In this document: in pieces, positions 1-64,000 of the stretch
How positions within the stretch are numbered: position 1 is the stretch's first letter
How the letters are laid out: every line of letters starts with the position of its first letter
Origin: Herbaspirillum sp. ST 5-3
GTDB taxonomy: Bacteria > Pseudomonadota > Gammaproteobacteria > Burkholderiales > Burkholderiaceae_D
DNA: 64,000 nt
Direction of reading: 5' to 3'
NCBI RefSeq assembly: GCF_004804275.1
Contig: NZ_STGI01000001.1
Coordinates: 434,001 to 498,000, forward strand
The notes under the pieces: model-generated
What the model was told of the DNA's origin: nothing
Seen by the model: only the letters and a program-made list of their open reading frames with translations
Database searches by the model: none
Program-made: the position numbers and the translations under genes

Positions 1-1
1 C

Positions 2-256
2 TTGATCGACGAGCCGAGCAAGGGCCTGGCGCCGGCAATCATTGCCAACATGATTGCGGCCTTTCGCGAACTGAAGCAGACCGATACGACCATCCTTCTG
101 GTCGAGCAGAATTTCAATTTCGCGAAGCAGCTCGGCGACACGGTGGCGGTGATGGATGACGGCAGGATCGTGCATCGCGGCCTGATGCAGGAACTGGCGG
201 AAGATGAAGAACTGCAGACACGCCTGCTGGGCTTGTCGCTGGCGGCACATCATTAG
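2..256 (+). CDS. livF: Branched-chain amino acid ABC transporter ATP-binding protein (3-prime part)
   Basis: Last 84 residues of an ABC ATPase that would power a branched-chain amino-acid type importer at the inner membrane. The window opens in the Walker B/D-loop region (LIDEPSKGLAP), followed by the LLVEQN switch-histidine-type segment and a short C-terminal tail; the Walker A and signature motifs lie upstream, outside the window. It ends 13 bp before livH on the same strand, so the genes are very probably co-transcribed. LivF rather than LivG is chosen from the SKGLAP/VEQNF pattern and the short tail. The substrate cannot be told from this piece. Confidence 0.88.
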   Translation: MIDEPSKGLAPAIIANMIAAFRELKQTDTTILLVEQNFNFAKQLGDTVAVMDDGRIVHRGLMQELAEDEELQTRLLGLSLAAHH

Positions 257-269
257 ACAGGAAAACAGG

Positions 270-1286
270 ATGGAACAAACCGCAACCATATCGACCGCGC
301 CACCGGCGGCGAAAAAAATCGACTGGGCGCCGCTTGCGCTGGTGCCCGCGCTCGCGCTGGCCGCACTGCCCTTCGTCGGCTCCACGCCCACCTGGGTGAC
401 GCTGACGGCGGCAGGGCTGGCGATGGGAATGATCATCTTCGTGATTGCCTCCGGCCTGACGCTCATCTTCGGCCTGATGGATGTGCTCAACTTCGGCCAC
501 GGCGTGTTCATCGCGCTGGGCGCCTTCGTCGCCGTGTCGGTGATGGGCGCGCTGCCGGAGTGGTCGAATGCGGAGAGCCTGGCGCAGAATCTCGGTGCGC
601 TCGGCGCGGCGATGCTGGTGGCGATGCTGGTGGCCGGTGTTCTCGGCGCCATCTTCGAACGCGTGCTGGTGCGCGTGGTCTACGGCCAGCACCTGAAGCA
701 GATCCTGATCACGATGGGCGGCATGGTGGTCGGCGAGGAATTGATCAAGGTATTCTGGGGGCCGCAGCAGATTCCGCTGCCGCTGCCGCCGTCGCTGCGT
801 GGCTCGGTCTTTCTGGGCGATGCCGCGATCGAGAAATATCGCCTGATGGCGGTGGTGGTCGGCCTGATCGTGTTCGCCGCGCTGGTGCTGATACTGAACC
901 GCACCAAGCTCGGCCTGCTGATCCGCGCCGGCGTGCAGGATCGCGAAATGGTCGAGAGTCTCGGTTATCGCATCCGCCGCCTGTTCGTCGGCGTGTTCAT
1001 CGCGGGTTCGGCACTGGCCGGACTCGGCGGCGTGATGTGGGGCCTGTATCAGCAGAACGTGATCCCGCAGATGGGCGCGCAAGTGAACGTGCTGATCTTC
1101 ATCGTGATCATCATCGGCGGGCTCGGCTCGACGGCGGGCTGCTTCCTTGGCGCGCTGCTGGTCGGATTGCTGGCCAATTACACCGGCTTCCTTGCGCCGA
1201 AGATTGCGCTCTTCTCCAACATTCTCCTGATGGTGGCCATCCTGTTGTGGCGTCCGCAGGGCGTTTATCCGGTGACCAACAAATGA
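270..1286 (+). CDS. livH: Branched-chain amino acid ABC transporter permease LivH
   Basis: Membrane permease of 338 aa, one half of the LivHM channel. It is hydrophobic throughout with about eight predicted membrane helices and carries the family-typical FGLMDVLNFGHG segment near residues 68-80 and a GGLGS motif towards the C terminus. I start at the ATG at 270, preceded by a purine-rich ACAGGAAAACAGG stretch; an in-frame start at 204 would lie inside livF. The stop overlaps the livM start by 4 bp (ATGA), indicating translational coupling. Family relatives also carry urea, amides or other amino acids, so the substrate is open. Confidence 0.93.
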   Translation: MEQTATISTAPPAAKKIDWAPLALVPALALAALPFVGSTPTWVTLTAAGLAMGMIIFVIASGLTLIFGLMDVLNFGHGVFIALGAFVAVSVMGALPEWSNAESLAQNLGALGAAMLVAMLVAGVLGAIFERVLVRVVYGQHLKQILITMGGMVVGEELIKVFWGPQQIPLPLPPSLRGSVFLGDAAIEKYRLMAVVVGLIVFAALVLILNRTKLGLLIRAGVQDREMVESLGYRIRRLFVGVFIAGSALAGLGGVMWGLYQQNVIPQMGAQVNVLIFIVIIIGGLGSTAGCFLGALLVGLLANYTGFLAPKIALFSNILLMVAILLWRPQGVYPVTNK

Positions 1287-2344
1287 TGACGCGCCTCCTT
1301 TCCCACGACCTGCCGCGCAGCCGCGTGCTGGCGGTGATCCTGACCGTGATCGTGCTCGGGCTTGCCTTCGCACCCTTCCTGTTTCCCGGCGCGAAGTCGA
1401 TGAACGTGGCGGCGAAGATCCTGATCTTCATCGTGCTGGTTGCGAGCTACGATTTGCTGCTCGGTTACACCGGCATCGTGTCCTTCGCACATACGATGTT
1501 CTTCGGCATCGGCGCATACGGCGTGGCCATCGCAAGCTCGCGCATGGGGCCGGGCTGGAGCAGTCTGTTGGTCGGCGTGCTGGGCGCGGTGGTGCTGTCG
1601 GTGCTGCTGTCGCTGGTGATCGGCCTGTTCTCGCTGCGGGTACGCGCGATTTTCTACGCCATGATCACGCTGGCGGTCGCGTCCGCGTTCCAGACACTGG
1701 CATCGCAGCTGTCCGAGATCACGGGCGGCGAGGACGGATTGAACTTCAAGCTGCCGGAGGTGCTCGCACCTTCATTTCAACTGAGCGAAGATCCTTTCCT
1801 CGGCGCCTGGCTGGACGGCAGGTTCATCACCTACTACCTGGTGTTCGTCGCGGCGGTCATTCTCTTTCTCGCGATGCTGCGCATTGTCAATTCACCCTTC
1901 GGCCATGTGCTCAAGGCCATCCGGGAAAACGATTTCCGCGCCGAAGCGATCGGCTATCGCATCGTGGTGTTCCGCACCTGGTCGAATGTACTGGCGGCTG
2001 TGTTCGCCACGCTGGCGGGATGTCTGCTCGCCATCTGGCTGCGCTACAACGGACCGGATACGTCGCTGTCCTTCGAGATCATGATCGACATCCTGCTGAT
2101 CGTGGTGATCGGCGGCATGGGCACGATGTATGGCGCGATCTGCGGCGCGACCGTTTTCCTGCTGGCACAGAGTTACCTGCAGGACCTGATGGCGCTGGCC
2201 GCGAATGCCACGCAGGCGGTGCCGGTCCTGTCCGCCCTGCTGTCGCCCGATCGCTGGTTGTTGTGGCTGGGCGTACTGTTTATCCTGTCGGTGTATTTCT
2301 TCCCGACCGGAATCGTCGGCAAACTTCGCACATGGAGGACGTGA
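1283..2344 (+). CDS. livM: Branched-chain amino acid ABC transporter permease LivM
   Basis: Second permease of the importer, 353 aa, highly hydrophobic. Typical LivM segments are visible: YDLLLGYTGIVSFAH near residue 55, a GEDGLNF-type loop near the middle, the cytoplasmic AIRENDFRAEAIGY coupling segment, and VVIGGMGTMYG near the C terminus. The ATG at 1283 overlaps the livH stop. A much longer open frame starting at 560 exists but is only the antiphase frame of livH. The stop overlaps the start of the next gene by one base, so all four genes form one operon. Confidence 0.93.
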   Translation: MMTRLLSHDLPRSRVLAVILTVIVLGLAFAPFLFPGAKSMNVAAKILIFIVLVASYDLLLGYTGIVSFAHTMFFGIGAYGVAIASSRMGPGWSSLLVGVLGAVVLSVLLSLVIGLFSLRVRAIFYAMITLAVASAFQTLASQLSEITGGEDGLNFKLPEVLAPSFQLSEDPFLGAWLDGRFITYYLVFVAAVILFLAMLRIVNSPFGHVLKAIRENDFRAEAIGYRIVVFRTWSNVLAAVFATLAGCLLAIWLRYNGPDTSLSFEIMIDILLIVVIGGMGTMYGAICGATVFLLAQSYLQDLMALAANATQAVPVLSALLSPDRWLLWLGVLFILSVYFFPTGIVGKLRTWRT

Positions 2345-3180
2345 TGCTTCCTGCTTCTCATTACCTGCGCTGCCGTGATCGTGAAATCCATTATGTCGAA
2401 TGGGGCGCGAAGGACGCGCCGCCGTTGATCATGTGGCATGGGCTGGCGCGCACCGGGCGCGATTTCGACGACATCGCGGCAGAACTTTCCGACACCTACC
2501 GCATCATCTGCCCCGACACCATAGGCCGCGGCCTGTCGCAATGGAGCCCGGATCCCGATGCGGAATATTGCCTCGCGTTCTATTCGAAGATCGCGCAATC
2601 GCTGGTGGACCAGCTGGGCTTTTCGCGCGTACGCTGGATCGGCACTTCGATGGGCGGCGCGATCGGGACGGTGGCGGGCGCAAGCACATTGAAGGGCCGC
2701 ATCAGCCACCTGGTGCTCAACGATAACGGCCCGTCGCTGGCCGCCGCCGCAATCGAGCGCATCAAGTCCTATGCGGGCAATCCGCCTCAGTTCGATACGG
2801 TGTCGGAACTCGAAGGCTTTTTCCGCACGGTATACAAGCCCTACGGCTGGCAAAGCGATGCGCAATGGCGGCGCATGACCGAAACCTCCACGCGCCGCAT
2901 GCCGAACGGCAAAGTGACGCCGCACTACGACCCCGCGATGGTGCGGCAGTTCATCGTTCACCCGAACGATTACGATCTTTGGAACGAATACGATGCCCTC
3001 GACATGCCGACGCTGGTACTGCGCGGCGCGGAATCGGATCTGCTGCTGCAGGAAACGGCCGATGAAATGAAGCGGCGCGGACCGAAGGCGCAGGTCGCGG
3101 TGATTCCCGGCTGCGGACATGCGCCCGCATTGAACGTACCCGAGCAAATTTCGCTGGTCCGAAACTTCCTCGCCGGCTGA
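2344..3180 (+). CDS. Alpha/beta-fold hydrolase coupled to the Liv importer
   Basis: Soluble hydrolase of 278 aa. Visible family features are the oxyanion-hole region WHGLARTG (residues 31-38), the nucleophile elbow GTSMGG with the catalytic serine, an acidic residue near RGAESDLL, and the C-terminal GCGHAP with the catalytic histidine. The start ATG overlaps the livM stop (TGATG), so translation is coupled to the importer. This suggests that the imported compound may be an ester, amide or acyl compound, or that the enzyme acts in its breakdown; that link is inference from position. The exact substrate cannot be assigned. Confidence 0.88.
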   Translation: MLPASHYLRCRDREIHYVEWGAKDAPPLIMWHGLARTGRDFDDIAAELSDTYRIICPDTIGRGLSQWSPDPDAEYCLAFYSKIAQSLVDQLGFSRVRWIGTSMGGAIGTVAGASTLKGRISHLVLNDNGPSLAAAAIERIKSYAGNPPQFDTVSELEGFFRTVYKPYGWQSDAQWRRMTETSTRRMPNGKVTPHYDPAMVRQFIVHPNDYDLWNEYDALDMPTLVLRGAESDLLLQETADEMKRRGPKAQVAVIPGCGHAPALNVPEQISLVRNFLAG

Positions 3181-3201
3181 TTGCCAATCAGTAAGCGGCC
3201 C

Positions 3202-3242
3202 GTGGCCCGGAAGATCCGCCGGGCCACACGTTCTTTCGCTTT
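3202..3242 (+). terminator. Intrinsic terminator after the liv-hydrolase operon
   Basis: A perfect 9-bp stem, GTGGCCCGG (3202-3210) with CCGGGCCAC (3219-3227), loop of 8 nt, followed by a moderately T-rich stretch (ACGTTCTTTCGCTTT). It sits 21 bp after the hydrolase stop and separates this operon from the MFS gene. Confidence 0.7.
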
Positions 3243-3287
3243 ACGCTAAACTCGTCCGTTCCTCCTCTGTTCCGGCGAGATTCCGAC

Positions 3288-4505
3288 ATGCTCACTGCCA
3301 CCCGCGCCCCGCAACTGAAAACCGTCCTGATCGCCAGCGGCCTGGTACTCACGCTCGCCATGGGCGTACGCCACGGCTTCGGATTCTGGCTGCAGCCGAT
3401 TTCCCAGGCACACGGCTGGACGCGCGAGACCTATTCGCTGGCGATGGCGCTGCAGAATCTGCTGTGGGGTGCGTTCGGGCCGTTTGCGGGCATGGCAGCG
3501 GACCGCTTCGGCACGGCGCGGGTGGTGATAGTCGGTGCCTTGTTCTATGTGGGCGGCCTGCTGTGGATGGCGATGGTGAACCAGCCGATGCTGTTCGTGA
3601 TCGGCTCCGGCGTCCTGATCGGTGCGGCGCTGGCCTGTACCGCATTCGGCGCGGTCAGCGGCATCATCGGGCGCGTCGCGCCGGACGAGAAACGCTCATG
3701 GGCATTCGGCATTTCGTCGGCCGCCAGCTCCATCGGCCAGTTCCTGATGATGCCGGTCGAGCAGCGGCTGATCTCATCCACCGGCTGGGATACCGCCTTC
3801 TTCATTCTCGCGGCGCTGGTCGCGATCGTGATGCTGCCGATGGCATTCGGCCTGCGCGAACTGCCGCATGACAAGGCGGCCGGGCATCATCAGAGCATGA
3901 AGGAAGCGATCAGGGAAGCCTTCTCGCATCGCCCCTTCCTCTTGCTGGTGGCGGGTTACTTCGTGTGCGGATTCCAGCTCGTGTTCATCGGCGTGCACAT
4001 GCCGTCCTACCTGAAGGACAAAGGCATCATGGACCCCGGCGTTGCGGTGATGGCGCTGGCGCTGATCGGCCTGTTCAATATTTTCGGGTCCTATTATGCG
4101 GGCAAGCTGGGCGGCTTCCTGCCCAAGCGTTACCTGCTCTCGTCCATCTATCTCACCCGCGCCATCGTAATCGCGCTGTTCCTGCTGGCGCCGCTCACGC
4201 AATGGTCGGTGTATATATTTGCCTCTGCGATGGGCCTGTTGTGGCTGTCGACCGTGCCGCTGACCAACGGCGTGATCGCCGGCATCTTCGGCGTGCGCTA
4301 TTTGTCGATGCTGTCGGGCTTCGTCTTCTTCTCGCACCAGGTCGGCAGCTTCATCGGCGTGTGGCTGGGCGGCTATCTGTTCACGCGTGACGGCAACTAC
4401 AACACGGTATGGGGCATCACGATCGCGCTCGGCGTATTCGCTGCGCTCGTGAATCTGCCGATCAACGAGAAGGCGATCGTGCGCCAGCACGTCGCGGTCG
4501 CCTGA
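3288..4505 (+). CDS. Major facilitator superfamily transporter
   Basis: Integral membrane carrier of 405 aa with about twelve hydrophobic helices. The loop after helix 2 reads GMAADRFGTARV, a form of the MFS motif A (GxxADRxGxR), and HGFGFWLQPISQAHGW near the N terminus resembles monocarboxylate/oxalate-type MFS proteins (OFA-like). The start is the ATG at 3288 after a terminator and a fresh intergenic region, so it probably has its own promoter. The next small gene follows after 16 bp. The substrate is not predictable beyond a small, perhaps anionic, organic molecule. Confidence 0.88.
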   Translation: MLTATRAPQLKTVLIASGLVLTLAMGVRHGFGFWLQPISQAHGWTRETYSLAMALQNLLWGAFGPFAGMAADRFGTARVVIVGALFYVGGLLWMAMVNQPMLFVIGSGVLIGAALACTAFGAVSGIIGRVAPDEKRSWAFGISSAASSIGQFLMMPVEQRLISSTGWDTAFFILAALVAIVMLPMAFGLRELPHDKAAGHHQSMKEAIREAFSHRPFLLLVAGYFVCGFQLVFIGVHMPSYLKDKGIMDPGVAVMALALIGLFNIFGSYYAGKLGGFLPKRYLLSSIYLTRAIVIALFLLAPLTQWSVYIFASAMGLLWLSTVPLTNGVIAGIFGVRYLSMLSGFVFFSHQVGSFIGVWLGGYLFTRDGNYNTVWGITIALGVFAALVNLPINEKAIVRQHVAVA

Positions 4506-4521
4506 GCGCCCGAGCACTATC

Positions 4522-4650
4522 ATGCGCGAGCAGATCAAACGCTTCCTGTTCGGCGTCGCCCTGGCGGCGGTGCTGGCGATCGGGTTTCTCGCCTACCTGC
4601 GCCCTTCCTTCATTGTCGATCTCGCCAACCGTATCTATCTATGCTTCTGA
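4522..4650 (+). CDS. Small single-span membrane protein (42 aa)
   Basis: Short frame from ATG 4522 to TGA 4650. The product starts MREQIKRFLFGVALAAVLA, a basic N terminus followed by one hydrophobic helix of about 18 residues, then a polar tail ending in RIYLCF. It begins 16 bp after the MFS stop and its last codons overlap the aminotransferase start (ATGCTTCTGA) by 10 bp, an arrangement typical of coupled genes. Function unknown. The tight packing and protein-like composition argue that it is real, but a chance frame is possible. Confidence 0.55.
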   Translation: MREQIKRFLFGVALAAVLAIGFLAYLRPSFIVDLANRIYLCF

Positions 4651-5822
4651 ATTCCTCCGCACCGCTCGCCCGTCCCATCGTGCAAAGCCTGGGCGCTTCG
4701 CGCATTCGTGAGGTCGCCAATGCCGGCATCGGCGTGAGCGACGTGCTGCCCTTCTGGTTCGGCGAACCGGACGAAGTCACGCCGGCCTTCATCCGCGACG
4801 CCGCAAGGGAAGCGCTCGACGCGGGCGATACCTTTTACACGCACAACTTCGGCATCCTGCCGCTGCGCGAGACCATTGCCGCCTACCTGTCCACGCTGCA
4901 CGGAAACGTCGATGTGAACCGCGTGGCCGTGACTTCTTCCGGCGTATCGGCATTGATGCTGCTGTCGCAACTCATCATCAACCCGGGCGACCGCGTGGTG
5001 GCCGTGACGCCGCTCTGGCCGAACCTGTTCGAGATCCCGAGAATCCTGGGCGCGGAAGTGGCGCGCGTGCCGCTGCAGTTCGGCCAAACTTGGGAACTCG
5101 ATGTCCAGCAATTGCTGGACGCGCTCACGCCGGGAACCAAAGCCCTGTTCCTCAATTCGCCGAACAATCCGACCGGCTGGGTCATCACCGCCGAGCAGCA
5201 GGAAATCGTCCTCGCGCATTGCCGCAAGCACGGCATCTGGATCCTCGCCGACGACGTGTACGAGCGGCTGGTCTATGACAACGCGAACCCCAAGGCCTGC
5301 GCACCGTCCTTTCTCGACATCGCCTCGGACGAAGACCGCATTGTCTCCGCCAACAGCTTCTCCAAGTCGTGGCTGATGACCGGCTGGCGGCTCGGCTGGG
5401 TGGTGGCACCGCCCGCCGTGATGGCCGACTTGGGCAAGCTGGTCGAGTACAACACTTCCTGCGCGCCCGGCTTCGTGCAACGCGCCGGCATTGCCGCCAT
5501 TCAGGGCGGCGAGGATGTGATCGCGCACACCGTCACCCGCTATCAGGCGGCGCGCGACTTCCTGTATGAGCGCCTTAACACCTTGCCCGGCGTAACCTCG
5601 CCCAAGCCGAAGGGCGCGATGTACCTCTTCTTCCGCGTGGAAGGCGCACAGGACACGCTGGACTTGTGCAAGCAGCTGGTGAGGGAAGCGAAGCTTGGAC
5701 TCGCGCCCGGCAATGCCTTCGGCACTGAGGGCGAGGGATATATCCGCTGGTGCTTTGCCAGTTCGCTGGAGCGGCTGGATGAGGGGGTGCAGCGGCTTGC
5801 GGGGTTTCTTGAGAAGCGCTGA
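4641..5822 (+). CDS. Pyridoxal-phosphate aminotransferase, class I/II
   Basis: Cytosolic fold-type I aminotransferase of 393 aa. The PLP lysine is K242 in SNSFSKSWLMTGWRLGW; the LNSPNNPTG segment (near residues 172-180) and DDVYERL with the cofactor-binding aspartate and tyrosine are also in place. Class I enzymes of this type use aspartate, aromatic or alanine-like donors; the sequence does not decide. It overlaps the small membrane gene and follows the MFS carrier, so carrier and enzyme may serve one amino-acid-related substrate (inference). The stop codon lies inside a hairpin. Confidence 0.92.
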   Translation: MLLNSSAPLARPIVQSLGASRIREVANAGIGVSDVLPFWFGEPDEVTPAFIRDAAREALDAGDTFYTHNFGILPLRETIAAYLSTLHGNVDVNRVAVTSSGVSALMLLSQLIINPGDRVVAVTPLWPNLFEIPRILGAEVARVPLQFGQTWELDVQQLLDALTPGTKALFLNSPNNPTGWVITAEQQEIVLAHCRKHGIWILADDVYERLVYDNANPKACAPSFLDIASDEDRIVSANSFSKSWLMTGWRLGWVVAPPAVMADLGKLVEYNTSCAPGFVQRAGIAAIQGGEDVIAHTVTRYQAARDFLYERLNTLPGVTSPKPKGAMYLFFRVEGAQDTLDLCKQLVREAKLGLAPGNAFGTEGEGYIRWCFASSLERLDEGVQRLAGFLEKR

Positions 5823-5838
5823 AGAAAAACTTCAGCGC
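5816..5838 (+). terminator. Hairpin overlapping the aminotransferase stop
   Basis: GCGCTGAAG pairs perfectly with CTTCAGCGC across an AAAAA loop; the stop codon TGA is part of the left arm. No clear T-tract follows, so it may be a weak terminator or an mRNA 3-prime end stabiliser between convergent genes. Confidence 0.4.
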
Positions 5839-5916
5839 GAAGAGTGCGGGCTCCGATGGATCTGATGGCGTACGGTTAACAAAACCGTGCATGCCTTGAA
5901 TATTCCGGAAGCCGGA

Positions 5917-7545
5917 TCAGTCATCGCCATTCGGCAACAAGGCCCCTAATTGTTTCTGCAATTGCGCGAAGCGTCGCTGATTTGGGGCAAGCTTGTCCGC
6001 ATGTAAAAGTGTTTTTCGTGCTTCCGTCGCCATCGTCGCATCTGCGCCGTTTTGCTCCATATACGCGATCAAAAGGTGGGCGTAATTGAACAATACGCGC
6101 ACATTCGACGGCAATACGCTCCTGGCATGCCGCATCCATTGCACCGCTTCCGCGAGCTTCCCCGCCTTCCACAGGATGACGCCGCGATCCATCAACTCGC
6201 TCGCTTCCCGACGTGCGGCGTTCACGATGTCGGCGCCTTGTTCGCTCATGCGTGCCTTGTCGAAGATCTGCTGCACTTCCAGCGCGAGCGGCACATTGTC
6301 GTGATTGTTCTTCACGACTTCCCTCAACAGTTCTACCGGTGCGTCCTTGACTCCGACGGCGAATAGCAGCCGTGCCATGTCCAGGCAGGTATCGGCGTCG
6401 GGCCGTTCATTGGTGTTGTCCAACAGCTCCGCCAGTTCATCACCGGACTTGCGCGCTTTCATCCAGTCGCCGCTTTCGTGATAGACCAGACCTTCCGTGA
6501 CCTTCGCCCGCAAGCGAATTTCTTCGGTGTCGAACTCCTTCTGAACGGTGGCCAGCAGTTGCAGCGCTTCCTTCGCCTGGTTCTTTTCCCCCCATACGCG
6601 CGCCAAGCCGAAATAGGCATCCGGCGTTTTCAGTACAGAGTGTTCCCCAATCTCCACGCTTTTGCGGAACGCCTTCTCGGCCACATCGAAGTGGCCCATC
6701 TTCAGCGCGATTGCGCCAAGGTTTTTCTGGCGCAGTACCGAATTGGGAGAGAGCTTCGCCGCACTTGCCAGCACCTGTTCCGCCTCGGCGAAGTGTCCCA
6801 GTTGAAGCTCCGCAAAGGCAAGCTGATCGTAGGCGTCCAGGTAGAAGACGTTTTCCTCGATCACTTCCTGCAAGAGTTGCCTTGCGCTTTCATATTCGCC
6901 GCTTTGCACGTGTATTTTCGCGATGCCGGTCTTCGCCCATACGAATTCCCGCTCGACCATGACTTGCTCGAAGACCGCGCGCGCATGCTCCGGCTCGCCG
7001 CTTTTCATGAGCAGGTTTGCCTTCATGCGCATCAGGTCCAGCGCGTGGAGTCGATCGGTCTCCAGGCGTTCGTGGCACAGCTCGACCGCTTTCAGATAAT
7101 CCTTGGCATCGTAGGCGCGGTCGATTTCCTGAAACACTTGCTTTCTCGCCCAGGCGCGGTTCAAGCGCGTCAGGAGAAAGGCTTCGGTGAGTGGTTTGAG
7201 CAGGTAGCCGTCCGGCTGGTATTCGGCGGCGCCCATCACCGATTCGACGTTCTTGACGCCAGACACCATGAGCCAGATACAGGCAGGTCCGACCAGGTCG
7301 CGGATCTTGGCCTCTTCCAGCACCTGCTGGCCATTCTTGCCACCACCGAGATGGTAGTCGCACAGCACGACATCGTACTTCTTCTTTCTCAGCATGCTGG
7401 CCGCGGCAGCGCCATTTTCCGCCTGGTCGATATAGCGCGCGCCCAGACTGTGCAGCATGTCGCGCAACATCTGGCACATGCTGGGAAAGTCATCGATCAG
7501 CAAGTACTGCTTGCTTATCCAATCGGTGATTTCACGCTTGTCCAT
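5917..7545 (-). CDS. Response regulator with long TPR effector region
   Basis: Protein of 542 aa. Residues 14-130 form a receiver domain: acidic pair in YLLIDDFPS, phospho-acceptor aspartate in VVLCDYHLGGGKNG, and the lysine in YLLKPL. The remaining 400 residues are helical repeats of TPR type (for example LGAIALKMGHFDVAEKAFRK and DAYDQLAFAELQLGHFAEAE). There is no DNA-binding or cyclase output, so the effect is probably through protein-protein contacts. It follows the histidine kinase gene by 21 bp on the same strand and is almost certainly its partner. Similar Rec-TPR proteins are known in beta- and gammaproteobacteria, but I cannot name a target. Confidence 0.88.
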   Translation of the reverse strand: MDKREITDWISKQYLLIDDFPSMCQMLRDMLHSLGARYIDQAENGAAAASMLRKKKYDVVLCDYHLGGGKNGQQVLEEAKIRDLVGPACIWLMVSGVKNVESVMGAAEYQPDGYLLKPLTEAFLLTRLNRAWARKQVFQEIDRAYDAKDYLKAVELCHERLETDRLHALDLMRMKANLLMKSGEPEHARAVFEQVMVEREFVWAKTGIAKIHVQSGEYESARQLLQEVIEENVFYLDAYDQLAFAELQLGHFAEAEQVLASAAKLSPNSVLRQKNLGAIALKMGHFDVAEKAFRKSVEIGEHSVLKTPDAYFGLARVWGEKNQAKEALQLLATVQKEFDTEEIRLRAKVTEGLVYHESGDWMKARKSGDELAELLDNTNERPDADTCLDMARLLFAVGVKDAPVELLREVVKNNHDNVPLALEVQQIFDKARMSEQGADIVNAARREASELMDRGVILWKAGKLAEAVQWMRHARSVLPSNVRVLFNYAHLLIAYMEQNGADATMATEARKTLLHADKLAPNQRRFAQLQKQLGALLPNGDD

Positions 7546-7566
7546 ACCTGTCCTTCATTCTTGCGT

Positions 7567-8262
7567 TCACGGCAAGCGCAGCACGAAACAACCGCCGCCG
7601 CAACTTCCGCCATTTTCCAGCGCAATGCTGCCATGGCGGCCGCGATGCTTGTGCGCCTTGGCGACCTCGCTCGAAAAATACAGACCCAGACCAGTACTGC
7701 CGGTCGTGAAATCGACGCCGCTGTCGATAGTCGCTCCCGCTTCCAGCATCGCCGGCGGAAACCCGCGACCGTTATCCTCCACGCGGATTTCCAGCAACTC
7801 GCCGACTTGATTGATGATTAAACGGATCTTGTCACTGGTGTAATGGATGGCATTGTTGAGGGCATGTCCGACGACGCCGACCACCAGGTCCTCGTCGAAA
7901 CACCAGATCAGTTCCGGCGGGTAGTCGGCCTCGAATGCGATGCCCTTGGCTTCGAGCAAAACGCGGTGTTGTGCTTCGATCTCTGCGACGAAATCGGCAA
8001 TGGCTTGTGGCTGGGGATCGAACGGATAAGAGGGACTGCCGACTCGTTTATACAAGGCCAGCAGCTGGATCAGATTGTCGTTCATGCGCCGCGTTTCATA
8101 CAGCAAGTGCACCACCTGCCGGTAGGCGGGCAGCGCTTGCACCGCAGGGTCGAGCAAGACCGCTTCAAGGGTACCGCTCAACATGCTGATGGAATTCTTC
8201 ATGTCGTGAGCGGCCGAGGCCAAAAATATCGGCAGATCGGGCTGGGGCGGATGGTCTTCCAT
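7567..8262 (-). CDS. Soluble sensor histidine kinase
   Basis: Small kinase of 231 aa without membrane segments. The phospho-acceptor box is AAHDMKNSISML near residue 19; the ATPase core shows the N box (GHALNNAIHY), G1 (VEDNGRGFP) and G2 (STGLGLYFS). No separate sensory domain is present, so the signal must come through a partner or through the short N terminus. It starts at the ATG at 8262 and ends 21 bp before the TPR response regulator, giving a two-gene operon. The HDxKN form of the H box is typical of orphan soluble kinases. Confidence 0.88.
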   Translation of the reverse strand: MEDHPPQPDLPIFLASAAHDMKNSISMLSGTLEAVLLDPAVQALPAYRQVVHLLYETRRMNDNLIQLLALYKRVGSPSYPFDPQPQAIADFVAEIEAQHRVLLEAKGIAFEADYPPELIWCFDEDLVVGVVGHALNNAIHYTSDKIRLIINQVGELLEIRVEDNGRGFPPAMLEAGATIDSGVDFTTGSTGLGLYFSSEVAKAHKHRGRHGSIALENGGSCGGGCFVLRLP

Positions 8263-8597
8263 GGTTCGCTCGCTACGAGGGCAGGAAATGCCGATGGGAT
8301 AGGCTGCCTAGACAAACTTTCCTATGAGCAACATCATAATACATGTCATTGGGGATCAAGTGCGATGCTTATCGGAGATTTTTCGTCATGCCCGAGGGCT
8401 AGCGAGGGAGCACCGTCTTGAGAAGCGCAAAAAATCTCGACGCGCCACAACTGTCGTTGGGGTGAACTACTGAGGTGTACAGCCCCCGTTTAACCGCCGT
8501 TCAGCCTTGAGAGCACATGTGCGGCAGCTTCCCAAACCCGCGAAAGCATACAATCGAGGTTAAGGAGAAATTCCCGTACGGTCGGTCGGAAGCGCAA
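8263..8597. other. Intergenic region between kinase and carbonic anhydrase
   Basis: About 335 bp without a supportable gene. It must hold the minus-strand promoter of the kinase-regulator operon on its left and the 3-prime end of the carbonic anhydrase transcript on its right. I see no clear repeat, RNA gene or strong hairpin. Confidence 0.5.
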
Positions 8598-9275
8598 CTA
8601 TCCGGCAACGACGCGCTGCATCGATGTCTTGTCGTGCACCCAGGTGTCGTCAAAGAAGGCCACTTCTCCGCTGGCCAGGTTGTGTTTGGCGCCGATGATG
8701 CCTATCTTGCCGGCGGCGATCATGTGCTCGAGGATATAGCTGCGGTTGATGATCGATCGCACTGAGCGGCGCACATTCAGGTCGGCAACATTCTCCACGA
8801 ACGCAGTGTTCTTCGAATTGCGCCTTGCCGGGTCCGGGGTGTGGCTCTCTTCGTACACCGCCGGCTGGATCTTCGACAGCAGTTCGGTCAGGTTGCCAAG
8901 CTCTACATGGTCGCAGGCCCCCTTGATTGCGCCGCACGAGGTGTGCCCGAGCACTACAATGAGTTTCGACCCGGCCACGTGGCATGCGAACTCGAGGCTG
9001 CCGAGGATGTCGGTGTTGATCACGTTGCCGGCGATGCGTACGGAGAAGATGTCGCCCAGGCCTTGGTCGAAGATCAACTCTGCTGACGTGCGGCTGTCGA
9101 TGCAACTGACGATGGTGGCGAACGGCCATTGGCCGTCGCGCGTCTCGTTGGCCTGCTGCAGCAAATCGCGGCTGGCGCGCAAGTTGTTAACGAAGCGGGC
9201 GTTGCCGTCCTTGAGGAACTGCAAGGCAAGTGCCGGGGTGCAAGTGGCTTGAGTTTCGGAGGTATGCGTTTTCAT
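8598..9275 (-). CDS. Beta-class carbonic anhydrase
   Basis: Zinc enzyme of 225 aa that interconverts CO2 and bicarbonate. The zinc ligands and catalytic dyad of the beta class are visible: Cys-Asp-Ser-Arg in SCIDSRTS and the His-x-x-Cys pair in LGHTSCGAI; RIAGN is also conserved. I prefer the ATG at 9275 (MKTHTSETQ); an in-frame TTG at 9302 would add nine residues. It is divergent from a LysR regulator with about 107 bp between the starts, which suggests control by that regulator, as in cyn or cbb loci (inference). Confidence 0.9.
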   Translation of the reverse strand: MKTHTSETQATCTPALALQFLKDGNARFVNNLRASRDLLQQANETRDGQWPFATIVSCIDSRTSAELIFDQGLGDIFSVRIAGNVINTDILGSLEFACHVAGSKLIVVLGHTSCGAIKGACDHVELGNLTELLSKIQPAVYEESHTPDPARRNSKNTAFVENVADLNVRRSVRSIINRSYILEHMIAAGKIGIIGAKHNLASGEVAFFDDTWVHDKTSMQRVVAG

Positions 9276-9302
9276 GGTCGGGCGTATCTTGATTTTCGAC
9301 AA

Positions 9303-9382
9303 TTGGGCTTGGCCACTATGTTAACTACAAGCAAAAATAATTAATAATCGATATTAGTTATCATATGTATAGTTAAAAATCT
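9303..9382. promoter_or_regulatory. AT-rich divergent control region, candidate LysR operator
   Basis: AT-rich intergenic DNA between the carbonic anhydrase and the LysR gene. It contains TAACTA (9322-9327) and its inverted copy TAGTTA (9355-9360), and between them TAAT-N7-ATTA around ATCGAT, resembling the T-N11-A operators of LysR regulators. Seen by eye only; no footprint evidence. Confidence 0.35.
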
Positions 9383-10297
9383 ATGAACACCACTTTTCGC
9401 CAGTTGCGCCTCTTTCTGGCGCTGGCCGAGCACGGCAGTGTCACTGGCGCCGCCAAGGCATGCCATGTCACGCAGCCAACGGTGTCGATGCAATTGCGCG
9501 AGCTTGCCGACGCCGTCGGCCTGCCCCTATATGAACAGATCGGGAAGCGCCTTCACCTGACCGAAGCTGGCGAGGCGCTCGCCGAGACAGCACGGGCAAT
9601 GCTTGACGAATGGATGGAGTTCGAGCAGGCCATCAATGCGATGAAGGGGCTTGAGCAGGGGCGGTTGCGCGTCGCCCTGGTGAGCACCGCGAAGTACTTC
9701 GTGCCGCGTCTGCTGGGCAGTTTTTGTACGAAACATCCGAACATCGAGATTGCTCTTGAGATTCTGAACCGCGATGGCGTCGTCGCGCGCCTACGCGAAA
9801 ACCGTGACGATCTTTACATTATGTCGATGCCGCCCGAGAGCCTTGACCTCGAACAGCATGCATTCCTGCACAACCCCTTGGTTTTGATTGCTCCCGCAGG
9901 GCACCGACTGAAGGGGCGCCATCTGGAACTCACTGACCTCCTGGCGGAGCGATTCATCCTTCGAGAACGTGGTTCCGGCACGCGCCTCGCATGCGATGCT
10001 TACTTCGCGCGCAGCGCTTTCGTACCGGCCGTGCGGCTGGAGTTGGGCAGCAATGAGGCGATCAAGCAGGCCGTTTCCGGTGGCCTTGGTCTTGCCGTGA
10101 TCTCGCGCCATGCACTTCCAGCCCGGCCGGAGGACGATCAACTGACAATTCTCGACGTGACGGGATTCCCGCTCCAGTCCCACTGGTTCACTCTGTATCC
10201 GCGCGGCAAAAGGCTTTCCCCGATTGCGGCTGTTTTCCTCGAACATCTCAAGCGGTCAGCATTCGAATGGAGTGAGCGGCGCGAGTCAGGCGTGTAG
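9383..10297 (+). CDS. LysR-family transcriptional regulator (CbbR/CynR-like)
   Basis: Regulator of 304 aa. The N-terminal winged helix-turn-helix occupies about residues 3-62 (LRLFLALAEHGSVTGAAKAC, then TQPTVSMQLRELADAVG); the rest is a type 2 periplasmic-binding-like effector domain. The sequence around RLLGSFCTKHPNIEIALEI and the C-terminal SHWFTLYPRGKRLSP resemble the CbbR branch, which often controls CO2-related genes. It is transcribed away from the carbonic anhydrase gene, its probable target. The ATG at 9383 fits the family N terminus exactly. Confidence 0.9.
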   Translation: MNTTFRQLRLFLALAEHGSVTGAAKACHVTQPTVSMQLRELADAVGLPLYEQIGKRLHLTEAGEALAETARAMLDEWMEFEQAINAMKGLEQGRLRVALVSTAKYFVPRLLGSFCTKHPNIEIALEILNRDGVVARLRENRDDLYIMSMPPESLDLEQHAFLHNPLVLIAPAGHRLKGRHLELTDLLAERFILRERGSGTRLACDAYFARSAFVPAVRLELGSNEAIKQAVSGGLGLAVISRHALPARPEDDQLTILDVTGFPLQSHWFTLYPRGKRLSPIAAVFLEHLKRSAFEWSERRESGV

Positions 10298-10324
10298 CAG
10301 GTAAGAATAGCCAACACCAACTAC

Positions 10325-10737
10325 AGCCGAGTTGCTGCCCGCATCTGCTCACCGACGACGACATACGAGGTGCTCTTGCTCAGATGTATGCCTGTCTTTG
10401 TCCTGGTGGCGGTTGCGTCATAACGGTTCGTGACTACGATAACGAGCCAAGAGGAACGAACATCGTCAAGCCATACGGCGTTCGGATGCAAGGGCAAAGC
10501 CGCTACCTGCTCTTTCAGGTATGGGACTTTGAGGATCGGTACTGCAACATCACGATCTTCTTTGTGGAAGAGAATATGGCGAATGGCGAAGTGAAGACGC
10601 ACGCAATGCGGTCGCGGTACTACGCGATCTCGACGTCGACACTGTTAAGACTGATGACTGAGGCTGGATTTAAAGATGTCAGGCAATTGGATGATGCGTT
10701 CTACCAGCCGGTACTCATTGGTACGAAGCGCGCATAA
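10325..10737 (+). pseudogene. 5-prime-truncated SAM-dependent methyltransferase
   Basis: C-terminal remnant of a class I methyltransferase. Protein similarity to the family starts abruptly at about 10340 (PHLLTDDDIR), without an upstream start codon, and continues through AQMYACLCPGGGCVITVRDYD and LMTEAGFKDV to the stop. The SAM-binding glycine motif and everything before it are missing. The break lies about 40 bp after the LysR stop, marking the left edge of an accessory patch. A start at the internal ATG 10384 would give 117 aa without a cofactor site, so I treat it as a pseudogene. Confidence 0.75.
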
Positions 10738-10801
10738 CGAATCTGCTAAGCCAGCAAATAGTCGTCCACCTCAAAGTCGAACAAATCACAATCTTTGTTT
10801 C

Positions 10802-11338
10802 ATGAAGACAATAATTATCGGGAACAGCGGTAGCGGAAAAACCTGGTTGGCGACCCGATTAGCAGACCATGCAAATGCCAGAGTTGTTCACCTTGATCAT
10901 TTGTTCTGGCAAGAAGGCGGCTTTGATCGCAAGCGGACCCAGGAGGAGGTGGATGCTCTTATCTTCGGAACGAAATGCGTGGACCGATGGATTGTTGAAG
11001 GGGTATTTGGTGAGCTGGCGCAGCGGTACTTGAATGACGCGGACTGCCTTATCTGGCTGGATATTCCATGGGGCATGTGCAAGGTCAGGCTGGAGCAGCG
11101 AAGTAGCGTAAGCAAAAAACATTTAGGTAGGGCCCAATCCGAAGAAGGACTACGCCGATTGACTGAATGGGCCGCGACGTATGATCGACGCACTGATCTT
11201 TGCTCGTATCTCGGACACAAAGGACTGTTTGAAAGCTTTATCGGGCAGCGTTTCCATTTAACCTCTGAAGCATCAGCACAGATATTTCTGATTGAGGCTC
11301 TCGCCACAAGTCCGAGTAATGAGCATAGTGAAAAATGA
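10802..11338 (+). CDS. P-loop nucleotide kinase-like ATPase (adenylate kinase/FlaR-like)
   Basis: Protein of 178 aa. Residues 7-14 are a Walker A motif (GNSGSGKT) directly at the N terminus; HLDHLFWQEGG and RWIVEGVFGE are typical of the small P-loop proteins annotated as topology-modulation or adenylate-kinase-like. The ATG at 10802 puts the P loop six residues from the start, as in relatives. The end overlaps the next gene by 20 bp. Codon use is more AT-rich than in the surrounding core genes, suggesting acquisition. The physiological substrate is unknown. Confidence 0.8.
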   Translation: MKTIIIGNSGSGKTWLATRLADHANARVVHLDHLFWQEGGFDRKRTQEEVDALIFGTKCVDRWIVEGVFGELAQRYLNDADCLIWLDIPWGMCKVRLEQRSSVSKKHLGRAQSEEGLRRLTEWAATYDRRTDLCSYLGHKGLFESFIGQRFHLTSEASAQIFLIEALATSPSNEHSEK

Positions 11339-12341
11339 TCAAATGGCTTTGCAGGCATTGATCCAGTCTCTGGCCCATAGGGCATCGGTTCCCGGAGTAT
11401 CTATTGCGGTCATTCGTCATGGTGAAGTAGCCGTCACCGCAGCCGGAATCAGGGATATTGTCGGCCGTGAATCCGTCAATGCCCAAACCGTATTTGATGT
11501 GGCGTCTCTCAGCAAGCCCATGATGGCCTATGCAGTGCTTCAGCTCGCGGATCGTGGTGCTTTGAACCTGGATGAACCACTGTCAAGGTATGTTCCGCCA
11601 ATCGTGCCGGACGATACAGCTGCAGTCGCTATCACTGCCCGCCACATACTCGCGCACACCTCTGGACTTCCCAATTTGCGTGGCAAGGAAACGTTGCGGA
11701 TCCATTTTGCTCCGGGGGCACGGTTCAGCTATTCCAGCGTTGGGTTTACTTATCTTCAAAGTGCAATCGAGGCAGCTACCGGTGAGTCATTGGAACCCAT
11801 AATGAAGCAACTCGTGTTTGAACCGCTCAACATGATGTCGTCCAGTTTCATATGGCAGCCTCGATTCGTTAATAATGCGGCCAACCCTCACGAAGGAGGC
11901 GCACGGATTGAAAAGCATCACCCTCAGACAGCAAATGCCTCGTATTCGCTCCAGACAACCGCTGCCGACTACGGATCCTTCATGGCTGCAGTGCTAAAGG
12001 GGGATCGCCTGAAACCGGCTACCTTTTCCGAATGGCTTACGCCCGCGGTAAATGTACCCAGCAGATCAGCGACCAACCTGGAACGCGAAATCATTGAAAT
12101 GGATGCGGGCGTTGCGTGGGGACTTGGATGGGGCCTTGAACCGACTCATAGCACTTTCTTTCAATGGGGAAAAATGCCGGGCGTGCGCGCTTTCGTAATG
12201 GGTAGCACTGATAAGCATGCGGGCATTGTCGTTTTTACGAATAGCAATACCGGTCTTCGATTAATCGACGAGGTAACCAGGACAGTACTGCCTGGCGATC
12301 ATCCTGCGTTTAAGTGGTTGGAGGCGTGCGTCTCGGAGTGA
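11319..12341 (+). CDS. Serine hydrolase of the beta-lactamase/class C esterase family
   Basis: Protein of 340 aa in the penicillin-binding-like transpeptidase family (S12 type). The catalytic S-x-x-K is SLSK (residues 59-62, in FDVASLSKPMM); the second motif is a YSS variant in FSYSSVGFTY; QWGK near residue 280 takes the place of the HxG/KTG loop. No signal peptide is evident, so it is more likely a cytosolic esterase or peptidase than a beta-lactamase. The ATG at 11319 overlaps the P-loop gene; ATG 11343 is an alternative. It lies in the lower-GC accessory patch. Confidence 0.82.
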   Translation: MSIVKNDQMALQALIQSLAHRASVPGVSIAVIRHGEVAVTAAGIRDIVGRESVNAQTVFDVASLSKPMMAYAVLQLADRGALNLDEPLSRYVPPIVPDDTAAVAITARHILAHTSGLPNLRGKETLRIHFAPGARFSYSSVGFTYLQSAIEAATGESLEPIMKQLVFEPLNMMSSSFIWQPRFVNNAANPHEGGARIEKHHPQTANASYSLQTTAADYGSFMAAVLKGDRLKPATFSEWLTPAVNVPSRSATNLEREIIEMDAGVAWGLGWGLEPTHSTFFQWGKMPGVRAFVMGSTDKHAGIVVFTNSNTGLRLIDEVTRTVLPGDHPAFKWLEACVSE

Positions 12342-12588
12342 TGTGTGGTTGTTAGAAAAGCGTCTCAGGTCACAAGTAGTAGCTCTAATCAAATAGCGTT
12401 TGTGGGAAATCGGGCAGGTTGCGGCCAATTGCCGCCGGTCATCGTTACATTTCAATCGTTGTTGCGACGGCAATATTCCGGTGGCAGGATACCGTCCATA
12501 TGGAACAAATTGGCTTTCAATTACCCATAAGTTTTGACATAGCGGCCGGCGTGACCTAGCCTGAGGGGACGATGTCGGACAAGAAGCT

Positions 12589-13217
12589 ATGATGGAACCG
12601 CGGCAACATGGCGTGAGACGGAACACGCCTGCCTGGCTGAAGAGGGAATTGGATGGTTATTGCTTCTTCGATGTGCGCCTGGCAAGGCGAATGCAGGAAT
12701 TGTCGACGCAACTTTGGGAACATCGTGGTCAAAGCATTCCCATGACGTGCCAGGACTGGGTCAACACCAAGGCTGCCTGCCGTTTTCTTGACAACGATCG
12801 TGTTCAGGAAAACGTGATCCTCGAAGGGTATTTTCAAGTGGCCCGTGATCGTGTTCGTACCACGAGCGGCCCGGTGCTGATCTTGCACAACACCACAACC
12901 TTCTCGTTTCAGCGGGACAATGCTTTTTCCGTTGGCATCACGCACAAATCCTTTGTTGGCAAGGATGCGCAGGGACGCCCGATGTCACGGACGATTTGCG
13001 GTCTTCTGATGCATTCCCGTTTGGCAGTCACATTGGAGGGGCTGCCAAACGGCCTGGTGGCAGTCAAGTTCTGGAACCGACAGCAATTCAAGGGATGCAG
13101 CGCCCTCACGCTCGCACGCCCCCCCTGCCGGGCAACACCGTCATTTGGCCGGGACTCTCTCGCCTTACTGAAATTGAACTTGGATTTGAGCTTGCGCTAG
13201 AAATTGTGGGTAATTGA
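12589..13217 (+). pseudogene. Tn5/IS4-type transposase remnant with internal deletion
   Basis: The first about 170 codons match the N-terminal half of Tn5-like transposases: DWVNTKAACRFLDN, GPVLILHNTTTFSF, THKSFVGKDAQGRP and AVKFWNRQQFKG. After about 13105 the frame loses similarity, and the C-terminal family ending (WPGLSRLTEIELGF...VGN, stop near 13215) appears in another frame. A central block with most of the DDE catalytic core has been lost together with a frameshift near the C-rich run at about 13120. No terminal inverted repeats were found. It is inactive. Confidence 0.75.
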
Positions 13218-13280
13218 GGGTCCTTATAAAAACGGATACGTCAAACACTCCTTGTCGAAGAAGTAGGCTGAAAGGCAGTC

Positions 13281-14132
13281 ATGTTTGGTCAACTTGGTAA
13301 ACGCTGTGCCGTAGCGTTTTGGGGCCTTCTTTCGACGGTTGTATACGCGGAAACGCTTTCTGTCTATACATTCCACGAACCGCCCATGAACTTTACAGAA
13401 GTCCCGAACAAGAGTCTTGTGTACGGAAACGATATCAAAGGATTTGCGCCTGATGTGGTTCGCGAAATCATGAAACGTACCGGCGACAAGGGGGATATCA
13501 CGATTGTTCCGTGGGCGCGCAGTTACAGGCTATTGGAATCCCAGCCGAATGTTGTGTTGTTCTCGATGGCCCGAACCCAAGTGCGCGAAAACCTTTTCCA
13601 ATGGGTCGGACCGCTGGCGTATAGCAAGTCGTTCTTGTATGTGAAGAAGGGTAGCGGAATTTCCATCAAAAGCCTCGACGACGCACGAAGGTTGGAAAGA
13701 ATTGGTGTGATGCCAGAGGATTCCAAGGAGCAATTCTTAAAAAGCAACGGCTTTACGAATTTGGATTATTCTGTGCAATGGACCACTGTGTTTAAAAAAC
13801 TGATCCTTGGACGCGTGTCCGCCATGATCATGACCGACACCGATCTGCCGATCAATGCACGGGAAGCGGGATTTGATATTGCAGAATTTGAGCCTGCCTA
13901 CCTGCTATTCATTACACAGCTTTATATCGGTTTTTCCAAATCGACAGCTCCCGAACTTGTTCAACGCTGGCAATCCGAGCTAGACCACATGAAAAAAGAT
14001 GGAACATTCAAACAATTGGCTGAGAAATGGTCCACGTATTGGAAGGTGCCTTGGGTGGTGATGGACGGCGCAGTCCAGCTCGGTCCGATGGACGCAAAGA
14101 TAAGCGCCGATATAAAAAAGCCGGTTCCTTAG
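13281..14132 (+). CDS. Family 3 extracellular solute-binding protein
   Basis: Periplasmic protein of 283 aa with an N-terminal signal peptide (cleavage likely after VVYA, residue 24). The mature part has the PBP-II fold of amino-acid-binding proteins: FAPDVVREIMKRTG, VPWARSYRLLESQPNVVLFSMARTQ and a C-terminal DGTFKQLAEKW. No ABC permease or ATPase is nearby, so it may be an orphan sensor or binding protein. Its base composition is clearly lower in GC than the core genes, consistent with the accessory patch. The stop codon lies inside a hairpin. Confidence 0.82.
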   Translation: MFGQLGKRCAVAFWGLLSTVVYAETLSVYTFHEPPMNFTEVPNKSLVYGNDIKGFAPDVVREIMKRTGDKGDITIVPWARSYRLLESQPNVVLFSMARTQVRENLFQWVGPLAYSKSFLYVKKGSGISIKSLDDARRLERIGVMPEDSKEQFLKSNGFTNLDYSVQWTTVFKKLILGRVSAMIMTDTDLPINAREAGFDIAEFEPAYLLFITQLYIGFSKSTAPELVQRWQSELDHMKKDGTFKQLAEKWSTYWKVPWVVMDGAVQLGPMDAKISADIKKPVP

Positions 14133-14140
14133 AATCGGCT
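14114..14140 (-). terminator. Hairpin with T-tract, best as minus-strand terminator
   Basis: AGCCGGTTC (14119-14127) pairs with GAATCGGCT (14132-14140) with one G-T wobble and a 4-nt loop. On the minus strand it is followed by TTTTTTATA, a proper intrinsic terminator; on the plus strand it covers the stop of the solute-binding gene without a T-tract. It may act in both directions. Confidence 0.5.
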
Positions 14141-14574
14141 CAGGTTGCCTTCTCTCCCAAAGGTTTTCCTGCTATCTCAACGATTATTTTTTGCGTTCCC
14201 CTAATGGGTGCAATTTGGCATTTTTTAGCTTTAGAAATGAAGATTTTGATTTGAGAAAAACAGTAAAGCTAATTAATCTGTGTATGGAGAAATAAGATGG
14301 GCAATGATCTAAGCAATAACAATTAGGAATTGGTACCTGAGCGTTTAGATTTTGAGCGACCGCTTCCGAGAAACATGACCGACGACAAAGGGTCGGTAGC
14401 GGCCATACAAAATGCCGCCATTTCGTAAGCACCTGACCTCCGCATCAACTTGGAATACATGTCCTGAGCAGCAAGCGACACGGCGGCCCAAGCACTCATC
14501 AAGCTCGTCTTTGTCTCGCCTGCCCGCTCATCCGCTGCCGTACGTCGAGACGCTTCGTTCAGCGCACTTCACAC
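14141..14574. other. AT-rich intergenic stretch
   Basis: About 430 bp, clearly more AT-rich than the neighbourhood, without a supportable gene, RNA or repeat. It forms the right edge of the accessory patch that starts near 10.3 kb. Confidence 0.5.
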
Positions 14575-15309
14575 TCAAGCCGCCCGCGCCACCGCCTCAT
14601 CATCTGCAACAACAGCACGACGCACCGGATGCGGCGGCAGCAAATAATAAAACACCGCCAAAAACACCCACACGACCCAGGCTGACCAGACGTTGTGCGA
14701 GAGGAAGTGCGCGCCGCGCATCATCTGCGCCCATCCCATCAGCATGCCGGCGGCGAGGCCGATCAGGAGAAACAGGCGGGCGAATCTGGCGTGCGTGTCG
14801 CGCCATGCGAAGTACACGGCCATCAGTGCGAAGCCGCCGGAGGCATGGCCGCCGGGGAAGCATTTGCCGGGAGCGATACCCGCAGGCAGGCGTTCGAACA
14901 AGGCGTGGAAAGGCGCGGAGCCGCCGTAGTCGACGAGGTCCCATGGGCAATACAGCGTGCTGGTGGATTTGAGTACGGACACCAGCAGCGGACCGCCGAC
15001 CATGGCGACGAACAGCCAGAGCAGTCTGCGGCGATGCGGCTGCCATTGCGGCCGGATGAAGGTCATCAGAAATGCACCGAGCACCACCACGCCGACGGCG
15101 ATCATTGCCATCTTCAATCCGGTATGCATGACGTTCTGCATGAATGGGCTGTCGCGCAGCGGGAACATGTGTGCATGCGCGTCGTAGTACCAGCCGATCA
15201 GAACACGGTCGATCGGCGTGGCCTCGAAAATCCAGAAGATGAACGGGGCGAGCACAAGCGGCAAGGCCAGGAGTTCATAGGTGCGCCAGGTATTCTGCAG
15301 GGTTTTCAT
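14575..15309 (-). CDS. PAP2-family membrane phosphatase
   Basis: Membrane protein of 244 aa with about six hydrophobic segments. The acid-phosphatase motif is present in divergent form: LKSTSTLYCPWDL for the first part (the usual KxxxxxxRP arginine is not seen), PGGHASGGF for the second, and FLSHNVWSAWVVW with the nucleophilic histidine for the third. Relatives dephosphorylate undecaprenyl pyrophosphate, lipid A or other lipid phosphates. The length and the PGGHAS form resemble the lipid-A-phosphatase-like branch, but the substrate is open. ATG at 15309; no close partner gene. Confidence 0.85.
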   Translation of the reverse strand: MKTLQNTWRTYELLALPLVLAPFIFWIFEATPIDRVLIGWYYDAHAHMFPLRDSPFMQNVMHTGLKMAMIAVGVVVLGAFLMTFIRPQWQPHRRRLLWLFVAMVGGPLLVSVLKSTSTLYCPWDLVDYGGSAPFHALFERLPAGIAPGKCFPGGHASGGFALMAVYFAWRDTHARFARLFLLIGLAAGMLMGWAQMMRGAHFLSHNVWSAWVVWVFLAVFYYLLPPHPVRRAVVADDEAVARAA

Positions 15310-15777
15310 GACAGCTTCCGATAAAGACCGTTTATGCCCGGTGCGGCGCCCGGCATGCGGATCGCGCGCGATGCAGCCTTGCCCCGGAAGGCGGCCAACC
15401 GTGGACCGGGGCGCAGAACGGTCAGGATGTTTTTCTTGAGACAGTCGAGAGATTGATTAGTGCCAACAAAGGCGCCGCCCTCATCGGCCAAGGCGTGCAG
15501 CATAGCATGGCCGGCAAAGCGTGTCGCATGGGCGGCGACGGCTCGGCTTGCCCTAAGTGCTACTTTTTCAAGGCAGGCGACGCGGCGCATTCGGGGCCAT
15601 AGCGATCAATTTCCCGATCTCGTCATCCGCATACTCTATGCCGCCTTCGCCGCTGGTATGTGAATGTAGATCAATATCTTTTTCCGGATGGCAGGCAAGC
15701 TGACCAGTCGGCATCTGCTGTCGCCTCGCCCGCGATTGCCGAGCAAATTGCTCGGGTATCTGCCTTAGAATGGAAAA
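15310..15777. other. Intergenic stretch before the DUF3717 gene
   Basis: About 470 bp. A 94-codon minus-strand frame exists (15306-15590), but its product resembles no family I know and it overlaps the PAP2 start, so I do not call it. The region should contain the promoters of both flanking genes. No strong repeat or RNA structure was seen. Confidence 0.5.
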
Positions 15778-15993
15778 ATGGACATCACCCTGCCCGAACT
15801 CGAACAAGCCATCAATTACTGGCGCACACTGCGGCCTTCCAGCGGCGAGGAGCGCGCCCTGTCGCCTGAAGTGAATACCCTGGCAACGGTGTACGCAATG
15901 ATGATTTTTCAACAGGCGCGCACCCTTCCGCTGGATGCGCTCGATCAGGCGGCGCGACAATTGATCGACGCCTGGCGTCAACGCTCGGCATGA
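15778..15993 (+). CDS. DUF3717 family protein
   Basis: Small soluble protein of 71 aa. The start MDITLPELEQAINYWRTLRP and the helical centre with PEVNTLATVYAMMI match the DUF3717 family, which is found mainly in Burkholderiales; its function is unknown. It is preceded by a purine-poor leader (GAATGGAAAAATG) and followed 35 bp later by an ECF41-type promoter, so it is not part of the next operon. Confidence 0.8.
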   Translation: MDITLPELEQAINYWRTLRPSSGEERALSPEVNTLATVYAMMIFQQARTLPLDALDQAARQLIDAWRQRSA

Positions 15994-16028
15994 TGCCTTT
16001 TCAGCCATTCGCGTTTTTTGCGCGGACA

Positions 16029-16055
16029 TGTCACATTTCGGCTGGCTGTCTCGTC
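16029..16055 (+). promoter_or_regulatory. ECF41-type sigma-factor promoter
   Basis: TGTCACA (16029-16035), 16-nt spacer, CGTC (16052-16055). This matches the promoter form known for ECF41 sigma factors (TGTCACA about 16-17 nt before CGTC). The ECF41 gene itself is the third gene downstream, so the operon is probably autoregulated. The expected transcription start is about 30 bp before the first ATG (16092). Confidence 0.75.
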
Positions 16056-16091
16056 TTGAGAGTACAAAGACTTTTCAGGAGGAGGAACATC

Positions 16092-16532
16092 ATGCACTTT
16101 TTGCCTTCCGCACGCCTGTTGCTGGCGACCTTGCTTGCCGCGAACGGGTTCGCCATGCTCCTCGTGCCCGCCCTCTGGTATGCAACGACGCCGGGCGTCA
16201 CCGAAACCGGAATGCTGAACGCGCATTTCGTGCGCGACATCGGCTGCGCCTACCTGGTGGCCGGAACCGGTTTCTTCTGGCTCTGGCGCGACGCGACCGC
16301 CTGGCGGGCGGCCATGGTGGGCAGCCTCTTTCTGGTGTTGCATGCGCTGGTACACGTCGGCGAGATGATAGCCGGCACCATGGATGCTCATCATTGGCTG
16401 CGCGACGTGCCGGGCGTGTTCCTGCTTCCTGTTGTTGCGGTTTGGCTGGCGTGGCCGCGCCGGCATGGCATTTTTTCAAAGGAGAACTTCAATGCTGAAA
16501 TGGATCGCACGGCGACGGCTCGCCGCGTTTGA
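16092..16532 (+). CDS. Small four-helix membrane protein in the ECF41 operon
   Basis: Protein of 146 aa with about four hydrophobic segments and short basic ends; DoxX/DUF4345-like in layout (FLPSARLLLATLLAANGFAM, later FLVLHALVHVGEMI). I start at the ATG at 16092 behind a strong Shine-Dalgarno site (AGGAGGAGGAA); the frame is open further upstream but would run through the promoter. Its last 41 bp overlap the next gene in another frame. As first gene behind an ECF41 promoter it is a likely target of the sigma factor, perhaps a membrane partner of the CMD protein (inference). Confidence 0.75.
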   Translation: MHFLPSARLLLATLLAANGFAMLLVPALWYATTPGVTETGMLNAHFVRDIGCAYLVAGTGFFWLWRDATAWRAAMVGSLFLVLHALVHVGEMIAGTMDAHHWLRDVPGVFLLPVVAVWLAWPRRHGIFSKENFNAEMDRTATARRV

Positions 16533-17064
16533 GCGGGCGTTCAATTACGACGCAAGCTATTTGTACGAGATACTGGACGCGAGCTGGAAAGCCTTTACCC
16601 GCTTCGCTCCCGTCATGAAGATGTCGAGCCATCGAGAAGATATTCCGGTCGATGCCTGGTATGCGGCGAAAATCGTCGCCATGCGCTCCGAGGATTGCGG
16701 CCCCTGCACGCAGCTGACAGTGACCATGGCGGAGAAGGAAGGTGTGAGCGCGCGGCTGCTGCGCGCGGTGTTCGACAATGACGAGAAGGCCATGGGTCCG
16801 GATGTCACGCTCGCGGTGCGCTACGCGCGCGCAGTGCTGGCGCACGACTTGGAAGCCGATCGCTTGCGCGAGCAGATCGCTGCCCGCTGGGGCCAGCGGG
16901 CGGTGGTGTCGCTCGCATTGTCGATCGCCGCGGGGAAGGTCTATCCGACTCTGAAATATGCACTGGGCCATGGCCAGGCATGCACGCGCGTGCGCATCGG
17001 CGAGACGGAGACGCGTGTCGCTGCGCAAACACCTTCTTCCTCGGTGCGCGAGTCGGCAGCATGA
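16492..17064 (+). CDS. Carboxymuconolactone decarboxylase (CMD/AhpD)-family protein
   Basis: Protein of 190 aa. The redox-type motif EDCGPCTQL (Cys69 and Cys72) sits at the start of the CMD helix bundle, as in AhpD-like peroxidatic proteins. The start is the ATG at 16492 with GGAGAAC upstream, inside the end of the preceding gene. It overlaps the sigma-factor start by 4 bp (ATGA). CMD proteins are the classic partners of ECF41 sigma factors, together with oxidoreductases and epimerases (COE genes). The role is probably peroxide or other oxidative chemistry; the substrate is unknown. Confidence 0.85.
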   Translation: MLKWIARRRLAAFERAFNYDASYLYEILDASWKAFTRFAPVMKMSSHREDIPVDAWYAAKIVAMRSEDCGPCTQLTVTMAEKEGVSARLLRAVFDNDEKAMGPDVTLAVRYARAVLAHDLEADRLREQIAARWGQRAVVSLALSIAAGKVYPTLKYALGHGQACTRVRIGETETRVAAQTPSSSVRESAA

Positions 17065-17957
17065 CGGCGACAGCAGCGCAGACGGCGGACGATTTCGAGC
17101 CGCATCGCCGGCATCTACGTGCACTGGCCTATCGCATGCTCGGTTCGCGCGCCGAGGCCGAGGATGCGGTGCAGGATACGTGGCTGCGCTGGCATGCGAC
17201 GGATCGCGAGCGCGTCGAGAATGCGCGCGCCTTCTTGTCGCGCACCGTCACGCGCCTGTGCCTGGACCGCATCAAGTCGGCACAGGCTCAGCGCGAGGTC
17301 TATGTCGGCTCCTGGCTGCCCGAGCCGGTGGTCGATGACGAAGCGGCGTTCCAGCCGGGACCGGAGGCGGCGCATGAGTTGGCCAGCGACTTGTCGTTTG
17401 CCTTCATGCTGACGCTGGAGCGCCTGTCGCCGCTGGAGCGCGCGGCTTTCCTGCTGCATGATGTGTTCGACATGGGTTTCGACGAGATTGCGGCGGCGCT
17501 GGGGCGCAGCGCATCCGCCTGCCGCCAGCTTGCCTCGCGGGCCCGCACCAACGTGCATGCGAACCGGCCCGCGGTCAAGGTGACGCCGGACGAAGAGCAA
17601 CGTCTGGCAGGCGCATTTGCGCGCGCGCTGCTTGATGGTGATGTCGATGCGCTGGCGCAGGTTCTGGCGCGAGATGCGACCTTCATATCCGATGGTGGTG
17701 GCCATGTCACGGCCGTGCCTCTGCCGCTGTTCGGCCGCGATCAGATTGCGAAGGTGTTGATCGGCTTTGCGCGCCTGTACGATGCGCAGGTGCATCGCAC
17801 CCGTCCGGCGCGCATCAATGGCTTGCCCGGCTTCGTGATTTCCACCGTGCAGGGCGAGCTGGTGCAGACGATCGCGCTCGAACCCGGCGCGCCGGGCGAG
17901 ATCAAGGCAATTTACGTGACGCGCAATCCGGACAAGCTGCAGATGGTGGCGCCGTAA
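17061..17957 (+). CDS. ECF41-group RNA polymerase sigma factor (SigJ-like)
   Basis: Sigma factor of 298 aa: region 2 at about residues 12-75, region 4 at about 112-165, then a SnoaL/NTF2-like C-terminal domain that acts as a built-in regulator in this group. The three ECF41 signatures are all present: WLPEP (85-89) in the linker, DGGG (211-214) and NPDKL (289-293). No anti-sigma gene is needed or seen. It is translationally coupled to the CMD gene. A matching ECF41 promoter lies in front of the operon, which supports autoregulation. Confidence 0.93.
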   Translation: MTATAAQTADDFEPHRRHLRALAYRMLGSRAEAEDAVQDTWLRWHATDRERVENARAFLSRTVTRLCLDRIKSAQAQREVYVGSWLPEPVVDDEAAFQPGPEAAHELASDLSFAFMLTLERLSPLERAAFLLHDVFDMGFDEIAAALGRSASACRQLASRARTNVHANRPAVKVTPDEEQRLAGAFARALLDGDVDALAQVLARDATFISDGGGHVTAVPLPLFGRDQIAKVLIGFARLYDAQVHRTRPARINGLPGFVISTVQGELVQTIALEPGAPGEIKAIYVTRNPDKLQMVAP

Positions 17958-17958
17958 A

Positions 17959-17992
17959 CTAAGCCGCCATGTGGCCTAAGCAGCCATGTGGC
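17959..17992. repeat. 17-bp tandem duplication at the radical SAM stop
   Basis: Two adjacent 17-bp copies (17959-17975 and 17976-17992) differing at one base, each containing GCCATGTGGC. The right copy encodes the last residues and stop of the radical SAM gene; the left copy lies just after it. It looks like a small slippage duplication without coding effect. Confidence 0.6.
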
Positions 17993-19493
17993 GCGCCTGC
18001 CGCTGCGGCAGCGCGTCGGCCTTGGCCTTGTTTTTGGCATGCTCTGCCGCGCCTTTGAGACGCACTTCGCGCTTTTGCATCTGGCCGGCGTAATCGCTGT
18101 CGATCGCCGCGGTCACTGCCTCGGCATCATGGCCGCGTTCGCGCAGCCACTCTCCGACGAGGCCGGTAAGGCGTTCGAGGGCGATGCGATGCGTAGCATC
18201 GGTCTTGACGTAGATCCAGTCGGACAGCGCCATGAAATTGGCGAATGGCGATTGGTCCAGGATGAGTTTGAGAGTGTTGGCGAAACGTCCCGAATTGGCG
18301 ACCATGTCCCAGTAGCGCGCAAAGCGTACCAGGCGCTGCATGGTGGCGAAGTCGATGCAATTGTTCGCCAGGATGGTGTACGGCGGATACGGATCGAAAA
18401 CCAGCCCGTAGGTTTGCGTATGGCGGATCACCGGCGTGCCGCGCAATCGCTTGAGGATGCCGAACTGGATTTCATGCGGATTGATCCGCACCAGATGGTC
18501 GAAGCCGCGCGCGAAACTTTCCATGTCCTCGCCGGGCAAGCCGGCGATCAGGTCGACATGCAAGTGCGCGTGCGAGTGTTCGCACAGCCAGCGCAGATTG
18601 TCGGCGGCCTTCTCGTTGTTCTGCTTGCGGCTGATGGTGGCCTGCACTTCCGGATTGAAGGACTGGATGCCGATCTCCAGTTGCAGCGTGCCCGGCGGGA
18701 ATTTTGCAATCGCTTCCTTCAGCGCGTCCGGCAAATGGTCGGGCACGACTTCGAAGTGCGCATAGACCGGGTCCTCGGGATGGGCAGCGAGCTTGTCGAG
18801 GAAGAATTGCATGATCCGCAAGCTCGACTTGATGTTGAGATTGAATGTGCGATCGACAAACTTGAACAGCCGCGCGCCGCGCGCATGCAGAGATTCGATT
18901 TCCGCCATGAAGGTATCGAGATCGAAGGGCCAGGCGGTCTTGTCGAGCGAGGACAGGCAGAACTCGCACTTGAACGGACAGCCGCGCGACGCCTCCACAT
19001 AGAGCGTGCGATGCGCGATGTCCTTGTCGTTGTAGAACGCATACGGCAGCTTGATTTCGTTCATCGGCGCTTGCACGCCGGCATGGATCTTCATCAGCGG
19101 CTTGGGTCCGTTCAGGATCTCGCGGCACAGCTTCGGGAAGGTCACATCGCCCCAGCCAGTGACGACATAGTCCGCCATCTGCGCGATCGCCTGCTCGGTG
19201 GTTTCATGCGACACTTCCGGCCCGCCGAGCACGACGATGAGCTCGGGCGCGACGCGCTTGAGCACGGCGACGACCTTGGCGGCCTCCTCGGCATTCCAGA
19301 TGTACACACCGAGGCCGACGATGCGCGGCTTGTGCGCCAGTATCTTCTCGACCACTTCGGTGGTCTTGGTGCCGATCACGAATTCCTCCAGGCGTGTCGA
19401 TTCCTGCAAGTCGCCCATGTTGGCGAGCAGATAACGCAGCCCGAGCGATGCGTGGGTGAAACGGGCGTTCAGGGTGGCAAGCAGGATGGTCAT
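17976..19493 (-). CDS. B12-binding-domain radical SAM protein (DUF4080 type)
   Basis: Protein of 505 aa. Residues 1-130 form a cobalamin-binding-like Rossmann domain (LGVYIWNAEEAAKVV, LGGPEVSH). The radical SAM cluster motif follows as RGCPFKCEFC, three cysteines spaced CxxxCxxC. The middle carries IGIQSFNPEVQATISRKQN and DLIAGLPGED, typical of the core barrel; the C-terminal third corresponds to DUF4080. I choose ATG 19493 (MTILLATLN); a TTG five codons upstream is an alternative. The reaction is unknown; relatives methylate or rearrange unactivated carbons. It is convergent with the sigma-factor operon. Confidence 0.88.
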   Translation of the reverse strand: MTILLATLNARFTHASLGLRYLLANMGDLQESTRLEEFVIGTKTTEVVEKILAHKPRIVGLGVYIWNAEEAAKVVAVLKRVAPELIVVLGGPEVSHETTEQAIAQMADYVVTGWGDVTFPKLCREILNGPKPLMKIHAGVQAPMNEIKLPYAFYNDKDIAHRTLYVEASRGCPFKCEFCLSSLDKTAWPFDLDTFMAEIESLHARGARLFKFVDRTFNLNIKSSLRIMQFFLDKLAAHPEDPVYAHFEVVPDHLPDALKEAIAKFPPGTLQLEIGIQSFNPEVQATISRKQNNEKAADNLRWLCEHSHAHLHVDLIAGLPGEDMESFARGFDHLVRINPHEIQFGILKRLRGTPVIRHTQTYGLVFDPYPPYTILANNCIDFATMQRLVRFARYWDMVANSGRFANTLKLILDQSPFANFMALSDWIYVKTDATHRIALERLTGLVGEWLRERGHDAEAVTAAIDSDYAGQMQKREVRLKGAAEHAKNKAKADALPQRQARHMAA

Positions 19494-19525
19494 AGGGAAG
19501 GCAGGCAAATCGGTGAGCCGCTATT

Positions 19526-20608
19526 TTACGCCTGCGCCCCGCCTGCTTCGCGATTCAATTGGGGGAGCGATGCACTCTCGACATGACTGCGGTTCGCCTG
19601 CCGGAAGACGTTGGGTGATACGCCGAACCAGCGCCGGAACGAGCGACTGAAGTTCGATGCATCGAAGTAACCCAGCCGCTCGGCGATCTCGGCCAGCGAA
19701 CAGGCGGTGTTCTGCAGCAGCCATTGCGCCCGCTCCTTGCGCACCTCGTCCAGCAAATCCTGATAGCTGGTGCCGCGCTGCTTGAACTTGCGGATCAGCG
19801 TGCGGGAAGACATGTTCCGCTCCGCCGCGATGGCCTCGCAGGTCGGAAACGCCTCTGCGCATGCCCGCAGGCGCAGCCTGATCTGCTGCAGCAGATCGCT
19901 CTTGTGCAGAATCTGTTCCAGCGCCTGCTCGCAGTCGCGCCGGGCCGATGCAAAGGCGACCGGGTCGGCGGTGAGGCAAGGCGCATCCAGCAGTGCGCGC
20001 GGCAGCTTGATTTCGAGGCAGACCGTGCCGAAACGCTTGCGGCCTCGCAACAACGAGGCATATGCGGCGCTCCATGCGGGCTCGGGATAAGGCAGCTTGT
20101 ACTGCACCTCCTCCGGCACCTGGCCGAGCACGGTTTGAAGAAGGCGCACGACCACCATCAATGCGGCTTCCAGTATCGGGGTCCGGAGGTCGCCGAGATC
20201 GAACAGTTCCCGCACCTGCAAGCGGCAATGGGTGTCGTCACAGTACGGGCGAAATTCCAGCATGGTGCAGCGCAGTTTGCTGTAGCGCGCGAGTGCGTCG
20301 ATCGCCTGTCCCACGTTCCCGCCGGAGACGACTACCCGGCCGACCTGGCCATGCGCCGCCGCCGGCGCACTTGCGCCGATTTCCGCGCCCAGCGAGGGCG
20401 AGCCGCTCAAGGCGATGGCCGCCCGCACCAGGACCTGCATCTGTGCAAAGCCGATGGCCCGCTCGGCGTCCGTCAGGTCGGGCCAGCTTAAACCGGTGCC
20501 CGCCAGCAGCCGGTCGGTTTCCACCCCGCGCTTGCGCAGCATCACGCACAGCAGGCGTGCATAGGTCGAGTGGAATGCAGGTTCGAACCAATAGGCAGGG
20601 ACTGTCAT
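19526..20608 (-). CDS. AraC-family transcriptional regulator (OruR/ArgR-like)
   Basis: Regulator of 360 aa. The N-terminal two thirds correspond to the Arabinose_bd-type domain (VLVRAAIALSGSPSLGAEIG near residue 65), and the C-terminal 100 residues are the double helix-turn-helix of the AraC family: CEAIAAERNMSSRTLIRKFK, then SLAEIAERLGYFDASNFSRS and FRRWFGVSPNVFR. Clear ATG at 20608. The target is unknown; the gene lies 32 bp before the radical SAM gene on the same strand, so that gene could be co-expressed. Confidence 0.9.
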   Translation of the reverse strand: MTVPAYWFEPAFHSTYARLLCVMLRKRGVETDRLLAGTGLSWPDLTDAERAIGFAQMQVLVRAAIALSGSPSLGAEIGASAPAAAHGQVGRVVVSGGNVGQAIDALARYSKLRCTMLEFRPYCDDTHCRLQVRELFDLGDLRTPILEAALMVVVRLLQTVLGQVPEEVQYKLPYPEPAWSAAYASLLRGRKRFGTVCLEIKLPRALLDAPCLTADPVAFASARRDCEQALEQILHKSDLLQQIRLRLRACAEAFPTCEAIAAERNMSSRTLIRKFKQRGTSYQDLLDEVRKERAQWLLQNTACSLAEIAERLGYFDASNFSRSFRRWFGVSPNVFRQANRSHVESASLPQLNREAGGAQA

Positions 20609-20996
20609 CTCTTTCCGCAGTGAACAATAAAGGCTTGCGATGCTGTCACAAGCTGACGCAGGCTCGCCAGCTCATGCACTTTGCTTCGCAAGCCATTCGA
20701 CGGATGCCTTGATTTTCGACAAAGGGAAATCAGGAAGAGAATCCCCCCTTTCCGTTCATGGGAACGGTGCCACGCCCGCAAGCGACGGCATGTGTTGTCG
20801 CTGCCGGCGTCCGTCAGCTCAGGATATGAGTGAGCCGGCGGAAGAAATGGTTCCATTGCGGGAGGCGGATCGTCATGACCGCATGGTCTCGCGCGCGCTC
20901 GTGCTGTTGCTCGGGCGCGGCTACATTTTCGGCGTCCGGCTTTTCATGCGTCAGGAACTGACTTTCCTGCTGCTGACCACGTAATAGAAGGCTGCT
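20609..20996. other. Intergenic region between AraC and chemoreceptor genes
   Basis: About 390 bp. A possible 52-codon plus-strand frame (20826-20984, ATG after AGGAT) exists but has no recognisable product. Otherwise it holds only the AraC promoter region and the 3-prime flank of the chemoreceptor gene. Confidence 0.45.
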
Positions 20997-22718
20997 TCAG
21001 AACTCTTCCCAATCGCTGTTTGAGCTTGCGGCCGGGGCCACGGAGCGCATGGGACGCGGCGCGGCAATGGGTACAGCAGTGCTCTTTCGCGCGAGTCGTG
21101 GAACCGACGGAGCCGGTGCTGCAACGCGCGGCTTGGGTGCCGGCGCACTCGCGGCCAGGTGTGCGCCGTCGACCTGGAAGGCGCTGACCAGTCGCACCAG
21201 TTGCTGCGCCTGTTCCTGCATGGCCTCGGATGCGGCGGCCGCCTCCTCCACCAGCGATGCGTTCTGCTGCGTCACCTGATCCATCTGCGCGATCGCCTGG
21301 TTGATCTGCTCGATGCCGGTGGTTTGCTCCCTGGATGCGGCGGTGATTTCGCTGACGATGTCGCTCACGCGCTTGACGCTCTCGACGACTTCGTTCATGG
21401 TCGCGCCGGCATCGTCGACCAGCTTCGCGCCGACGTGGATCTTTTCGACCGAGTCGTTGATCAGTGCCTTGATTTCCTTCGCCGCGCCGGCGGAGCGCTG
21501 CGCGAGATTGCGCACTTCGGTGGCCACCACTGCGAAGCCGCGTCCCTGCTCGCCGGCGCGCGCCGCTTCCACCGCGGCATTGAGCGCGAGGATATTGGTC
21601 TGGAACGCGATGCCGTCGATGACGCCGATGATGTCGACAATCTTTTTCGCCGACTCGTTGATGGAACCCATGGTGTCGACCACCTGCGATACCACCATGC
21701 CGCCGCGGCCGGCCACTTCGGATGCGGAGATCGCCAGCGTATTCGCCTGATGCGCGTTGTCGGCATTCTGCTTGACGGTGGAGGTCAGCTCCTCCATCGA
21801 AGAGGCGGTTTCTTCCAGCGAGCTGGCCTGCTGCTCGGTGCGCGAAGACAGGTCGAGATTGCCCGAGGCAATCTGGCTTGAGGCAGTCGCGATCATGTCC
21901 GTGCCTTGCCGCACCTGCGAGACGATGTTGGCAAGGTTATCGCGCATGGCACGCATCGCATGTAGCATGCTGGACTGATCGTTCTGCTTGAGTTCGATGC
22001 CCACCCGCAGGTCGCCGGCGGCAATACGCGTGGCGACCGAGGCGGCGAATTCCGGTTCTCCGCCCAGCCGCTTGAGCAAGCTGCGCGTGATGATCAGGCC
22101 GATACTGGCCGCCAGCAGGATGGCGAAGGTGCCGAGCGCCAGCATCACGATGCGTGCGGTGGCAAAGGTCCGGTTCGCCGTCTTGCCGGAGGCGTCCATC
22201 AGCTCGACCTGGAACTGAATGAGACCGGTCAAGCTGTCCTTGTACGCCTTGAGGACGGGACGCAGCTCTGCAGCCAGGTAGGCCTTCGCTTCCGGTGCCT
22301 TTTCCTCGTTCACCAATGCGATCAGCTTGTCCTGCCCGTCGGCATATCGCTTGCGCGCGTCCTTCGCTTGCCCGAGCAACTCCTTGCCGCGCGGCAGAGC
22401 GAGCATCTTATCCAGTTTGTCGAGGTCGCTCGTGGCGAGATTGCGCGCATCCATGATGTCGTCGACCTGCTTCTGCCTGTCCTCCTTGCTGTCGGTCAGC
22501 ATCATGTTGCGCAGCGCGATCGCGATCCGGTCCGTCTGCGCCATGAGGTCCGAAGCGGAAGCAATTTTCGGCCATCGGTCCTGCACGATGGAAGTCGTGC
22601 CGTTGTCGAGGGCGGCCAGTTGGCTGACGCCGACCGCGAGGATGATCCACAACAGGATGCAGACGCTGCCGAAGCTCAGTGCAAGGCGCGTCCCGACTTT
22701 CATATTTCGAATGTCCAT
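20997..22718 (-). CDS. Methyl-accepting chemotaxis protein
   Basis: Transmembrane chemoreceptor of 573 aa. Helix 1 at about residues 10-35 and helix 2 at about 187-210 bracket a periplasmic four-helix-bundle domain (4HB_MCP type, with [20 protein letters not shown]). A HAMP domain follows, and the signalling domain contains the invariant hairpin tip [20 protein letters not shown]. The C terminus ends in DWEEF, a pentapeptide of the NWETF type that tethers CheR/CheB, so this is a high-abundance-type receptor. The ligand is unknown. It is monocistronic, without che genes nearby. Confidence 0.95.
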
Positions 22719-23017
22719 GGAATTGTGCTTCGTGAAGATGTGGCGGGCTTCTCCTCGCGTGCAAGGCGGAGAGAAATTGTTTCACGTCAATATTGCGCGT
22801 GAAGCTTGCCACAACGCAAGCAGAAATGCGTGCCACAAAAAATCACCGATGTGAAATTCCAACGGTCCTGATCAAAGCGGCAATAGCAGGAAACCGAGAG
22901 TCGATCAGGAAGATGAGGAACGCGGGCGCGTGTGGCGATGCTACCGGCGATCCCAGGATGCGAATACATCAAGGATCGCCGGCGGGAGGGATTGGCGTCA
23001 GGAAAAATACCGTTGCG
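22719..23017. other. Intergenic region before the chemoreceptor gene
   Basis: About 300 bp upstream of the minus-strand chemoreceptor and downstream of the acyl-CoA ligase. No gene, convincing hairpin or recognisable flagellar-type promoter was found by eye. Confidence 0.45.
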
Positions 23018-24676
23018 TCACTTCGCCATTTCCTTCTCTTGCAAGGTGCGCCACATCACCTTGCCGGTCGCCGACTTCGGCAGCGTGTCGACGAACTCGA
23101 CAAGGCGCGGCACTTTATAGGCGGCCATCTTGGCGTGCGCCCACGTGATGATGTCGTCTTCGCTCGCTTCGGCGCCGGCGCGCTTGACGATCACCGCCTT
23201 CACCGTTTCGCCGCGATAGGGATCGCGCGCGGCGATGATGCAGCATTCCTGCACCGCCGGATGCTGGTACATCATCGATTCGACTTCTGCCGGCCAGACC
23301 TTGAAGCCGCTGGCGTTGATCATGCGCTTCAAGCGGTCGGTGAAGAAGAAGAAACCCTCCTCGTCCATGTAGCCGAGATCGCCGGAACGGAAGAAGCGCT
23401 TGCCGTCGAGTTCGGCGAAGGCTTCCGCGGTCTTCTTCGGGTCGTTCCAATAGCCCTGGAATACCTGCGGTCCGTTGATCCAGATCTCGCCTGTCTCGCC
23501 CTGCGGCACTTCCTTCAGCGTGACCGGATCGACGATGCGCGAATCGACGTTGAGGTAAGGAATGCCGAGGCATTGCTGCTTCATGCGCTTGGGCGGGTTG
23601 ACGTGCGTCGCCGCCATCGTCTCCGACAGGCCGTAGCCTTCCATGTACTGCTGGCCGGTCATGTCGAGCAGCTTCTGCGCGATCGCGGCCGGCATCGCGG
23701 CACCGCCGCCGGACACGCGCTTCAGTCCGGAGATGTCGTACTCGGCGAGGCGCGGGTTGGACAGAAAATCGATCATCATGGTCGGTATCAGCGTCCAGGT
23801 CGTGACCTTGTAACGCGTGATCAGCTGGCCGGCCGCATCGCGGTCCCAGCGCGGCAACACCACGATGCCGCCACCGGAAAAGATCATTGCATTCATCACC
23901 GACTGCATGCCGGTCACATGGAAGAACGGCAGCACGGCCAGCGTCACGTGGTCGGGAACGGTCGGGCCCGACCAGGCCGGGCTGGCCGCGGCGTTGAACA
24001 TCACCGAGCGGTGCGTATGGACGCAACCCTTGGGCTTGCCGGTCGTGCCCGAGGTGTATGGCATGCAGGCCAGGTCATCGGGGCCGGCCTCGTGCGTGCG
24101 CGGCACACGCTTTTCCGCCACCGCATCCTTCCACGCCGTGACGCCGGGCGCTGCCTCGACGCCGTACGGTACGCGCACGAAATCCGGCACATTGAGGTCG
24201 GTCGGCGCGAGCAGGTAATCGGAATACGCGCCCGCGATCACATGCGACAAGCCACCCTCGCCGATCAGCGGCGCCACGCGTGTGTACAGTTCCTGCGCGA
24301 CGAAGGCGACCTTCGCGCCGCTGTCGGAGACATAGTGCCGCAACTCGTCGGTCACCAGCATCGGGTTGACCGGTACCACCATGGCATCGGCGCGCAGGAT
24401 CGCGAAGAAAGCGATGATGAATTGCGGACTGTTCTGCATGTCGAGCAGCACGCGATCGCCGCGCTTCACCCCGCACACATGTTGCAGATAGCCCGCCAGC
24501 GCAAGCACTTCCTCATGCACCTGTGCGTAGGTCAGAACGGTGTCGTAAAAGATGATGGCAGGCTTGTTCGGATAGCGGTGCGCGGAAATTTCCAGGTTCA
24601 CATAAACGCTGGTTTCCGGTGCGGTGATGGTGTAGGGAAGGCCCTCGGGCCAGACGGCGTAATGGCTTGTGTTCAT
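23018..24676 (-). CDS. Acyl-CoA synthetase (AMP-forming, medium/long-chain type)
   Basis: Adenylate-forming ligase of 552 aa that would activate a carboxylic acid to its CoA thioester. The core motifs are complete: P-loop-like YTSGTTGKPKG (A3), GYGLSETMA (A5), and RSGDLGYMDEEGFFFFTDR followed by the hinge lysine region KRMINASGFKVWP; the C-terminal catalytic lysine is in LPKSATGKVMWR. I start at ATG 24676, preceded by GAGAGA; an in-frame start at 24808 lies in poorly coding DNA. The closest-looking relatives are fatty-acyl or methylthiopropionyl-CoA ligases; the substrate is not decided. Confidence 0.9.
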   Translation of the reverse strand: MNTSHYAVWPEGLPYTITAPETSVYVNLEISAHRYPNKPAIIFYDTVLTYAQVHEEVLALAGYLQHVCGVKRGDRVLLDMQNSPQFIIAFFAILRADAMVVPVNPMLVTDELRHYVSDSGAKVAFVAQELYTRVAPLIGEGGLSHVIAGAYSDYLLAPTDLNVPDFVRVPYGVEAAPGVTAWKDAVAEKRVPRTHEAGPDDLACMPYTSGTTGKPKGCVHTHRSVMFNAAASPAWSGPTVPDHVTLAVLPFFHVTGMQSVMNAMIFSGGGIVVLPRWDRDAAGQLITRYKVTTWTLIPTMMIDFLSNPRLAEYDISGLKRVSGGGAAMPAAIAQKLLDMTGQQYMEGYGLSETMAATHVNPPKRMKQQCLGIPYLNVDSRIVDPVTLKEVPQGETGEIWINGPQVFQGYWNDPKKTAEAFAELDGKRFFRSGDLGYMDEEGFFFFTDRLKRMINASGFKVWPAEVESMMYQHPAVQECCIIAARDPYRGETVKAVIVKRAGAEASEDDIITWAHAKMAAYKVPRLVEFVDTLPKSATGKVMWRTLQEKEMAK

Positions 24677-24869
24677 TGTCTCTCTCGTTGTTGTATTAAT
24701 GAGTCTGATTATAGTTCGCGCCAGAAATCTTGCCCGAAGCGCTTGCCCGGTGCGCGCTCTGCTGGATTGTGCACCCTGCGCTGCCATCGAGAATGTAAAG
24801 ATGTTCACAATTGGCGCTGCGCGAAAAAGCCGCCGGCATCCATGCTGATCTGCCTCAAGGAGAGTCCCG

Positions 24870-25374
24870 ATGAAGCTGTTTTATGCTACCGGATCATGCT
24901 CGCTGATATCTCACCGAAGCTCCGGCCATCGTGCAATATGTGGCCGGCCTCGCACCGCAAACGCAGCTGGCGCCGCCGGCTGGCAGCATGAAACGCTATC
25001 GCCTGATCGAATGGCTGAATTTCATTTCGACCGAATTGCACAAGGCATTCGGCACGCTGTTTCATCCGGGGCCGGCAGAAACCAGGCAGTCCGCGCGCGA
25101 GACGCTGGCGAAGCGGCTCGCCATAGTCGAGAAGCAATTGCGCGCACACGGGCACCTCGCCGGGAACCAATTCAGCGTCGCGGATGCCTACCTCTTCACT
25201 GTGCTGGGCCGGGCCCGTCCCTTGAAATTCGATCTGAGCGGCTGGCCCGCAGTGCAGGCCTATTTGCAGCGCGTGGCGGCACGTTCGACAGTACGCGCCG
25301 CCATGGTGGCCGAGGGTTTGATCAAGAGCCAGGCGCGCTGCAATGATGTCTTCATCGCGACAACAAGCCAATGA
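24870..25374 (+). pseudogene. Glutathione S-transferase with deleted thioredoxin-fold core
   Basis: The ATG at 24870 opens with a normal GST start (MKLFYATGSCSL), but after about 12 codons the text jumps to TEAPAIVQYVAGLAP in another frame (from 24913), which is the family sequence normally about 60 residues in. The helical C-terminal domain then runs intact (WLNFISTELHKAFGTLF ... FSVADAYLFTVLGR). So a block of roughly 50 codons, including most of the glutathione-binding domain, is lost and the frame is shifted. The remaining 147-codon frame could be expressed from the GTG at 24931 but would lack the active site. Confidence 0.75.
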
Positions 25375-26522
25375 ACTCAAAGATAAAATCGATAGGCTCC
25401 AGGCCGCGCGTGGCGCTGGTGCTGCAGGGCGGAGGCGCGCTCGGCGCTTATCAGGCCGGTGTCTACCAGGCATTGCATGAACACGGCCTGACGCCCGACT
25501 GGGTGGTCGGCACGTCGATCGGCGCGATCAATGCGGCGCTTATCGCGGGGAACGAACGCGCACAGCGGCTGTCGCGGCTGCGTGAGTTCTGGGACGAAAT
25601 CGCGCACCACGACCTGATCGACATGCGCAGCGTCCCGGATCCCGCGCGCCGCTTCAACACCATGCTGACCACCTTCGATTCGGTGACGCGTGGCGTGCCG
25701 GGTTTCTATGCCCTGCGCTGGTTCAATCCATTTTTCGCGGGATTGATCGTGCCGCCGGAACAGGCCAGCTTTTACGACACCAGTCCCCTCGAAGAAACTC
25801 TCGGACGCCTGGTCGATATCGACTACCTGAACACGCCGGGCGGCATACGGCTGACGGTGAGCGCCATCAAGGTCACTTGCGGGCATCTCGAGCATTTCGA
25901 TACCGCACATCGCGAGGTCAGCATCAAGCACGTCATGGCGAGCGGCGCCTTGCCGCCGGGCTTCCCTCCGGTGCGCGTGGACGGAGATCTGTACTGGGAC
26001 GGCGGCCTGTACTCCAACACGCCGCTGGAAATCGTGCTGGGCGACGAACCACGCGCCGATACCGTCTGCTTCATGGTTGACCTGTGGAGTCCGGAAGGCC
26101 CCGAGCCGACGACGCTGGAGCAAGTGCACACGCGCCAGAAGGATGTGTTGTACGCCTCGCGTTCGCGCCGCCACATCGACGCCTATCTGCGCGGACACCG
26201 GCTGCGGCGAATGGTGCGCATGCTGCGCCAGAAGGTTCCCGACGACATGCTGAGCGCGGAGGAACGCGCCGAAGTGGACAAGGTCGGCGTCGATACCACC
26301 ATGCACATCATCCGGCTCGCCTATGCCGGGCGCGACTGGCAGATGGCATCGAAGGATCTCAATTTTTCCAGGGGTTCGATTGAGTGGCGCTGGGATCAGG
26401 GCTACAAGGATGCGCTGCGCGCGGTCCAGCACGCGGCCTGGCGTACCGAAGCGCCGGAAGGTGCCGGCGTGCTGGTGCATGAGTTGGTGCCGGCGCCGGT
26501 GAAGACGTACGAACAGAGATAG
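25371..26522 (+). CDS. Patatin-like phospholipase with DUF3734 C-terminal domain
   Basis: Lipid acyl hydrolase of 383 aa. The oxyanion loop GGGALGAYQ (residues 20-28), nucleophile elbow GTSIG (Ser49) and catalytic DGG (Asp210 in YWDGGLYSNTP) are all present. The C-terminal third (MRKxx-rich, with RQKDVLYASRSRRH) matches the DUF3734 extension. The ATG overlaps the stop of the GST remnant by 4 bp. Relatives occur near polyhydroxyalkanoate or lipid genes. A second, clearly paralogous copy lies at 54558-55787. Confidence 0.92.
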   Translation: MNSKIKSIGSRPRVALVLQGGGALGAYQAGVYQALHEHGLTPDWVVGTSIGAINAALIAGNERAQRLSRLREFWDEIAHHDLIDMRSVPDPARRFNTMLTTFDSVTRGVPGFYALRWFNPFFAGLIVPPEQASFYDTSPLEETLGRLVDIDYLNTPGGIRLTVSAIKVTCGHLEHFDTAHREVSIKHVMASGALPPGFPPVRVDGDLYWDGGLYSNTPLEIVLGDEPRADTVCFMVDLWSPEGPEPTTLEQVHTRQKDVLYASRSRRHIDAYLRGHRLRRMVRMLRQKVPDDMLSAEERAEVDKVGVDTTMHIIRLAYAGRDWQMASKDLNFSRGSIEWRWDQGYKDALRAVQHAAWRTEAPEGAGVLVHELVPAPVKTYEQR

Positions 26523-26619
26523 GCGCCCGGGCCCTGCCTGCCGCAGCGAAACTTTTCATTTCCGAATAGGATATCGAGGCAGACCGATATCCCCCCAACG
26601 AGAAGAAAAGGATCGCACG

Positions 26620-27600
26620 ATGGACTACACCAAATTCGGCCGTACCGGCATGGATGTTTCGCGCTTGTGTCTCGGTTGCATGAGCTATGGCGAACCGGGG
26701 CGCGGCTCGCATCCCTGGACCTTGAACGAGGAGCAGAGCCGCCCCTTCATCAAGAAAGCGCTCGACCTCGGCATCAATTTTTTCGACACCGCCAATATCT
26801 ATTCCGACGGTACCAGCGAGGAAATCCTCGGCCGCGCGCTGAAGGACTATGCATCGCGCGACAATGTCGTCATCGCCACCAAGGTGCATGGCCGCATGCA
26901 TCCCGGCCCCAACGGACAAGGCCTGTCGCGCAAGGCGATCATGGCCGAGATCGATGCCAGCCTGCGCCGGCTCGGCACCGACTATGTCGACCTCTATCAG
27001 ATTCACCGCTGGGACTACAAGACGCCGATCGAGGAAACCGTCGAAGCCCTGCATGATGTGGTGAAGGCGGGCAAGGCGCGCTACGTGGGCGCTTCGTCGA
27101 TGCATGCATGGCAGTTTTCAAAGGCCTTGCATGTCGCCGAGAAGAACGGCTGGACGCGCTTCGTCAGCATGCAGAATTATGTCAACCTGCTTTACCGTGA
27201 AGAGGAGCGCGAGATGCTGCCCCTGTGCCGCGCCGAAGGCATCGCGGTGATTCCGTGGAGCCCGATGGCGCGCGGTCGGCTGACCCGCGACTGGGATGAA
27301 GGCAGCGCCCGCATGGAAACGGATGAGTTCGGCAAGGGGCTCTACATCAATACCGCGAACGAAGACCGCAAGGTGGTCGAGCGCGTCGCCGAAATCGCCA
27401 GGGAGCGCAATGTCCCGCGCGCGCAGGTCGCGCTGGCCTGGGTGTTGCAAAAATCTCCCGTCACTGCCCCCATCGTCGGCGCGACGAAGATGCAGCATCT
27501 CGATGACGCGGTCGCGGCGCTATCCCTCAAGCTCACCACGGAAGAAATCGAGCGGCTGGAAGAACCGTACGTGCCGCATGCGGTGGTCGGATTCAGCTGA
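26620..27600 (+). CDS. Aldo/keto reductase
   Basis: NADPH-dependent oxidoreductase of 326 aa with a TIM-barrel fold. The catalytic set is visible: Asp in FFDTANIYSDG, Tyr in the same segment, Lys in VIATKVHG and His in QIHRWD. The C-terminal PIVGATKMQHLDDAV belongs to the cofactor site. The form with GMDVSRLCLGCMSYG is typical of the YdhF/AKR11-like bacterial group that acts on a range of aldehydes. ATG at 26620 with AGAAAAGGA upstream. It stands alone on the plus strand; the substrate is unknown. Confidence 0.92.
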   Translation: MDYTKFGRTGMDVSRLCLGCMSYGEPGRGSHPWTLNEEQSRPFIKKALDLGINFFDTANIYSDGTSEEILGRALKDYASRDNVVIATKVHGRMHPGPNGQGLSRKAIMAEIDASLRRLGTDYVDLYQIHRWDYKTPIEETVEALHDVVKAGKARYVGASSMHAWQFSKALHVAEKNGWTRFVSMQNYVNLLYREEEREMLPLCRAEGIAVIPWSPMARGRLTRDWDEGSARMETDEFGKGLYINTANEDRKVVERVAEIARERNVPRAQVALAWVLQKSPVTAPIVGATKMQHLDDAVAALSLKLTTEEIERLEEPYVPHAVVGFS

Positions 27601-27734
27601 CCTGCTGCCGGTCGCAGCACGCGGCGCATCCGGAGACACCCGAGATCATGGCCCGCGCATGCGGGTGCTATGATTTCGGTGGCCGGTGGTGCATCGTGCC
27701 GTGTTCCGAAGGTCTCCTGATTCGCATTACGTAA

Positions 27735-28343
27735 ATGACATCAACTCGAAAACCAGTGATCGCCCTGGATGGCGATGGCGTCCTCGTCGATTATCACCAG
27801 GCCTATCGCGCCGCATGGGCGAAGGCCTTCGGCACCGTACCGGCGGTGCGTGACCCGCACGCGTACTGGCCGCTCGACCGCTTTGAAGTGCGGCGGCTCA
27901 CGGGTGACGAACTGGAGCAGTTCAGGCGCTGCTTCGACTATGCATACTGGTCTTCGATTCCGGCCATTCCCGGCGCGGTCGAGGCATGCCATGCGCTGGC
28001 CGAGGCCGGCTATGAACTGGTGTGCGTCTCGGCGATCCAGGCCGACTTCCAGACAGCGCGACTGCAAAACCTGCGCGACTGCGGCTTCCCCATCGAGCGC
28101 GTGATCGCGACTTCGCATGCCGACGGCGAGACCAGCCCGAAAGCCGCTGTATTGCGGGAGTTGCAACCGGTGGCGTTTGTCGACGACTACCTGCCCTACC
28201 TGCGCGGCATTCCAGCCGACATCCACGCGGCGCTGATCCTGCGCCAGCCCAACGGCAGTCCGAACATCGGCGACGAACTGCGCTGCGCGCACTCGCAGCA
28301 CGCGGATCTCGCCGACTTCGCGGACTGGTGGCTCAAGCAATAA
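27735..28343 (+). CDS. HAD-superfamily hydrolase
   Basis: Soluble phosphatase-like protein of 202 aa. Motif I is LDGDGVLVDY (nucleophile and acid/base aspartates), motif II lies in VCVSAIQ, and the metal-binding acidic pair is VDDYLPYL. The small helical cap follows motif I (HQAYRAAWAKAFG). The layout is that of phosphoglycolate-phosphatase-like members, but the substrate cannot be told. It is convergent with the next gene, with a possible bidirectional terminator between. Confidence 0.85.
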   Translation: MTSTRKPVIALDGDGVLVDYHQAYRAAWAKAFGTVPAVRDPHAYWPLDRFEVRRLTGDELEQFRRCFDYAYWSSIPAIPGAVEACHALAEAGYELVCVSAIQADFQTARLQNLRDCGFPIERVIATSHADGETSPKAAVLRELQPVAFVDDYLPYLRGIPADIHAALILRQPNGSPNIGDELRCAHSQHADLADFADWWLKQ

Positions 28344-28351
28344 TTCCCGCC

Positions 28352-28375
28352 TCGCCGTTGCTTGTTCAGCGGCGA
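28352..28375. terminator. Possible bidirectional hairpin between convergent genes
   Basis: TCGCCG (28352-28357) and CGGCGA (28370-28375) form a short stem between the convergent HAD and reductase genes. No T-tract is evident, so the terminator role is uncertain. Confidence 0.35.
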
Positions 28376-28397
28376 AGCGAGGGGTCTTCCGGTCAAG

Positions 28398-29066
28398 TCA
28401 GCGCTTCTGCCCGAGCAGGCTGAAGCCGTGCGACCAATGGTCGTTGCGGAAGCCGTAGCTGATCCACAGCATCGCCAGCGCCTCGAGCAGGCGACTGGCC
28501 GTGATGTCACCCATGTCAATCGGCGCGCGCCAGCCGAAAGCGCGCAGCAAGGCTGACACTTCCGCCTTGGCGCCATCGTCGTTGCCCGCAATGAACATGT
28601 CGGGCGTACCGTCAGGCAGCCTGGGATGGACCATGTGGGCCGCCGTGATGGTGTTGAAAGCCTTCACCACCTTCGCTTCCGGCAACAGGTCTTGCACCCG
28701 TTCCCCGGCCGAATCCGTGTGGCCGATCGCAAGACGCGGCATACCCTGTGAAAAGTCGAGCGGATTGGACGCGTCGATGACGAGCTTGCCCGCGAGATTG
28801 CCGGCGCCCGCTGCGCGCAGCCCCTCTTCCAGTCCGCTCCAGGGCAGCGCGACAAAAGCAAGATCGCCCTGCCTTGCCGCCTGCGCAAAGGACGCCGCTT
28901 GCGCGCCGGGCACCGCCGCAAGCGCTTCCTTCGTCTTGGCACCCGCCGTGTCGCGCGTGCCGAACACGACGCGGTAGCCGAGTTCTGCGAAACCCTTGGC
29001 GACCGCGACGCCAACCATGCCATTGCCGAGAACCGCGACGGCCTTTGCTGCATTGCTCATGTTCAT
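28398..29066 (-). CDS. NADP(H)-binding F420-oxidoreductase-like protein
   Basis: Protein of 222 aa with an N-terminal Rossmann fold: AVLGNGMVGVAVAKGF (residues 10-25) and the NADP-preferring FGTRDTAG turn. VIDASNPLDF and VVKAFNTI are typical of the NADPH-dependent F420 reductase family (pfam F420_oxidored), members of which also occur in bacteria without F420. ATG at 29066 (29060 is an alternative start two codons later). It is divergent from a LysR gene with about 100 bp between, which probably controls it. Confidence 0.88.
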   Translation of the reverse strand: MNMSNAAKAVAVLGNGMVGVAVAKGFAELGYRVVFGTRDTAGAKTKEALAAVPGAQAASFAQAARQGDLAFVALPWSGLEEGLRAAGAGNLAGKLVIDASNPLDFSQGMPRLAIGHTDSAGERVQDLLPEAKVVKAFNTITAAHMVHPRLPDGTPDMFIAGNDDGAKAEVSALLRAFGWRAPIDMGDITASRLLEALAMLWISYGFRNDHWSHGFSLLGQKR

Positions 29067-29168
29067 TCTCCTTCAAGTGAATCAAGTGGATGTGCATGTA
29101 TTGTGGGCGACGAGATTGATGAGCAGAAGACTATAATTACTCATGATATTGATAACCTGAGGTTGGCA

Positions 29169-30122
29169 ATGGATTCGTCCCAGCGCGTTCGCGCGATCCT
29201 ATCGTTCGTTCATGCCGCCGAGCGCGGCAGCCTCGCCGCCGCAGCCAGGGCGCTCGGCATTTCCGCGGCGGCGGTGAGCAAGAACGTCGCCGGCCTGGAG
29301 CGCGCCCTCGGCGTGCGGCTGATGAACCGGACCACGCGCTCGCTCCAGCTCACCGCCGAAGGCACGGCCTTCCTTGAACGCGCCCGCATTGCGATTACCG
29401 CGCTCGACGATGCGATCGATGCCGTCGCAGCACAGCGCGCTGCGCCGATGGGCCGGGTGCGCATCTCCACCAGCAGCGCCTTCGGGCGCTTCTATCTGCT
29501 GCCTCTGATTCCGGCGCTGGCGAAGCGCTATCCCGCGCTGACGATGGAAGTGGACATGGAAGATCGTCGCATCGATCTGGTCAAGGACGGCTACGACCTG
29601 GCACTGCGCGGCGGCGTGATTGAAGAGTCGAGCCTGATTTCGCGCCATGTTTGCACGCTGCATACGGTGTTGGTCGCCTCGCCCGCCTACCTGAAGGAGC
29701 ATGGCGTGCCGAAGCGCCGCGAAGACCTGGAGCGGCATCGCATGATTGCCTTGCGCTTTCTGAACGGCCAGGTATCGCGCTGGAATTTCAAGGGAAAGCG
29801 CGGAGAGGTCATCGATGTCGAGCCGGCATCGCCCGTGCTGACGGTCTCCGCGCCGGAGGCCGTGGTCGACGCGGCGCTGCTCGGCCTCGGCATTGCGCAG
29901 GCCGGCGTGCACCATGCGTGGCCGCATTTGCGCGAAGGACGGCTGAAGGTGCTTCTCGCCGCGCAGCATCATTCCGGCGCACGCGAAATGGTGCTGCAGT
30001 ATCCGCATCGTGCACTGGTCGCGCCGAGGGTACGCGCGACGGTGGAATACCTGCTCGAAAACCTGGCCAAAACCGAGGCGCTCCATGTGCGGCCATCCGC
30101 GCTGCGCGCCTTCGCGGCCTGA
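29169..30122 (+). CDS. LysR-family transcriptional regulator
   Basis: Regulator of 317 aa. The helix-turn-helix is in residues 9-60 (AERGSLAAAARALGISAAAV, then SKNVAGLERALGVRLMNRTT). The effector domain has SSAFGRFYLLPLIPALAKRY and DLALRGG, typical of the CrgA/AaeR-like branch of LysR regulators found next to oxidoreductase genes. I start at ATG 29169; the frame is open upstream but runs into the divergent gene. It probably regulates the divergent NADP-binding protein gene and itself (inference). Confidence 0.92.
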   Translation: MDSSQRVRAILSFVHAAERGSLAAAARALGISAAAVSKNVAGLERALGVRLMNRTTRSLQLTAEGTAFLERARIAITALDDAIDAVAAQRAAPMGRVRISTSSAFGRFYLLPLIPALAKRYPALTMEVDMEDRRIDLVKDGYDLALRGGVIEESSLISRHVCTLHTVLVASPAYLKEHGVPKRREDLERHRMIALRFLNGQVSRWNFKGKRGEVIDVEPASPVLTVSAPEAVVDAALLGLGIAQAGVHHAWPHLREGRLKVLLAAQHHSGAREMVLQYPHRALVAPRVRATVEYLLENLAKTEALHVRPSALRAFAA

Positions 30123-30138
30123 CACGAACCGGACTTCC

Positions 30139-30798
30139 TCAGCGCTTCCTCGCCAGCGTCAATCCGTCCCCGATCGGCACCAGCGACAAGTCGATCCGCG
30201 CGTCCTGATGCAGCTTGCGGTTGAAGGCCTGGATCGCCAGCGTATCCGCATCGGCCCCCGGCATGATCACGCGCCCGCTCCACAGCACGTTATCCACGGC
30301 GATCACGCCGCCGCTGCGCAGGAGTGTCAGGCAACGCTCGTAATACGCGTCATACGCAGTCTTGTCCGCATCGATGAAGGCAAAATCGAAACTGCCTTCC
30401 TGTCCCTGCGCGATCAGCGCATCAAGGGTTTCGAGCGCGGGTGCGAGGCGCAGGTCGATCTTGTGCCCGACACCGGCCCTGTCCCAATACGAACGTGCAA
30501 CATCGGTATATTCGCGGCTGATATCGCAGCCGATGACGCGCCCCTCGTCCGGCAGGGCAAGCGCCACCGCAAGCGCGCTGTAGCCGGTGAACACGCCGAT
30601 CTCCAGCGTGCGCCGTGCGCCCAGCATCTTTACCAGCAACGCCATGAACTGGCCTTGCTCGGGTGCGATCTGCATGCTGGCGTGCGGATGGCTGAGCGTT
30701 GCGGCACGCAGTTCGGCAAGCACTGCATGTTCGCGCAGCGACACATCGAGCAGGTAGTGATACAGCGCGTCGTTGAGGTTGACGGTGCGATTCGACAT
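30139..30798 (-). CDS. SAM-dependent O-methyltransferase (family 3, CCoAOMT-like)
   Basis: Methyltransferase of 219 aa. The SAM site is LEIGVFTGYSALAVALAL (about residues 64-81) with the acidic residue in VIGCDISREY; FDFAFIDADKTAYDAYYE is the metal-binding signature of the caffeoyl-CoA O-methyltransferase-like family, and GGVIAVDNVLWSGRV is the usual strand 5 region. Bacterial members methylate catechol-like compounds with Mg2+ or Ca2+. It is convergent with the LysR gene and divergent from a DODA-type dioxygenase, so both could work on catechols (inference). Confidence 0.92.
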   Translation of the reverse strand: MSNRTVNLNDALYHYLLDVSLREHAVLAELRAATLSHPHASMQIAPEQGQFMALLVKMLGARRTLEIGVFTGYSALAVALALPDEGRVIGCDISREYTDVARSYWDRAGVGHKIDLRLAPALETLDALIAQGQEGSFDFAFIDADKTAYDAYYERCLTLLRSGGVIAVDNVLWSGRVIMPGADADTLAIQAFNRKLHQDARIDLSLVPIGDGLTLARKR

Positions 30799-30912
30799 GA
30801 TTGCCTCTCAACAAAATCCGATCGACAAAACGAATTTGGATTCATGTGCGACACTACTCTTGTCAACGCCGTTCAATTGTTTGCGCCAGCGCAATCCAAC
30901 CGGATACATGCC

Positions 30913-31707
30913 ATGACTCCGTCGCCCTCCCCCCGCATGCCCGCCATTTTTTTCGGCCATGGCAGTCCGATGAATGCCCTGGAAGAGAACGCCAGCACCG
31001 CCGCATGGCGGCAACTGGCGACTGCCATGCCGAAACCGAAGGCGATCGTGGCGATTTCGGCACACTGGACTACGCGCGGCACGCAGGTGACGGCGATGGA
31101 TGCGCCGAGGACCATCCATGACTTCGGCGGTTTTCCGCAGGCGCTGTTCGACGTGCAGTATCCGGCGCCCGGCGCGCCGGCGCTGGCGGCGCGCGTGCGC
31201 GACTTGCTGCGTCCGGTCGATGTCGCGCTGGATGAAAGCTGGGGACTGGACCATGGCACCTGGTCAATTTTGGTCAAGATGTATCCCGAGGCGGATGTGC
31301 CTGTGATCCAGCTCAGCATCGATGTCAGCCGCCCGAACCGCTTCCATTTTGAAATCGGCCAGCGCCTCGCTTCGCTGCGCGACGAAGGCGTCCTGATCAT
31401 GGCCAGCGGCAATGTGGTGCACAACCTGCGCACGATCAAGTGGAACAACGGCGACGCCTATGACTGGGCCATTCGCTTCAATGACGCGATCCGCGGCTGC
31501 TTGCGGCGCGGCGAGGTCGAACGCCTGATCGATTACGCGCAATGGGGAGAGGATGCGCGCTTGTCGGTGCCGACGGCGGAGCATTTTTTGCCGCTGCTTT
31601 ATATTGTCGGAACGCAGCAGCAAGGCGAGCCGATTGCGATTCCCGTCGACGGCATCGAGCTCGGTTCCATCAGCATGCTCAGCGCGGTCGTCGGCCCGCG
31701 CACCTGA
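30913..31707 (+). CDS. DODA-type extradiol aromatic ring-opening dioxygenase
   Basis: Metal-dependent dioxygenase of 264 aa in the class III (LigB) superfamily, like E. coli YgiD, a 4,5-DOPA extradiol dioxygenase. Candidate metal and catalytic histidines stand in FFGHGSPMNALE, ISAHWTTRG, LDHGTWSIL and SGNVVHNLR. I start at ATG 30913; an ATG 23 codons upstream (30844) is in frame but its extension looks non-coding. It is divergent from a catechol-type O-methyltransferase gene. Confidence 0.88.
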   Translation: MTPSPSPRMPAIFFGHGSPMNALEENASTAAWRQLATAMPKPKAIVAISAHWTTRGTQVTAMDAPRTIHDFGGFPQALFDVQYPAPGAPALAARVRDLLRPVDVALDESWGLDHGTWSILVKMYPEADVPVIQLSIDVSRPNRFHFEIGQRLASLRDEGVLIMASGNVVHNLRTIKWNNGDAYDWAIRFNDAIRGCLRRGEVERLIDYAQWGEDARLSVPTAEHFLPLLYIVGTQQQGEPIAIPVDGIELGSISMLSAVVGPRT

Positions 31708-31963
31708 CAGCGGAAAACATGCCTTCCGGCAGGAGAACCTGAACTCGTCGGAAAGCGGCAAGTCTAACGATTGTTGGTTCTTGCAGCATCACAGCCTTGC
31801 CGCCCGTGACATCACTGCCTGATCGCGGCAATTCCTTCTCAAGGTCCTCGCATTGCCCGGCAAACATCATGCTTAGCGCCCTCGTCCCCGTCTGCTGCGA
31901 CCCGGTATCGCACACCGGAGCATCATGTCGTCCGCCATCCTGCAATGAAAAAGGAAAAACCGG

Positions 31964-34246
31964 ATGAACCAGGAAAGCACGCCGCCGCCAACCGAAGAAA
32001 CCATTTTGATGGTCGACGACACACCGGCAAACCTGGCGTTGCTGACGCATGTACTTGAAGAACACGGTTATCGCGTGGTCGTGGCGCAGGATGGCGAAGA
32101 AGCCATGCAGCGTGCCAGCTTCGTGCAGCCCGATCTGATCCTGCTCGACGTCATGATGCCTGACATCGACGGCTTCGAGATCTGCCGCCGACTGAAGGCG
32201 GCCGAGCAGTTGCGTGACATTCCGGTGATTTTCATGACTGCACTGGCGGACAACAGCGACAAGCTGCGCGGCTTCGAGGCGGGCGCGGTCGACTACGTGA
32301 CCAAGCCGTTCCAGGTCGAGGAAGTGCTGGCGCGTGTGAGCGCGCACCTGGCGCTGGGGTCGATGCAGCGCACGCTGGCCGAGAAGAATTGCCAGCTGCA
32401 AAAGGAAGTCGCACTGCGCCGGCAAATCGAAACGCATTTGCAGCACGCTTACGACATGCTGGAGCAGCGCGTGACGCAAAGGACCGTCGAACTGGCCAAT
32501 GCGAACGATCGCCTGAATACGGAAATCAATGAACGTGTACGGGTTGAGGAATCCTTGCGCAAAAGCGAAGCGCGCCTGCGCCGCCTGGTGGAGTCGAACA
32601 TCATCGGCGTCTATTTCTGGCGCATGGACGGCCGCATCACCGAGGCAAACGACGCGTTCCTGCACCTGCTCGGCTACAGCAAGGAAGAGCTGCAGGAAGG
32701 CAAGGTGCTGCTGTCGAACATCGCTGCGCCGGAATACGCACAAGAGAGCTTGCACGCACTGCAAGACCTGCAGCGCACCGGCACCTCGACGCCGTTCGAG
32801 AAGGAGTACATCCACAAGAACGGAAGCCGGGTGCCGATCCTGATCGGCGCGGCGCTGGTCGACGACACGGCGCAGGAGGGCGTGGCCTTTGTGCTCGACC
32901 TGAGCGCGCACAGGCAGGCGCAGGAGCGTATCCGCTACCTGGCCGACCACGATGCGCTGACCAACCTGCCCAACCGCTCGCTGCTGCGGGATCGTCTGCA
33001 GCAGGCCTTGGCACACGCCCATCGCAGCGAGACGCAGGTCGCGGTACTGTTCATCGATCTCGACTATTTCAAGCACATCAACGATTCGCTCGGCCATCAG
33101 ATCGGCGACTGCCTGTTGCAGATGGCCGCGGAACGCCTGCGCTGCTGCGTGCGCGAAGGCGACACGGTGGCGCGCCTGGGCGGCGACGAATTCGTGCTGG
33201 TGCTGCCGCTGGTCGGTGGCGCCTCGGATGCGGCACTGGTGGCGCGCAAGGCGCTCGACCTGCTCGATGCGCCCTACGATTGCGCCAGCCATGAACTGCA
33301 TGTCTCCGGCAGCATCGGCATCAGCATGTATCCGGATGACGGCACCGATGTCGAAACCCTGATGCGCACCGCCGACACCGCGATGTACTACGCGAAGGAA
33401 AAAGGGCGCGGCAATTTCCAGTTCTTTACGCCTTCGCTCAACCGGGTGGCGCAGCAGAGGCATGCAACGTCAAACGCGTTGCGGCATGCCCTGGCCCATG
33501 ATGAATTCGTCCTGCATTACCAGCCGCAGGTGGACCTGGAAACCGGCAGGATTTTTTCCGCGGAAGCCTTGCTTCGCTGGCAATGCCCCAACACCAAGGC
33601 GACTGTCGTCTGCAGCGATTTCATTGCGGTCGCGGAAGAAACCGGCCTGATTCTTCCTATCGGAGAATGGGTATTGCGGGAAGCCTGCAAGCAGTTGCGA
33701 AAGTGGCATGAACTCGGCTTTACGCAGATGGTGGTGGCGGTCAACCTGTCGTCGCGCCAGTTCTTCCAGCCCAATTTCAGGGAGAGCGTCGAACGCATCC
33801 TTGCGGAGACCGGCGTGCCGCCCGACAGCGTCGACCTGGAACTCACCGAAACCATTCTGATGCATCGCACCGAAGACAATATATCCACCCTGCGGCATCT
33901 GAGCGACATGGGCATCAAGCTGTCGATCGATGACTTCGGCACCGGTTATTCCAGCCTGGCCTACCTGCAGCGCTTTCCGGTCGATGCGCTGAAGATCGAC
34001 CGTTCCTTCGTCAGCGGCATCGGCCAGAGCGCGAGCGACACCGCGCTGGTCACCGCCATCATCTCGATGGCGCAAAGCCTGCGGCTGAACGTGCTGGCCG
34101 AAGGCGTGGAAACACCGGAACAGGTCAAGTTCCTGCAGACGCACGGCTGCCTCGCGGCGCAAGGCTTTTTCTACAGCGCCGCAGTCCCGGCCGATGCGCT
34201 CACCGATTTGCTGCGCAAGCAGAATATCCGCATTGCCCAGGTCTGA
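31964..34246 (+). CDS. Rec-PAS-GGDEF-EAL cyclic-di-GMP signalling protein
   Basis: Protein of 760 aa. Order: receiver domain (about 14-130; DDTPAN, LILLDVMMPD, VTKPF), a coiled-coil linker (135-205), a PAS domain (about 205-320), GGDEF (about 330-495) and EAL (about 505-755). The cyclase motif is intact (GGDEF, 406-410) and the phosphodiesterase motif reads EALLRW (534-539), with the later DDFGTGYSSL also intact; both activities are possible. No kinase gene is adjacent, so the phosphodonor is elsewhere. ATG 31964 follows an A/G-rich leader with AAGGAAAA. Confidence 0.95.
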   Translation: MNQESTPPPTEETILMVDDTPANLALLTHVLEEHGYRVVVAQDGEEAMQRASFVQPDLILLDVMMPDIDGFEICRRLKAAEQLRDIPVIFMTALADNSDKLRGFEAGAVDYVTKPFQVEEVLARVSAHLALGSMQRTLAEKNCQLQKEVALRRQIETHLQHAYDMLEQRVTQRTVELANANDRLNTEINERVRVEESLRKSEARLRRLVESNIIGVYFWRMDGRITEANDAFLHLLGYSKEELQEGKVLLSNIAAPEYAQESLHALQDLQRTGTSTPFEKEYIHKNGSRVPILIGAALVDDTAQEGVAFVLDLSAHRQAQERIRYLADHDALTNLPNRSLLRDRLQQALAHAHRSETQVAVLFIDLDYFKHINDSLGHQIGDCLLQMAAERLRCCVREGDTVARLGGDEFVLVLPLVGGASDAALVARKALDLLDAPYDCASHELHVSGSIGISMYPDDGTDVETLMRTADTAMYYAKEKGRGNFQFFTPSLNRVAQQRHATSNALRHALAHDEFVLHYQPQVDLETGRIFSAEALLRWQCPNTKATVVCSDFIAVAEETGLILPIGEWVLREACKQLRKWHELGFTQMVVAVNLSSRQFFQPNFRESVERILAETGVPPDSVDLELTETILMHRTEDNISTLRHLSDMGIKLSIDDFGTGYSSLAYLQRFPVDALKIDRSFVSGIGQSASDTALVTAIISMAQSLRLNVLAEGVETPEQVKFLQTHGCLAAQGFFYSAAVPADALTDLLRKQNIRIAQV

Positions 34247-34256
34247 GCGACCCGCG

Positions 34257-35504
34257 TCAGAAGAAATACCTGAGCACCGCCTGTACCGCCCGCTGCTGCG
34301 GCACGGCACCGAATTCGCTGGCACGCTCGCCGCTGTTCATCTGCCATTGCAAGGCCGCTTCCGCGCGGTCCCAGCGATAGCGCGCCTCCAGCCAAGACAA
34401 ACGACTGTGGTCGGCGACATTGAAGCGCAGCATGGCATTCAGATCGAAGTGGCTGATCATCACGTCCTGCCAGGCACCGTAGAAAAACACCGCCTGGCGC
34501 GTGGGCATGTCCTGCCAATCCTGCAGCGCCTGCCGGTAGCGCAGGTAGGCAAGCGGCGAGGTTCGCGGCAGCGCATCCCACTCCGCCTTGCTCAGGCCCG
34601 CGCCGTTGTACTGGTACTCCAGCGTGAGCGACAGCTTGTTCGATGTGGTGTAAGTCAGACCGGTGGAGAGACGACTGCGGAAGGCGCTGTCGTCGGCCCC
34701 GTTCAGTGCCTGCGACAGCAGTGAACGGCTGCGACCGCCCGACCATTCGAGGTAGGACACCGTCGCGTCGTTGACCAGCATGGCCAGATTGAAGCCGAGC
34801 TGCGGCGCCTTGTGTTCTTCATCGTAGAGCAGCCATTGCGGCTCGATGTTGTCGGACAGCTTGTGGCTCGCGGCAATCAGCCAGCGGTGTTGATTGTTGG
34901 TGGCGCCGATGTCGGGATTCAACGATGCCTCGTTCGGCCGCGTCGCCAGCTTCGGCGAATACAGCGCCGTCAGCGAGCCGCTCTCCCACAAGCTCTGAGT
35001 GCGCAGCATGACGCTGCCCATGCGATTCTTTTTCAGGCTGGCCGGATCGGCGGAGACCACGAAGCGGGTTGCGCCGGCGCGGAAATAATCGGTCGGGTTG
35101 TAGCCGGTCGCAACGCCGTAGCGCGCGTTGATGCGGCCGAAGTCGAACAACTGGTCGTCGCGTGCCTGCCAGCTGACATAGGCTTCCTTGAGCGTGTTGA
35201 TGCCGTTCTGGCGCGTTGGCTGGTCGTGCCAGTTCAGGTCGAGCCGGTCGGCGAAGACCGCGCGCCAGCCGGGCGCCAATGCCTTGTCGAGCTGCACGTC
35301 GATCGACAGACGCTGGTTATCGACCGTGCCGCCACTGCGCAATGCCGACTGACCGACTGCGCCCTCCACAAACCATTGCCAGTCGCGGGCGCGCTCTACG
35401 GCAGCCGGCGCATCGTCAGCCAGGCGCAGCGCGTCCTCGTCCGCATCCGCGGCCAGCACCGTGCCTGATGCCGTCAGCAGGCATATCGCCAGGATGCGCT
35501 TCAT
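34257..35504 (-). CDS. Outer-membrane beta-barrel-like protein, last gene of an ABC operon
   Basis: Exported protein of 415 aa. Signal peptide at residues 1-19 (MKRILAICLLTASGTVLAA), then an amphipathic beta-rich chain ending in aromatic F (VLRYFF), the usual mark of an outer-membrane barrel. TonB box and plug are absent. I start at ATG 35504, which overlaps the previous gene by 4 bp (ATGA); a far longer open frame exists upstream but is antiphase to that gene. Together with the LolA-like protein, ATPase and permease it may form a route to or through the outer membrane (inference). Confidence 0.8.
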   Translation of the reverse strand: MKRILAICLLTASGTVLAADADEDALRLADDAPAAVERARDWQWFVEGAVGQSALRSGGTVDNQRLSIDVQLDKALAPGWRAVFADRLDLNWHDQPTRQNGINTLKEAYVSWQARDDQLFDFGRINARYGVATGYNPTDYFRAGATRFVVSADPASLKKNRMGSVMLRTQSLWESGSLTALYSPKLATRPNEASLNPDIGATNNQHRWLIAASHKLSDNIEPQWLLYDEEHKAPQLGFNLAMLVNDATVSYLEWSGGRSRSLLSQALNGADDSAFRSRLSTGLTYTTSNKLSLTLEYQYNGAGLSKAEWDALPRTSPLAYLRYRQALQDWQDMPTRQAVFFYGAWQDVMISHFDLNAMLRFNVADHSRLSWLEARYRWDRAEAALQWQMNSGERASEFGAVPQQRAVQAVLRYFF

Positions 35505-36265
35505 TCCGGCTTGAACCGCGGCAGGTAATCGCGCTGCAGCCATGCTTCCGGCACATCGCGTTTTGCATAGTCGGAAAAGCGCATCACCGTCACCCAATTC
35601 GGATCGAGGCCGTCGATGATGACGGTTTCTGTCGGCCGCTCGGCGCCGAGCTGCGTCTGGTAGCGGCGGAAGTAGGCGCTCTTGAGCAGGCGTCCGCTTT
35701 CGGTGTAGTAGCGCGCCTTGACCGGGCGGTTGTTGCTCGTGTCTATCCACATCTCGATGCGATGGTAGGTGACGTCGGGCGCGGTCGCGGCCAGGGCAAG
35801 CTTGTAGCAGTGGCGGGTCTTCCGGTCGCCGTCCTGCGTATCCTCCTCCGCCTCCAGTTCCGCCTTGTAGTCCTTGGCGAGATTGGCCGTGACGATATCG
35901 CCGTTGGCGGCCTGGCCAAGCAGGCGCTGCTGCGGCGAGATGCGGATGCTGGCCTTGTTGGACGGATCGTAGAACCACAGGTCGTTTCCGCTCTTGAGCA
36001 TCAGCTTGTTGGCATCGCGTGCCGGCGCGATGAAGCGGATCAGGCTGCGGAACTGGCCGCTGTTCTTGTCCGCCTTCGAATACACCGCCAGCGTGCTGGT
36101 GTCGTTCTGCTTGCCGCTCTTGTATTCGATCAGTGTGGTGGTCAGACCGAAGGAATAGTCGGGATTGCGCACGGCATCGCTGGCCGCGAGGATGTCCTGC
36201 GCGGTGGGCGCGGCATGTGCCAGCCCGCCGATGGTGAGTAGAAACACTGCTGTGAAGACTCGCAT
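35501..36265 (-). CDS. Outer-membrane lipoprotein-sorting (LolA-like) protein
   Basis: Periplasmic protein of 254 aa. Signal peptide at about residues 1-18 (VFTAVFLLTIGGLAHA). The mature part has the LolA/LolB-like half-barrel pattern: SLIRFIAPARDANKLMLKSG, DLWFYDPSNKASIRISPQQR and RIEMWIDTSNNRPVKARYY. Proteins of this type accompany MacB/FtsX-like transporters and are thought to carry lipids or lipoproteins. It lies 131 bp downstream of the permease gene and is coupled to the barrel gene. Confidence 0.85.
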   Translation of the reverse strand: MRVFTAVFLLTIGGLAHAAPTAQDILAASDAVRNPDYSFGLTTTLIEYKSGKQNDTSTLAVYSKADKNSGQFRSLIRFIAPARDANKLMLKSGNDLWFYDPSNKASIRISPQQRLLGQAANGDIVTANLAKDYKAELEAEEDTQDGDRKTRHCYKLALAATAPDVTYHRIEMWIDTSNNRPVKARYYTESGRLLKSAYFRRYQTQLGAERPTETVIIDGLDPNWVTVMRFSDYAKRDVPEAWLQRDYLPRFKPE

Positions 36266-36299
36266 ACGTTTTCTCTTGTTTGGAAAATGTTTTTTTGTC

Positions 36300-36364
36300 C
36301 ACGGAAAACACGAAAGGAATGCGTCTCGGAAAAAGGTGCATTGCGTTTTTTCGTGTTTTCCGTG
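36300..36364. repeat. Inverted repeat between permease and LolA-like genes
   Basis: CACGGAAAACACGAAA (36300-36315) is repeated as its exact reverse complement TTTCGTGTTTTCCGTG (36349-36364), separated by 33 bp. A further partial copy (TTTCGTGGACA, ending at 36376) mirrors the TGTCCACG before the left arm. This AACACGAAA/TTTCGTGTT wording recalls dispersed extragenic repeats. It may form an intra-operon RNA hairpin. Confidence 0.65.
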
Positions 36365-36396
36365 CCTTTCGTGGACAACGCTTTTAATTCACGCCG

Positions 36397-37791
36397 TTAC
36401 ACATGGCGCAAGGCATCCACGATCACCATCTTCGAGGCGCGGTTGGCCGGCCACCATGCCGACACGATTGCCACCACGATCAGGCCAATCACGCTGCCGA
36501 GCATCAGGCCGTTTTCACCCCACACCCGCGTCTTGACGGGATACGCATAGACATAGCCGGGCGGCGTCCATGTCAGGCCGCTGTGGTTGATCAGCGCAGA
36601 CAGCAGCACCGCGATCGCCACGCCAAGGATGGAGCCGATCACGCCAAGCATCATCCCCTCGCACATGAACAGGCGCCGGATGCCGCCGCGCCGCTGGCCG
36701 ATGGCGCGCAGGGTACCGATTTCAACGGTGCGTTCAACCACCGCCATGCTCATGGTATTGCCGACCGTGAACAGCACGATCACGCCGATCAAGGTGGCGA
36801 TGAAACCGAACACGGAATTGAAGAACTGGATGGTCTGCCCGTAAATCGGCGCGAGCGTCTGGAAGGCCTGGACCTCCAGCGAGGTATCCTTGAAAGTGGT
36901 CGCCAGCAATTCTTCCAGCCGCGCCTTGGCTGCCGGCATCTGGCTGGTATGCTGCAACTGCAACTGGATCGCGGTGACCTGCGGCGCTTCGCTACCGTAA
37001 ATGAGTCGCTGCGCCTGCGACAGGTGCATGATCATGAAAACATCATCGGCCTCCTTCAAGCCCTGGTTCTCCGCCTTGACCACATTCAGTCGCGCGACAT
37101 TGGGTGCGCCATGCAGGTTGGCCGCCAGCATCTCGATAGTCGCTCCCTGTGCATCCGCTTGCGGTTCGCTCGGCTTTTCCATCGCGGAGAGCGCGGCGAT
37201 GTCGTCTGGCGCGCTCGGTCCCGTTGCCTCGCCGCGGGGCTCCGGTTGCCGGCAATCCGGCACCTTGAGCGGGCCGCACAGTTGCAGGATGCGCGCCACC
37301 CCGGTGCCGACCACCACTGCATCCGGCGCGGTGCCGGTCAGTGCCAGCGGACGCGCAAAGCTCATGCTGCCGTAATCATCCCAGGCCCGCATCTTGTTCT
37401 GGTCGTCGACCACAATGCCGCTGGCGAGCACCGTCTTGGAAACGCCGGCCGAGAAATTGCCGCCGATGCCGCTCAATTGCAGCTTGGGCGTGACCATGGT
37501 CAGCATGGGCGAAAGCACGGGATCGCGCTTTATCGTGTCGATGAGGCGCTGGTAATCGGGCAGACCATAGGCGGCGGGATTGCCGCTGCCGTAGAGGAAA
37601 TAGTCCTTGCGCTGGATCTGGAAATGGCCATGCAGCTGCACATAACCGGTTTGCATGGCCAGGATGACGTTGCGGCTGTAGCCGCCGAAAAGCAGTATCG
37701 CGACCAGGCCGACAATCATCGCCAGCAGCGTGGTGAGCGAGCGGCGGCGGTTGCGCAGCAGGTTGCGCAAGGCGAGCGAGAAGGTCTTCAT
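36397..37791 (-). CDS. ABC transporter permease (MacB/FtsX-LolC/E type)
   Basis: Membrane protein of 464 aa: one helix near residues 20-45, a large periplasmic domain of about 280 residues, and three helices in the C-terminal part, where VVERTVEIGTLRAIGQRRGG is the FtsX-domain signature. Such permeases do not import but use ATP hydrolysis for mechanical work on periplasmic substrates such as lipoproteins, peptides or lysins. The start overlaps the ATPase gene end by 4 bp (ATGA), so subunits are made together. Confidence 0.92.
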   Translation of the reverse strand: MKTFSLALRNLLRNRRRSLTTLLAMIVGLVAILLFGGYSRNVILAMQTGYVQLHGHFQIQRKDYFLYGSGNPAAYGLPDYQRLIDTIKRDPVLSPMLTMVTPKLQLSGIGGNFSAGVSKTVLASGIVVDDQNKMRAWDDYGSMSFARPLALTGTAPDAVVVGTGVARILQLCGPLKVPDCRQPEPRGEATGPSAPDDIAALSAMEKPSEPQADAQGATIEMLAANLHGAPNVARLNVVKAENQGLKEADDVFMIMHLSQAQRLIYGSEAPQVTAIQLQLQHTSQMPAAKARLEELLATTFKDTSLEVQAFQTLAPIYGQTIQFFNSVFGFIATLIGVIVLFTVGNTMSMAVVERTVEIGTLRAIGQRRGGIRRLFMCEGMMLGVIGSILGVAIAVLLSALINHSGLTWTPPGYVYAYPVKTRVWGENGLMLGSVIGLIVVAIVSAWWPANRASKMVIVDALRHV

Positions 37792-38489
37792 GCGCGCACC
37801 TCCCCGTTGCGGCGTTCGATGCCGGTAATGCGGCCGTCGCGGATGAATACCGCGTCGTCGGCCTCCGCGAGCACGTTCGGGTCATGTGACGAGAACACGA
37901 AGGACACGTGATGCTCACGCTGCATCTTGCGCATCAGGGCGATGATGGCCGCGCCGGTCTGGCTGTCGAGGTTGGCAGTCGGTTCATCGGCCAGCACCAG
38001 TTGCGGCTGGGTCGCCAGCGCGCGTGCAATCGCCACCCGCTGGCGCTGTCCGCCGGACAACTGGCCAGGGCGGTTGTTGGCGCGATCAGCAAGGCCCACC
38101 GCATCAAGCAGCGCGCGCACGCGCTCCCTGCGCTTGGCTGCGGGCATCTTTGCCAGCAGCAGCGGATACTCCACGTTCTCGTAGGCCGTCAATACCGGCA
38201 GCAGGTTGAAGTTCTGGAAGATGAAGCCGAGATGCTGCGCACGAAAATCCGACAAGGCGTCGTCGGACATGGACTTCACGTCCTGTCCTGCGACCAGGAT
38301 ATCGCCATGATCGGCCCGGTCGATGCAGCCGATCAGGTTGAGCAGCGTGGTCTTGCCGCTGCCGGATGCGCCCGAGATGACGGTAAAGCAGTTGGGGCGG
38401 ATTTCGAGGTTGATATCGCTTAATGCCGGAACATCGACCGCATCGAGATGATAGGTCTTGCCGACTTGTTTCAGGACGACAGGTTGCAT
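37788..38489 (-). CDS. ABC transporter ATP-binding protein (LolD/MacB type)
   Basis: Cytosolic ATPase of 233 aa. Walker A is GASGSGKTT (about residues 39-47), the Q loop is in [12 protein letters not shown], the signature is [15 protein letters not shown] and Walker B with D-loop is [13 protein letters not shown], the form characteristic of LolD/MacB proteins. The start is ATG 38489; the frame is open upstream but lacks similarity. First gene of the four-gene operon 38489-34257; a promoter is expected in the about 130 bp before it. Confidence 0.93.
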
Positions 38490-38623
38490 GACGCTCTCGC
38501 AGGAATGGAAACGTTGCCAATATAGCCATTTCTGCGAGAACAGGCGACCCTTTTGCGACGAAATGCAAAAGGTGGCGATGAAACACGAAAAAAACCGCCC
38601 GAGGTGCGCCCCTTCCGCCGGCC

Positions 38624-39412
38624 TCAATAAGTTTCCATCACAGGCAGGTCGCGTCCGCGGGTGGTCGCCGGTCCGAAGCCATATACCACCACCGCCAGCG
38701 CGGCCAGGCACCAGACGATCAGCGCGCCCGAGGGCAGGTCGTACACCAGCGAAACGGCCAGGCCCGATGCATAGCCGGCGATGCCGACCGCATAAGCAAT
38801 CGGCAGTCGCCGTGCGAGCGGATAATTGCGCACCGCCAGTCCGGGAACGATGAGGCTGGCGAAGACCAGATAGACGCCCACCAGTTGCACCGAGATCGTG
38901 ACCGCCAGCGCGAACAGCAGATAGAACGCGAGCCGCCCCAGCCGATGGCGGAAGCGGAACACGGCAAAGGCAATGACGGCGGTCGCAATCGCCGGCACGA
39001 TCAGCTGGTCATAGCGCACCCACAGGATCTGCCCCGCCAGCAGGTCGCGCAGATGCTCGCCGCCGTGCGGGTTATGCGCGAGCAGCAGCAGACTGCCGGT
39101 GGCCGCGAGGATGAACACCACTCCGATCTGCGCCTCCTGCACCTCCGGCCAGCGCCGCTCGGTCCAGGTCAGCAGGAACGCGCCCAGCACTGCCGCCGCG
39201 CCGGCCGCAAGCTGCACGGCCCAGGCCTGTTCGAAGTCGGCCATGCCCGCGACGATCACGCCGAGCGCGGCGATCTGCGCGATCGCCAGATCGATGAACA
39301 CGATGCCGCGACGCAAGACCTGCGCGCCGAGCGGGACATGGGTGGCGAGTACCAGGGCGCCGGCGAGAAACGCCGGCCCGATGATGGACAAGTCCATGGC
39401 TTCGAAACTCAT
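38624..39412 (-). CDS. Metal ABC transporter permease (ZnuB/MntB family)
   Basis: Integral membrane protein of 262 aa with about eight helices. Family features are FIDLAIAQIAALGVIVA (the region read SHAxxPG in other members), LLAGQILWV and a long helix pair towards the C terminus (YLVFASLIVPGLAVRNY). The start at ATG 39412 overlaps the binding-protein stop by 4 bp. It is the last gene of the metal operon; no ATPase of the ZnuC type is adjacent, so that subunit must be encoded elsewhere or shared. Confidence 0.88.
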   Translation of the reverse strand: MSFEAMDLSIIGPAFLAGALVLATHVPLGAQVLRRGIVFIDLAIAQIAALGVIVAGMADFEQAWAVQLAAGAAAVLGAFLLTWTERRWPEVQEAQIGVVFILAATGSLLLLAHNPHGGEHLRDLLAGQILWVRYDQLIVPAIATAVIAFAVFRFRHRLGRLAFYLLFALAVTISVQLVGVYLVFASLIVPGLAVRNYPLARRLPIAYAVGIAGYASGLAVSLVYDLPSGALIVWCLAALAVVVYGFGPATTRGRDLPVMETY

Positions 39413-40314
39413 TTGGCTGCCTCCAGCAGACGCTGCACCGTATCGTCGAACAGGCTGAACAGGTCCTTCGCCGCATCGCTGCCGCCCACGGTAAAGGGCA
39501 GCATCACCGCCGGAATATGCGCATGCTCGGACAGCCATTGCGAGGCGCGCCCATCCTGATAAGCGGCGCGGATGACCATCTTTGCCGGCTGGCGTTGCAG
39601 CTGGTTGACCAGTTCCGACAAGTGCGCCGCGCTGGGCTCGACACCCGGCTTCGGTTCCAGCGTCGCCACTTCGCGCATGCCGAGCCAGTTCAGCAGATAG
39701 CTCATGTTCTTGTGGTGATCAACCACCGGCATGCCATTCAGGGGCGTCGCCTTCTGCTCCCACTTCTTCATGGCTGCGACCCAGCGGCCGGAGAAGTCCT
39801 TGTAGCGCGACTGGTAGTAGGCGGCATTGCCCGCATCGATCTCGCTCAGGCGCTTGACGAGAGCATCGGCCACCTTGGCGATATTGCGCGGGTCTTGCTG
39901 GATATGCGGATTGCCGGCGGCGTGCACGTCACCCTGGCTGCGGTCGACGCGGCTCGGCACTTCCAGACGCGGTACGAAGCTTCCGGCTTCGAAATAACCC
40001 GGCTGCCCCGGCACGATCCTGGCATTGCCGGATTGCTGCAGCAGGATCGGCAGCCAGCCGGCTTCCAGCTCCAGCCCGGTGCAGACCAGCAGGTCGGCAT
40101 TGCGTGCGCGCGCAATGAGGCTGGGCCGTGCTTCGATACGGTGCGGATCCTGCAGCGCGTTCGTCGCGCTCGAGACCTTCAGCTTGTCGCCGCCGATCTC
40201 CGTCGCCAGCGCGGCCCATTCAGGCTCGCAGGCGAGGACATTGAGCGCCGCATACGAGGGTGATGCCATCAGCGCCGCAAATGCGACGCTCAATCCAAAT
40301 AGAATTTTTTTCAT
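39409..40314 (-). CDS. Metal-binding periplasmic protein (ZnuA-like)
   Basis: Cluster A-I solute-binding protein of 301 aa with signal peptide (residues 1-22, ASPSYA). Candidate metal ligands are His in LQDPHRIEARPS, HIQQDPRN and VVDHHKNMSYLL, and the acidic residues near the C terminus. The central His-rich loop typical of ZnuA is short (GDVHAAGNPH). Zinc is the likelier metal because of the partner outer-membrane protein and missing Mn-type motif, but Mn or Fe cannot be excluded. Ten bp separate it from the upstream outer-membrane gene. Confidence 0.88.
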   Translation of the reverse strand: MKKILFGLSVAFAALMASPSYAALNVLACEPEWAALATEIGGDKLKVSSATNALQDPHRIEARPSLIARARNADLLVCTGLELEAGWLPILLQQSGNARIVPGQPGYFEAGSFVPRLEVPSRVDRSQGDVHAAGNPHIQQDPRNIAKVADALVKRLSEIDAGNAAYYQSRYKDFSGRWVAAMKKWEQKATPLNGMPVVDHHKNMSYLLNWLGMREVATLEPKPGVEPSAAHLSELVNQLQRQPAKMVIRAAYQDGRASQWLSEHAHIPAVMLPFTVGGSDAAKDLFSLFDDTVQRLLEAAK

Positions 40315-40323
40315 TCTTCACTC

Positions 40324-41736
40324 CTAGAAGTTATGTGCGCCATGCGCACCCAGGCTCATGATGTACTGGAGAAAAACCTGACGGTCCGTGACCTCGGGGC
40401 GGGACCGGTCGCGCGCGAACTGCAGGCGAAAGCGGCTGAACTCCGAAGGGGAGTAGTCGAACATAATGCTGGTGCGCGCGGGCTTGTACGAGGCCAGGCG
40501 CTGGAAATCCGCAGCGCTCATGGACCCGCTGCTCACCAGGCCGATGTCCGGCGTGCCGGCATTCAGCCGGTCATAGCGCAATCCCGTGCGCCAGGCCGGA
40601 CGGAACTGGTAGACGCCCTGCACATACCAACCGGATTGCGCCGATGCGTAAGCGCCTGCCGCCGTGCCGAAGGATTGCGCCAGCGTGTCGTAGGTCAAGG
40701 TGCCGTTTTCCTTGCGATGGAAGTATTCGCCCTGCAACTTGAAGTTGGTGTAAGTCGCGTTGCCGTTCGGCGCCCATTTGTAGACGCCATCGACGATCCA
40801 GGTGTTGGCATGGCCGCTGATGGCATTGGTCACACCGGTGCCGCTGCGGTCGATGTCCTCGTAGGTCCTGTCGCTTGCGCCGGTGCGCAGGTAGGACAGC
40901 CCGGCGCGCCAGCTCGCGCTCTCGCCGATGTCGTCGCCCACGTGCGCGAACAGCGCGGTCGAGCCGATGCCGTTCTTGTTGCGGTCGCTGCCGGGGAAGG
41001 CGGCTCCGCTCCCTGCCTCCATGCCGAGCTCAATGAAACGCTCGGTCGGCGCCAGCCATTTGAGCTGCAGCCCGTCGGGCTTGAACTGGCCGCCGAGGAA
41101 GGCCTGGTAAGCAAGCGGCGCGTCGACGAAATCCCATACATGCGCGTGCTGGTTGTTCAGATAACCGATCGAGGACAGGAAGCGCCCGCCTCGCAGGTTG
41201 ATGCCGCTGGACAAGGCTTTCGTTTCGAAGAAGGCTTCCTCGACGCTGGCCGTGTTATCGGGAGCAAGGGAAAAAGTCAGCTGTCCGGCGAAGCGCGGAT
41301 CGACGTTGGCGCGCAGCGTCAGCTCCGACTCGCCGAGATTGAAGCCGCGTTTGCCGGGACCGATTTCATCGCCACCCGGCACGAAACCCTGAATGCGAAA
41401 TTGCGTCGGGTCCTGCGACAGATTGGCATAGGTGCCGCCGAGGATGAGAGAGACTTCGGGATTGAAGGCACTGGCGCCGCCCGCGGTGGAAGCGGTTGTT
41501 GTTGTGGCTGTTGCCGGTGATGGTGCGGGCGCTGCCTGCGTGGCGGCGGTTTGTGTTTCGGCGGCTTGCAGACGTGCTTCGAGCGCGCGAATCCGCGCTT
41601 CGTATTCCTGCTTCATCTGCCGGATTTCATCGCGCATCTGCGCGAGCGCCTGGTCGTCGGCGGCAAACGCCGGCAAGGGCGATGCGGCCGCATAGACGGC
41701 AGCCAGCGCCGTCGTGAGAACGGATCGTTTCAACAT
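40324..41736 (-). CDS. Outer-membrane porin-like protein of the metal operon
   Basis: Exported protein of 470 aa. Signal peptide to about residue 25 (PLPAFA), then a coiled-coil segment (QALAQMRDEIRQMKQEYEA) of the type that trimerises in the periplasm, an Ala/Thr/Pro linker, and a barrel of about 370 residues ending in F (AHGAHNF). There is no TonB plug. Placed upstream of the metal-binding protein, it may let metal or a metal complex cross the outer membrane (inference). Confidence 0.82.
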   Translation of the reverse strand: MLKRSVLTTALAAVYAAASPLPAFAADDQALAQMRDEIRQMKQEYEARIRALEARLQAAETQTAATQAAPAPSPATATTTTASTAGGASAFNPEVSLILGGTYANLSQDPTQFRIQGFVPGGDEIGPGKRGFNLGESELTLRANVDPRFAGQLTFSLAPDNTASVEEAFFETKALSSGINLRGGRFLSSIGYLNNQHAHVWDFVDAPLAYQAFLGGQFKPDGLQLKWLAPTERFIELGMEAGSGAAFPGSDRNKNGIGSTALFAHVGDDIGESASWRAGLSYLRTGASDRTYEDIDRSGTGVTNAISGHANTWIVDGVYKWAPNGNATYTNFKLQGEYFHRKENGTLTYDTLAQSFGTAAGAYASAQSGWYVQGVYQFRPAWRTGLRYDRLNAGTPDIGLVSSGSMSAADFQRLASYKPARTSIMFDYSPSEFSRFRLQFARDRSRPEVTDRQVFLQYIMSLGAHGAHNF

Positions 41737-41807
41737 GGTATTTCCTGTTCGGGAAAATCGAAATCAGGCCGGCGCGCGTGGCGGCCGGCCGCAACGAGGA
41801 ATAGCAG

Positions 41808-41929
41808 CAGGCTGTTGAAAAACGTAGCGAGCGGGTCGAGATTGGGGCCGAGGAGCGCACGCGTACGACTGGTACGCAGAGCACCGCAGGCCCTAAAATC
41901 GGGCCGCGCAGTAGTTTTTCACCAGCCTG
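41808..41929. repeat. Short palindromic-ended element (122 bp)
   Basis: Ends CAGGCTGTTGAAAAAC (41808-41823) and GTTTTTCACCAGCCTG (41914-41929) are inverted copies with a single mismatch. The inside holds further small palindromes (GTACGACTGGTACG; CGGGCC/GGCCC). Size and structure suggest a non-autonomous mobile or extragenic repeat. The right end abuts the stop codon of the next gene. Confidence 0.65.
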
Positions 41930-42247
41930 CTAAACGAAGAGTGGCGGAGCGCGTGAATCGAATGCGCGAAGCGCGGCAGGCAGGGGTTTGACCAGCAGCA
42001 CGAAAGTGATCGTGTCGGCCGGCGCCGGAAGCGGATCGAGCTGAAGCGGGGAGCCGGTCAGGCCCGAACCGATGGAGGCAAAGGCAAGGCATTGCACGCA
42101 TTGCAATTCGGCCGGCAACTCCTTGTCCCTGGAACGGCTGGAAGAAGTATCCGAGGAGATGTGCGAGATCGCATGCGTGATCCCCAACTGCTGCGAAAGC
42201 AGCAGAAAGGCGAGCACGACACGAGCGAAGACGCGGCGGATTTTCAC
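41930..42247 (-). CDS. Small exported protein with Cys-x-x-Cys, first gene of the metal operon
   Basis: Protein of about 105 aa. From the GTG at 42247 it has a classic signal peptide (KIRRVFARVVLAFLLLSQQ ... THA), followed by a short domain with ELQCVQCLAFASIGSGL, which could bind a metal; DUF2946-like in layout. An ATG at 42307 would add 20 residues without spoiling the frame. It is followed by the 122-bp repeat and then the porin gene. Function unknown; a periplasmic metal chaperone is a guess from context. Confidence 0.55.
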   Translation of the reverse strand: MKIRRVFARVVLAFLLLSQQLGITHAISHISSDTSSSRSRDKELPAELQCVQCLAFASIGSGLTGSPLQLDPLPAPADTITFVLLVKPLPAALRAFDSRAPPLFV

Positions 42248-42327
42248 TTGGTCAGAACGGACAGGTGCAATACAGGATCCATTTGCCCTCGCGACGTGTT
42301 GTCGCATTGAAAATGGCGGATCGCCGG

Positions 42328-42333
42328 ATTATA
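42328..42333 (-). promoter_or_regulatory. Candidate -10 box and possible Zur half-site
   Basis: On the minus strand the sequence reads TTGTTATAATCC, giving a perfect TATAAT. TGTTATAAT also resembles half of a Zur box, in line with the metal operon downstream. No good -35 hexamer was seen, so activator dependence or a false match is possible. Confidence 0.35.
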
Positions 42334-42348
42334 ACAAGCTGCCCGCCC

Positions 42349-43275
42349 CTACGCGCGAAAGCTCTCATCGGATGCCGGCGAACCTGGCAGCGCCCCCTCC
42401 TCCCATTGGCGTGCGCGCAATTCTTCTGTGGTGCATCCTTCGCCCGCCGGCGCCCATCCCGGCGGCATGAAGACATGCCCGAAGAAAGCCCGCACGCTGC
42501 GCGCCGCAGCCAGATCCCGAACAAGCTTGATCCATTGAAAAAACTCGACCCGAAGCGGATTGTTGCTCGTCAGCGGCTGTACCAGTCCGTAACGGCAAGG
42601 CAATTCGTCTCGCTCCTTCACATAAGTGCCAAACAGTCGATCGAAGATCAGAAGAACACCACCATAGTTCGCATCGAGATAGGCTGGATTGGCGGCGTGA
42701 TGCACACGATGCGCGGACGGTGTGTTGACGATCCCCTCGAGCCAGCCGAGCTTTGGAATCCATGTCGCATGAATCCAGAACTGATACAGCAGGTTCAACG
42801 ACAAGGTGGCAAATACAATCCGGGGAGCGAATCCCAGCCAGATCAATGGCACGAAAAACAGTGCCGTGCCGGAAAACTTGCTCAGGATGCCGATGCGAAC
42901 TGCCGCGGACAGGTTGAGATCATTCGGAGAATGATGCACTGCGTGGTTGCACCAGAACCATCGGACGCGATGCGCAGCCCGGTGGTACCAGTAATAGAAA
43001 AATTCCTGACCAAGAAACAGCAGGAGGATCGCCAGCCATCCATCCAGATGGATCGTCGTCAGGCGGTGTTGAACAGCCCAGCGAATGGCAGGCGTGGCAA
43101 TCGAGAGCGGCAGCAGGATGTTGAGCGCAATGCGGACGATCAGGTCGAGTGCCGATACGCCGAATGCGCGCCAGTCGTAGCGACCGATACGCGACAGGAC
43201 AAACGCCTCGACGAGCGCAATGATGAGTACGACAGGCGTGGCAACGAACAGAAGAAACTTCTCAAGAGGCAGCAT
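42349..43275 (-). CDS. Sterol desaturase / fatty acid hydroxylase family protein
   Basis: Membrane di-iron enzyme of 308 aa with about four to five helices. The histidine clusters that bind iron are complete: WYHRAAHRVRWFW, NHAVHHSPND and SAHRVHHAANP. Such enzymes hydroxylate or desaturate lipids using O2. ATG at 43275. The end lies close to the metal-operon promoter, about 15 bp away, so transcription from this gene could interfere with that promoter or read into the operon. The substrate is unknown. Confidence 0.9.
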   Translation of the reverse strand: MLPLEKFLLFVATPVVLIIALVEAFVLSRIGRYDWRAFGVSALDLIVRIALNILLPLSIATPAIRWAVQHRLTTIHLDGWLAILLLFLGQEFFYYWYHRAAHRVRWFWCNHAVHHSPNDLNLSAAVRIGILSKFSGTALFFVPLIWLGFAPRIVFATLSLNLLYQFWIHATWIPKLGWLEGIVNTPSAHRVHHAANPAYLDANYGGVLLIFDRLFGTYVKERDELPCRYGLVQPLTSNNPLRVEFFQWIKLVRDLAAARSVRAFFGHVFMPPGWAPAGEGCTTEELRARQWEEGALPGSPASDESFRA

Positions 43276-43452
43276 GGCACGGACTCCGCGAATGAGATCG
43301 TGTGGAAAACTCTTGCCCTCTTTCAGTACGCTTTGCGCGCCGCATCACGATCGTGATGGAGGGCGCTGTATCCTGTCATGAGAAGGTTGCCGAAACAATA
43401 TCATATCCATGGGAGCCCGGATTCGAGCTCCATCCAAGCCACCACAGCGCTG

Positions 43453-44286
43453 TCACAGCGTCTGATCCATCTCCACCGACGGACAACTGTCGGGCGGTTG
43501 ATGCCGCACCACGCGCGCCGGCACTCCGGCCACGGTGCAATGCGGCGGTACGGCTTTCAGGACGACGCTGCCGGCGGCGACCTTGCTCATCATGCCGATT
43601 TCGATGTTGCCGAGGATCTTCGCGCCCGCGCCTATCATCACGCCGTAACGAATCTTCGGATGCCGGTCGCCGTGTTCCTTGCCGGTACCGCCGAGGGTGA
43701 CGTTCTGCAGGATGGAAACCTTATCTTCAACCACGGCGGTTTCACCGATCACGATGCCGGTGCCATGATCGAGCATCACGCCGCTGCCGATGCGCGCGGC
43801 CGGGTGAATATCGACGGCGAACACCGCCGATGCCTGGTTGGACAAGGCGAACGCGAGTTCGGATCGTCCGGCTTGCCAGAGCGCATGGGCAATGCGGTAA
43901 GTCTGCAGTGCATGAAAACCCTTCAGGTTGAGCAGCACATGCAGGGAATCCGGGCAGGCGGGATCGCGTTCTTTCACCGCCGCAAGGTCGGCGGCAATCT
44001 GCGAGATGATGGCCGGATGCGCGTGCAGGATGTCTTCCATCAGGGGGCGCAATGCCGTTTCCGGAAAATCCTCGCAGGCGAGACGGCGCGCCAGCACGGC
44101 CGCTACGATGGCGACCGGAGAGGCATGCGCGAGTACCAGTGCGTGCAGGCGCGCTTGCAGGATCGGTTCGCGCCGCACCAGGTCCTGCGCGGCGCGGTGC
44201 ATGTCGTGCCAGACGCCGTCTTCCTCGCGTGTCCCCGGCATTGCAGCCTGGTCAGGCTGTGCGACATCGGCTTCTGCTCTGTTCAT
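43453..44286 (-). CDS. cysE: Serine O-acetyltransferase
   Basis: First enzyme of cysteine synthesis, acetylating L-serine; 277 aa. The N-terminal helical domain is in residues 20-150 (LARRLACEDF, LKGFHALQTYRIAHAL) and the left-handed beta-helix follows with hexapeptide repeats and the catalytic stretch VMLDHGTGIVIGET. The C-terminal tail is longer than in short plant-type forms. ATG 44286 has GGAGAA upstream. A strong terminator and a 21-aa leader peptide with two adjacent cysteine codons lie in front, so expression is probably controlled by attenuation (inference). Confidence 0.93.
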   Translation of the reverse strand: MNRAEADVAQPDQAAMPGTREEDGVWHDMHRAAQDLVRREPILQARLHALVLAHASPVAIVAAVLARRLACEDFPETALRPLMEDILHAHPAIISQIAADLAAVKERDPACPDSLHVLLNLKGFHALQTYRIAHALWQAGRSELAFALSNQASAVFAVDIHPAARIGSGVMLDHGTGIVIGETAVVEDKVSILQNVTLGGTGKEHGDRHPKIRYGVMIGAGAKILGNIEIGMMSKVAAGSVVLKAVPPHCTVAGVPARVVRHQPPDSCPSVEMDQTL

Positions 44287-44322
44287 GATGGTTCTCCTGG
44301 TTGCGTTCATGCCCGCATAAAA

Positions 44323-44358
44323 CAAAATGGCCGCAGTTTTTACCTCACTGCGGCCATT
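44323..44358 (-). terminator. Intrinsic terminator in the cysE leader
   Basis: On the minus strand AATGGCCGCAGT pairs over 12 bp with ACTGCGGCCATT (44358-44347 and 44337-44326), with a 9-nt loop, followed by TTGTTTTATG. It ends about 35 bp before the cysE ATG and downstream of a Cys-rich leader peptide, the position of an attenuator. As the only gene downstream is cysE, ordinary end-of-gene termination is unlikely. Confidence 0.75.
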
Positions 44359-44382
44359 GGAATCTGACGAAAAACGCACGCG

Positions 44383-44448
44383 CTAGTCGGCAAGCCCCTC
44401 CGGCCGCCGGCGACAACAAATCAGGGTGGAAACAACTGGCTTGCTCAT
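44383..44448 (-). CDS. cysE leader peptide with tandem cysteine codons (21 aa)
   Basis: ATG 44448 to TAG 44383 encodes a 21-residue peptide starting MSKPVVST with LICCRRRP in the middle; the two cysteine codons are adjacent (TGT TGT) and are followed by three arginine codons. It ends 25 nt before the terminator stem. The GGCGGCC stretch over the arginine codons could pair with GGCCGC in the terminator 5-prime arm and so act as anti-terminator or pause element. The upstream Shine-Dalgarno match is weak. The arrangement fits cysteine-responsive attenuation but is untested. Confidence 0.6.
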   Translation of the reverse strand: MSKPVVSTLICCRRRPEGLAD

Positions 44449-44575
44449 GCGTCTAAACAAAAAGAAAATATGCTTATATGAAAACTGGTATTTGGCCATT
44501 AAAGCATATTTTGCGGATTTTGGCGCAAGCGCCGCGCAGTGCGATTTCGGCTGCACATCCCGCTTTTCAATCACC

Positions 44576-45046
44576 ATGAAAACTTTACGCATAGGCCTGA
44601 TCGCGGATACACACGGATTGTTGCGACCGGAAGCCCGTGTCGCGCTCAAGGGCGTGGACTTAATCATTCACGCCGGCGATATCTGCAACGCCGAGGTCTT
44701 GCATGCGCTCCAGCAGATTGCTCCCGTCGTCGCCGTGCGCGGCAATAACGACAGGGGCGCCTGGGCTGACGCATTGCATGAAAGGGAAACCGTCACGGTC
44801 GGCGGCGTCGCCATCCATGTGGTGCATGACCTCGCCGATCTCGACCTCGACCCGAAAAGCGCCGGCATTCAGGTTGTGGTCAGCGGCCATTCCCATCGGC
44901 CCTCGCTGAAGATGGAGGGCGGCGTCCAGTTCGTCAATCCCGGCAGCGCCGGCCCGCGCCGCTTCAAGTTGCCGATTTCGCTGGGCTTTCTCCACATCAG
45001 CAACGGCAGCGCGAAAGTGGAGCTGCAAACGCTGGAAGTGGATTAG
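44576..45046 (+). CDS. Metallophosphoesterase of the YfcE/MJ0936 type
   Basis: Soluble phosphodiesterase of 156 aa. The metal-binding motifs are in order: GLIADTHGLLRPE (DxH), IIHAGDICN (GDxx), VRGNNDRG (GNND), and VVSGHSHRP (GHxH) near residue 100. Family members cleave small phosphodiesters with Mn or Ni. I choose ATG 44576, just before the first motif; the frame is open upstream but that part has no similarity. It is divergent from the cysE leader transcript. Confidence 0.9.
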   Translation: MKTLRIGLIADTHGLLRPEARVALKGVDLIIHAGDICNAEVLHALQQIAPVVAVRGNNDRGAWADALHERETVTVGGVAIHVVHDLADLDLDPKSAGIQVVVSGHSHRPSLKMEGGVQFVNPGSAGPRRFKLPISLGFLHISNGSAKVELQTLEVD

Positions 45047-45158
45047 CAGACATGCTACTCAGGCCTGCTAATTGCATCATGGCCCGACAGCCATTCCTGA
45101 CGGACATGCCCGATCCTGATTCATGGTAATGTGCCATCACCCCAATGCTCCGGAAAGG

Positions 45159-46685
45159 ATGCCCGTGAAATTTCGTCTGCCCTCGCAACTCGCCTCCGTC
45201 ACCTTGTTCATGGCTGCACTCTCGTTGACAGCCTGCGTCGATTCCGCCTCGACCACCAGCGCAGCCACCAAACCCGTCGCCGCATCAGAGTCCTCCGGTT
45301 CCTCGTCTTACGATCCTGCAAAGATGGATCTGAAACCCGTGCCGGCAAAAGTCACGTCCGAACGTCATACCGGTGCCTATGCCGAAGGCAGCGCGCTCAG
45401 CACGGGACCGATACTGAAGCCGCTCGACCCGTCGCCGGTGAAGACGATACGGCTGGATACCACGCACAAGATCATCGACCTCGCACCGGGCGTCAAATTC
45501 AGCGGCTGGACCTTCGGCGACCAGGTGCCGGGGCCGACAGTGCATGTACGCGTCGGTGACCGTGTCAAGTTCTCGATGACGAATCGCAGCGACGAGCCCG
45601 TGCCCGGCCCGCGCATGACGGCCGCACCGATGATGCACTCGATGGATTTTCATGCGGCGATGGTTTCGCCGGAAGACAAGTATCGCTCGATCGCGCCGGG
45701 GCAAACCATGGAGTTCGAGTTCACGCCCAATTATCCCGGCGTCTTCATGTATCACTGCGGCACGCCGATGACGCTGGAACATATCGCATCGGGCATGTAT
45801 GGCGCCGTGGTGGTCGAACCGCGTGGCGGCTATCCGACCAAGGCGGACCGCGAATACGTGATCATCCAGAGCGAGTTTTACGTCAAGCAGGCACCCGGCA
45901 ACGCGAAGGTGCAGGGCATACCGCTCTATGTGCTGGACGGCGACCGCTTGCGCAACGCGCAGCCGACCCACACCGTGTTCAACGGCGTGCACAACGGGAT
46001 GATGCGCACTCCCCTCCCCGCCAAGCCGGGCGAGCGGGTGCGCTTGTACGTGCTGAACGCCGGCCCGAGCAAGACTTCCAGCTTCCATGTGGTCGGCGCG
46101 ATCTTCGACCGCGTCTGGATCGAGGGTAATCCGGACAACCAGTTCCGCGGCATGCAGACCGTGCTGCTCGGTTCGTCGAACAGCGCGATCGTGGAATTCG
46201 TGGTTCCCGAAGAGGGTTCGTATGTGATGGTCGATCACCACTTCGCCAATGCATCGCAGGGCGCGGTCGGCCTGATCAGCACCGGCGCCGCCGGCGAGCA
46301 CGCGACGGAACACCACAACATCGCCGCGTCGCCGACGCCGACCGACCCGGACGAAATACAAGGGAAACAGCAGTTCGAATCGAAGTGTCTCGCCTGTCAT
46401 GCGATCGAAGGCGGCCGCGGCAAGAAGATCGGCCCCGACCTGGCCGGTGTGACCAAGCGCCGCTCCGACGACTGGCTGCGCCGCTGGTTGAAGTCACCCG
46501 AGCAGATGCTGGCCAGCGATGCCGACGCGAAGACGCTGCTCAAGCAGTTCAACAATCTGCCGATGCCGAACCAGAATCTGTCGGATGCCGAAATCTCGCA
46601 TTTCATCAAGTATTTCCACTGGCTTGATTCCCAGCCCGGCCCCGCGCCGATGGATCACGAGAGCAACGAGAAAGGAAAGTCATGA
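45159..46685 (+). CDS. nirK: Copper nitrite reductase fused to cytochrome c, lipoprotein type
   Basis: Reduces nitrite to NO in the periplasm; 508 aa. The two cupredoxin domains keep all ligands: type 1 copper His160, Cys200, His208, Met213; type 2 copper His165, His199 and His360; the catalytic Asp164 and His310 are also present. A C-terminal class I cytochrome c follows (CLACH at residues 410-414, later PMPNQ with the Met ligand), as in Ralstonia-type NirK fusions. The N terminus ends in a lipobox (SLTAC, Cys26), so it is anchored to a membrane. ATG 45159 is preferred over 45123 because it gives a normal signal peptide. Its stop overlaps the next gene. Confidence 0.93.
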   Translation: MPVKFRLPSQLASVTLFMAALSLTACVDSASTTSAATKPVAASESSGSSSYDPAKMDLKPVPAKVTSERHTGAYAEGSALSTGPILKPLDPSPVKTIRLDTTHKIIDLAPGVKFSGWTFGDQVPGPTVHVRVGDRVKFSMTNRSDEPVPGPRMTAAPMMHSMDFHAAMVSPEDKYRSIAPGQTMEFEFTPNYPGVFMYHCGTPMTLEHIASGMYGAVVVEPRGGYPTKADREYVIIQSEFYVKQAPGNAKVQGIPLYVLDGDRLRNAQPTHTVFNGVHNGMMRTPLPAKPGERVRLYVLNAGPSKTSSFHVVGAIFDRVWIEGNPDNQFRGMQTVLLGSSNSAIVEFVVPEEGSYVMVDHHFANASQGAVGLISTGAAGEHATEHHNIAASPTPTDPDEIQGKQQFESKCLACHAIEGGRGKKIGPDLAGVTKRRSDDWLRRWLKSPEQMLASDADAKTLLKQFNNLPMPNQNLSDAEISHFIKYFHWLDSQPGPAPMDHESNEKGKS

Positions 46686-47131
46686 ACGCACCGGTAAAGG
46701 CTGCACTTGCATTCGCGCTGGCTGCGTGCTGCACGGCAGCGTTTGCCTGCGGTCACTGCGTCGAAGACAAGGTGGCCGCCGTCTATGACCATGCGGAACT
46801 GATGCGCGCCGAGGCAGCGCGTCATCATGTCGCGTACTGCGCGATCGACGGCAAGCTCGAGTACCTGCAGTCCGGCGATGTCGCGCAGCGCGGCCTTGTG
46901 CAGGCAGCAGAGGCAACACCGGGCGTCGATCGCGGCAGCATCCGTATTTCCGTCGATAACGCCGCGTTGTCTTTCTCCTTCGATCCGTCCAAGGTGTCGG
47001 TGGACAAGGCAGTGCGTACGATGAACAAGAAGATTGCCGCACAGGGATTGCGCCTGGATCCCATGCGCGTGATGGAGCGCACTGCGGTACTGAAAAATGT
47101 CGAGGCAGCATCGCCTACGCGCCGCCCTTGA
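46682..47131 (+). CDS. Small exported protein coupled to nirK
   Basis: Exported protein of 149 aa with a signal peptide and an early FACGHCVEDK segment holding a Cys-x-x-Cys pair just after the cleavage site. The rest looks like a small alpha/beta fold related to heavy-metal-associated domains (GSIRISVDNAALSFSFDPSKV). The ATG overlaps the nirK stop by 4 bp, so it is made together with the reductase. A role in copper delivery to NirK is plausible but inferred only from position and the cysteine pair. Confidence 0.6.
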   Translation: MNAPVKAALAFALAACCTAAFACGHCVEDKVAAVYDHAELMRAEAARHHVAYCAIDGKLEYLQSGDVAQRGLVQAAEATPGVDRGSIRISVDNAALSFSFDPSKVSVDKAVRTMNKKIAAQGLRLDPMRVMERTAVLKNVEAASPTRRP

Positions 47132-47197
47132 AGAAGTTCCACGTAAGAATTGCAAGACACGGTAAAAACGCGCAGCACCATGAATGACGCGCGGCAC

Positions 47198-47222
47198 GTG
47201 CGCCGGTTCGCCACCGGCGCAC
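47198..47222 (+). terminator. Strong hairpin between the nirK and nor operons
   Basis: GTGCGCCGGT and ACCGGCGCAC form a perfect 10-bp stem with a 5-nt loop. No T-tract follows, so it may be a factor-assisted terminator or an RNA end stabiliser. It separates the nirK pair from the nor promoter about 100 bp further on. Confidence 0.5.
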
Positions 47223-47319
47223 CCGCCCCTTCCTGAAATCCGCCGCGACACTGCTGCCGCCGCGGAGCGCGGCTTGCATCATCCATCGCATCGCCCATCG
47301 CCCCGTTTCCCCCTGGATT

Positions 47320-47336
47320 TTGGCATCCTTATTGCT
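47320..47336 (+). promoter_or_regulatory. Sigma-54 promoter of the nor operon
   Basis: TTGGCATCCTTATTGCT matches the sigma-54 consensus (TGGCAC-N5-TTGCW) with one mismatch; the GG and GC are exactly 10 nt apart. It stands 35 bp before the 41-aa gene that opens the nor operon. NorR-dependent sigma-54 control of nor genes is established in Cupriavidus necator and E. coli; no norR gene is in this window. Confidence 0.75.
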
Positions 47337-47370
47337 GTGCCCGGATATCTCGGCATTGGAGGGATAGTCC

Positions 47371-47496
47371 ATGCACGGCACTGCACTGTACGGCCCGCTC
47401 AAACTCGTCAGCCTGCTGATAGTAATCCTGATGCTGGCCGCCATCGTATATGGCGGATACATCTCGATCAGCTACTGGTCCGGTATCGGTGTTTGA
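47371..47496 (+). CDS. 41-aa nor-operon membrane peptide
   Basis: Frame from ATG 47371 to TGA 47496, with GGAGGG upstream. The product has one hydrophobic helix of about 24 residues (KLVSLLIVILMLAAIVYGGY) and a short polar tail (SYWSGIGV). It is the first gene after the sigma-54 promoter and ends 18 bp before norC, so it is expressed with the NO reductase. It may be an assembly factor or extra subunit; function unknown. Confidence 0.7.
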   Translation: MHGTALYGPLKLVSLLIVILMLAAIVYGGYISISYWSGIGV

Positions 47497-47514
47497 GGGG
47501 AGGCGCGGCACAAC

Positions 47515-48387
47515 ATGAACAAACGACAAACCCGCCTCTTCGCCATCGGCTCGACCACCGTCCTGGCGCTGGCCTTCCTTGGCATGACCATCGACACCCA
47601 TCGCCAGGTCGACAAGCTGACCAACGCGGAAAACCTCACGCCGGCGGTGATACATGGCAAGGATGTCTGGCACAAGTACAACTGCATCAACTGCCACACC
47701 TTGTTCGGCGAGGGCGCGTACTATGCGCCGGACCTGACAAAAATCACGCAATACCGTGGCGCGCCCTATCTGCGCGCCTACCTGCATGACCCCTCCAAGT
47801 TTTACAACGAGCAGCGCCATCGCCGCCTGATGCCGACGCAAAACCTGGCCGACAATGAAATCACCGACCTGCTCGCCTTTCTCGACTGGGTCAGCAAGGT
47901 CGATAATCAGGGCTGGCCGCCGCGTCCCATCCTGGTGACAGGTTCGACCATCCCCGGCACCGGCGCAAGCCCGGCGCAGCAGCAGAATCCGGCCGGCACA
48001 CCGGCCGGCGGGGCGCAGAAGGCGCCGGGCGCACGTCCTGTCACCTCGGGCGACGATCCGGTCGCGCTGGGAGAGACCTTGTTCCGCTCCTCGCCGCCCG
48101 GCTGCTTCGCCTGCCACTCGGTGGCGCCCGGCGTGAACCTGGTCGGTCCCTCGCTCTCCGGCGTGGCGACCCGCGCGCAGCAGATGATCAGCTCGGGCGA
48201 GTACAAGGGCTCGGCCAAGGACGCCGCCGCCTACATACGCGAGTCGATCGTCAAGCCGAGCGCATTCCTCGTTCCCGGCCCGACCTTCTCCGCGAACGGC
48301 CAGTCCTTCATGCCGGATACCTACGGCAAGGATCTCAAGCCGGAGCAGATCGATCAGCTGGTCGCCTATCTGATGAGCTTGAAATGA
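47515..48387 (+). CDS. norC: Nitric oxide reductase subunit C with a second cytochrome c domain
   Basis: Membrane-anchored electron-entry subunit of NO reductase; 290 aa, about twice the usual 150. The N-terminal helix (residues 8-25) and first haem domain (CINCH, 57-61; Met106 in RLMPTQN) are standard NorC with FGEGAYYAPDLT. A Pro/Ala/Gly-rich linker (about 142-175) leads to a second class I cytochrome c domain (CFACH, 197-201; Met in SFMPDTYG). The extra haem could take electrons from a periplasmic donor. It is followed by norB after 40 bp. Confidence 0.92.
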   Translation: MNKRQTRLFAIGSTTVLALAFLGMTIDTHRQVDKLTNAENLTPAVIHGKDVWHKYNCINCHTLFGEGAYYAPDLTKITQYRGAPYLRAYLHDPSKFYNEQRHRRLMPTQNLADNEITDLLAFLDWVSKVDNQGWPPRPILVTGSTIPGTGASPAQQQNPAGTPAGGAQKAPGARPVTSGDDPVALGETLFRSSPPGCFACHSVAPGVNLVGPSLSGVATRAQQMISSGEYKGSAKDAAAYIRESIVKPSAFLVPGPTFSANGQSFMPDTYGKDLKPEQIDQLVAYLMSLK

Positions 48388-48427
48388 CAATCCGGGTCTA
48401 GAGAGTGTTACGAAAGGGAGAACTGCA

Positions 48428-49798
48428 ATGCGATATCGGTCCCAGGCAGTAGCGTATTGGTACTTTGCGGTGGCAATGGTGCTGTTCGGCTTGCAGCTCG
48501 TGTTCGGTCTGCTGTCCGCCTCGAAGTATCTCGGTCCCGACCCCTTGCTGTACATCCTGCCCTTCGACGTGACGAAGATGATCCACACCAATCTTCTGAT
48601 CGTCTGGGTGCTCACCGGCTTCATGGGCGCGACCTACTGGATGGTGCCGGACGAGTCGCGCACCGAGCTGCACAGCGTCAAGCTCGCGTATATCCAGCTG
48701 ATCCTGTGGGTGCTGATGGGCGTGAGCGCTGTGATCGGTTACCTGTTCCGCTACGGCACCGGCAACAAGCTGCTGGAGCAGCCACTGCCGCACAAGATCG
48801 TGATCGTGATCGTGATGCTGATGTTCCTCTATAACATCGGCATGACCATCCGCAAATCCGGGCGCTTCACCACCACCGAAGGCGTGCTGCTGCTCGGCCT
48901 CGGCAGTGCGGCACTGCTGTACCTGCCCTCGCTGATCGAATTCCGCAATTACACGATTTCCATTTTCTATCGTTGGTGGACCATTCACCTGTGGGTGGAA
49001 GGCGTGTGGGAAATGATCCAGGGCGGCTTCCTCGCGTATCTGCTGATCCGGCTGTCGGGCGCCGACCGCGAAGTGATGGAAAAGTGGCTGTACGTGATCG
49101 TCGGACTGGTGTTCATCGCCGGCATCATCGGCACCGCGCACCACTATTACTGGGTCGGCGTGCCGCATTATTGGCTGCCGATCGGCGGCTTCTTCAGCGC
49201 GCTGGAACCGGTGGCACTGATCGGCATGGCGATCTATGCCTATTCCGCGATACGCCGCTCCGGCCTCGCGCATCCGAATGTGCTCGCGCTGCACTGGACC
49301 GTGGGCAGCGCGGTGTTCACCATGTTCGGCGCCGGCCTGCTCGGGCTGGCGCATACCTGGCCGAGCGTGAACAAGTGGACGCACGGCACCCTGATTACCG
49401 CCATGCACGGCCATGCCGCCTTTTACGGCGCATACGCGATGATCGTGCTGGCGATGATCAGCTACGCGCTGCCCGCGATGACCAGCGAGCGGAGCGAAGG
49501 CGGCAGCAGCGTGGGCTTCTGGGCGTTCTGGCTGCAACTGGCCGGCATGTTCGGCATGACGCTGTCGTTTGCCACGGCCGGCATCGGCCAGGTCTACCTT
49601 GAGCGCATTCTCGGCCTCGGATATCTCGACACGCAGCTGCGCATCCAGGTCCACTTCGTGATGCTGATCGTGACGGCATCGCTGTTTACCATCGGCGCGG
49701 CACTGTTCATCTGGGACTTCTTCCGCAGGGCGCCGCGCTTCGACCTGATTGAAGATGTTGCGCCGGCGGGCGCCGGCCGGGCCGGAGCCATGCCGTGA
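48428..49798 (+). CDS. norB: Nitric oxide reductase subunit B
   Basis: Catalytic subunit reducing 2 NO to N2O; 456 aa, twelve membrane helices, haem-copper oxidase superfamily. Ligand-bearing stretches are MIHTNLLIVWVLTG (low-spin haem His), WWTIHLWVEGVWEM (FeB site His plus the nearby glutamate), GTAHHYYW (FeB histidines), and MHGHAAFYGAYAM (haem b3 and b histidines). Length and lack of an N-terminal cytochrome extension mean the NorC-dependent cNOR type rather than quinol-type qNOR. ATG 48428 with AAAGGGAG upstream. Confidence 0.96.
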   Translation: MRYRSQAVAYWYFAVAMVLFGLQLVFGLLSASKYLGPDPLLYILPFDVTKMIHTNLLIVWVLTGFMGATYWMVPDESRTELHSVKLAYIQLILWVLMGVSAVIGYLFRYGTGNKLLEQPLPHKIVIVIVMLMFLYNIGMTIRKSGRFTTTEGVLLLGLGSAALLYLPSLIEFRNYTISIFYRWWTIHLWVEGVWEMIQGGFLAYLLIRLSGADREVMEKWLYVIVGLVFIAGIIGTAHHYYWVGVPHYWLPIGGFFSALEPVALIGMAIYAYSAIRRSGLAHPNVLALHWTVGSAVFTMFGAGLLGLAHTWPSVNKWTHGTLITAMHGHAAFYGAYAMIVLAMISYALPAMTSERSEGGSSVGFWAFWLQLAGMFGMTLSFATAGIGQVYLERILGLGYLDTQLRIQVHFVMLIVTASLFTIGAALFIWDFFRRAPRFDLIEDVAPAGAGRAGAMP

Positions 49799-49815
49799 GC
49801 AAGGACTGAACAGGC

Positions 49816-50616
49816 ATGCAGATCGCCGCCATCCGGCCGGCCGACGAGCCGTTCTATGTTCCCTCCGGCGACGAAGTGCGCATCTTCGAGCAATGCCATG
49901 CGCGCAATCTGGCCGTCATGCTGAAAGGCCCGACCGGCTGCGGCAAGACGCGCTTCATCGAGCACATGGCATGGCGGCTCGACCGCCCGGTCATCACCAT
50001 CTCCTGCCACGACGACCTGACCGCAAGCGACCTGGTCGGCCGCTTCCTGATCCGCCATGACGGCACGGTATGGCAGGACGGGCCGCTGACGCGCGCGGTG
50101 CGCGAAGGCGCGATCTGCTATCTCGATGAAATCGTCGAGGCGCGCCAGGACACGGTGGTGGTGCTGCATCCGCTCACCGATTACCGGCGCATGCTGCCCA
50201 TCGACAAGACCGGCGAACTGATCGAAGCAGCCGACGGATTCCAACTGGTCGTGTCGTACAACCCCGGCTATCAGCGCATGCTCAAGGACCTGAAGCCGAG
50301 CACGCGCCAGCGCTTTGTCGCGCTCGACCTCGGCTTTCCGCCGGCGGAGCGCGAGATCCGCATCATCGAACATGAAAGCGGCGCCGATCGCCCCACCGTG
50401 CATGCGCTGGTGACGCTGGGGCTGCGCCTGCGCGCGCTGCAGGATCGCGGCCTCGCGGAAGTGCCGAGCACGCGCCTGCTGATCGCCGCCGCACGCCTGA
50501 TCGCCAGCGGCATCGAAGCCCGGCAGGCATGCTACGCCGCGCTGGTATCACCGCTCTCGGACGATGCTGCGCTGGGGGGCGCGATGCGCGATCTGGTGGA
50601 CGCGACTTTTATCTGA
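49816..50616 (+). CDS. norQ: NorQ/CbbQ-type MoxR AAA+ ATPase
   Basis: ATPase of 266 aa needed to activate NO reductase, probably by inserting the non-haem iron of NorB together with NorD. Walker A is GPTGCGKT (residues 38-45), Walker B is CYLDEIVEA, sensor 1 is in VSYNPGYQ and the arginine finger region is STRQRFVAL; the C-terminal CbbQ_C part follows. It begins 17 bp after norB and overlaps norD by one base, so it is in the same operon. Confidence 0.94.
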   Translation: MQIAAIRPADEPFYVPSGDEVRIFEQCHARNLAVMLKGPTGCGKTRFIEHMAWRLDRPVITISCHDDLTASDLVGRFLIRHDGTVWQDGPLTRAVREGAICYLDEIVEARQDTVVVLHPLTDYRRMLPIDKTGELIEAADGFQLVVSYNPGYQRMLKDLKPSTRQRFVALDLGFPPAEREIRIIEHESGADRPTVHALVTLGLRLRALQDRGLAEVPSTRLLIAAARLIASGIEARQACYAALVSPLSDDAALGGAMRDLVDATFI

Positions 50617-52649
50617 TGGCCGAAGCCGAAGACGTCCTGGTCGATGTCGCGCACCACGCGACGGTGTACGCGCAAGACCTGTGGCGTCGGCACCGCCCGT
50701 CGCGCGCGCATGCGCCATCGCTCCGGCTCACCGACGTCGCACAACGCATCAGCCTGTTGCTCACCGCCGTGTTCGGCAATGCGTCGCCGCTGCGTGCAGC
50801 CCAGCCGCCACCGCCGCCGACCTTGCTGCAAACCTTGTTTCGGCGGCACGAACAGCCGCTGTCGCAACAAGCTCTGGCGGCGACCGACGGCGACACCATC
50901 TGGCTGCCCGCCGAGTTGCCCGGGCGATCGACGGAAGCTGCAATCGAACGCTATCGCATCCTCGCGCTGCAACAGGCGATGCGCCTGATGCGCCGCAGCG
51001 CGCAGCCATTGCCGCCCACGGCAACGGCGCTGGAGCGCGACCTGTACCTGCTGCTGGAAGCGATTGCCGCCGATGCCGCGCTGGCGTGCCTGCTTCCCGG
51101 CCTGGTCGAGGGGCTGAATGCCTTGCGGCGCGACGCACTGGCGCAACGTCCCGCGCTAGAACGTTTTGGCGCAGGCAGGCGCCGGCTCGAAGAGCTGTTG
51201 CGCGCCATCTTGCGCACGGATTGCCGCGCTGCGCCGCCGGGCTTGCTCATCGCCTCCTCGCCGTCGGAAGCATGGCTGCAGGCACAATCGCTCGCGGCAG
51301 CCATGCTGCTTGAATCGGATCCCGCGCTACAACGCATCCGCCATCCGCTCTGCAAGGATCTGTGGACCGGCGAGTTCAAGTGCCCGCCCTCTCCATCCAA
51401 TGCAATGGATGCGAGAAGCACTGATCTTGCCAAAAAGAGCGACAAGCCACCGCGCAGTGCGCGCCTCGCTCGCCGTCCCGAAGTGCGCGAAGCAGCCGAG
51501 GACGAAGACGACCGGCGCACCGGTCCGTGGATGGTGCAGACCGCGCAACCGCAGGAGCATGCGGAAGATCCGATCGGCATGCAGCGGCCCACCGACCGGG
51601 ATGAATCGACGGCCGCCGAGGATTTCGCGGATTCGCTCTCCGAACTGCCGGAGGCGCGCCTGGTGGCCACACCCGGCCAGCCAAAGGAAGTGCTGCTGTC
51701 GGACGATCCGCTGCCGTCGCGCACAAGAACTGCCGCCGCCGCAACACCCGGCGACGCGGCCACATTCACCTATCCGGAATGGGATTACCGCATCGGCGCC
51801 TACCGCGAACCGGGCGCACGCGTTCATCTTCTGCCGGCATCGCAGGGCTCACCGCAATGGGTGGCCACCACGCTGGCCGAACACCGCGCGATGCTGGACG
51901 CGATCCGTCGCCGCTTCGAGATGCTGCGCGCCGACCGCGTGCGCCTGCGCAAGCAGATCGACGGCGCGGACATCGACCTCGACGCCTATATCGACAGCCG
52001 GGCCGATTTCCACGCCGGCCGGCCGATGGCGCAGGGTTTGTATCAGACCTGGCGCGCATCCCGGCGCGACATGGCGATTGCGTTGCTGATCGATGTCAGC
52101 GGCTCGACCGATGCATGGGTGTCCGCGAACCGGCGCGTGATCGACGTGGAACGCGAAGCGCTGCTGCTGGTGTGCATCGCGCTGGAAGGCATGAACGAAC
52201 CCTTCGCGGTGCACGCATTTTCCGGCGAGGGGCCGGACAAGGTGACGCTGCGCACCATCAAGGACTTCAACGAGCATCACAGCGATGAAGTCGCGCAACG
52301 CATCGCCGCGCTGGAACCGGAGCACTACACCCGCGCCGGCGCAGCGCTACGCCATGTCACCGCAAACCTAATGCGGCAGACCGCGCGACACCGCCTGCTG
52401 TTGCTGCTGTCGGACGGCAAGCCAAACGATGTCGATGACTACGAAGGCCGCTATGGCGTGGAGGACATGCGTCAGGCGGTGACCGAAGCAAAATTGCAAG
52501 GCATCTTCCCCTTCTGCCTGACCATCGACCGGCAGGCCGCGAACTATCTGCCTCAGGTGTTCGGTGCGCATCAGTACGCGCTGTTGCCGCGGCCGGAACT
52601 GCTACCCACGGTGCTGCTGGATTGGCTGAAACGACTGGTCGCAGAATAA
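50616..52649 (+). CDS. norD: NorD von Willebrand factor A-domain protein
   Basis: Partner of NorQ; 677 aa. The N-terminal 350 residues are helical and Arg/Ala-rich, the middle (about 300-400) is acidic and low-complexity, and the C-terminal 190 residues form a VWA domain with an intact MIDAS site (LIDVSGSTDAW, Asp493; later LLSDGKPND). The start ATG 50616 overlaps the norQ stop (TGATG); a longer frame upstream is antiphase to norQ. NorD/NorQ pairs resemble CbbO/CbbQ metallochaperone complexes. It is last in the nor operon and convergent with the next gene. Confidence 0.93.
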   Translation: MAEAEDVLVDVAHHATVYAQDLWRRHRPSRAHAPSLRLTDVAQRISLLLTAVFGNASPLRAAQPPPPPTLLQTLFRRHEQPLSQQALAATDGDTIWLPAELPGRSTEAAIERYRILALQQAMRLMRRSAQPLPPTATALERDLYLLLEAIAADAALACLLPGLVEGLNALRRDALAQRPALERFGAGRRRLEELLRAILRTDCRAAPPGLLIASSPSEAWLQAQSLAAAMLLESDPALQRIRHPLCKDLWTGEFKCPPSPSNAMDARSTDLAKKSDKPPRSARLARRPEVREAAEDEDDRRTGPWMVQTAQPQEHAEDPIGMQRPTDRDESTAAEDFADSLSELPEARLVATPGQPKEVLLSDDPLPSRTRTAAAATPGDAATFTYPEWDYRIGAYREPGARVHLLPASQGSPQWVATTLAEHRAMLDAIRRRFEMLRADRVRLRKQIDGADIDLDAYIDSRADFHAGRPMAQGLYQTWRASRRDMAIALLIDVSGSTDAWVSANRRVIDVEREALLLVCIALEGMNEPFAVHAFSGEGPDKVTLRTIKDFNEHHSDEVAQRIAALEPEHYTRAGAALRHVTANLMRQTARHRLLLLLSDGKPNDVDDYEGRYGVEDMRQAVTEAKLQGIFPFCLTIDRQAANYLPQVFGAHQYALLPRPELLPTVLLDWLKRLVAE

Positions 52650-52658
52650 GGCCGGGTG

Positions 52659-53426
52659 TCAGATGCCGGCGTACCACTGATACCCGTGGCCGTCTTCCCA
52701 GTAGCCGCCCTTGCCGCCGCGAATTCTGTCCAGGCTCTCGACCAGTTCGATGCGGCTGAGATACTTCGCATGCTTGTAACCGAGCTGGCGCTCCACGCGC
52801 ACGCGCAAGGGCGCGCCGTTGGCGATCGGCAGCGCGCTGTCGTTGAGGTCGTAGGCGAGGATCGTCTGCGGATGGAAGGCGTCATCCATGTCGATGCTTT
52901 CGTAGTACTGCACCGAGCCGGGACCTTCCATCGGATCGGCGCAATGGAACACCACGAAGCGTGCCTCCGGACGCGGGCGCGCGACGTCGAGCACGCGCCC
53001 CAGCGGGACACCCGTCCATTTTCCGATCGCGCTCCAGCCTTCCACGCAATCATGGCGCGTGATCTGCGTGCGGCTCGGCATGGCGCGCAGTTGCGGCAGC
53101 GACAGTTGCAGAGGGTTTGCCACCAAGCCGTCGACCTTCAGTGCCCAGTCCCTGAAGCCGTTGGCAGCCAGCGCCTGATAGGCCGGGTTTTCCGGATTGC
53201 TGGTGCCGTTGCTGCGAAAGCGCGGCGACAGGTCGGCTTCGGTGAATTCCTGCGCCATCGTTGCACGCGGCAGCAATGCCTTGTGCGCCGTCCGGCTCAA
53301 GCCCTCGCCCGCCGACAGCATCTGCTGGAACCATTCGGCCCGGCTCAGGCGATCGCATCCGGCCATGCCCAGCACGGCCAGCACTTGTAAGGACTGGCGA
53401 AGGAATAGTCTCCTAGGCATTCTCAT
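52659..53426 (-). CDS. Sulfite-oxidase-like molybdopterin enzyme, lipoprotein-like
   Basis: Periplasmic oxidoreductase of 255 aa with a twin-arginine-like start (MPRRLFLRQSL) and a lipobox-like GMAGC near residue 24. The molybdenum-binding cysteine is in RHDCVEGWSAIGKWTGVPL, typical of the sulfite oxidase/YedY fold; YYESIDMDDAFHPQTILAYD and LRVRVERQLGYKHAKYL complete the cofactor domain. It lacks the dimerisation domain of true sulfite oxidase. It overlaps the cytochrome b561 gene by 14 bp, its likely electron partner. Confidence 0.88.
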   Translation of the reverse strand: MRMPRRLFLRQSLQVLAVLGMAGCDRLSRAEWFQQMLSAGEGLSRTAHKALLPRATMAQEFTEADLSPRFRSNGTSNPENPAYQALAANGFRDWALKVDGLVANPLQLSLPQLRAMPSRTQITRHDCVEGWSAIGKWTGVPLGRVLDVARPRPEARFVVFHCADPMEGPGSVQYYESIDMDDAFHPQTILAYDLNDSALPIANGAPLRVRVERQLGYKHAKYLSRIELVESLDRIRGGKGGYWEDGHGYQWYAGI

Positions 53427-54291
53427 GACGCGCTCCCGTGGCGGGTTCCGGCTCGATATCGTAGTAGCCGGTGATCATGGACCGAAGATGGTTCCACAGC
53501 CCGCTGACAATCACTTCGAACACATGAATCAGCACGAACGCGACCAGCATCCACGCGATGATGAAGTGGATGGTGCGCGCCGACTGCCGCCCGCCGAACC
53601 AGTTGACCCAGCCTGTGATGGCGCTGTCGAGCATCGGCGACATCGCCATGCCCATCAGCACGATGAGCGGAAGCAGCACGAAGATGACCGCGAGATAAGC
53701 CAGCTTCTGAAGCACGTTGTAACGCCTGGCCGCCTCGCCCTGCGGATGGCGGAACAGAAGATGGTCCTTCACTGATGCCCCGATGCCCTTCAGTTCATCT
53801 TTATCCGGAGCGAGGTCGCGCGCGAGATGCCCGCTGAACAGTGCATACAGGATATAAGCCAGCCCGTTGATGACGAACAGCCACGCGAAGAAGAAATGCC
53901 ACTGCCGCGCAAATGCCAGCGAGTAATAGCCGGGAATGGTGATCCACGATGGAAAGGCGTGCCGGTTCAGCGCGCCGTCCGCGCCTGTCGAGACGCCGAG
54001 CACACCCGTGGTATCGAACTGATGACTGCCGATGCGCAGGATGCCTCTTGGTGCTGGCGCTGCGTCAACAGAATCGATTTCCAGCACCGCCGGACGTCCA
54101 CTGTAAGACGAATTGCCCCAGTACAGAGCGGGATGCGCATTGAAGATGGACAGGCCACTCATGAACAGCACCGTGAGGCACAGCACATTGATCCAATGCA
54201 TCAATCGCACCGGCAGGCGATGCCGGTAATACAGGCTTGCCCTGCGCGGTGGCGGCATGAATGCGGAAAGCGTTTTTTGCATGATGAACAC
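53413..54291 (-). CDS. Cytochrome b561-type membrane protein
   Basis: Di-haem membrane protein of 292 aa with about four to five helices. Candidate haem histidines are in RLMHWINVLCLTVLF, RQWHFFFAWLF, RTIHFIIAWML and FVLIHVFEVIV. A loop of about 70 residues between helices 1 and 2 faces the periplasm. As first gene of a two-gene operon it would link the quinone pool to the following molybdoenzyme. ATG 54291; ATG 54282 is an alternative. Confidence 0.9.
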   Translation of the reverse strand: MFIMQKTLSAFMPPPRRASLYYRHRLPVRLMHWINVLCLTVLFMSGLSIFNAHPALYWGNSSYSGRPAVLEIDSVDAAPAPRGILRIGSHQFDTTGVLGVSTGADGALNRHAFPSWITIPGYYSLAFARQWHFFFAWLFVINGLAYILYALFSGHLARDLAPDKDELKGIGASVKDHLLFRHPQGEAARRYNVLQKLAYLAVIFVLLPLIVLMGMAMSPMLDSAITGWVNWFGGRQSARTIHFIIAWMLVAFVLIHVFEVIVSGLWNHLRSMITGYYDIEPEPATGARHENA

Positions 54292-54557
54292 GAATCGGTG
54301 AGTACGCCTCGCGGACAGGCGTCAACAAAAGCCCAGCCACCGATGGGTGCGGCGTGAGACCGTGATTTGAATAGTTCACTATAGGGCAGTGACGCGTTAA
54401 CGCCAGTCCGCACCTGCGCAGATTCGCTCTGGGAAACATTGCGGCGCGTCGTTTCCATTTGTCATGCGCGAGCCCGCCGTCGTGAACTCCGGGACTGTAT
54501 TGGCCGTCGCAGCAGATAGGCTTCTTGCATTACGCGCTTACTGGGGAGGAAATCAAG

Positions 54558-55787
54558 GTGAAGGCATTTCAACGGAAAAAGCAGATCGCAGGATCGCGAA
54601 CGCAGCGTGCGCGTCGCAACGCGGCTCAGCCAGCGCGGCCATCGCTGCCCGGGCAGGTCGTGATGGTGCTGCAGGGCGGCGGCGCTCTGGGCGCCTATCA
54701 GGTCGGTGTGTATGAAGCACTGCACGAAGCGGGCATAGAGCCGGACTGGGTGATCGGCACGTCCATCGGCGCGATCAACGGCGCACTCATTGCCGCCAAT
54801 CGGCCGCAACAGCGTCTCGAACGCCTGAACGCATTCTGGCAGCGCATCGAACATGATCCGCGCGGCCTGCTGCCCTCTCTCTGTTTTCCGTTTCTCGGCA
54901 ATGCCGCGATGAACTGGCTCACACTGGTCGCGGGCATTCCGGCCTTCTTCATTCCCAACCCTATGGCCCTGCTCGGGCAGCATGCGCAGATCGGCGTCGA
55001 AAACGCGGCGTATTACCTGACATCGCCGCTGCGCGACACCCTCGCCGCGCTGCTCGACCTCGACTATCTCAACGCGCGGCACACCCGTCTGTCGCTCGGC
55101 GCCGTCAAGGTCTGCAGCGGCGAAATGCATTACTTCGACAGCCGCAGCGAACCGATCACACTGGCCCACGTCATGGCCTCCGGCGCCCTGCCGCCTGCGT
55201 TTCCGGCGGTATGCATCGACGGCGAGTTCTACTGGGACGGCGGCATCTACTCGAACACGCCGATCGAAGCCGTGCTCGACGACCACCCGCGCCGCGACTC
55301 CCTGATCTTCAGCGTGGATGTCTGGAAGCCGGACGGCCCCGCACCCGACACGCTGTGGCAAGTGGCCGGCAGGGAAAAGGACATCAAGTACGCCAGCCGC
55401 GCCAACAGCCACATGGCGCGGCAAAAGCAGATCCATCACCTGCGCCACGTCATCCTCAAGCTCGCGAACGCAATGCCGGAGAGACTGCGCAATTCTGCCG
55501 AGATCAAGGAGCTTGCCTCATGGGGCTGCCAGACGACGATGCACGTCGTCCGCCTCGTCGCATCCGGCCTCGACGGCGAAGACCAGTTGAAGGACATCGA
55601 CTTCACGCCTGCCAGTATCCGTGCGCGGCGAAAGGCCGGCTACGAGGACACGCGGCGCATGCTGGATCTGTCGCCCTGGAACCGACCGGTGGATCCGATC
55701 GAAGGCGTCATCATTCATGACATGCTGGCGGCTGCGCCATCGATGCTGGGCAAGGGCGTGGATGGATTTGCGGGGAGGACGAAATAG
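54558..55787 (+). CDS. Patatin-like phospholipase with DUF3734 domain (second copy)
   Basis: Lipid acyl hydrolase of 409 aa, clearly paralogous to the protein at 25371-26522. GGGALGAYQVGVYEALHEAG, nucleophile elbow GTSIG (Ser69) and YWDGGIYSNTP with the catalytic aspartate are intact, followed by the DUF3734 extension (REKDIKYASRANSH). I start at GTG 54558, seven bases after GGGGAGGA; a TTG at 54525 has no such site. The N terminus is unusually basic (about 12 Lys/Arg in 30 residues). It lacks a signal peptide. Confidence 0.9.
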   Translation: MKAFQRKKQIAGSRTQRARRNAAQPARPSLPGQVVMVLQGGGALGAYQVGVYEALHEAGIEPDWVIGTSIGAINGALIAANRPQQRLERLNAFWQRIEHDPRGLLPSLCFPFLGNAAMNWLTLVAGIPAFFIPNPMALLGQHAQIGVENAAYYLTSPLRDTLAALLDLDYLNARHTRLSLGAVKVCSGEMHYFDSRSEPITLAHVMASGALPPAFPAVCIDGEFYWDGGIYSNTPIEAVLDDHPRRDSLIFSVDVWKPDGPAPDTLWQVAGREKDIKYASRANSHMARQKQIHHLRHVILKLANAMPERLRNSAEIKELASWGCQTTMHVVRLVASGLDGEDQLKDIDFTPASIRARRKAGYEDTRRMLDLSPWNRPVDPIEGVIIHDMLAAAPSMLGKGVDGFAGRTK

Positions 55788-55833
55788 TGCGTGTGCAAAA
55801 ACAGGCACTGCTGCAGATTGCGTTGCGCATCGT

Positions 55834-56637
55834 CTAGCGTGCGACGGTTCCGCGAACTGCCCAGGCACGTGCCATCAAGGAGATCGATCCGTCCGCGCTC
55901 ACAGGAATGCGATCTCTTATACCGTCCCGCAGGCGCGCTCGTGCTGCCTCGTCGAGCGACATCGCATACGCAGGAGCCGGCCCCTGGCCGCCGAGGAACG
56001 GCTGCCAGTAGTCATCGAAATTGTTGAACGGCGTCGGAATGTCGATCGACTTCACTTCAACTCCGGTCAGATTAGCATCGGTAAAGAGCGCCTCGAGCGC
56101 TTCCGGCCGGCATACCGGAAAACGCACGCCTTCGTCCACCTTCGCAGCGTCCGGGTCCAGCTCGACCGCCGCATCCCAGAACAAGCGCATGAGCTCCATC
56201 TTTCCCGCGTAATCCCAGACATAAGCCGCGATCACGCCATCCTTGACCGCTACCCGCTTCATTTCAGCGAGCGCGGCGCGCTGATCTGGGATGAAGTTCA
56301 GGACCAGCCCCGAGACCACCACATCCACCGACGCATCGCCGAGCGGAATCGCCGTCCCGCTGCCTTGGTGCAGCTCCGCCTGCCCGCCGAGATTCTCCTT
56401 CGCGGTCTTGAGAAATCCCTCCGAAGGTTCGACGCCGACGACGGAGGATGCAGCGCACTGATCGGCAATCGCCGCGCAAAGCGCTCCCGTGCCGCATCCC
56501 ACGTCGAGCCATCTCTTCCCGGCTGGAATGTTCAGCCACGACAGGAACAGCGGCGCCACCTGCCGGCTCCACCGACCGACATACTGCTCATACGGGTTGC
56601 CACGCTCCCAGGTGTCGGAAACTTGTTTGGGCTCCAT
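55834..56637 (-). CDS. Class I SAM-dependent methyltransferase
   Basis: Methyltransferase of 267 aa. Motif I is LDVGCGTGALCAAIA (about residues 44-58), the acidic loop is VVGVEPSEGFL, and motif post-II is ASVDVVVSGLVLNFI. The type is Methyltransf_11/25-like; the N-terminal ERGNPYEQYVGRWSR is common in this group. Substrate unknown. It is convergent with the patatin gene and 427 bp downstream of another methyltransferase on the same strand, but the two are not close in sequence. Confidence 0.9.
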   Translation of the reverse strand: MEPKQVSDTWERGNPYEQYVGRWSRQVAPLFLSWLNIPAGKRWLDVGCGTGALCAAIADQCAASSVVGVEPSEGFLKTAKENLGGQAELHQGSGTAIPLGDASVDVVVSGLVLNFIPDQRAALAEMKRVAVKDGVIAAYVWDYAGKMELMRLFWDAAVELDPDAAKVDEGVRFPVCRPEALEALFTDANLTGVEVKSIDIPTPFNNFDDYWQPFLGGQGPAPAYAMSLDEAARARLRDGIRDRIPVSADGSISLMARAWAVRGTVAR

Positions 56638-57064
56638 GGTGAAACCTCCTGCGTGGTGATGAAGCGCAACGCGGATATCGCGGTCACGTTTGCGCGACCT
56701 TGTTCATCCCGGTATTAAAGGAATGCAAAGCATTGGACTTTTCTTGGCCGATGCCCGCTTGCTGAAGCACCAGAAGAGCGGCGGACAGGCGCTTCCCTAA
56801 CCCCATTTTCTTTCGGAGGTATAACCGAATATTTGACATCCCTCATGATGCTCGGCGTTCGGCGCAGCAAATGATGTGGTCGAGAGCATGAGAGCCAGAG
56901 ATTGGCGCAGCGGTGACGCAGATTCCATGTTGACACGGCCGCCAAGGAGCCCATCACAGATGCCGGATAGTCGACTGCAGGACTCTCCCTCTTGCCGTCC
57001 CTATCGGTCAGTTCTTCGTACTTTGGGGAAGTCCATTCACGATTGGTTGGCAGTCCGCACACGA
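56638..57064. other. Intergenic region between two methyltransferases
   Basis: About 430 bp. Minus- and plus-strand open frames exist but their products look like chance translations. No hairpin, RNA or repeat was convincing. It marks the change to the accessory, gene-poor stretch that follows. Confidence 0.45.
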
Positions 57065-57928
57065 TCACTTCGTGGCTGCACAGACAAGGCACTCACCCGG
57101 CACCTCGAACCCACTTGACGATTCGAAACTGCGCATTGAATCCTCTACTTCGTTCCACACGGACTCGCATTCCCGAGGGGACAGGTGAGCCATCATGGCA
57201 TTGAATCCACCGAAGGCTTCTCGCGCGACCCGGACATACTCGGCGGAACTGGCCGCTCCATGGGGCACCGGCACGGCGCGAAGCTCGGCATCGGCAAATC
57301 CGGCTTGACGGAAGAGGTCTTCGAGCACTCCGGGACCACCAAGGCTGAACGGTCCGGGTTGTCCCGGAACGGGAGGCGGGAGTTGCGCGCGCCGGCGGAT
57401 GATAGAAGCGGGCAAGGCGCCCCAACTGTTTCTATCGGGCGTGGAAAAGACAGCGGCAGCAACCCGACCACCCGGTCTCAGAACACGGCGCCACTCGCGT
57501 AGCGCTGTCACGGGGTGCGGCATATACATCAGACCCAGCCGGCACAGCACCGTATCGAACGAAGCGTCCGGGAGATCAAGCTTCTCACCGTCCATGGCGC
57601 GTGTCTCGATCTGTTTGAGCCCGCGTTCACGGGCGACCTGGAGCGCAAGCTCGATGATCCCTTCCGAGATGTCGGTCGCCAGCACATACCCGCCAGGGCC
57701 AACTCGCTCGGCGGCACTGACTGCCGGCTCACCGGCGCCGGCGGCAATGTCCAGGATGCGCTGGTCTGGCTGAATCCGGGCCATGTCGAGCATCTGGCGA
57801 GTCGCCACGCCATACCAACGCTCCAGGGTGGGAGTCCAGCGCCGCCATGCCGCACCGTCCTTGTTCCATTGCTCTCGCTGCGCGTTCTTGTACTTCGCTG
57901 CGTCGAATGAGGGTTGCTGCTCGGCCAT
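57065..57928 (-). CDS. UbiE/Methyltransf_11-like SAM methyltransferase
   Basis: Methyltransferase of 287 aa. Motif I is LDIAAGAGEPAVSAAERVG (about residues 59-77), followed by LATDISEGIIELA and SFDTVLCRLGLMYMPHP; LRPGGRVAAAVFSTPD is motif III. The N-terminal QREQWNKDGAAWRRW is typical of the ubiE-like group. Clear ATG at 57928 with GGAGGA upstream. The product is probably a small-molecule methyltransferase, not necessarily in quinone synthesis. Confidence 0.9.
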   Translation of the reverse strand: MAEQQPSFDAAKYKNAQREQWNKDGAAWRRWTPTLERWYGVATRQMLDMARIQPDQRILDIAAGAGEPAVSAAERVGPGGYVLATDISEGIIELALQVARERGLKQIETRAMDGEKLDLPDASFDTVLCRLGLMYMPHPVTALREWRRVLRPGGRVAAAVFSTPDRNSWGALPASIIRRRAQLPPPVPGQPGPFSLGGPGVLEDLFRQAGFADAELRAVPVPHGAASSAEYVRVAREAFGGFNAMMAHLSPRECESVWNEVEDSMRSFESSSGFEVPGECLVCAATK

Positions 57929-58055
57929 GAACGTCCTCCTCTCGGTTGGACCTTGATTTTACTTCGCGGCTGGGGATTCGGGCGCATCGCTTTTTCCGCC
58001 TTGGCATTCGAATTCACTCGAAAAACGTTGACCTTCGGCAAACAAGCAAGCGCAG

Positions 58056-58541
58056 TCACGACGCGGCGGCACCGCCATCCTTCACCGCTATATCGAAGTG
58101 CAATACGTTTTCGCGCACTCCCAGCTTTGAATACAGTGCGATGGCCGGATCATCGCCGAGATCCGCCTGCACAAAAATCACATAGGCCCCGCGCGCCGCT
58201 GCAATACTCTTGAGTTCCTGGATCAAGGCCGTCGCGATACCCTCGCGCCTGTGAGCGGCCGCGACTGCAAGATCGTAGATGTAGATCTCACTACGTTCCT
58301 GCTCGAACTTCTTCAGCTCGTAGGCCGCGATGCCGCCTACGACCTCACTCCCCTTCAATGCGGCGAGTGCGATGAAATAGTCGGACCCAAGCAACCGGCG
58401 GAGATAATCGCCGCTCGGGCGATTCCTGCCATAGGTTTCGGCCTCATCGAAAGCTTCTCCGAAGACAGTGAGAAGTGCTTCCATCAGCGCAACATCGTCG
58501 GATTCAAGCTGGCAAATGCGGAAATCAGGCGGAAGGGACAT
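58056..58541 (-). CDS. AAC(3)-I-like aminoglycoside N-acetyltransferase (GNAT)
   Basis: GNAT acetyltransferase of 161 aa strongly resembling the AAC(3)-I group: [52 protein letters not shown] (acetyl-CoA loop), [20 protein letters not shown] and [12 protein letters not shown] start at ATG 58541, with GAAGGA upstream; a TTG five codons before is possible. Whether it acts on aminoglycosides is not shown by sequence alone. Similar genes are commonly carried on integron cassettes; no attC-like site was seen here. Confidence 0.85.
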
Positions 58542-58724
58542 GAGTGCATCCTTCAAGAATCAGTGGATGACGGCCGGCGCACGTACGTTGCACTCAGTCC
58601 GCCATTCCGAAGAGGTAAGTACTAAAATTATTCTCCCACCGGGCATCATTGAAACGGCGCGCGGTGTCCGTTGGTAGAAGGGAGCGGGGTTGAGCGCCGT
58701 GCAAAATCTGTCCGCTCATGTCGC

Positions 58725-59207
58725 TCAATCGAAGACCCTCGACATGATGTAGTCGTTCACGTACTCCGCCTCATCGGCGCGCTTGTAGAACTTCCGCAGA
58801 GTCCCTTCGATCTCGAATCCGTGTCGCTCGTAGAAGGATATTCCACGAGGATTATCGGACTCCACGATCAACTCAATGCGCTTTATGCCCGACTTCTGAA
58901 GTTCATGGATGGCTTCGGTGACCATGTTGTGGGCGACTCCACGACCTTGAAACTTTGGCGCGACGGCGAGAGAGCCCAAATAGGCGACGTGAGCTGCACG
59001 CCCCGGATGTCTGGCGGCCTTGTAGAATCCCGCGACTTCACCATCCACTTCGTACACCCAGAAGTGACTGCTTTCCACGAGCTCTCGAAAGATGGGGCGA
59101 AATGGCTCGATTGGCATCGGATCAAAACCAAGAAAGCGAACAACCGTCTCTTCCATGTAGATGCGAAAGACGGCCTCAAGATCACGCATTTCAGCAAGGC
59201 GGCGCAC
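58725..59207 (-). CDS. GNAT-family N-acetyltransferase
   Basis: Acetyltransferase of 160 aa. The acetyl-CoA-binding segment is LAVAPKFQGRGVAHNMV (about residues 79-95) and motif B is NPRGISFYERHGFEIEG. The N terminus (RRLAEMRDLEAVFRIYMEE) is in the usual place. Length and pattern fit RimI/PhnO-like GNATs; the substrate is unknown. It lies 18 bp after the broken membrane gene on the same strand and may have been co-transcribed. Confidence 0.88.
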   Translation of the reverse strand: MRRLAEMRDLEAVFRIYMEETVVRFLGFDPMPIEPFRPIFRELVESSHFWVYEVDGEVAGFYKAARHPGRAAHVAYLGSLAVAPKFQGRGVAHNMVTEAIHELQKSGIKRIELIVESDNPRGISFYERHGFEIEGTLRKFYKRADEAEYVNDYIMSRVFD

Positions 59208-59225
59208 TGTGTCTCCTGAAATTGT

Positions 59226-59585
59226 TCATTTCCGCGAGATGGGTTTCTTGAACAGCGCAACAAGCAAAAGCGCTGCGCCTAGGAGCGCCCAGAATGCCGG
59301 CGCGCCTTTCGGGCCGATCCCGTAATAGAGGATTCCGTATAGTCATGATCCTTTGCCGGTAAATGGCGGCAAACGAGGGTTCAACCATTCCGCCACGGCG
59401 ATTGCGAAAGAGGCGAACGATAATCCGATCGCCAGGTATCGGGCCTGCTTGATTTCGGAAGCAGTGTATCGACCTCCTGGAATGCTCGGCGTTACCTTGA
59501 TCGGTTTCGTCCTCAGCAAATATGCGTCGATCAAAATCCAAATGCATAGGGCAAGAAGCAATATGCCACCGATGATGATTTCCAT
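59226..59585 (-). pseudogene. Membrane protein gene interrupted by an in-frame TGA
   Basis: From ATG 59585 the frame encodes MEIIIGGILLLALCIWILID, a first helix, then YTASEIKQARYLAIGL with a second helix, and reaches a TGA at 59345-59343 after PPFTGKGS. In the same frame the coding pattern continues at once (LYGILYYGIGPKG, then helix APAFWALLGAALLLVALF) to a second stop at 59228-59226. So 119 codons of one three-helix protein are broken by a single TGA, most simply a TGG-to-TGA change at codon 81. The 80-aa product might still be made. Confidence 0.65.
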
Positions 59586-59660
59586 AAATGCTGAAATTTG
59601 ACGACTACATTGACCGGGACCGGGCATCGGAATCCCCCGGCGCCCCTCTGGCGCACGATA

Positions 59661-60053
59661 CTAGGCTTTGGTGTGATGATCCGCGTATGCCACGCCATGA
59701 CCAAGCGACCAATCCATGCGCGAGTTTTCAACCAGCGCAATCATGATGTCATCTGCCCGGAAGCCTGCTTCCACTGCTCTGTCAGCAATATGACGGAAAA
59801 GCGCTCGTTTCTGATCATCGGTACGCCCGCTCAAAAAAACGATTTCGGCGATGCACGCGTCGCTGGACCGGTGTACGCCTCCGAAATGAGGATCAAGAAT
59901 CATCTCTTCGGCATCGAAGCGAGAAATCAGCTGAAAGAGATCGTTCGGCGGGACATTGCAGGTTTTCACGAGCCCGTCCTGAACAGCCGCGGCAAGAGCT
60001 TTTACCTTGCTTGATGAGAGGTGTCTGGGGGCGGAAATTTTTGTTAGTGGCAT
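59661..60053 (-). CDS. Tautomerase-family protein
   Basis: Small enzyme of 130 aa starting MPLTKISAP, so the catalytic N-terminal proline is available after methionine removal. DDQKRALFRHIADRAVEAGF and ALVENSRMDWSLGHG match the longer Tautomerase_2-type family. Members keto-enol tautomerise or dehalogenate small acids. The gene begins 83 bp past the last attC-like site, but no such site follows its stop, so whether it is a cassette is open. Confidence 0.85.
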   Translation of the reverse strand: MPLTKISAPRHLSSSKVKALAAAVQDGLVKTCNVPPNDLFQLISRFDAEEMILDPHFGGVHRSSDACIAEIVFLSGRTDDQKRALFRHIADRAVEAGFRADDIMIALVENSRMDWSLGHGVAYADHHTKA

Positions 60054-60136
60054 TGGGCGTCTTGACTTAGAAGTATTGGAAAAACAGCATTACATTAATA
60101 CGCACGGAGTTAACTCATGCAATGTTGGGTCTTGCA

Positions 60137-60203
60137 GCCCAACCTGCCGTGCTTGATCAGCGCACACAAAATGTGTACACCCGTGTCGAGGGAGTTGTTA
60201 TGT
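60137..60203 (-). other. attC-like site 1 (after the DUF4304 gene)
   Basis: Bounded by GCCCAAC (60137-60143, matching RYYYAAC) and GTTATGT (60197-60203, a degenerate GTTRRRY), 67 bp, with a central stem ACACA-AAA-TGTGT and weak complementarity of the outer arms. The DUF4304 stop codon (TAA on the minus strand) lies inside the right box, the standard place in integron cassettes. Confidence 0.5.
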
Positions 60204-60749
60204 CGCATCACTCTGCCACCGCTCATGAATTGCACGGACATGATTGTGAACAAGTATTGCCCACGATCGGACATCTTCTTCCGAAAAGTACCGAAACCAC
60301 ACGTGGTCCTCTCGAGAATAGGGCCGACTGACCTGCTTCCAGTCTTCGAGAAAGTACGCAATGTACGTTGTCGGGTTCTTGAATACCTTCTCGAATCCTT
60401 TCACCATGTCGTTTATGTAGTCAGGAGGTGGCGGAGGAATGTTTTGAAGGATTCTGTTCTGCCTCGCCCTGATGTATTCGAGCTCCGGCAGGGACAGGTA
60501 ATTGGCCAGTTGAAACTGAGCCCCGTCATCCAAAGTTGGATCTGGCCCGCTGCGAATCCAAACGCTAAACTTCGATCCCTTGTAAGGATTCCAGCCATCA
60601 TGGTGACAGCGAATCTTCACAACGAAGAAATCCGGGCCGACTTGCCGCTGGTAGACAGGGTTACTCGACGATTGCGACTTGAAACCGTTTTCCTTAAACC
60701 AAGGCCCAAGCACGCTGCGCAGAACCCGATATGTGTCCTTAGCCTTCAT
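60198..60749 (-). CDS. DUF4304 domain protein
   Basis: Protein of 183 aa. KDTYRVLRSVLGPWFKENGF followed by YQRQVGPDFFVVKIRC is the DUF4304 signature, a domain of unknown function common in mobile cassettes and possibly linked to toxin-immunity systems. I prefer ATG 60749 (MKAKDTYRV) over the TTG at 60767. The start lies 22 bp from the preceding attC-like site and the stop is inside the following one, as expected for a cassette gene. No promoter is apparent. Confidence 0.75.
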   Translation of the reverse strand: MKAKDTYRVLRSVLGPWFKENGFKSQSSSNPVYQRQVGPDFFVVKIRCHHDGWNPYKGSKFSVWIRSGPDPTLDDGAQFQLANYLSLPELEYIRARQNRILQNIPPPPPDYINDMVKGFEKVFKNPTTYIAYFLEDWKQVSRPYSREDHVWFRYFSEEDVRSWAILVHNHVRAIHERWQSDAT

Positions 60750-60771
60750 CTTTCTGCATAAGCACAATAAG

Positions 60772-60857
60772 GTTTGACGTGAGGGGCGACCAGAGCTGGA
60801 GGCAAAGGGAACCTGAAGCGCGGCTTCAGGGAATCTGTCTCGACGAAATTGTTAGAC
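60772..60857 (-). other. attC-like site 2 (after the SMI1/KNR4 gene)
   Basis: GTTTGAC (60772-60778) and GTTAGAC (60851-60857; rev. GTCTAAC fits RYYYAAC exactly) can pair with G-T wobbles. The centre is a perfect hairpin CCTGAAGC-GCG-GCTTCAGG (60812-60830). Total 86 bp. The SMI1/KNR4 stop codon is in the GTTAGAC box and the DUF4304 start is 22 bp beyond the other end. Confidence 0.65.
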
Positions 60858-61412
60858 GTACTTCGCATCAACCAAGCCACCATATTCTTCAGAATAGACA
60901 TACTTTCCTGCGAGAACGCCTGCTACATAGGTATCAAAGTACTCGCCAAAACTCCCAGCCTTTACCTCGCGCATTTCCATATCGTGCCACATGGTAATGA
61001 CTTGGCCCGCTGAACCGGATACTGCAGGATCAAGGTCTAGGCAGAGATGATCCCCGCCGCCATTGTGAGTGAACGGAATCCACTTTGGATTCCACCAATC
61101 GTTCTTGACCCCTTTCTCAGGCTCGGAAGATATGTCTTTGAAATCCCCGCCATCTAGAAGCTCCTTCCAGACTAACCACTGACTATAAATCTCCTCGCAC
61201 GACAAGAACTCCATCCCATCAAATAATGATGAGTACCCGCTTTGGCCGTTATGAACCTTGATGCACGAGACAAAATCATTAGGAAGCTTTGTTCCTAATT
61301 TTTCTTCTAGGTCAGATATCTGCTCATCAGATGCCGGCGGATTTAAAGTGGAAAGACCTTCGGGCCAATGCTCAGAAAGCCACTCTTCTAACTTCTTCCA
61401 TGATTCTTCCAT
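60852..61412 (-). CDS. SMI1/KNR4-family protein
   Basis: Protein of 186 aa of the SUKH superfamily: SDEQISDLEEKLGTKLPNDF followed by HNGQSGYS and PKWIPFTHNGGGDHLCLDLDP are the classic SMI1/KNR4 segments. In bacteria these often act as immunity proteins against contact-dependent or polymorphic toxins, though no toxin is seen here. Start ATG 61412, 16 bp from the next attC-like box; frames further upstream are not coding. The composition is markedly more AT-rich than core genes, as is usual for cassettes. Confidence 0.85.
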   Translation of the reverse strand: MEESWKKLEEWLSEHWPEGLSTLNPPASDEQISDLEEKLGTKLPNDFVSCIKVHNGQSGYSSLFDGMEFLSCEEIYSQWLVWKELLDGGDFKDISSEPEKGVKNDWWNPKWIPFTHNGGGDHLCLDLDPAVSGSAGQVITMWHDMEMREVKAGSFGEYFDTYVAGVLAGKYVYSEEYGGLVDAKYV

Positions 61413-61427
61413 AAAGATTCCTTGTAC

Positions 61428-61489
61428 GCCTAACATAGAGGTGACCGGCGCCTTGCCGCAACGTGTCCGCGTCGACCGGCCTATTAACC
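61428..61489 (-). other. attC-like site 3 (after the MltR-like gene)
   Basis: Left box GCCTAAC (61428-61434, exact RYYYAAC), right end ATTAACC (61483-61489, degenerate). The inner arms ATAGAGGTGACCGGCG and CGCGTCGACCGGCCTAT are partly inverted copies. The MltR-like stop lies in the right box. Length 62 bp. The right box is poor, so confidence is moderate. Confidence 0.5.
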
Positions 61490-62011
61490 CGCGCCGGCAA
61501 CATGCTCGGTTCCGAGTGCGATAAGCAGGATGCGGTTGAGAATCATCACTGCAGTGATGGTAAATCTGTCGCGAGGCCGTTCCAGCCACGCCGAATCGAT
61601 GATCTGCGCACCGCCTAGTGTGGTCAGCGACTGAGCGTAATCCAGCTTTCCACAATGGCCTTTAATCTGCTCAGAAGCGAACGACAGCTCAAAATGGTGG
61701 TGAGCCGTCTCATTCCGGAGTTCTGCGAGCACGAGGAGGTCTTTGTACATGGCCTTGGGGATCAGGCCCAAGGTGTAGGCGAGGTCTGTTCTCGCCGCGA
61801 AACTCCCAATCGCACCCGATCGCGAGTCCAGGAGTTTTTCAGAGACACTGCTCTTGAGTAGGCGCTTAGACAGCAGCGACGCGAGACAGGCGTCGATATA
61901 GCTGACGCCCACAACGATGGCCGACGTATCCGGACCCGAGTTCAGCACCTCGTACAGGTGCGTCGAGTCAGTGGACAATTCCTCTGGGGGGATGGGCGGG
62001 CGTCGTGCCAT
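61484..62011 (-). CDS. MltR-like (mannitol repressor family) protein
   Basis: Protein of 175 aa. YIDACLASLLSKRLL, GSFAARTDLAYTLGLIPKAM and LRNETAHHHFELSF match the MltR fold, an all-helical domain whose members are often not repressors but unknown regulators. ATG 62011 is 17 bp from the attC-like box at 62029. High GC, more like the host than its neighbours. As a cassette gene without other context, no target can be given. Confidence 0.8.
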   Translation of the reverse strand: MARRPPIPPEELSTDSTHLYEVLNSGPDTSAIVVGVSYIDACLASLLSKRLLKSSVSEKLLDSRSGAIGSFAARTDLAYTLGLIPKAMYKDLLVLAELRNETAHHHFELSFASEQIKGHCGKLDYAQSLTTLGGAQIIDSAWLERPRDRFTITAVMILNRILLIALGTEHVAGAG

Positions 62012-62028
62012 AACGGACCTCCTGCGCG

Positions 62029-62043
62029 GTTTAACGCCGATCT
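62029..62043 (-). other. Left fragment of an attC-like site split by the IS
   Basis: GTTTAAC (62029-62035; exact RYYYAAC) then GCCGATCT, cut off by the IS end. Together with 63409-63466 it restores a site of about 70 bp with a TAGCGC-GTA-GCGCTA centre. TAACGCCGAT (62032-62041) also matches a guide in the putative IS RNA. Confidence 0.5.
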
Positions 62044-62056
62044 ATGGACTCCCTCC
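62044..62056. repeat. IS inverted repeat, left
   Basis: ATGGACTCCCTCC, exact reverse complement of 63396-63408; marks the end distal to the transposase start. Confidence 0.85.
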
Positions 62057-62313
62057 GTTTTGCAAGACATTCCGTGTTGGTGTTGATTTGAAATCGACTG
62101 CACAAATCTATCCGGCCTACTGTGGCACCCGTCGGCACCGGCCCTGATGTCATTCGCTCGCAGACTTCCTCATTAGCTAAGCGGCCTTGCTTCGGCCATC
62201 AGCGTTACCAGGCTCTTGTCTGCGTGAGTTCGACTCATTTCTCCATCAACCCGTCTTGCTCGCAATCGTCGGCGGGGTACTCCGTTTGGTTTATCTTCGG
62301 CGCCCAGTTCTTC
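62057..62313 (-). ncRNA. Putative bridge (seek) RNA region of the IS
   Basis: Non-coding 257 bp after the transposase stop. On the minus strand it can fold into a stem CGCAGAC/GTCTGCG (62224-62218 with 62165-62159) enclosing, in order, TAACGCTGAT, a small hairpin GGCC-GAAGCAA-GGCC, and CCGCTTAGCTAATG. The first guide equals the left flank TAACGCCGAT except one base (T for C, a possible G-U pair). The second is the complement of the right flank CATTAGCTAAACGG except one base. This is the layout of a bridge-RNA target loop with left and right guides. RNA boundaries and the donor loop are not defined. Confidence 0.6.
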
Positions 62314-63327
62314 TCAGGCAGCCGTCCTGTATTCCGTGCCTCTGGCAAGCATGGCCCACATAATCCGGGCATGCTTGGCTGCCAGTGCGACTGCGACGAC
62401 ATTGGCGCAGGACCGTTTCTGCAACTCCATCGCCCACTGGCTTTTGCGATCTGTCTTTCCACCTGCCAAACGCATCACGCTGCGCGTGCCATGGATCAGC
62501 AGCGTGCGAAGCCGAACATCCCCACGCTTGCTGATGCCACCGAGGCGGCTCTTGCCGCCACTGGAATGCTGGCTTGGGGTCAAACCCAACCACGCCGCAA
62601 ACTCGCGCCCGTTGCGAAACAGCTTCGCGTCGCCAACACTGGCCACCATCGCCGTTGCCGTGATCGGCCCGACACCTTCAATTGCCATCAGTCGCTTGGC
62701 CGCCTCACTCTGCCGCGCTATGCTGCTGATCTTGCGTTCGTACTCCAGCGCCTTGTCGTCGAGCTTTTGCATGCGCTCGTACAACTCACAAATCGTTTCC
62801 TTGGCCAGCAATGGCAAGGCTCTGGTGCCCGTTTCAATTTCCATCATCACCCGCCGCAGCCTCGCCATACCGCGAGTGACGACGATGCCGAACTCCCCCA
62901 GCAGGCCGCCAATCTGGTTCGACAGCGCGATCCGTTCCGCCACCAGCAGATCCCGGGCACGATGCATCGTCAGAATCGCTTGCGCCTCTTCGCTCTTGAT
63001 CGGCACGAAACGCATGTTCGGACGACCAACTGCCTCGCAAATCGCATCAGCATCGTTGGCGTCGTTCTTGCCGCTCTTGCGATAAGGAATGACGAACTGC
63101 GATGCCATTAACCGGGCATCATGTCCCAATCGCTTGAGCTCTCTGGCCCAGTAATGCGCGCCGCCACATGCTTCAATCCCAACCAGGCACGGCGGCAGCT
63201 TCGCAAAGAACTCCAACACCTCGCTACGGGACAACGTCTTCTTCAGCTTCGCCTTGCCATGCTCATCCACGCCATGCACCTGAAACACCAGCTTTGCGAT
63301 ATCCAATCCGACTCGTACGATTGCCAT
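62314..63327 (-). CDS. IS110-family transposase (IS1111 type)
   Basis: Recombinase of 337 aa. The N-terminal RuvC-like DEDD domain begins VRVGLDIAKLVFQVHG (Asp9), with GIEACGGAHYWARELK and GKNDANDADAICEA supplying the further acidic residues. The C-terminal Transposase_20 part has IEGVGPITATAMVASVGDA, the helix-hairpin-helix, then AAWLGLTPSQHSSGGKSRLGGISKRGD with the serine nucleophile region. Full length, intact, ATG 63327. It is therefore potentially active. Confidence 0.95.
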   Translation of the reverse strand: MAIVRVGLDIAKLVFQVHGVDEHGKAKLKKTLSRSEVLEFFAKLPPCLVGIEACGGAHYWARELKRLGHDARLMASQFVIPYRKSGKNDANDADAICEAVGRPNMRFVPIKSEEAQAILTMHRARDLLVAERIALSNQIGGLLGEFGIVVTRGMARLRRVMMEIETGTRALPLLAKETICELYERMQKLDDKALEYERKISSIARQSEAAKRLMAIEGVGPITATAMVASVGDAKLFRNGREFAAWLGLTPSQHSSGGKSRLGGISKRGDVRLRTLLIHGTRSVMRLAGGKTDRKSQWAMELQKRSCANVVAVALAAKHARIMWAMLARGTEYRTAA

Positions 63328-63395
63328 CTCCGCTCTCCCTGATCAGACGCGGCACAATTGCCCGCTTGATCTGCAGTCTACCCAGCTTCAGAGGT

Positions 63396-63408
63396 GGAGG
63401 GAGTCCAT
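63396..63408. repeat. IS inverted repeat, right
   Basis: GGAGGGAGTCCAT, exact reverse complement of 62044-62056; lies 69 bp before the transposase start codon. Confidence 0.85.
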
Positions 63409-63466
63409 GACATTAGCTAAACGGTAGCGCGTAGCGCTATCCGGGTCGAGCGACAAATTAAATTCC
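63409..63466 (-). other. Right fragment of an attC-like site split by the IS
   Basis: Starts with GACATTAGCTAAACGG beside the IS end, followed by a perfect TAGCGC-GTA-GCGCTA hairpin (63424-63438) and GTCGAGCGACAAATTAAATT near the SseB-like stop. ATTAAAT partly mirrors the GTTTAAC on the other side of the IS. CATTAGCTAAACGG matches the right guide of the putative IS RNA in 13 of 14 positions. Confidence 0.5.
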
Positions 63467-63467
63467 G

Positions 63468-63887
63468 TCATGCACTCCTCGCCGCTTCGGTTCGCATTTG
63501 TTGAACGCGCTCAGCAGATAACTCTAGGCCAGCGGGTGACCCCGGATTAACAACAATTCCGACTCCTGGAGCGACACCTTTTATCAACCAACTAAAGTTT
63601 GTGAGAAGCGCAAAGCAGAACTGAGGAAATCGTTTTGGCCACTCGACAGAGCGCTCCAGGGCGGTGAACAACGCCATCACAGAGTCACCATTTCGGTTTG
63701 CCAGAATTAGGGGCGACGCAGTGTTATCCCAAACGCCAGCTGGGTCAATATCTTTGTCAATGAGTGTTAAAACCTGAGAAGTCCATAGCTTGTCCATAAA
63801 GACTGAAGGGGAAACTTTCCCCTCCTGCGCTTGAACCAGGCAATCTTCCAGTTCGTTGATTGGTTTAAATTCAGCTGGCAATTGCAA
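63468..63887 (-). CDS. SseB-domain-like protein
   Basis: Protein of 139 aa. INELEDCLVQAQEGKVSP, ASPLILANRNGDSVMALFTALERS and APGVGIVVNPGSPAGLELSAE follow the SseB N-terminal domain pattern (a non-catalytic fold found in many contexts). No ATG is in frame before the upstream stop, so translation starts at TTG 63887 or the nearby TTG 63881, unless the start is elsewhere. AT-rich; it ends at the split attC-like site and is probably a cassette gene. Confidence 0.65.
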   Translation of the reverse strand: MQLPAEFKPINELEDCLVQAQEGKVSPSVFMDKLWTSQVLTLIDKDIDPAGVWDNTASPLILANRNGDSVMALFTALERSVEWPKRFPQFCFALLTNFSWLIKGVAPGVGIVVNPGSPAGLELSAERVQQMRTEAARSA

Positions 63888-64000
63888 GTCTCGTGAAAAA
63901 GGGATTTAGCGTTGAATTAGAGTGCAGCATGGTTATTGGAGGCATGGCGTTGATATAGACGATAAGCATAAACCACGACTAAGCCAATGACCCATACTGG

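Follow-up and report, generated by a model that had tools for sequence, protein, structure and literature searches.

An insertion sequence (IS) lying between two short genes of Herbaspirillum sp. ST 5-3 raises the question of whether RNA encoded in its own non-coding end tells it where to insert and, if so, what that RNA reads. We analyzed a window of 64,000 nt around the element (NZ_STGI01000001.1, positions 434,001-498,000, forward strand; coordinates below are those of the window unless a contig or locus is named), for which an original prediction had proposed an IS1111-like element whose non-coding end carries guides matching both of its flanks. We consider it very probable that this is an intact IS1111 element with a seekRNA-guided insertion at the L'/R' border of an integron attC site, its guides specifying both flanks.

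The stretch from 62041 to 63415 (minus strand, 1375 bp) is an intact insertion sequence of the IS1111 group, of which the host genome contains one full copy. Its transposase (337 aa; 62314-63327, minus strand) is intact and exhibits the DEDD_Tnp_IS110 domain and C-terminal Transposase_20 domain of the IS1111/IS110 family, both above their Pfam cut-offs, as well as a score of 349.9 bits against NCBIfam NF033542 (cut-off 140). Residues D9, E52, D89, D92 and S255, which we take to be the catalytic residues, were invariant in nine aligned sequences (the window element and eight relatives). We placed the ends from the subterminal inverted repeats (sTIR) and from the terminal extensions of relatives. 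The repeat is perfect over 13 bp (ATGGACTCCCTCC at 63396-63408 on the left and GGAGGGAGTCCAT at 62044-62056 on the right, both minus strand). Beyond it lie a 7-bp extension on the left (TAATGTC, 63409-63415, minus strand), whose first base is the core base common to the target, and a 3-bp extension on the right (AGA, 62041-62043, minus strand). The left extension starts with YAATG in 46 of 61 relatives, with KGATG in 12 and otherwise in 3. As in the IS1111 group, the longer non-coding side is downstream of the transposase gene: 270 nt separate the stop codon from the outer edge of the right repeat (62313-62044), versus a distance of 81 nt between the start codon and the left repeat's outer edge (63408-63328). 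The repeat and extension lengths agree with those given for the group (11-13 bp, and 7 and 3 bp) in an extract of PMC11187229. The family profiles, repeats and extensions thus bear out the predicted IS1111-like element with its intact IS110-type transposase, but the bounds proposed for it, 62044-63420, were off by 3 and 5 bp.

The downstream non-coding side contains a putative seekRNA-like guide RNA (62139-62237, minus strand), recognized at 56.3 bits by a covariance model of which it is itself 1 of the 36 building sequences. From the fold and from relatives, CGCAGAC (62218-62224) and GTCTGCG (62159-62165) would form its outer stem. Between these arms stand guide 1 (TAACGCTGA, 62199-62207), an inner hairpin that parts the two guides (GGCC-GAAGCAA-GGCC, 62183-62197) and guide 2 (TTAGC, 62176-62180), with the core U next to it at 62175, all on the minus strand. 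Read in the sense of the transposase, guide 1 is complementary to the right half of the target (8/9, plus one G-U pair), and guide 2 equals the left half (5/5). The 66-nt stretch that had been predicted to fold into a 7-bp outer stem and an inner GGCC hairpin did so with a minimum free energy of -28.8, compared with a shuffled mean of -17.8 (z -4.0; as good in 0 of 200 shuffles), whereas the fold of a 131-nt context was weaker (z -2.1; 3 of 200 shuffles as good). A search of the 64-kb window with Rfam at the gathering threshold gave no match.

The guide-flank matches of the window element are not chance. The strings on which the original prediction was based were located at 62207-62198 (TAACGCTGAT) and 62184-62171 (CCGCTTAGCTAATG) on the minus strand and, for the flanks, at 62032-62041 (TAACGCCGAT) and 63411-63424 (CATTAGCTAAACGG) on the plus strand. 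When the 257-nt stretch between the stop codon and the right repeat was subjected to 20,000 dinucleotide shuffles, 168 reached the left match (at least 9/10), none reached the right match (at least 13/14) and none reached both. Because the IS runs from 62041 to 63415, however, the right flank taken in that prediction opens with CATTA, which is 5 bp of the IS's own 7-bp left-end extension. The 14-nt match breaks down into 5 nt of guide (TTAGC), 1 core base, 4 nt of IS end, a mismatch at position -6 and the 3 nt CCG, in which the inner hairpin stem finishes and one further base follows. Thus, the 13/14 string exists as placed, but only 5 nt of it are target guide. With the corrected flanks we looked for 9 nt matching at 8/9 or better, then 5 nt plus the core at 6/6, in that order and with starts 15-45 nt apart; this arrangement arose in 1 of 20,000 shuffles and is found at one place in the 64-kb window, both strands included.

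We collected 110 loci that encode a relative of the transposase; among them are the copy in the window and some duplicates. Thirty of these came from 399 genomes of the order (28 genomes had a match at E<=1e-80), and the other 80 were the best 80 of 248 from a genome contig collection. Thirty-six downstream regions, picked by eye from elements whose guides could be seen to match, aligned in one architecture consisting of the outer stem, a CCYG/AGG stem, guide 1, the inner hairpin, guide 2 and the core, followed mostly by RAT or RTN. The original prediction had put forward folding with covariance as a check, and the predicted guide RNA fold shows strong compensatory change in this alignment. 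At 12 named core pairs, 96.8% of cells were paired, compared with 68.2% in shuffles, and 125 cells had changed on both sides, compared with 33.2; the pairing signal was lost when partners were slid by 1-3 columns. A weak measure, which counts the pairs that changed on both sides at least once, gave 10 versus 8.6 in shuffles and was reached by 42 of 500 of them. We applied the covariance model to 90 of these loci (all except L113-L132) and obtained 91 matches in 85 of the 90, with no RNA match in L028, L040, L055, L085 and L096. Comparison with relatives bears out the view that the non-coding end would encode a guide RNA, and the predicted product fits the description of a seekRNA, that is, a folded RNA of 70-100 nt in which a segment complementary to the top strand lies 5' of one complementary to the bottom strand. 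In six loci (L054, L058, L059, L060, L066 and L067) a second guide-RNA match was seen just upstream of the left end, and these elements look as though they had landed next to the right end of a further IS of this kind.

Do the flanks follow the guides? Element ends were obtained automatically for 84 loci and by hand for L054. A first test in free register, with the 82 elements whose flanks were long enough, gave 13.26 for own flanks and 11.71 for permuted ones. For tests in model columns, we dropped 25 of the 91 RNA matches (18 without ends, 6 not between the transposase gene and the right end, and 1 with a short flank), leaving 66, or 61 elements once duplicates were removed. Guide 1 scored 6.82/8 against its own right flank (permuted, 3.57) and guide 2 scored 4.75/6 against its own left flank (permuted, 1.92), with 0 of 20,000 permutations as good for either guide. 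In the guide-1 test, own and permuted flanks were both free to shift by 0-3 nt; with the shift held constant, the scores were 4.70/8 and 2.34. Because the 36 model sequences had been chosen by eye, we also ran the test on the 25 elements outside model building, which gave 10.6/13 for own flanks versus 5.96, again with 0 of 20,000 permutations as good. In a swap test, each element was paired with its closest relative having clearly different guides, and the flanks were exchanged (some elements entered several pairs). Own flanks beat swapped flanks in 50 of 50 pairs and in 33 of 33 at 70% or greater transposase identity; for the window element and L053, which are 84% identical, the scores were 23 (own) and 13 (swapped). 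Three groups of elements with identical guides had flanks that were similar, not always identical. Relatedness alone was considered as the source of the guide-flank match and set aside, the nearest-relative swap and the held-out test being against it. The right-flank match was 5/8 or less in 7 of the 61 elements (one of which, L063, has an N in its flank), and the left-flank match was 3/6 or less in 7 of 61; in Acidovorax temperans, two of five copies with identical guides match the right half poorly (5/8 and 4/8). As judged from these comparisons, both guides change along with the flanks across relatives. The predictions that the two guides would specify the two flanks and co-vary with them were thus upheld in the permutation and swap tests; and as for different guides with the same flanks, the outcome said beforehand to count against them, it was the guides that the flanks followed in all 50 pairs.

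The per-position match rates among the 61 elements point to a target of about 5 nt on the left and 9 nt on the right. Left-flank matches amounted to 97% at position -1, 95% at -2, 92% at -3, 85% at -4 and 75% at -5, and fell to 31% at -6, where the background is 30%. For the core base the rate was 95% (background 41%). Right-flank positions 1-8 matched in 74-93% (background 41-51%), position 9 in 56% (28%) and position 10 in 25% (24%). In 46 of 61 elements the first right-hand base is the IS's own first base. If wobble of the G-U type is allowed, 95% of the 61 elements have a second left-extension base that pairs with the RNA, yet this base shows little covariation (39% identical versus a background of 30%) and hence looks like a fixed rather than a programmable contact.

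To judge from direct alignment, the interrupted target is an integron attC site. Before the IS, positions 63416-63462 (minus strand) carry what would be the R''/L'' side and the central hairpin, ending CCGTTTAGC; after it, positions 62029-62040 (minus strand) carry TCGGC and an R' box, GTTAAAC. Joined, the flanks read CCGTTTAGC^TCGGCGTTAAAC and end in a GTTRRRY box, which we take to be the attC box motif. The joined 58-nt site folds as an attC-like hairpin (-18.0 kcal/mol), longer cuts pairing the outer part differently. It aligns with an uninterrupted attC of the same genome (contig C11, 942-890, minus strand), with which it has GTCGCTCGAC and AGCTCNGCGTTA in common and which lies about 1.8 kb from the integron integrase gene of that contig. 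By direct reading the C11 site is TCAGC^TCAGCGTTA, where guide 1 matches 9/9 and guide 2 matches 4/5. In the single copy at hand, the insertion is near one end of attC, at the L'/R' border, as in the IS1111-attC group. The original prediction held that the target specificity of the element could be read directly; the guides do match the flanks, but the attC identity of the target had been missed.

The integrase gene on C11 (2769-3707) scored 445.7 bits and contains one in-frame TAA, whereas a second integrase gene, on contig C10 (91124-92068), scored 458 bits and has an open frame; no integron integrase gene was found over the cut-off on C1, the window's own contig. About 7 kb from the C10 gene is an IS110-type fragment (C10:99237-99554). 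C11, besides its integrase gene, has a relic of an IS of the same kind as the window element (36016-36089, 74 bp, 89% identity), with a weak match to the covariance model (L018:15953-16045, that is, C11:35953-36045; E 0.048) and no transposase match on the contig.

We also searched for the target by pattern. The joint pattern GTCGCTCGACN{12,40}AGCTCNGCGTTA occurred in 2 of 294 genomes of the family, the host and one congener, and a control pattern in none. The congener's match sits in a textbook attC (GTTTAAC...GTTAGGC), although this genome gave no integron integrase match over the cut-off. A 14-base target pattern had 37 matches at 2 or fewer mismatches, compared with 216 in a reversed control; its sole match at 1 or fewer, C11:893-906, is the one match we used. 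An earlier version that kept bases of the IS's own end (2 matches versus 11 in the reversed control) was discarded. One attC scanner reported no sites, even at C11 sites read as attC by eye, and a second reported 7 sites in the 10.9-kb array, or 0.64 per kb, compared with 0.47-0.50 per kb elsewhere. For this reason we base the identification of attC on the alignment itself and on the pattern search across the family. Only 3 of the 61 elements (the window's, L053 and L092) have a GTTRRRY box among the 18 right-flank nucleotides nearest the IS, and attC targeting therefore belongs to the guides of this element rather than to the clade. When folded, L053 had a GTTAGGT box and no convincing palindrome, and L054 (80% identity) has no evident attC.

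The genes around the element are in keeping with a cassette array. A row of short genes on the same strand extends over 55834-63887 (minus strand) and encodes two methyltransferases, two GNAT acetyltransferases, a tautomerase, SMI1/KNR4-like, MtlR-like and SseB-like proteins and one protein without a Pfam match. Upstream of the interrupted attC is the cassette-like gene for a protein with an SseB N-terminal domain (139 aa; 63468-63887, minus strand); the next cassette-like gene, encoding the MtlR-like protein (175 aa; 61484-62011, minus strand), starts 17 bp after the R' box. Just outside the window, the same array holds another IS110/IS1111-type element, distinct from the first and in the opposite orientation, whose transposase frame is open (64361-65808 in window coordinates, L014:4361-5808 on C1, plus strand). 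By eye, the attC-like site that it occupies is interrupted in its other half (R''/L''), and the guide-1-like segment TAACTCTTC of the element fits the right flank CTAACTCCTCG, whereas TCGTAA, where guide 2 would be expected, fails to match the left flank (ATCCAG). Its best score with the covariance model, filters off, was 4.5 bits (E 0.1), and a tblastn search of plasmids with its transposase found nothing at E<=1e-80. What appears by eye to be a remnant like the right end of this second IS (AAGTACGAAGAACTGACCGATAGGGACGG..., compare 65740-65830) is present at 56930-57092 (minus strand), downstream of one of the array's methyltransferase genes.

An exception among the relatives was L165 (genome G472, contig C2; element L169:3335-4711), the closest one found, which is 90% identical to the window element. 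The guides of L165 predict TTAGC^GCGGCGTTA, and a near-identical sequence, TTAGC GTGGCGTTA, is present in its attC-like flank. The IS, however, sits exactly 5 bp to the left of the predicted point, with the result that TTAGC is on its right; the match is 4/8 and 2/5 at the actual site, compared with 7/8 and 5/5 at the predicted one. The displacement is exactly as long as guide 2 and stays inside the one attC-like site. An integron integrase gene of G472 lies about 0.7 Mb from the L165 element. It is conceivable, though rather unlikely, that the guide register of the clade is not rigid and that one loop might read the target and the donor junction by turns, with strand exchange at either edge of guide 2 and two attC phases as the outcome.

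Tetu & Holmes 2008 and Post & Hall 2009 are reportedly the papers cited for the IS1111-attC group, comprising ISKpn4, ISPst6, ISPa25 and ISPa21. According to an extract of PMC11187229, seekRNAs co-purified with the transposases of the attC-targeting ISKpn4 and ISPst6, and attC targeting spans diverged transposases, ISKpn4 and ISPa25 being 46% identical. Compared by description rather than by sequence identity, the window element resembles these four in having an IS1111 transposase, repeats with 7/3-bp extensions, a downstream non-coding seekRNA region, a top-strand match 5' of the bottom-strand match and a target at one end of attC (PMC11187229, in extract). Unlike that group, its guides read TTAGC^TCRGCGTTA, and all the matches to it listed from a plasmid collection were less than 60% identical. 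Like ISEc11 and ISXne4, close relatives with different guides (L023, L053 and L054) go with different targets; ISEc11 differs in its short linear target and in that its redirection was tested experimentally by the authors (PMC11187229, in extract).

The order of the guides sets the element apart from IS110. In the transposase sense guide 1, the 5' one, is complementary to the right top strand and guide 2, the 3' one, equals the left top strand. Siddiquee et al. 2024 (PMC11187229, in extract) give this order for IS1111, and it is the reverse of that in IS110, as the extracted account of IS621 has it (PMC11208160). The original prediction had seen the orientation of the IS110 rule here, but this fits only the plus strand of the window, with the element read backwards. 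IS621 (Durrant et al. 2024) resembles the element in its two-part guide in one internal loop, its guide-target covariation and its pairing lengths of 8-9 nt and 4-7 nt, and differs in that its RNA is upstream and its strand matches are in the opposite order (PMC11208160, in extract). Here the RNA lies downstream, not upstream, of the transposase gene, and the rule for an IS621-type bridge RNA, by which the 5' side of the target loop pairs with the bottom strand, does not hold. The same extract of PMC11208160 describes a second, donor loop for IS110. Similarity of the transposase to IS621 (PDB 8wt6) is confined to residues 209-331 (E 3.9e-07). That IS1111 elements target attC is already in print, as is the seekRNA mechanism (2024), and the comparisons make the element a well-supported new example of a known mechanism. 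Among the papers listed for IS1111/attC/integron, seekRNA, bridge RNA and RNA-guided IS110, none dealt with this element itself.

On the reading that we favor, the right (downstream) end of the IS would encode a seekRNA of about 80-100 nt, transcribed from the circle junction as in the published mechanism (PMC11187229, in extract) and presumably bound by the transposase. Guide 1 (9 nt) is complementary to the 9 nt that adjoin the insertion point on the right, and guide 2 (5 nt plus one core base) equals the 5 nt to its left plus the core. In each half of the target, which is about 14 bp long, the seekRNA would pair with one strand, and the pairing would direct an orientation-specific strand exchange joining the 7-bp/3-bp ends of the IS to the target; excision would probably need the same flanks, if we extend to this element what an extract of PMC11187229 describes. 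The target so read would be the L'/R' border of an integron attC, TTAGC^TCRGCGTTA, which would explain why the IS lies between two cassette genes and in the same orientation as them.

Could the guide-like segments be captured target DNA, acquired by chance or imprecise excision, with no guiding role and with the transposase alone picking the site? The matches are short, and the 14-nt stretch continues into the IS's own end, as capture would allow. The guides, however, occupy fixed places in a conserved, covarying RNA fold; the flanks track their own guides in all 50 nearest-relative pairs, some of them 84-94% identical in transposase; and in published work, altering the seekRNA and the donor flank jointly redirected IS1111 elements (PMC11187229, in extract). 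We regard capture as exceedingly improbable.

A guide role would be secondary if the element instead recognized the folded attC hairpin and not linear sequence. The target is indeed the palindromic attC, and L165 is also in an attC-like site despite a guide register 5 bp off, but the whole set of 61 follows its guides with the GTTRRRY box near the right flank in just 3, and L054, at 80% identity, is without an evident attC; hairpin recognition is thus very unlikely. That the interrupted site is an intergenic sequence resembling attC, and not attC, strikes us as quite unlikely. Its R'' side is degenerate (ATTTAAT), its outer fold pairs vary with the cut of the site, and the density of scanner sites in the array is little different from that elsewhere, all of which would suit a mere resemblance. 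Against this stand the alignment with the attC beside the integrase gene on C11, the GTCGCTCGAC and AGCTCNGCGTTA boxes that it has in common with the textbook attC of the congener, the row of short same-strand cassette-like genes and the nearby second IS110/IS1111-type element, which by eye is also in an attC-like site.

Finally, we note what the element and its relatives may mean for the clade and for integrons. The comparison provides a per-position target map for this IS1111 clade, covering 5 nt on the left and 9 nt on the right inclusive of the core base, as well as a covariance model able to find guides from sequence, and the 5-bp exception of L165 marks a gap in how the insertion point is set. 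With the IS at the L'/R' border attC is split in two, and IntI should as a result be less able to move the upstream cassette; an extract of PMC11616780 calls the evidence limited as to how integron function is affected when IS1111-group elements insert. The element would represent an RNA-guided transposase aimed at integron recombination sites, whose insertions could block or alter the mobility of cassettes.
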